17,517 bases of DNA from Comamonas sp. (GTDB lineage Bacteria > Pseudomonadota > Gammaproteobacteria > Burkholderiales > Burkholderiaceae_C), in NCBI GenBank assembly GCA_018384835.1, contig JAHAYB010000525.1, forward strand, positions 1 to 17,517, written 5' to 3'. A model generated the notes under the pieces. It was given only the letters and a program-made list of their open reading frames with translations, did no database searches and had not been told where the DNA came from. Below, one piece after another: positions 1-17,517 of this stretch. The position numbers and the translations under genes were made by a program. Positions within the stretch are counted from its first letter, which is position 1. Each line of letters begins with the position of its first letter.

Positions 1-226
1 GTGCCTGGCCGGTGTGGCTCAGGGTGTCGGCCACTTCGGGGTTTTCTACAGCGCGGGTGAGCAGGCTGGCCAGCGGCAGCATGAACACCATGAACAGAAA
101 GCCCAGCAAGGGCAAGGTCAGCGAGAAGGCGCGCAGATTGTGCTTGCGCTCGGTGCTGCGCAGCTGCTGGCGTAGGTCAGCAGTGGTTTGCCGGCTGCTG
201 GGCAGGGGCAGAGCGGTGGTATTCAT
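1..226 (-). CDS. ABC transporter permease, N-terminal fragment (polyamine type, PotB/PotH-like)
   Basis: Reading leftward from an ATG at 224-226, an open frame continues off the left edge, giving about 75 residues. After a hydrophilic, Arg/Gln-rich cytoplasmic start (residues 1-32) comes a hydrophobic segment, LPLLGFLFMVFMLPLASLL, at about 38-56. It is followed by TRAVENPEVADTL, a pattern typical of the first membrane helix and first periplasmic stretch of inner-membrane permeases of spermidine/putrescine-type importers. The gene lies 91 nt after the binding protein gene on the same strand, so it should form the membrane channel of the same importer. No good Shine-Dalgarno sequence precedes the ATG. 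The transmembrane EAA loop that would confirm the family lies outside the window. A second permease (PotC type) would be expected further left. Confidence 0.8.
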   Translation of the reverse strand, partial: MNTTALPLPSSRQTTADLRQQLRSTERKHNLRAFSLTLPLLGFLFMVFMLPLASLLTRAVENPEVADTLSHTGQA

Positions 227-254
227 GGCAAATCTTTGGGAGGGATAACACAGC

Positions 255-288
255 AGGCGGCAAGGCAGGTGGTACTGTCTTGCCGCCT
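255..288 (-). other. Intercistronic stem-loop between binding protein and permease genes
   Basis: A perfect 10-bp inverted repeat, AGGCGGCAAG (255-264) and CTTGCCGCCT (279-288), encloses a 14-nt loop. It lies 29 nt after the binding protein stop codon. On the minus strand it is not followed by a run of T, so it does not look like an intrinsic terminator. Stem-loops at this place in other importer operons protect the upstream mRNA from 3' exonucleases, so that the binding protein is made in excess over the permease. That role is an inference here. Confidence 0.6.
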
Positions 289-317
289 TGGGTTAAACAA
301 GAGGGGAAAGCTCGCGC

Positions 318-1385
318 TTACTGCGCAGCCCAGGCGCTGAAGCGTTTTTCCAGTGCCTCGCCCTGGTCAGCCCAGAACTCAGAGTTAAACAGCGTGGCGT
401 TCTTGCTGTTGGCGGGGGAGGAGGGCAGCTGCGCCAGCACCTTCTCATCCAGCAGCTCCATGGCTTTGTAGTTGGTGGGGCCGTAGGAGATATTGCGGGC
501 GTATTCAGCCTGTGGCTCGGGGCTGCTGGCCAGCTGGATGAACTTCATGGCCGATTCTATATTAGGGCCGCCCTTAGGCATAGTCCAGTAGTCCAGGTCG
601 TACAGACTACCATTCCAGGTGATTTGCAGGTTTTGGCCTTCGCGCTGGGCAGCGTCAATGCGACCGCTAAAGGCCGAGGTCATGACCACATCGCCCGCCA
701 CCAAAAACTGTGGGGGCAGTGCGCCCGCTTCCCACCACTGGATATGGGGTTTGAGTTCGGTCAGCTTGTTGAAGGCGCGGTCAGCCCCTTCCTTGGTGCG
801 CAGTACCTTGTACACATCTTTAACGGCCACGCCATCGGCCATCAAAGCAAACTCCAGGTTGTAGCGTGCGCCTTTGCGCAGGCCGCGTTTGCCGGGGAAT
901 TTCTCTACATCCCAAAAATCAGCCCAGCCGCTGGGGGGCGTGGCCAGCTTGTCGCCGTGGTAGGCCAGCACGGTGGACCAGACAAAAGTGCCTACGCCGC
1001 ACTCATGAATCGCCTCGGGCATGAAGTCAGCCTTGTTGAGCTGGCTCCAGTCCAGGCGCTCAAACAAACCCTCGTCACAGCCACGGTTGATGTCTGGGCC
1101 TTCGGCTTCGACCACATCCCAGGTGACTTTCTTGGTTTCCACCATGGCCTTGATGCGCGATTGCTCGCCGTTGTATTCCACCTGGGTGACTTGGCCGCCC
1201 GTGGCTTTTTCATAGGCATCGAAATAGGCTTTTTTCTGCGCCACGCCGCTGGCACCGCCAAAGTTGACCACGGTAATAGCTTGCTGCGCCAAGGCGGGCA
1301 AAGCCAAGGCAGTTGCGGCGGCCAGCAGGGCGGGGCGCAGCAGTCGGTTCAAAGGGCGGCGGTGGGTGGTTTGCTTTTTGTGCAT
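318..1385 (-). CDS. ABC transporter periplasmic substrate-binding protein, PotD-like
   Basis: The 355-residue product starts at the ATG at 1383-1385, preceded by AGGGAG at good spacing; a longer reading from 1526 lacks this site. Residues 1-33 form a Sec signal peptide: Lys/Arg-rich start, a hydrophobic LLAAATALALP core and an ALA cleavage motif. The mature protein opens with ITVVNFGGASG. It has the general pattern of extracellular solute-binding proteins of the spermidine/putrescine group (COG0687): a TWDVVEAEGPD stretch at about 87-98, then GWADFWDVEKFPGKRGLR and YDLDYWTMPKGGPN. The expected role is capture of a polyamine or similar small cationic or organic solute in the periplasm and delivery to the permease. 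The substrate cannot be read from the sequence; related proteins take up other amines and amino acid derivatives. It lies 73 nt after the ATPase gene and is probably in the same operon. Confidence 0.9.
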   Translation of the reverse strand: MHKKQTTHRRPLNRLLRPALLAAATALALPALAQQAITVVNFGGASGVAQKKAYFDAYEKATGGQVTQVEYNGEQSRIKAMVETKKVTWDVVEAEGPDINRGCDEGLFERLDWSQLNKADFMPEAIHECGVGTFVWSTVLAYHGDKLATPPSGWADFWDVEKFPGKRGLRKGARYNLEFALMADGVAVKDVYKVLRTKEGADRAFNKLTELKPHIQWWEAGALPPQFLVAGDVVMTSAFSGRIDAAQREGQNLQITWNGSLYDLDYWTMPKGGPNIESAMKFIQLASSPEPQAEYARNISYGPTNYKAMELLDEKVLAQLPSSPANSKNATLFNSEFWADQGEALEKRFSAWAAQ

Positions 1386-1458
1386 GGTGTTGTCTCCCTG
1401 ATGGGTAGTTAAGGTTGCTAGGGGTGGGGGAATGAATGGGGGTAGTAACTCAGGCATA

Positions 1459-2535
1459 TCAGGCATAGGCGCGCAGGTGCTGGGTGGGGGCGTGCAGTTG
1501 CACGTTCTCGCCTGGGGTGGGCACATTGCCCGCGCCTAGGGTGAGTTTGACCATCACCTCTTCCTCTGCGGGTGTGGTGCAGCGCAGGCGCAGGTGGTCA
1601 CCAAAATACATCACGTCCAGTACCTGGGCGGCAAAGCTGTTGTCTTGGCCGGGGGCGGCCAGGCTCAGGCGCTCGGGGCGCACGCAGCCGGCTACTTCTG
1701 TGCCCACTGCTGCCTGGTTGACGTTGATGCCGCGCAGGCGCGAGCCGCCGGGCAGCTCCATTTCGCATTCTTGGCCATCGGTGCTGAGGATGCGGCCTTT
1801 CAGCTCGGCATTGTCGCCAACAAAATTGGCCACAAAGCGGTTGCTAGGGGTTTCGTAGAGGTAGTCCACACGGTCAATTTGCTGGATGCGGCCATCGTTA
1901 AAGACGGCTACGCGGTCGCTCATGGTTAGCGCCTCGGACTGGTCGTGGGTCACGTACACAAAGGTAATGCCCAGGCGGCGGTGCAGGGTCTTGAGCTCAA
2001 TTTGCATGTGCTCGCGCAGTTGCTTGTCCAGTGCGCCCAAAGGCTCGTCCATCAGCACCAGTTGCGGGTCAAACACCAGGGCGCGCGCCAGCGCTACGCG
2101 CTGCTGCTGGCCGCCGGACATTTGCGCGGGGTAGCGCTCGCTCAAATGGTCCATTTGCACCATCTCCAGGGCGCGTTTGACCTTGGCCTGCATCTCGGCC
2201 TTGGGGATTTTGCGCACTTGCAGGGGGTAGGCAATGTTCTCGGCCACCGTCATGTGCGGGAACAGGGCATAGTTTTGAAACACCATGCCGAAGTTGCGCT
2301 TGTGCGGCGGGGTGCGGGTGATGGGCGAGCCATTCAGAATAATCTCGCCAGCGGTGGGCGACTCAAAGCCCGCCAGCATCATCAAGGTAGTGGTCTTGCC
2401 TGAACCTGAGGGGCCAAGCAAGGACAGGAACTCCCCACGCTGAATATCCAGATTCAAATCACGCACCACCAAGCTGGTGCCGTCGTAGGTTTTCTGTACA
2501 CCGCGAAAGGTGACTAAGGCAGGGGTGTTGCTCAT
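1459..2535 (-). CDS. ABC transporter ATP-binding protein, PotA-like
   Basis: The 358-residue cytoplasmic ATPase energises the importer encoded with it. Visible motifs, in order: Walker A GPSGSGKT (41-48), Q-loop glutamine in VFQNYALFPHMT (Gln87), signature MSGGQQQR (139-146), Walker B LVLMDEP (159-165), and the H-loop histidine in VTHDQSEAL (His197). Residues from about 280 to the end form a C-terminal region (VRPERLSLA, FGDHLRL) typical of the TOBE domain of PotA/UgpC/MalK-type ATPases. I chose the ATG at 2533-2535 because the conserved N-terminus starts there; the 29 codons upstream are unlike the family, although no strong Shine-Dalgarno sequence is visible. It is the first gene of the importer operon. 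Upstream lies the intrinsic terminator at 2721-2749, so the gene needs either readthrough or its own promoter in 2536-2720; I saw no convincing promoter there. Confidence 0.92.
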   Translation of the reverse strand: MSNTPALVTFRGVQKTYDGTSLVVRDLNLDIQRGEFLSLLGPSGSGKTTTLMMLAGFESPTAGEIILNGSPITRTPPHKRNFGMVFQNYALFPHMTVAENIAYPLQVRKIPKAEMQAKVKRALEMVQMDHLSERYPAQMSGGQQQRVALARALVFDPQLVLMDEPLGALDKQLREHMQIELKTLHRRLGITFVYVTHDQSEALTMSDRVAVFNDGRIQQIDRVDYLYETPSNRFVANFVGDNAELKGRILSTDGQECEMELPGGSRLRGINVNQAAVGTEVAGCVRPERLSLAAPGQDNSFAAQVLDVMYFGDHLRLRCTTPAEEEVMVKLTLGAGNVPTPGENVQLHAPTQHLRAYA

Positions 2536-2720
2536 GGGAAAAAAGGCCGCCGCCAGAGGCGAGCACATCAAGTAAACGTAGCGCCAACTGTAAACAGCAG
2601 CCCCAGTAGGTGACAGGTACAAGCCCTAGAGAAAAAGCATGTACTGTGTAGCGAAAAAATCCACTACATAAAAACCCTGTCAGAGCAAACCCTGATAAAC
2701 ACACTCTCCGAAAAATAGGC

Positions 2721-2749
2721 AAAAAAAAAGCCCAGTCAAGGACTGGGCT
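2721..2749 (-). terminator. Intrinsic terminator (end of the phaP/small RNA unit)
   Basis: On the minus strand a perfect 9-bp stem, AGCCCAGTC (2741-2749) and GACTGGGCT (2729-2737), with a 3-nt loop is followed directly by an uninterrupted T-run (2721-2728). This is a textbook Rho-independent terminator for leftward transcription. It lies 148 nt after the phasin stop codon and 186 nt before the ATPase start, with a promoter-like sequence between phasin and terminator. It can therefore end both phaP mRNA and a separate short transcript. Confidence 0.88.
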
Positions 2750-2839
2750 GGAAGGGATCCTGAAACAAAGTGCTTCGAGAGGATCCAAGGAGACAACTGG
2801 TTGACTTCAAACTAGCAAAGGCTGTGTTTGGAGCCGATG
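2722..2839 (-). ncRNA. Candidate small RNA between phaP and the ABC importer operon
   Basis: A good promoter (2846-2873) and a strong terminator (2721-2749) face the same way and enclose about 118 nt without a plausible ORF. The predicted RNA contains UCUCCUUGG, whose CUCCUU is complementary to a consensus Shine-Dalgarno sequence. It also has two self-complementary GGATCC hexamers (2781-2786 and 2755-2760) that can pair with each other around a 20-nt loop, then the terminator hairpin. A U-tailed terminator, a mid-molecule stem and an exposed anti-Shine-Dalgarno tract fit a trans-acting, Hfq-type small RNA. The alternative is that this is merely the phaP 3' region or an attenuated leader of the importer operon. 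No known RNA family was recognised. Confidence 0.45.
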
Positions 2840-2845
2840 GGGTTG

Positions 2846-2873
2846 ATTATAGGGTAAACCCTTTATTTTGCAA
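2846..2873 (-). promoter_or_regulatory. Sigma70-type promoter downstream of phaP
   Basis: Reading leftward: -35 TTGCAA (2868-2873), 16-nt spacer, -10 TATAAT (2846-2851, a perfect consensus). Transcription would start near 2839. The core TTGCAAAA-N9-TACCCTATAATC is identical, including spacing, to the core of the phasin promoter 678 bp to the right. It would drive the candidate small RNA and possibly, by readthrough of the terminator, the ABC importer operon. Confidence 0.6.
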
Positions 2874-2896
2874 TAACCCCTTCATTTTTTATGGTA

Positions 2897-3430
2897 TTAC
2901 TTTTTTGCAGCAGGCGCAGTGGTAGCAGTGGTCACTGCTTTGATGTTGGCTTCGGCCATATCAGAGGCTTGCTTTACTGCTTTTTGCACAGACTCAAAAG
3001 CGTTGTTGGCAGCAGAGACGGCGCTCTTCATCATGGCCACAGCAGTTTCAGAGCCAGCGGGTGCATTTTTGGCAGTGGCTTCTACTAGGCTGTTAAAGCC
3101 TTGCTGGTATTGGCCGGATTTGTCTTCCAGAGCTTTTTGCAGCTCAGCGCCGGTGCTGCTGGCGATGTTGAAGATGTGACGGTTGTAAGCAGCAGCTTTT
3201 TCAGCTAGGGGCTGGAAGAAGGCAGTTTGCAGGTTTACCAGCTCTTGCACGTCTTTAGCGGCGGCTAAGGCTTGGCTATGGGCTGCTACTTCGTTCAAAG
3301 CAGCGCGCGAAGCGCTAACGTTCAGCTCGATCAGCTTTTCTACGCCTTCGAAGGCTTTGCTGGTCAGGCCGAATACGGTTTCGATGTTGGCTTTGTGGGC
3401 GCTCAGGATTTGCTCAGGGGTCAGCGACAT
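2897..3430 (-). CDS. phaP: Phasin (polyhydroxyalkanoate granule-associated protein)
   Basis: The 177-residue protein has no signal peptide and no membrane segment. It starts [33 protein letters not shown] and continues as amphipathic helices (about 5-105) rich in Ala, Gln and Glu, ending in an Ala/Thr/Pro stretch with a Lys-Lys tail. This is the pattern of the PHA-granule phasin family (Phasin_2/TIGR01841), abundant surface proteins that coat polyhydroxybutyrate granules and control their size and number. The start is fixed by AAGGAA 7 nt before the ATG. The gene stands alone, with its own promoter and TGC-rich operator-like repeats, as expected for a gene repressed by PhaR when no granules are present. 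It implies that the organism makes polyhydroxyalkanoate; no synthase gene lies in this window. Confidence 0.93.
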
Positions 3431-3488
3431 GGTGGTTTCCTTGATGAGATTAGAAAAAATTAAGTAAGAACAATGGTGCTGCCCACCT

Positions 3489-3502
3489 CATAAAGCTTTA
3501 TG
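3489..3502. repeat. 14-bp perfect palindrome in the phasin leader
   Basis: CATAAAGCTTTATG (3489-3502) is a perfect palindrome. It sits in the phasin 5' untranslated region and overlaps the downstream TGC-rich site by two bases. It may extend the operator or form a hairpin in the leader RNA. Function not established. Confidence 0.4.
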
Positions 3503-3515
3503 TTGCAGCGCAGCA
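3501..3515 (-). promoter_or_regulatory. TGC-rich operator-like site, downstream of the phasin -10 (PhaR-like)
   Basis: The plus-strand sequence TGTTGCAGCGCAGCA matches the site at 3558-3572 in 13 of 15 positions. It lies just downstream of the phasin -10 box, around the expected transcription start. PhaR regulators of phasin genes are known to bind TGC-rich sequences with this TGC...GCA layout. Assignment to PhaR is an inference; phaR is not in the window. Confidence 0.5.
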
Positions 3516-3523
3516 TGAGTCGG

Positions 3524-3551
3524 ATTATAGGGTAGTTCTGGTTTTTTGCAA
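3524..3551 (-). promoter_or_regulatory. phaP promoter
   Basis: Reading leftward: -35 TTGCAA (3546-3551), 16-nt spacer, -10 TATAAT (3524-3529). The start point would be near 3517, giving a leader of about 86 nt before the phasin ATG. The two TGC-rich sites flank this promoter, one upstream of the -35 and one downstream of the -10, a good arrangement for repression. Confidence 0.7.
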
Positions 3552-3557
3552 CTGTTT

Positions 3558-3572
3558 TGTTGCAATGCAGCA
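3558..3572 (-). promoter_or_regulatory. TGC-rich operator-like site, upstream of the phasin -35 (PhaR-like)
   Basis: The plus-strand sequence TGTTGCAATGCAGCA differs from the site at 3501-3515 only at its two central bases. The centres of the two copies are 57 bp apart. It begins 7 bp upstream of the -35 hexamer of the phasin promoter. Confidence 0.5.
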
Positions 3573-3682
3573 AAATTCTATGGGGAGCCCTAGTTCCATT
3601 TAAAACAGGCGGGTGCTACGCAAGCCTTTACACTCCTAGCCCATTTGTGGCCACATTTATATATTTCATAAGGAGAACAGCT

Positions 3683-5116
3683 GTGACAAAGAAAATTGGC
3701 GCAAAGCTTTGGCTTGCGGCTCTGTGTCTTACCTTTGGGCTACCCAGCTTGGCACAGGCTGCGGCCATTGACGGTGGCAGCCTGTCCCTGGTTTGGGGCG
3801 TGCCTTTTGCGGGGGTGCTGCTCTCTATTGCGCTGCTGCCGCTGGTGTTGCCCAATGTGTGGCATAGCCATTTTGGCAAGATTACAGCGGCCTGGGCGTT
3901 GGCATTTCTGCTGCCGTTTGCGGCAGTATTTGGGGTCAATGCGGCCTTTATCAACCTGGTACATGCCTTGCTGGCCGAGTACCTGCCTTTTGTGATTTTG
4001 CTCACCGCCTTGTTTGTGGTGGCCGGTGGCATCTATATACGCGGTAGTTTGACGGGCACGCCCTTGCTCAATACCGGCATCTTGGCGATTGGCGCAGTGC
4101 TGGCCAGCTTTATGGGCACTACGGGCGCATCCATGCTGCTGATTCGCCCCTTGATTCGCGCCAACGTGCAGCGTTCGCGCATGACGCATATTGTGGTGTT
4201 CTTCATCTTTGTGGTGTCTAACGCGGGCGGCTCACTCACGCCACTGGGCGACCCACCGCTGTTCCTGGGCTTTTTGAAGGGTGTGCCTTTTACTTGGACG
4301 TTCTTCCATATCTGGCCTGAAACCCTGGCCTTGGTGGTGATTTTGCTTGCACTGTTTTTTGTACTGGATACCTGGATGCTGCGCCAGGAAGGCGATGCCA
4401 TGCGCCCCCACCCCGTGCCAGATACGGCCAAGCAAGAGCGACTGGGCTTTGATGGCAAGTTCAACTTTGTGCTGCTGGGTGTGGTGGTCTGCCTGGTGCT
4501 GATGAGCGGCATGTGGAAAAGCGATGTGGTCTTCGACATTGCTGGCACAGAAGTGGGCCTGCCTGGCTTGGCGCGTGACTTGGGGCTGATTGTGGTGACG
4601 GTGATTTCCCTGCTGACCACCTCGCGCCGCGTACATGAGGCCAATCAGTTCAGTTGGGACCCGATGTTTGAGGTGGCCAAGCTGTTTGCCGGTATTTTCC
4701 TGACCATCATTCCGGTGATTGCCATGCTCAAGGCGGGCACCGATGGCCCGTTTGCCGCCGTGGTACGTGCCGTAACCCGTCCTGATGGTTCGCCTGACCC
4801 AGTCATGTACTTCTGGGCTACCGGCTTGCTGTCATCTTTTTTGGATAACGCACCTACTTACCTGGTGTTCTTCAACACCGCAGGCGGGGATGTGGCGCAG
4901 TTGACCACCACCATGGCGACCACCTTGGCGGCGATTTCTGCTGGCTCGGTGTTCATGGGGGCGAATACCTATATTGGCAATGCGCCCAATATGATGGTGA
5001 AAGCCATTGCCGAAGACCGTGGCGTGCGTATGCCCAGCTTCTTTGGCTACATGCTGTGGTCTAGCTGCATCTTGATTCCGCTGTTTGTCATCATGACCTT
5101 TGTTTTCTTCCGCTAG
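3683..5116 (+). CDS. CitMHS/NhaD-like membrane transporter (putative Na+/H+ antiporter or organic acid carrier)
   Basis: The 477-residue product is an integral inner-membrane protein with roughly 11-12 hydrophobic segments. I start it at the GTG at 3683 because AAGGAG lies 7 nt upstream and the N-terminus becomes a clean positively charged hydrophobic leader (MTKKIGAKLWLAALCLTFGLPSLAQA). The longer reading from 3557 would run through the phasin promoter. Family-like stretches are SFMGTTGASMLLIRPLIRAN, VSNAGGSLTPLGDPPLFLGFLKG, SFLDNAPTYLVFFN and GANTYIGNAPNMMVKAIAE. The repeated polar motifs inside helices are typical of ion transporters of the NhaD/CitMHS superfamily. Many relatives are annotated as sodium:proton antiporters, others as citrate carriers; the sequence alone does not decide. 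The next gene, a hydroxyacid dehydrogenase, starts 6 nt after the stop, so the two are surely cotranscribed, which makes an organic acid substrate worth considering. Confidence 0.85.
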   Translation: MTKKIGAKLWLAALCLTFGLPSLAQAAAIDGGSLSLVWGVPFAGVLLSIALLPLVLPNVWHSHFGKITAAWALAFLLPFAAVFGVNAAFINLVHALLAEYLPFVILLTALFVVAGGIYIRGSLTGTPLLNTGILAIGAVLASFMGTTGASMLLIRPLIRANVQRSRMTHIVVFFIFVVSNAGGSLTPLGDPPLFLGFLKGVPFTWTFFHIWPETLALVVILLALFFVLDTWMLRQEGDAMRPHPVPDTAKQERLGFDGKFNFVLLGVVVCLVLMSGMWKSDVVFDIAGTEVGLPGLARDLGLIVVTVISLLTTSRRVHEANQFSWDPMFEVAKLFAGIFLTIIPVIAMLKAGTDGPFAAVVRAVTRPDGSPDPVMYFWATGLLSSFLDNAPTYLVFFNTAGGDVAQLTTTMATTLAAISAGSVFMGANTYIGNAPNMMVKAIAEDRGVRMPSFFGYMLWSSCILIPLFVIMTFVFFR

Positions 5117-5122
5117 GTAGAA

Positions 5123-6154
5123 ATGACTATGCCCGCTGCCAATCCAGCCTCCCAGCCCGCCATTTTGGTGGCGCGTGCCATACCGCCCCAGGTATTGGCA
5201 CGTTTACAGCAGTATTTTCAGGTGCAAGACAACCAGGACGACGTGCAGTGGAGCGCCACCGAGCTAGCCCAGCAGCTACAAGGCAAGCAAGGTTTGCTAG
5301 CAACGGGTTCTGAGCGCATTGATGCTGCTTTGCTGGCCGCCTGCCCACAGCTACGCATGGTGGCCAATATGGCGGTGGGTTTTAATAACTTTGATGTGCC
5401 TGCCATGACCGCCGCTGGCGTACTAGGAAGCAATGCGCCTGATGTGTTGACGCAAACCACCGCCGACTTTGGCTTTGCCCTGCTCATGGCCACTGCACGG
5501 CGCATTACCGAGGGTGAGCATTACTTGCGCAGAGGGCAATGGCAGCGCTGGCGTTACGACATGCTGGTGGGCGCGGAGGTGCATGGCAGCACCCTGGGCA
5601 TTATTGGCATGGGGCGTATTGGCCAGGCAATTGCGCGGCGGGCTGCCCATGGTTTTGGCATGAGAGTGCTCTACCACAACCGCAGCCGCCTGCCTGCTGA
5701 GGTTGAGGAGCAATGCGCCGCCCACTACACCAGCAAGGTGGATTTGCTGCGCCAAGCCGACCATGTGATGCTGGTACTGCCCTACACCGCTGAAAACCAC
5801 CACTGCATTGCCGCTCCCGAACTGGCGCTGATGCAGCCCACCGCCACCTTGGTCAACATCGCCCGGGGCGGCATTGTGGATGACGCGGCCTTGGCACAGG
5901 CTTTGCGCCAAGGGCAGATAGCCGCCGCTGGCCTGGATGTGTTTGAGGGCGAGCCTCAAGTTCACCCGGATTTACTGGCGCTATCCAACGTGGTGCTCAC
6001 CCCGCATATCGCCAGCGCCACCATGCCCACACGCATTGCCATGGCGCAATTAGCGGCGGACAACCTCCATGCGGTGCTGGTGGCGGGGCAAGAGCCACTC
6101 ACCCCAGTCAACCAAGCAGACCCCGTGGCACGCGCCCGGCGCTGGGCTGGGTAA
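5123..6154 (+). CDS. D-isomer-specific 2-hydroxyacid dehydrogenase (glyoxylate/hydroxypyruvate reductase-like)
   Basis: The 343-residue cytoplasmic enzyme has the two-domain fold of the D-2-hydroxyacid dehydrogenase family. The NAD(P) site shows GMGRIG (162-167). The catalytic triad is visible as Arg248 in NIARGGIVDD, Glu277 in DVFEGEP and His295 in TPHIASAT; the substrate loop is MAVGFNNFD (83-91). After the second strand of the Rossmann fold comes HNRSR (185-189) instead of an acidic residue, which argues for NADPH over NADH. That fits reductases of glyoxylate, hydroxypyruvate or related 2-keto acids, working in the reductive direction. It is the second gene of a two-gene unit with the transporter upstream and is followed by an intrinsic terminator. 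The start ATG has only a weak ribosome site (AGGTAG); a second ATG at 5129 is possible. Confidence 0.92.
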   Translation: MTMPAANPASQPAILVARAIPPQVLARLQQYFQVQDNQDDVQWSATELAQQLQGKQGLLATGSERIDAALLAACPQLRMVANMAVGFNNFDVPAMTAAGVLGSNAPDVLTQTTADFGFALLMATARRITEGEHYLRRGQWQRWRYDMLVGAEVHGSTLGIIGMGRIGQAIARRAAHGFGMRVLYHNRSRLPAEVEEQCAAHYTSKVDLLRQADHVMLVLPYTAENHHCIAAPELALMQPTATLVNIARGGIVDDAALAQALRQGQIAAAGLDVFEGEPQVHPDLLALSNVVLTPHIASATMPTRIAMAQLAADNLHAVLVAGQEPLTPVNQADPVARARRWAG

Positions 6155-6198
6155 GAATACGCGGCACGGGTAACTACCTACCTAATTACCTCCTTCAT

Positions 6199-6234
6199 GG
6201 GCTGCACTGCCTGGTGCAGCCCGTTTTGCTTTTC
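6199..6234 (+). terminator. Intrinsic terminator after the hydroxyacid dehydrogenase
   Basis: GGGCTGCAC (6199-6207) and GTGCAGCCC (6214-6222) form a perfect 9-bp stem with a 6-nt loop, followed by GTTTTGCTTTT. It ends the rightward transporter/dehydrogenase transcript 44 nt after the stop codon. The MFS gene starts only about 20 nt beyond it. Confidence 0.85.
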
Positions 6235-6255
6235 TGCTTGCATGAAATTTTCCAC

Positions 6256-7440
6256 ATGATGCTCTCTGTTCTGCGCTTGGTAGCGGCGCAAATCACCATC
6301 CATGCCTGTATGACGGGGCTGCGCATGGCTACGCCGCTGCTGGCACTGAGCCAAGGCTATAGCGCAGCGGCGGTGGGGGTGTTGCTGGCGTTGTTTGCTC
6401 TGACCCAGGTTTTTTTATCTTTACCCGCAGGGCGGTTTGCGGATAAGCATGGTCTGAAGCGCCCCTTGGCAATCAGTGTGGTAGCCGCTTGCACCGGAGC
6501 CAGCCTAGCAGCCATCTGGCCGATTTACCCGGTGCTGTGCGTCGCCGCCATGAGCTGTGGCGCTGCCGCTGGCACGGCCTTGATTGCCTTGCAGCGCCAT
6601 GTGGGGCGCAGTGCGCAGAACAAGGTGCAACTGCGCAAAATGTTTAGCTGGCTGTCGATTGGGCCAGCGGCCTCCAACTTTATTGGCCCTTTGGTGGCGG
6701 GTTTGCTGATTGACCATGCTGGTGGTCAAGCCGGTAGCGAGCTGGGTTTTCGCATTGCCTTTGGCGTATTGGCGACCTGGCCGCTGCTAGCCTGGCTGTT
6801 GGTGCGTGGCGTGGCCGAGCTGCCCAACCCCACCCCGCCAGAAGGCGCAAAAACTGGCCCTGCTTGGGATTTGCTGCAAAACCAGGGTTTTCGCCGTTTG
6901 TTGCTGACCAATTGGGCGCTGTCGTCATGCTGGGATGTACACACCTTTGTCGTGCCCATTTTGGGGCATGAGCGGGGGCTATCGGCCTCGGTGATTGGCA
7001 TGATTTTGGGGGGCTTTGCCATTGCCGCCACCGTGGTGCGGGTGTTGATGCCCCTGCTGGCCGAGTACCTGCGCGAGTGGCAGTTGGTGCTGATTTCTAT
7101 GGTCGCTACTTGCACCCTGTTTACCCTCTACCCGCTAATGCCCGGTGCCTGGAGCATGGGGGCTTGCTCGATACTGCTGGGGGTATTTCTAGGCTCGGTG
7201 CAGCCCATGATGATGAGTATGCTGCACCAGCTCACCCCAGAGCACCGCCAAGGGCAGGCACTGGGCTTGCGCATGATGACTATCAACGGCTCTAGCGTGC
7301 TGATGCCCATGCTGTTTGGCACGCTGGGTACGGTGCTGGGGGTGTCTGTGCTGTTTTGGATGGTGGGGGCAGGTGTGGGTGCTGCCTCACGCCTGCCATG
7401 GCTGATGGGGCGGGAGAACCTGCCCCTGCATGAGCATTAG
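6256..7440 (+). CDS. Major facilitator superfamily (MFS) transporter
   Basis: The product, about 394 residues, is an inner-membrane protein with about 12 hydrophobic segments in two halves. The MFS motif A is clear in the first cytoplasmic loop, GRFADKHGLKRP (59-70), after helix 2 (GVLLALFALTQVFLSLP). I start at ATG 6256 (or the next codon, 6259). The in-frame GTG at 6214 lies inside the stem of the preceding terminator and would add a non-MFS-like extension. No clear Shine-Dalgarno sequence or promoter was seen, so expression may depend on readthrough of the terminator or on a promoter hidden in the 3' end of the dehydrogenase gene. Size and motif suggest a small-molecule or drug exporter of the YfcJ/Bcr kind, but the substrate is unknown. 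Its stop codon overlaps that of the converging gene. Confidence 0.88.
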   Translation: MMLSVLRLVAAQITIHACMTGLRMATPLLALSQGYSAAAVGVLLALFALTQVFLSLPAGRFADKHGLKRPLAISVVAACTGASLAAIWPIYPVLCVAAMSCGAAAGTALIALQRHVGRSAQNKVQLRKMFSWLSIGPAASNFIGPLVAGLLIDHAGGQAGSELGFRIAFGVLATWPLLAWLLVRGVAELPNPTPPEGAKTGPAWDLLQNQGFRRLLLTNWALSSCWDVHTFVVPILGHERGLSASVIGMILGGFAIAATVVRVLMPLLAEYLREWQLVLISMVATCTLFTLYPLMPGAWSMGACSILLGVFLGSVQPMMMSMLHQLTPEHRQGQALGLRMMTINGSSVLMPMLFGTLGTVLGVSVLFWMVGAGVGAASRLPWLMGRENLPLHEH

Positions 7441-8354
7441 GCTGGCTCTGCGCTGCCTTGCTTGCCCGTAGGCTCTTGGCCGTTGAGGTGGTAGAAGAGG
7501 CGAATGACATCCCAGGCTTCTTGCGGCGTGTCGGCATAGTGGAAGAGGGAGAGGTCTTCGGGGCTAATCATGCCTTCTTCCACCAGCATCTCGAAGTTGA
7601 ACAGCTTCTTCCAGAAAGCCGTGTCGTACAGCACGATGGGCACGGGCTTGATTTTGGTGGTCTGCACCAGGGTGAGCACCTCAAACAGCTCGTCCATGGT
7701 GCCAAAGCCGCCGGGGAAGGTCACTAGCGCCTTGGCACGCATCAAAAAGTGCATTTTGCGCAGGGCAAAGTAGTGGAACTTGAAGCTCAAGCCCGGCGTG
7801 ATGTAAGGGTTGCCCGACTGCTCATGGGGCAGCATGATATTCAGCCCCACGTTGGCCGCACCGGCATCGTAAGCACCGCGATTGGCCGCTTCCATAATGC
7901 CGGGGCCGCCGCCGGTGCAGATATACACGCGCTCTTGCGGCGGCTTGGTTTGGCTGTACTGCGCTACCAGCTTGGCAAAGGCGCGGGCGGCCTCATAGCG
8001 CTGGGCGTTGCGCATGGCACGTTCGGCCAGGGCAAGCGCTTGGGCATCGCCGCTGGCTTGGGCTTGTGCCAGTTGCTCGGTGGCGGCCTGGGCATCGACA
8101 AAGCGGGCACTGCCATAAACCACGATGGTGTGCTCTATGCCCAGGGCTTCCTGGTCTAGGTCGGGCTTGAGCAGCTCTAGCTGAAAGCGGATGCCGCGTG
8201 CCTGCGGACGCGCCATAAACTCCGCATCAGCAAAGGCCAAGCGGTAGGAGTTGGCGCTAAAAGGGTCATCGAGTAAGCCTTGGGTGTCTTGCGGGCCTTG
8301 TAAAGGAGCCAGCTCTTCTTGCAAGGCACGTTGGTACAAAGGGGGTTGGGACAT
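7437..8354 (-). CDS. LOG/TIGR00730-family Rossmann-fold protein (putative nucleoside 5'-monophosphate phosphoribohydrolase)
   Basis: The 305-residue cytoplasmic protein carries both family signatures, GGGPGIMEAANRGA (148-161) and PGGFGTMDELFE (214-225), in a Rossmann-like fold. Characterised members (LOG, YgdH/PpnN) cleave nucleoside monophosphates, including cytokinin nucleotides, to base and ribose 5-phosphate. The protein is longer than the short LOG type (about 190 residues) because of an N-terminal region of about 70 residues and an Ala/Gln-rich helical insert (about 86-125). GGAGG lies well placed before the ATG at 8352-8354, which sets the start. It is the last gene of the leftward run. 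The 108-nt gap from crcB holds a possible promoter, so it may be separate from the antiporter operon. It converges on the MFS gene with overlapping stop codons. Confidence 0.9.
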   Translation of the reverse strand: MSQPPLYQRALQEELAPLQGPQDTQGLLDDPFSANSYRLAFADAEFMARPQARGIRFQLELLKPDLDQEALGIEHTIVVYGSARFVDAQAATEQLAQAQASGDAQALALAERAMRNAQRYEAARAFAKLVAQYSQTKPPQERVYICTGGGPGIMEAANRGAYDAGAANVGLNIMLPHEQSGNPYITPGLSFKFHYFALRKMHFLMRAKALVTFPGGFGTMDELFEVLTLVQTTKIKPVPIVLYDTAFWKKLFNFEMLVEEGMISPEDLSLFHYADTPQEAWDVIRLFYHLNGQEPTGKQGSAEPA

Positions 8355-8413
8355 GCTTCTGGCCTCCGGGTGAAAAATGACATACACCACTGCCAAATTG
8401 CAGCAGCCCAGTC

Positions 8414-8443
8414 ATTGTAGGGCGCGGCTTGGGGCGACCTAAA
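8414..8443 (-). promoter_or_regulatory. Possible promoter for the LOG-family gene
   Basis: Reading leftward: -10 TACAAT (8414-8419, 5 of 6 to consensus) preceded by TTTAGG (8438-8443) with an 18-nt spacer. The -35 match is poor. It sits in the 108-nt gap after crcB and would give a leader of about 50 nt. Confidence 0.3.
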
Positions 8444-8462
8444 GCTAACGACCCAGCCTTAT

Positions 8463-8855
8463 CTAACCCCATACAAATACCAATAACGCCCGCACCGTTG
8501 CCCAGCCCAGTGCGGTTAGCAGCAAGCTGGTGAGTACCTGCCCCAGCGCCCAGGCAGCGGCCACCACCCAGCGCCCTTCTTGCAGCAGGGCAAAGACTTC
8601 AGCGCTATAGCTGGAAAAGGTGGTCAATCCACCCAAAAACCCCGTCACCAAAAGTAGCCGCCACAAGGGGCTAAGTTGGGGCATGGCCTGCAAGAGCGCC
8701 AGCACCAAGCCAATGGCGTAGCCGCCCAGGGCATTCGCCAGCCAAGTGCCCCAGGGCAAACCCGCCTGGTTGCAGTACAAACCCAATTGCCAGCGCAACA
8801 GCGCCCCGGTGCTGGCACCCAGGCTGATGGCGGCCATGCTGGCAAGTTGGGTCAT
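8463..8855 (-). CDS. crcB: Fluoride channel FluC/CrcB
   Basis: The 130-residue product has four hydrophobic segments and the marks of the dual-topology fluoride channel: GALLRW (17-22), GTWLANALGGYAIG (36-49) with the conserved Asn41, and TGFLGGLTTFSSYSAEV (71-87). The Phe-box position after TTFSS is Tyr83, where several studied channels have Phe. Such proteins dimerise and let F- leak out of the cell. The ATG at 8853-8855 starts 10 nt after the mrpG stop codon. A longer reading adds a His-rich stretch overlapping mrpG and is rejected. The spacing means it is very probably cotranscribed with the antiporter operon. I saw no fluoride riboswitch in front of it. The Shine-Dalgarno sequence is weak. 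Confidence 0.93.
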   Translation of the reverse strand: MTQLASMAAISLGASTGALLRWQLGLYCNQAGLPWGTWLANALGGYAIGLVLALLQAMPQLSPLWRLLLVTGFLGGLTTFSSYSAEVFALLQEGRWVVAAAWALGQVLTSLLLTALGWATVRALLVFVWG

Positions 8856-8865
8856 GGGGTGCTGA

Positions 8866-9393
8866 CTAAACCGCTGGTGGCTGTTGTGGTGGTGGCGGTG
8901 CTGTCTCTGCGGTGCTGGCAGCATCTGCTGTGCCTGCCGTGCTTGCTGCGCCCTCTACGACCAAAGGGCTACTGGTGGCCACGGGCTTGGCTGGATGGGC
9001 ATCGGCCTCATGCAGGCGGGTATTGACCACGGTGCGGCTCACGCTGGGCGGCACGGCTTTGCCTTGGCGGCGGTCACGAAACAAGGCTGCCCGCATCAAA
9101 AAGATGGTGGAAATAGGCACGGTGACGGCAATAAACAGCGCAATCAGCAAGGTGTGCCAAGCCAGGATGTGCTCGTTAAAAGAGTAGTACACCAAGCTGG
9201 CCCACATGATGAGCCAGCTGCCCAGGGTGGCAATAATGGCCGGGGTGTGGACGCGCTCGTAATAGGTTTTCAGGCGCACCAACCCCCAGGAGCCGAGGGT
9301 GGCAATACAAGCGCCGAGCAACACGCACAGGGCAATGACCCATTGCGCCCACAGGGGCAGACTCTCTAAGGCGGTGGGGGCAAGCTCGGGCAT
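8866..9393 (-). CDS. mrpG: Mrp-type cation/proton antiporter subunit G, with long C-terminal tail
   Basis: The first 115 or so residues match the MrpG/MnhG/PhaG subunit: three hydrophobic segments, GSWGLVRLKTYYERVHTPA between the first two, and AVTVPISTIFLMRAALFRDR at the end. The subunit is part of the membrane arm of the multisubunit Mrp complex that exchanges Na+ or K+ for H+. At 175 residues it is longer than usual (about 100-130) because of a low-complexity tail rich in Ala, Thr and Pro, ending PPPPQQPPAV, which should be cytoplasmic and disordered. The start codon overlaps the mrpF stop by one base (TAATG), implying coupled translation. crcB follows after 10 nt. Confidence 0.93.
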   Translation of the reverse strand: MPELAPTALESLPLWAQWVIALCVLLGACIATLGSWGLVRLKTYYERVHTPAIIATLGSWLIMWASLVYYSFNEHILAWHTLLIALFIAVTVPISTIFLMRAALFRDRRQGKAVPPSVSRTVVNTRLHEADAHPAKPVATSSPLVVEGAASTAGTADAASTAETAPPPPQQPPAV

Positions 9394-9668
9394 TATTCAA
9401 TCACCTCGCCGCGCAGTAAAAACTTGGCCATGGCGGTGGTGCCAACGCAGCCAAACAGGGCAATGAGCAAGGCGGCCTCAAAGTATTCGGCAGAGGTGTA
9501 GCGAATACTGAGCACCAGCATCAGCAACATGCCGTTGAGGTACATGCCATCCAGGGCAACAATGCGGTCTTGCGCGTTGGGGCCTTTGAGCAGGCGAATC
9601 AGCGTCAGCCCCATGGCCACAATCAGCAAGGTGGTGGCAGCGGGCAGTGCCCAGTCCAGCGGGTTCAT
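9393..9668 (-). CDS. mrpF: Mrp-type cation/proton antiporter subunit F
   Basis: The 91-residue membrane protein has three hydrophobic helices and the subunit F core RLLKGPNAQDRIVALD (25-40), followed by SIRYTSAEYFEAALLIALFGCVGTTAMAKFLLRGEVIE. Length and motif fit MrpF/MnhF/PhaF exactly. It overlaps mrpE by 4 nt (ATGA) upstream and mrpG by 1 nt downstream. It is a small membrane subunit with no catalytic site of its own. Confidence 0.94.
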   Translation of the reverse strand: MNPLDWALPAATTLLIVAMGLTLIRLLKGPNAQDRIVALDGMYLNGMLLMLVLSIRYTSAEYFEAALLIALFGCVGTTAMAKFLLRGEVIE

Positions 9669-10159
9669 GCTTCAAAAATCTCCATCAGGGGGCGCTCGTA
9701 ATAGGTTTTGACGTATTGGGCAATCGCTTCGGCATCATCCACTTCCAGTACGTGCAGCATGAGCAGGCTGCGGTCGCGAGAGATTTCCGCCCAAGCCGTG
9801 CCGGGGGTGATGCAGACAATCATCGCCAGCACCGCCAGGCCATTGGGGTCGCGCAGCTCTAGCGGGATGTGCACAAAATCTGCCGGATAGCGCCGCGTTT
9901 TGGGGAAGAGCAAAAAGCGCATCACCTGCAAGTTCGATTGCGTGGTGTCGTGCATCACGCGCAGCGCCAGCTTGAGCGCCTTCCACGGGTGGCGCATCCG
10001 CACGGGCAGCGGGCGCAGCCCCAGCGTGACCAGCGGAATCGCCCAGCCCAAAATTGCGCCCAGCAAAATATGGCCAGCCGATACGCTGTGGTTGAGCAGC
10101 AGCCACAGCACAAACAAGGCCAGCGACAGCACCGGCGCGGGGAGGAGCTTTTTCATCAT
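9665..10159 (-). CDS. mrpE: Mrp-type cation/proton antiporter subunit E
   Basis: The 164-residue product has two N-terminal hydrophobic segments (about 7-50) and a C-terminal cytoplasmic domain. The domain includes CITPGTAWAEISRDRSLLMLHVLEVDD, the typical MrpE stretch with TPGT. The length is usual for the family. ATG at 10157-10159 overlaps the mrpD stop (ATGA); a second Met codon follows at once. Assembly and stability of the Mrp complex depend on this subunit in studied bacteria. Confidence 0.94.
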   Translation of the reverse strand: MMKKLLPAPVLSLALFVLWLLLNHSVSAGHILLGAILGWAIPLVTLGLRPLPVRMRHPWKALKLALRVMHDTTQSNLQVMRFLLFPKTRRYPADFVHIPLELRDPNGLAVLAMIVCITPGTAWAEISRDRSLLMLHVLEVDDAEAIAQYVKTYYERPLMEIFEA

Positions 10160-11931
10160 GGTGTGGCGCTGCCTTCCTCAAACAGGGTGGGGGTTGCTGG
10201 GGCAGAGGGGGTAGAAGGGGATGGAATCGGGCGAGCGCCCAGCACCGCCTGGATATAGCCCTGCGGCTGGTGCAGCGCCTGGGCAGTATCCTGGGTGTAG
10301 CGCATGGCGGCGCTGGCGTGGAGGGTCAGGGCAATGCACAGCCCCATGAGGGCGGCAATGGGCAGCCCCTCAGCCAGGCGAATATGCGGGGTACTGCGGC
10401 CATGCGTCGCCCAAAAGTGGCGAATGCCTGCGCGGGTCAGGGCGATTAAGGCCAGCAGGCCGGTGCCAATCATCAGCGCCATCAGCAGCCAGCCCAGGCC
10501 GGTGGTGCGGTAGTCCTGCGAGTTGCCTAGCCCATCAGGGTTGACCAGCGAGGTCAGCATGGCAAATTTGCCAATAAAGCCCGACAGCGGCGGCAGCCCC
10601 GCCACCACCAGGGTACACAGCAAGAAGGCCAAGCCCAAAAATGCAGCAGCGGCGGGCATGGGGCGGCCAATCAGCGCTTGCTCTTCATCGTCCAGATTGA
10701 TATGGGCGGCGGGAACCAGGTCGTGGCTGAGGAAGGGCGCTTGCTCATCATCCACATCGGCAAAGCTGGAGCCATCGTTGCGCCAGCGGTCCATGGCATC
10801 GGCCAGCATGAACAAAATCGCCACCGCCATGGTGGAGCTGGGCAGGTAGTACAGCAGCCCGGCGGTCAGCATGGTCTGGCCAAAACCCATGGCCGCCAGC
10901 AAAGTGCCAGAGGACAAAATGGCCGCATAGGCCGCCAAGTGGGTCAACCTGGTCGCGGCCAACATGCCAATGCCGCCAAACAGCATGGTCAACATGCCGC
11001 CGCCCATTAGCCAGGGGCTGCCAAACAGGGCGGAGTCCCCGGCCTCGGCAGAAAACAGCAGCGTCCACAAGCGCAGCAAGGTATAGATGCCGACTTTGGT
11101 CATCAGCGCAAATACCGCGCCCACAGGGGCGGTGGCGCTGCTATAGCCAGGAACCAGCCAGAAGTTCAGCGGCCACAGCGCCGATTTAATCAGGAAGGCC
11201 GTAGCCAAAATACCCGCTGCGGCGTGCAGCAGCCCTCGGTCTGCGGCAGGCACGGCGGGAATCAGACGCGCCAAATCGGCCATATTGAGCGTGCCCGTTA
11301 AGCCGTAAAGCATGGCCGCGCCAATCAAAAACAGCGAGGAGGCGGCCAGGTTAATCGCCACATAGTGCAGCCCTGCTTGCACGCGCAAGCGCCCCGAGCC
11401 GTGCAACAACAAGCCGTAAGAGGCGGCCAGCATGATTTCAAAAAAGACGAACAGGTTGAATAAGTCTGCCGTCAGGAATGCCCCGGCCAGCCCCATGAGC
11501 TGAAACTGAAATAGCACATGAAAATGCACCCCCGCTTTGTGCCAGCGAGCTGCGGCAAACACACAGGCGGCCAGCGCCACGCAGCTGCTCAGCACCAGCA
11601 TCAGCGCTGTTAGGCGGTCTAGCGCCAGGCTGATGCCAAAGGGCGCAGCCCAGTTGCCTGCTAGATACACACCGACTTGCTGGGGCGCTTGTGTGCCCTG
11701 CACCTGGTCAGCCCACAGCAGCAGGGCACAAGCGGCCAGCAAGCCCAAAATGGTGGATACAGTGTTGATAACTACTTTGGTACGCTGGCGCTCTTCGCCA
11801 ATCAGCAGCATCAGCGCCACGGTGAACATGGGCAGCACAATGGGCACCAGCATCAGGTGCGGCATCCAGTCGCCCAAGGGCTGCAAAAGCTGGGCAAACA
11901 GGGGGGCGGGGGTAGCGGCAGGGCTGCTCAT
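10156..11931 (-). CDS. mrpD: Mrp-type cation/proton antiporter subunit D (NuoM/NuoN-like)
   Basis: The 591-residue polytopic protein is homologous to the proton-pumping subunits of respiratory complex I. Key charged residues of the ion channel can be seen: Glu165 in FVFFEIMLAASYG, Lys249 in FLIKSALWPLNFWL and Lys279 in FALMTKVGIYTLLR. It is longer than the usual 490-510 residues. Part of the excess is a hydrophilic, acidic loop at about 381-425 (DRWRNDGSSFADVDDEQAP and onward) between two late helices, and part is a Pro/Ser/Thr-rich C-terminal tail. It overlaps mrpC upstream and mrpE downstream by 4 nt each. Together with subunit AB it should form the ion-translocating part of the complex. 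Confidence 0.95.
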   Translation of the reverse strand: MSSPAATPAPLFAQLLQPLGDWMPHLMLVPIVLPMFTVALMLLIGEERQRTKVVINTVSTILGLLAACALLLWADQVQGTQAPQQVGVYLAGNWAAPFGISLALDRLTALMLVLSSCVALAACVFAAARWHKAGVHFHVLFQFQLMGLAGAFLTADLFNLFVFFEIMLAASYGLLLHGSGRLRVQAGLHYVAINLAASSLFLIGAAMLYGLTGTLNMADLARLIPAVPAADRGLLHAAAGILATAFLIKSALWPLNFWLVPGYSSATAPVGAVFALMTKVGIYTLLRLWTLLFSAEAGDSALFGSPWLMGGGMLTMLFGGIGMLAATRLTHLAAYAAILSSGTLLAAMGFGQTMLTAGLLYYLPSSTMAVAILFMLADAMDRWRNDGSSFADVDDEQAPFLSHDLVPAAHINLDDEEQALIGRPMPAAAAFLGLAFLLCTLVVAGLPPLSGFIGKFAMLTSLVNPDGLGNSQDYRTTGLGWLLMALMIGTGLLALIALTRAGIRHFWATHGRSTPHIRLAEGLPIAALMGLCIALTLHASAAMRYTQDTAQALHQPQGYIQAVLGARPIPSPSTPSAPATPTLFEEGSATP

Positions 11932-12293
11932 GGCATCTCCTGCGCATCGCGTGCGCGGATGCCGTCCACATGGTCAGTGCCCGCCATGCCGCGTGAGGCC
12001 AGCAGCACCACCAAGAATAGCGCCGTCATGGCAAAGCCAATCACAATGGCTGTGAGCACCAGCGCCTGGGGCAGGGGGTCGGCGTAATGCTGCAAGTTGG
12101 CCAGTACGCCTTCTTTGATGACGGGTTCTTTACCAATCATCAGCCCCTGGCGGCTCATGCTGAAGATAAACAGGTTGACCGCATACGACAGCAGCGACAG
12201 CCCAATAATGAGTTGAAAGGTGCGCGGACGCAGCAGCAGCCAAACGCCTGCGCTGGTCAAAACACCGATGCCAAGAGCCAAAATAATTTCCAT
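11928..12293 (-). CDS. mrpC: Mrp-type cation/proton antiporter subunit C (NuoK-like)
   Basis: The 121-residue protein has three hydrophobic helices and the NuoK-like pattern RTFQLIIGLSLLSYAVNLFIF and DPLPQALVLTAIVIGFAMTALFLVV. It ends with a short charged tail. The ATG at 12291-12293 has no Shine-Dalgarno sequence and is preceded by a C/A-rich, almost G-free leader. The stop overlaps the mrpD start by 4 nt (ATGA). It belongs to the membrane arm of the antiporter. Confidence 0.95.
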   Translation of the reverse strand: MEIILALGIGVLTSAGVWLLLRPRTFQLIIGLSLLSYAVNLFIFSMSRQGLMIGKEPVIKEGVLANLQHYADPLPQALVLTAIVIGFAMTALFLVVLLASRGMAGTDHVDGIRARDAQEMP

Positions 12294-12338
12294 ACAGGTG
12301 TGGGAGTGCGTGGTATGTGTGGTGTGTTGTATGTGGGG
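12294..12338 (-). other. C/A-rich, nearly G-free spacer between mrpAB and mrpC
   Basis: This is the only gap in the antiporter gene set that is not a start/stop overlap (45 nt). On the coding strand it consists almost wholly of C and A with a few T and G. It cannot form stable structure and contains no Shine-Dalgarno sequence. It may act as an unstructured ribosome landing stretch for mrpC. Confidence 0.4.
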
Positions 12339-15302
12339 CTAGGTGCTGGGCGTAGCAGCCGCATCTGTCGTAGCACTGCCATTGGGCAGCTCGGCAGCGG
12401 CCTCTTCCAGCATACGGGCGTGGTAGCGGTGGGCGCGTACCGACTGGTGCGCCAAGGCCGTCAAAATCAGCAGGGTAGAGCCGACGACCAGGGCAAACAC
12501 GCCAATATCAAAGAAGGTGGCGCTGGCCAGGTGAATCTCGCCCACCCAGGGCAGCTTCCAATGGAAGCTGTGGCTGGTCAGGAAGGGATAGCCCGCCACC
12601 AGCGCCCCCAAGCCGGTGGCAATGGCAAACAGCAGCCCCGCACCAATCCAGCGGCGGGGGAAGAGGGGCATATGCGCCTCCACCCACTGCGTGCCTGAGA
12701 CGATGTATTGCAGCAGCAGCGCCACCGAGAACACCAGCCCCGCCACAAAGCCGCCGCCCGGCTCGTTATGGCCGCGCAAAAACATATACACCGCCACCAT
12801 GGTGGCAAAGGGCAGCAGCAGGCGCACCAGCACGGCAGGCACCATCAGATAGCCAATGGCCGTATCTTGCGCATTGCGTGGGTTGAACAGGTCGGTCTGT
12901 AAGTCACCGGCCAGAAAGCGCTGCTGCTCGGGCAAGTCCATGGTTTCACGCGCTGGGCGAAAGCGGCGCAGCAGGGCGTAGATGGTGAGCGCCACAATGC
13001 CCAGCACCACAATCTCGCCAAAGGTATCAAAGCCCCGGAAGTCCACCAGCATCACGTTAACGACGTTGCTGCCCCCGCCCCCGTCCAGCGCATGTTCTAG
13101 GAAGAAGGTGGCGCTGCTGTCCTCATAAGTGCGGCTCATCATGGCCAAGGCCAGCCAGGCCATGCCCAGGCCACTGGCCAGGGCAATCAAGGCATCGCGC
13201 ACCCGCCGACGCGCTGCGCTGCGCTGGGCATGGGCGGGGGGCATGTACTGGTCGCGCCGGGGCAGCCAGCGCAGCCCCAGCAAAATCAGGATGGTGGTGA
13301 CGATTTCCACCACCAACTGGGTTAGCGCCAAATCCGGCGCAGAGAACCACAAAAACGTCAGGCAAGTGACCAAGCCCGCACCACCCATCATGATGAGCGA
13401 GGCCATGCGGTGAAACTTCGCCTTCCATGCCGCGCCCAGGGCGCATAGCCCGCCCACCAGCCACAGCAGGGCAAAAGCCGGGGCGAATGGTGCGCGTTGG
13501 CCTTCGCCAATCCAGGGGCTTTGGTGCAACACAATGGGCAGCGCACCGGCCAGCAGGCTAATGAGCACCAGCCACAGCATTTGCCATTGCAGTTGCTGGG
13601 TGTTGAGCAAGCGGCGCAGATTGCGCCCAGCCAGGCTCAAACGTGCCAGCAGGTTTTCAAATATGCGCTTGCCGTCGACGCGGTGCAGCAGCGGCACTTG
13701 CTCTTGCAGCACTTCGCGATTGCGCAGCCAGCGCAGGGTGGCAAACAGGGCAATGCCGCCAAAAAGCGCAATCAAGCTCATGATGAAGGGCGCATTCAAG
13801 CCATGCCAAATCGCCAGACTAAAGCTGGGCAAGTTGCCGCCCACCACAGGCGTAGCCGCAGAGCGCAGCACATCGCCCACCGCCCAGGCGGGGAAGATGC
13901 CGACGATTAAGCACATCAGCACCAGCAGCTCTACGGGCACGCGCATCCAGTGCGGTGGTTCGTGCGGCTTGCGCGGTAAATCCGTGGCTTTGGGGCCAAA
14001 AAACACATCTGCCGTAAAGCGCAGCGAATAGGCCACGCTAAAAATCCCCGCCAAGGTGGCTACCAAGGGCAAGCTGATGCGTACCCAGGGCACGGCATCC
14101 AAAAACACCGCCTCGGCAAAAAACATTTCTTTAGAGAGGAAACCGTTAAGTAGCGGCACCCCGGCCATAGCCGCACTGGCCACGCAGGCCAAGGTGGCGG
14201 TCATCGGCATCATGTGTCTGAGGCCGGATAGGCGGGTGATGTCCCGCGTGCCGCTTTCGTGGTCCAGAATGCCCGCCGCCATAAACAGCGAGGCCTTGAA
14301 GGTGGCGTGGTTGATGATGTGAAACACCGCCGCCACCGCCGCCAAGCGGCTATTCAAGCCCAGCAGCAGGGTAATCAAGCCCAGGTGGGAGATGGTGGAA
14401 TAGGCCAGCAGCCCCTTGAGGTCGTTTTGAAACAGCGCCAAATAGCCGCCCAGCAGCAGCGTTAACGCCCCTGCGCCGCCTACCAGCCAGAACCATTCAT
14501 CCGTGCCACTGAGCACCGGCCACAGCCGTGCCATCAAAAATACACCCGCCTTAACCATGGTGGCCGAGTGCAGATAGGCCGACACCGGCGTAGGCGCGGC
14601 CATCGCGTGCGGCAGCCAGAAGTGGAAGGGGAATTGCGCACTTTTGGTCAAAGTACCCAGCAGCACCAGCACCAGCATGGGGGTATAGAGGTCATGGGCG
14701 CGTACCTGCGCCCCGGCGGCCAACACCACGTCCAAGTCGTAGCTGCCCACGATATGCCCCAGCACCAGCACCCCGGCAAATAGCAGCAGCCCGCCCGTGC
14801 CGGTAACGGTCAAGGCCATGCGTGCGCCGCGCCGCGCATCTTGGCGGTGGTGCCAGTAGCCAATCAGCAGAAAAGAAAACAGACTGGTCAGCTCCCAGAA
14901 GAACACCAGTTGAATCAGGTTGCCCGAAAGCACAACGCCAGCCATCGCCCCCATAAAAGCCAGCAAAAACGAGAAAAAGCGCGGAACCGGGTCAGCCGGC
15001 GACATGTAATAACGCGCATACAGCACCACCAGCGAGCCAATGCCCAGCACCAACAGGCTGAACATCCAGGCAAACCCGTCCATGCGCACCACAAAATTCA
15101 GCCCCAGGGCGGGCAGCCATTCAATTTCTTGGCGGATAACGCCGCCATTGGCAACTTCCGGGAACAGCAAAGCCGCCTGCACAGTGCAGACTAGGGCAAT
15201 GATGCCGGCCAGGGTAGATTCGGTATTGCGGGCGTTGGCGGGCAATACGGCAGCCAGTAAACTACCGACAAAAGGCAGAAGGATGAGGGTGATTAGCGGC
15301 AT
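12339..15302 (-). CDS. mrpA: Mrp-type cation/proton antiporter, fused subunits A and B
   Basis: The 987-residue inner-membrane protein joins MrpA and MrpB in one chain, the arrangement of group-2 Mrp systems such as PhaAB. The NuoL-like part shows Glu137 (FFWELTSLFSFLLIGYW), Lys220 (LGTLTKSAQFPFHFWLPHAM), Lys251 (HSATMVKAGVFLMARLW) and His306 (YSTISHLGL), the expected charged residues along the ion path. The MrpB part begins near residue 801 and is recognisable by FLRGHNEPGGGFVAGLVFS and ATFFDIGVFALVVGS. The polypeptide exchanges Na+ (or K+) for H+ together with subunits C to G, which follow in the order C, D, E, F, G. It is the first gene of the operon. No good Shine-Dalgarno sequence precedes the ATG at 15300-15302 and I could not locate its promoter. 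Confidence 0.95.
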   Translation of the reverse strand: MPLITLILLPFVGSLLAAVLPANARNTESTLAGIIALVCTVQAALLFPEVANGGVIRQEIEWLPALGLNFVVRMDGFAWMFSLLVLGIGSLVVLYARYYMSPADPVPRFFSFLLAFMGAMAGVVLSGNLIQLVFFWELTSLFSFLLIGYWHHRQDARRGARMALTVTGTGGLLLFAGVLVLGHIVGSYDLDVVLAAGAQVRAHDLYTPMLVLVLLGTLTKSAQFPFHFWLPHAMAAPTPVSAYLHSATMVKAGVFLMARLWPVLSGTDEWFWLVGGAGALTLLLGGYLALFQNDLKGLLAYSTISHLGLITLLLGLNSRLAAVAAVFHIINHATFKASLFMAAGILDHESGTRDITRLSGLRHMMPMTATLACVASAAMAGVPLLNGFLSKEMFFAEAVFLDAVPWVRISLPLVATLAGIFSVAYSLRFTADVFFGPKATDLPRKPHEPPHWMRVPVELLVLMCLIVGIFPAWAVGDVLRSAATPVVGGNLPSFSLAIWHGLNAPFIMSLIALFGGIALFATLRWLRNREVLQEQVPLLHRVDGKRIFENLLARLSLAGRNLRRLLNTQQLQWQMLWLVLISLLAGALPIVLHQSPWIGEGQRAPFAPAFALLWLVGGLCALGAAWKAKFHRMASLIMMGGAGLVTCLTFLWFSAPDLALTQLVVEIVTTILILLGLRWLPRRDQYMPPAHAQRSAARRRVRDALIALASGLGMAWLALAMMSRTYEDSSATFFLEHALDGGGGSNVVNVMLVDFRGFDTFGEIVVLGIVALTIYALLRRFRPARETMDLPEQQRFLAGDLQTDLFNPRNAQDTAIGYLMVPAVLVRLLLPFATMVAVYMFLRGHNEPGGGFVAGLVFSVALLLQYIVSGTQWVEAHMPLFPRRWIGAGLLFAIATGLGALVAGYPFLTSHSFHWKLPWVGEIHLASATFFDIGVFALVVGSTLLILTALAHQSVRAHRYHARMLEEAAAELPNGSATTDAAATPST

Positions 15303-15485
15303 GAAGGCGCAAAAAAGAGGAGGGAGTCATCGCCCGCAGCACAACGCAGTCGGGGGCTGAAGTTTAGGGCAAGAGGCAAGTCCAAGCGGCTGGCCTGCGC
15401 AAAAATCCCGGCAAATGCGCTCAACTCACCCCTATTTGAGGCGCTGCAAACACGCCGTACTACGCGACGAATACGCTCGCTTTGC

Positions 15486-15514
15486 TTGCGAGAGGAGCTG
15501 CAAGATGCTATATT
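15486..15514 (+). promoter_or_regulatory. Promoter-like element overlapping the leader peptide start
   Basis: TTGCGA (15486-15491, 4 of 6 to the -35 consensus), a 17-nt spacer and TATATT (15509-15514, 5 of 6 to the -10 consensus). If used, transcription would start near 15521, just before the second in-frame ATG (15523). The leader ORF would then be translated from a nearly leaderless start. It conflicts with use of the Shine-Dalgarno sequence at 15493-15497, so one of the two is probably chance. No better promoter was found in 15303-15485. Confidence 0.25.
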
Positions 15515-15579
15515 TACCGGCTATGCAAGTGTTCAGCGCCTTCTATTTTTACTTTTGGTTCTCTGTCCAAGGCGGATGA
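15505..15579 (+). CDS. Aromatic-rich leader peptide of the DAHP synthase attenuator
   Basis: This 24-codon ORF is too short for usual gene callers. AGGAG (15493-15497) lies 7 nt before the ATG at 15505; a second in-frame ATG is at 15523. The peptide has nine aromatic residues, seven of them consecutive at positions 13-19: Phe-Tyr-Phe-Tyr-Phe-Trp-Phe (15541-15561). It ends SVQGG and TGA at 15577-15579. Short ORFs loaded with codons for the pathway's end products are the sensors of ribosome-mediated attenuators, as in the trp and phe operons. Here the run contains Phe, Tyr and Trp codons, matching the three end products downstream of DAHP synthase. The terminator begins 39 nt after the stop codon. 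The peptide itself should have no function beyond being translated. Confidence 0.82.
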   Translation: MLYLPAMQVFSAFYFYFWFSVQGG

Positions 15580-15628
15580 GAGGCTAGCGCTCGCACACCC
15601 ACGAACACCAAGCTCCCCAAAAACCGCC
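15553..15628 (+). promoter_or_regulatory. Alternative pairing arms of the DAHP synthase attenuator
   Basis: Arm 1, UUUUGG (15553-15558, the Phe17-Trp18 codons), can pair with CCAAGG (15567-15572), two pairs being G-U. Arm 2, GGCGG (15571-15575), is complementary to CCGCC (15624-15628), which is the 5' arm of the terminator; GAG (15580-15582) with CTC (15613-15615) could extend it. A ribosome stalled in the aromatic codons would cover arm 1, free arm 2 and favour antitermination; a ribosome that moves on would let the terminator form. The antiterminator seen by eye is weak (5 GC pairs plus extension), so the exact fold is uncertain. Confidence 0.5.
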
Positions 15629-15660
15629 GCAGCTGCACAGCCCGGCGGTTTTTTGTTTTT
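15619..15660 (+). terminator. Attenuator terminator in the DAHP synthase leader
   Basis: AAAAACCGCCG (15619-15629) and CGGCGGTTTTT (15643-15653) form an 11-bp stem with a 13-nt loop, followed by TTTTTTGTTTTT running to 15660. It lies 52 nt before the DAHP synthase ATG on the same strand. The only plus-strand ORF of note between the divergent antiporter operon and this hairpin is the leader peptide, so the terminator does not serve an upstream gene. It is best read as an attenuator. The A-rich 5' arm could also allow leftward termination, but no leftward transcript is expected here. Confidence 0.85.
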
Positions 15661-15711
15661 CCACCTTTCTTCCCTTTACTTTTCACCCCATTTTTTCTAA
15701 AGAGGTTTGCC

Positions 15712-16890
15712 ATGAATGCTCCACAACATCCTGACACCAGCCCCAGCACCGATGCCTGGTATCGCAGCTCTGCCCCCAAAACTGGCCAGACTGACGACGA
15801 ACGCATCAAGGACATCACCGTGCTACCCCCACCCGAGCATTTAATCCGCTTCTTCCCCATCCAAAATACCGCTGCTGAAAAGCTGGTGAGCGATACCCGC
15901 AAAAACATCCAGCGCATCATGCGCAACCAGGACGACCGTCTGCTGGTGGTTGTGGGGCCTTGCTCTATCCACGACCCACAAGCCGCGTTGGACTACGCCC
16001 GCCGCCTGTCTGATGTGCGTGAGCAATACCAGGACACGCTGGAAATCGTCATGCGCGTCTATTTTGAAAAACCGCGCACCACCGTTGGCTGGAAGGGCTT
16101 GATTAACGACCCCTACCTGGATGGCAGCTACCGCATTGACGAAGGCCTGCGCATGGCGCGTCAGCTGCTGATTGACATCAACCGCCTGGGCGTGCCTGCG
16201 GGCAGCGAGTTTTTGGACGTAATCTCGCCGCAATACATTGGCGATTTGATTAGCTGGGGCGCGATTGGTGCGCGTACCACCGAAAGCCAGGTGCACCGTG
16301 AGTTGGCCTCCGGCATCTCTGCGCCCATTGGCTTTAAGAACGGCACGGACGGCAATATCCGCATTGCCACCGACGCGATTGCCTCGGCCAGCCGTGGGCA
16401 CCACTTCCTGTCGGTACACAAAAATGGCCAGGTGGCGATTGTGCATACCGCTGGTAATCAGGACTGCCACGTCATCCTGCGCGGCGGCAAAGCGCCCAAC
16501 TACGATGCCGCGCATGTCGCCGCCGCCTGTGTGGATTTGGAAAAAGCCGGTCTGCCCGCCACCTTGATGGTCGATTGCAGCCACGCCAACAGCCATAAAC
16601 AGCACGAGCGCCAAAAGGATGTGGCTGCCGACATTGCTGCGCAGCTGGCCGCCGGTTCGCAGCAAGTATTTGGTGTGATGCTGGAAAGCCACTTGGTCGC
16701 GGGCGCACAAAAATTCAGCGCCGGGCAAGACGATGTGTGCAAGCTGGCCTACGGCCAAAGCATTACCGATGCCTGCATCGGCTGGCAAGACACGGTAGAA
16801 GTGATTGAAACCCTGGCTCAAGCCGTAGAGCAGCGCCGCGCCAAGCTGGGGCAGGGGGCGGCTCAACAGCCAGAGGCGGCTTTGGCTTAA
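15712..16890 (+). CDS. aroG: Class I 3-deoxy-7-phosphoheptulonate (DAHP) synthase
   Basis: The 392-residue cytoplasmic enzyme condenses phosphoenolpyruvate with erythrose 4-phosphate, the first step of the shikimate pathway. Family motifs are all present: GPCSIHD (82-88), MRVYFEKPRTTVGWKGLINDP (114-134), GARTTESQVHRELASG (186-201), GFKNGTDG (207-214), GGKAPNYD (258-265), DCSHANSHKQ (288-297) and YGQSITDACIGW (347-358). By alignment with E. coli AroG, metal ligands are Cys84, His291, Glu325 and Asp353, and substrate-binding residues include Lys120, Arg188, Lys209 and Arg257. It is about 40 residues longer than AroG, mainly at both ends. Feedback specificity (Phe, Tyr or Trp) cannot be read from sequence, so the symbol is by family only. 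AGAGG precedes the ATG. The leader peptide and hairpin upstream suggest attenuation control. Confidence 0.95.
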   Translation: MNAPQHPDTSPSTDAWYRSSAPKTGQTDDERIKDITVLPPPEHLIRFFPIQNTAAEKLVSDTRKNIQRIMRNQDDRLLVVVGPCSIHDPQAALDYARRLSDVREQYQDTLEIVMRVYFEKPRTTVGWKGLINDPYLDGSYRIDEGLRMARQLLIDINRLGVPAGSEFLDVISPQYIGDLISWGAIGARTTESQVHRELASGISAPIGFKNGTDGNIRIATDAIASASRGHHFLSVHKNGQVAIVHTAGNQDCHVILRGGKAPNYDAAHVAAACVDLEKAGLPATLMVDCSHANSHKQHERQKDVAADIAAQLAAGSQQVFGVMLESHLVAGAQKFSAGQDDVCKLAYGQSITDACIGWQDTVEVIETLAQAVEQRRAKLGQGAAQQPEAALA

Positions 16891-16925
16891 CACTTCCCGT
16901 CTCTAGCGACTTACCCCTAAGCAGG

Positions 16926-16958
16926 CAGAGGGCAGCTACGGCAGCCCTCTGTTTTTTT
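16926..16958 (+). terminator. Intrinsic terminator after DAHP synthase
   Basis: CAGAGGGC (16926-16933) and GCCCTCTG (16944-16951) form an 8-bp stem with a 10-nt loop, followed by seven T (16952-16958). It lies 35 nt after the stop codon, so DAHP synthase is a single-gene transcript. Confidence 0.9.
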
Positions 16959-17062
16959 GTTGTCCCTATGCCACCTGAGTGACAATCGAGCAGATTTTTT
17001 GCCTAGCACTGGGGTAAGCTGGTTGCTGTTACTTTCCCATTTATTTGCCAAAGAGGAATGCC

Positions 17063-17374
17063 ATGGTCAGTGAACTGATAGTGCGTTTGCACCCTACGCA
17101 AGAATACCGCGTGGACTTGTCCCGCCTAGACCCCATGGGCAATGAAGAAGCCCGCCGCTGGCTGGATGACCAGTTCATCGCCCTGGAATGCGAGCCGCTA
17201 CGCGCCAGCGGCAAAGTGCTGCTGGCCGATAAAGTGCTGGTAGTGGCCGAGGCAGCGGGCGAGCGTCTGCTCAGTGACGAAGCCTGGCTACAAGCCTATG
17301 GCCGCGCCGCCCAGGCCGTGCTGAGCAAGCCCGTAATTACCGTTGACGTGGCGGCTATGGCGGTGACGTACTAA
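17063..17374 (+). CDS. Conserved-looking small protein of unknown function
   Basis: The 103-residue product is not recognised. AAGAGG (17051-17056) lies 6 nt before the ATG at 17063, so the upstream TTG at 17045 is rejected as start. The protein is soluble, without signal peptide or membrane helix, and mildly acidic. It starts with a beta-like stretch, SELIVRLHPTQEYRVDL, has a helical EEARRWLDDQFIAL segment (28-41), then KVLLADKVLVVAEAAGERLLSDEAWLQAYGRAAQAVL, and ends in a hydrophobic, strand-like PVITVDVAAMAVTY. Codon use resembles its neighbours. Terminators on both sides make it its own transcription unit, supporting a real gene. No cysteine cluster, nucleotide-binding or DNA-binding motif is visible apart from a single Cys at about 43. 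Confidence 0.8.
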   Translation: MVSELIVRLHPTQEYRVDLSRLDPMGNEEARRWLDDQFIALECEPLRASGKVLLADKVLVVAEAAGERLLSDEAWLQAYGRAAQAVLSKPVITVDVAAMAVTY

Positions 17375-17424
17375 AAGCAGCCCACCCCAGCCAGCAGCGC
17401 AGGCTGCAACGCCAAACACCCACA

Positions 17425-17467
17425 AGCACAGTACAGCGGGCAAGCCCGTACACTGTGCTGTTTTTTT
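17425..17467 (+). terminator. Intrinsic terminator after the small unknown gene
   Basis: AGCACAGT (17425-17432) and ACTGTGCT (17452-17459) form an 8-bp outer stem, with an inner CGGG/CCCG stem (17437-17440 and 17445-17448) closed by a CAAG loop. A run of seven T follows at 17461-17467, with more T-tracts up to 17487. Confidence 0.88.
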
Positions 17468-17497
17468 GCCCGTTTTTTACCTGTTTTTGCTCGCCTT

Positions 17498-17517
17498 ATG
17501 AACGCCCCCCGTGATGT
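17498..17517 (+). CDS. Possible start of a further gene, truncated by the window
   Basis: An ATG at 17498 opens MNAPRD before the right edge. It follows the terminator by about 30 nt and its MNAP start resembles other Burkholderiales proteins. There is no Shine-Dalgarno sequence and only six codons can be seen, so this is little more than a guess. Confidence 0.2.

Follow-up and report, generated by a model that had tools for sequence, protein, structure and literature searches.

The gene for a class I DAHP synthase (aroG) in a Comamonas draft genome is preceded by a short leader that very probably acts as a ribosome-mediated transcription attenuator. This reading draws on the anatomy of the leader, its conservation, base covariation beside the core of the antiterminator and the register between codon run and antiterminator, all taken from sequence; from these we infer the start of the leader transcript, the stalling of ribosomes and the response to three amino acids. 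The window, that is the whole stretch of 17,517 nucleotides that was analysed, corresponds to contig C252 in a draft genome of 2.8 Mb. The features relevant to the leader are the following.

15486..15514, plus strand: predicted promoter, with a −35-like TTGCGA (15486-15491) and a conserved extended −10, TG-C-TATATT (15506-15514)
15523..15579, plus strand: leader peptide ORF MQVFSAFYFYFWFSVQGG, 18 codons and a TGA stop
15541..15561, plus strand: putative sensor run F-Y-F-Y-F-W-F, seven aromatic codons, identified from the sequence and from the enrichment of synonymous changes in the core codons
15571..15583, plus strand: region 2, the predicted antiterminator strand, with GGCGG (15571-15575) and GAGAGG (15578-15583), conserved in the alignment and covarying with region 3
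15619..15629, plus strand: region 3, the 5′ arm of the terminator, AAAAACCGCCG, which can also pair with region 2
15643..15660, plus strand: region 4, the 3′ arm of the terminator (CGGCGGTTTTT) and the U-rich run
15712..16890, plus strand: aroG, class I DAHP synthase (PF00793, E 5.3e-93; TIGR00034, 534 bits, over the cut-off), the putative regulated gene

The first four named relatives in the search are Comamonas records with 88-92% identity. A gene for subunit A of a monovalent cation/proton antiporter (NF009288, over the cut-off) occupies 12339-15302 on the minus strand, divergent from the leader, and the intergenic stretch is common to both. Behind aroG lies an ORF of 109 amino acids (17045-17374, plus strand) without a Pfam or NCBIfam match at E 0.001; a tandem-repeat search found no repeats. 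The host genome holds a second class I DAHP synthase (G000:C79:1417-2478, locus L157) with 59% identity to the first. Inspection by eye of three frames in the 450 nt upstream of this second gene revealed no aromatic run and, thus, the two isozymes are probably under different control.

The leader was compared over a named set of 81 loci, composed of the window and the best 80 of 556 named relatives (in L056 and L065 the start of aroG was assigned manually). In 81/81 of these loci the gene is preceded by a homologous short ORF whose core is aromatic, frequently YFWFS. At least six aromatic residues fall within a nine-residue stretch of the ORF in 77/81 loci, a score reached by 0/243 shuffled sequences and 3/81 reverse complements. 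In the window the codons at 15541-15561 read TTC TAT TTT TAC TTT TGG TTC, just as the preliminary description of this DNA had reported seven consecutive aromatic codons. Among the 30 unique core sequences, single-step neighbours were synonymous in 10/20 pairs against 0.125 expected (the pairs are not independent). The aromatic fraction in the three frames of 145 leaders was 0.31, 0.13 and 0.10, high in the frame of the ORF only. Together, the synonymous excess and the frame-specific aromatic content suggest that the run is constrained as a peptide.

A constraint of this kind also fits an arrest peptide, which would itself halt the ribosome in response to free aromatic amino acids, independently of tRNA charging. 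The peptides differ widely across families, however (FFFFFYF, YFWYYF, FYFFSFYF), and it is mainly the aromatic content that is kept. Since they vary but stay aromatic, the run would be a sensor made of codons as opposed to a peptide with fixed arrest residues, and we consider the latter very improbable. We give just as little credit to the idea that nothing more than a U-rich 5′ UTR with a constitutive terminator lies here, or that regulation falls to a protein such as TyrR and the ORF is incidental. The E. coli DAHP synthase genes are indeed repressed by regulators that bind aromatic amino acids (PMC11802643), but aromatic content specific to one frame, an antiterminator that covaries (see below) and the scarcity of aromatic runs before DAHP synthase genes that lack the element all argue against an incidental ORF.

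Behind the run the selective constraint appears to change in kind. The end of the peptide varies (SVPGG*, SPPAAER*, SSPAEER*) and small differences in length shift the frame between groups of loci. Despite these shifts, GGCGGnnGAGAG persists in nearly all loci, with GACGG in five and GGTGG in one; in the window, the motif GGCGGATGAGAGG overlaps the leader stop codon. Because GGCGG..GAGAG stays while frame and residues change (VPGG* or PPAAER*), region 2 is presumably constrained as RNA.

The preliminary description had placed the start of the leader at 15505, making it an ORF of 24 codons with a Shine-Dalgarno sequence. This start had to be given up: an in-frame ATG at the equivalent place is found in 1/81 loci, namely the window itself, and it overlaps the predicted −10 region. 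The leader start read from the aligned sequences is ATG 15523, which leaves 18 codons. It is quite improbable that the same attenuator is translated from ATG 15505 with its transcript starting further upstream. GAGAGGAG does precede ATG 15505 in the window, yet it would lie upstream of the predicted transcription start. In-frame ATGs occur in the 45 nt ahead of the conserved start in 14/81 loci, but in only 4/81 does an in-frame start in that interval have a Shine-Dalgarno match of at least five.

A consensus promoter scan of the window is no evidence when taken alone, since it found 1 promoter against 1.0 expected in shuffled sequences. In 81/81 loci of the named set, an extended −10 motif (TGnTANNNT) lies upstream of the leader ATG with its end 6-8 nt away, and its hexamer has the form TACATT in 71/81; shuffled upstream stretches gave the motif in 2.1/81 loci on average and in 7 at most. 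The −35 is weak, with 4 of 6 matches in 11/81 loci and fewer in the others. Shine-Dalgarno matches of at least five precede 0/81 leader ATGs as compared to 36/81 aroG ATGs, and matches of at least four precede 20/81 and 57/81, respectively. With an extended −10 this close to the ATG and no strong Shine-Dalgarno sequence, the leader transcript probably begins at its ATG or immediately beside it and would thus be leaderless. In a second collection, the order set of 69 loci described below, the promoter feature is less clear because the extended −10 is found in only 26/69 loci (1.5 in shuffles); there, Shine-Dalgarno matches of at least five precede 0/69 leader starts and 16/69 gene starts. Separately, Limnohabitans-type loci (e.g., L036, L044, L052) were seen to carry repeated TGTCA/GTCA-type motifs, such as CTGTCAGAAACTGTCAT, just upstream of the leader promoter; these may represent a variant −35 or the site of a regulator.

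Downstream of the ORF, 15619-15629 pairs with 15643-15653 in an 11-bp stem. The U-rich run behind it extends to about 15660, leaving 52 nt up to the ATG of the DAHP synthase at 15712. This hairpin was already part of the preliminary description and is borne out here, a terminator with a U-run being found in 81/81 loci of the named set. Regions 2:3 and 3:4 are mutually exclusive pairings, region 3 (CCGCC) being common to both. In 50 aligned sequences, 97.1% of the 3:4 cells and 79.9% of the 2:3 cells are paired. The 50 sequences contain no two-sided changes in the terminator stem. At columns 90/156, a G-C pair of the 2:3 helix is replaced by A-U in 5/50 sequences, where 3:4 keeps only U-G; the replacement may represent a single evolutionary event. 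In total, 2:3 has 10 cells with two-sided changes as compared to 5.3 in shuffled alignments (8/500 as high). A control in which the 2:3 partner was slid by +1 column gave 11 two-sided cells, but with only 41.5% of cells paired.

Covariation was also found in the base pair beside the core, over the named and order sets combined. A C in region 2 goes with a G in region 3 in 44 cases against 2; for a T in region 2 the partner is A in 12 cases and G in 11, either of which can pair with it. The association of C-G versus T-A has a Fisher p of 9e-6 (69/93 unique rows, relatedness ignored), and the base is unpaired in 27/109 rows. From the 141 rows of this test, 17 were dropped for want of the 3/4 pattern and 15 for want of region 2; the latter group includes at least the Polaromonas loci (L023, L043 and others) that fell to a limit of the script, which did not handle aromatic residues behind region 2, and in which GGCGG is visible. 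The next two positions showed no association (p 1.0 and 0.125).

Shuffling one locus at a time had little power. The GGCGG:CCGCC pairing alone is not significant in the window (p 0.32), while 41/81 and 32/47 loci reach p 0.05; for a second helix, formed by the purine tail of region 2 and the pyrimidines before region 3, 7/81 and 0/40 loci do so. The fold of the window leader taken by itself is unexceptional (z −0.97) and uninformative. In view of the little power of the locus-by-locus shuffling, permutations were added in which partners were swapped between loci (85 unique rows, relatedness ignored). A locus's own flank paired better than swapped flanks in 2000/2000 permutations and its own second helix in 1997/2000. 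Taken set by set, the second helix was not significant in the named set (567/2000) and weak in the order set (70/2000). The register is also kept: region 2 starts 9 nt beyond the final aromatic codon in the window, and 8-12 nt past the last preceding aromatic codon in 73/81 named and 30/40 order loci.

We propose that the element works as follows. Transcription would start on the leader ATG, or one or two bases from it, and yield a leaderless leader mRNA that a ribosome would enter immediately and translate as far as the aromatic run. A shortage of charged tRNA for Phe, Tyr or, in the host's family, Trp would stall the ribosome in the run and leave region 2 (GGCGG..GAGAGG) free to pair with the CCGCC of region 3, perhaps together with the pyrimidines preceding it. 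The 2:3 pairing would block the 3:4 terminator and aroG would be transcribed. If all three aromatic amino acids were plentiful, the ribosome would reach the codons over region 2, the 3:4 stem would form and transcription would stop about 52 nt before aroG.

Leaders were folded under a mask for a ribosome assumed to cover 15 nt upstream and 12 nt downstream, counted from the start of the A-site codon. For the window, the calculation predicts readthrough for a ribosome within the run and termination after the ribosome has passed it. With codons 7-13 in the A site, the calculated P(2:3) is 0.35-0.96, including 0.95 for the Trp codon and 0.96 for the final Phe codon; it drops to 0.00 at codon 14 and stays there up to the stop. 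P(2:3) is likewise 0.68-0.89 for a ribosome stalled on the non-aromatic codons 1-6, and 0.62 for the RNA without ribosome. The median P(2:3) across the 81 named loci reaches 0.98 when the ribosome stalls on the last five aromatic codons, falls to 0.58 in the free RNA and is 0.00 with the ribosome at the stop. Since the antiterminator already forms to this extent in the naked RNA, the model does not predict the classical termination in the absence of translation, and the test is one-sided. A ribosome at the stop codon is calculated to mask region 2 (P at most 0.2) in 45/81 loci, including the window. In the other 36/81, with longer ORFs (e.g., L028, L036, L043, L080), the model leaves the antiterminator formed; there, the ORF runs past the antiterminator strand and a ribosome parked at the stop leaves region 2 unmasked, so that the off state of these loci needs another account.

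How many amino acids the run would report was approached through its composition. Codons for all three aromatics are present in 77/81 leaders of the named set, Trp being absent in 4/81, with means of 4.3 Phe, 1.8 Tyr and 1.0 Trp codons per leader. In the order set, 32/64 scored leaders contain all three and 31/64 contain no Trp; outside the host's family, all three occur in 24/56, Phe and Tyr only in 27/56 and Phe only in 4. (The order count covers 64/69 loci; L100, L124, L147, L149 and L152 were excluded as the script had picked ORFs of more than 32 residues.) The preliminary description had envisaged sensing of all three aromatics. Within the host's family the kept Trp codon makes this a founded prediction, but the count outside the family does not allow it to be generalised.

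A genuine attenuator could still sense effectively Phe alone, perhaps with Tyr, the single Trp codon carrying little weight. The bias of the codon means toward Phe and the frequent absence of Trp in the order are in line with such a sensor, as is the C. glutamicum aroR leader, whose F-Y-F motif is reported to answer to Phe and not to Tyr (PMC11802643). On the other hand, Trp is kept in the same place in 25/30 unique cores, and the P(2:3) calculated for the Trp codon in the window is next to the highest. On this balance we find the Phe-weighted version rather unlikely, though it is the main rival reading. We are about evenly divided between belief and doubt as regards the full form of our proposal, in which a leaderless attenuator would read the charging of three aromatic tRNAs at the entry to the shikimate pathway, shortage of any one opening the pathway; the design would be kept in nearly the whole family and would appear with runs for Phe and Tyr only in other families of the order, and the terminated RNA would be a mini-mRNA that continues to make an aromatic peptide.

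A covariance model was used to survey the distribution of the element; it has 150 positions and derives from 50/81 loci of the named set, without the coding part of the DAHP synthase gene. The model matches 194/200 genomes of the host's family and 137/141 genera. The six family genomes without a match are drafts, 55-90% complete. Two of them have no DAHP synthase match at E 1e-40, while in G341 the gene is cut by a contig end (58%) and in G371 only residues 243-379 are present. G458 has a 56% copy, and G387 has copies at 62% and 48%; no aromatic leader was found before the 56% and 48% copies, and only about 76 nt of sequence are present upstream of the 62% copy. Elsewhere in the host genome, matches to the model are weak (E 0.04-4.6) and partial, with no DAHP synthase beside them (L083-L086). 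Two records bearing the names of distant genera, L025 (titled Pantoea) and L076 (titled Akkermansia), are probably mislabelled or contaminated, as their DAHP synthases are 79% identical to that of the window and preceded by a leader of the family type.

In the host's order, 80/300 genomes have a match. Of the 84 matches listed, the window and 69 others were examined, these 69 forming the order set; 3 weak full-length matches (G019, G201, G299) and 11 partial ones were left out. All 69 adjoin a DAHP synthase gene on the same strand, and eight come from the host's family. Relative to the extrapolated first residue of the enzyme, the ends of the matches range from 60 nt inside to 71 nt upstream, negative distances reflecting differences in N-terminal length. 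Inside the match, 66/69 loci have at least five aromatics in nine residues. When the whole upstream region was scanned with a length limit, at least five aromatics were found in 62/69 loci, as compared to 2/69 reverse complements and 0/207 shuffled sequences. Together with the conserved run, the covarying antiterminator and the register, the 69/69 adjacency lends support to the attenuation of DAHP synthase put forward in the preliminary description.

Among the DAHP synthase upstream regions listed without a model match, 60 were scanned: 57 from genomes without any match and, from genomes that the model matches at another place, 3 (G158 C15, G240 C34, G265 C166). Five aromatics were reached in only 5/60, with 0/60 reverse complements and 2/180 shuffled sequences as controls. 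Thus, the element is not a general property of DAHP synthase genes. At the level of the class, 12/229 genomes match, 3 of them in the host's family and most of the others with terminator-sized matches. The two best matches outside the host's family were inspected among these 12 genomes, L218 and L224 (G655 and G503), which belong to one family of the same class outside the order. Both are full-length matches before DAHP synthases with 59-62% identity, and their peptides contain SFYFWYYFPKPLAEEG and RFYRWYYFPKPPAEEG, one having a GTG start. These matches indicate that the leader element is older or has moved. No known Rfam family (release 15) matches the window at its gathering score, and a new family could therefore be added; the best weak match in 15300-15800 was RNAI, with 15.5 bits, E 2.4 and a gathering score of 47.

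The proposal offers a concrete and testable account of how carbon flow into the aromatic amino acids may be controlled in many Burkholderiales. In E. coli, control of the first shared step is split over repressors and isozymes. If the proposal is true, one codon run at that step would sense three end products in an OR-type manner and, if the leader is leaderless, translation would be coupled to transcription from the first nucleotide. The F/Y/W and F/Y runs of the different families would then constitute a natural experiment in the choice of inputs.

Leaders in which one peptide contains codons for several end products of a branched pathway are known from the ilvGMEDA and thr operons of E. coli. 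The window resembles them in combining such codons in one leader; theirs are branched-chain or Thr/Ile codons, and the leader has a ribosome binding site. The aroR leader of C. glutamicum is reportedly leaderless, as Neshat is said to have described in 2014. It shares with the window an aromatic-codon leader peptide before a DAHP synthase gene, but belongs to another phylum and has no Trp codon in its motif. For aroR (F-Y-F, before aroF), two papers report an attenuator transcript (PMC4046766, PMC11802643), the latter including the Phe effect and the lack of a Tyr effect mentioned above. In Sinorhizobium meliloti, the trpL RNA begins with the leader ATG, contains Trp codons and undergoes transcription termination (PMC7298713); as opposed to the element described here, it senses Trp only and controls trpE(G). 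The uORFC-13-1 motif, which precedes aroF in Acholeplasma, combines a terminator with a predicted uORF containing one or more Phe codons (PMC8632094). It differs in having a predicted RBS and in its 24 representatives, which come from Acholeplasma and environmental sequences only.

A literature search, with older subscription papers largely outside its scope, found no description of a DAHP synthase leader in beta-proteobacteria, and the accessible parts of PMC2965389, PMC12125101 and PMC5760752 contain nothing on such an element. The E. coli pheL (pheA) and trpL (trp) leaders are alike in that the stalling of a ribosome in an aromatic run picks antiterminator or terminator, but they respond to a single amino acid and control genes of the terminal branches and not the first shared step (PMC11802643). 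The mechanism class is that of textbook attenuation; what appears to be new is the Burkholderiales family of leaders and its three-amino-acid version.
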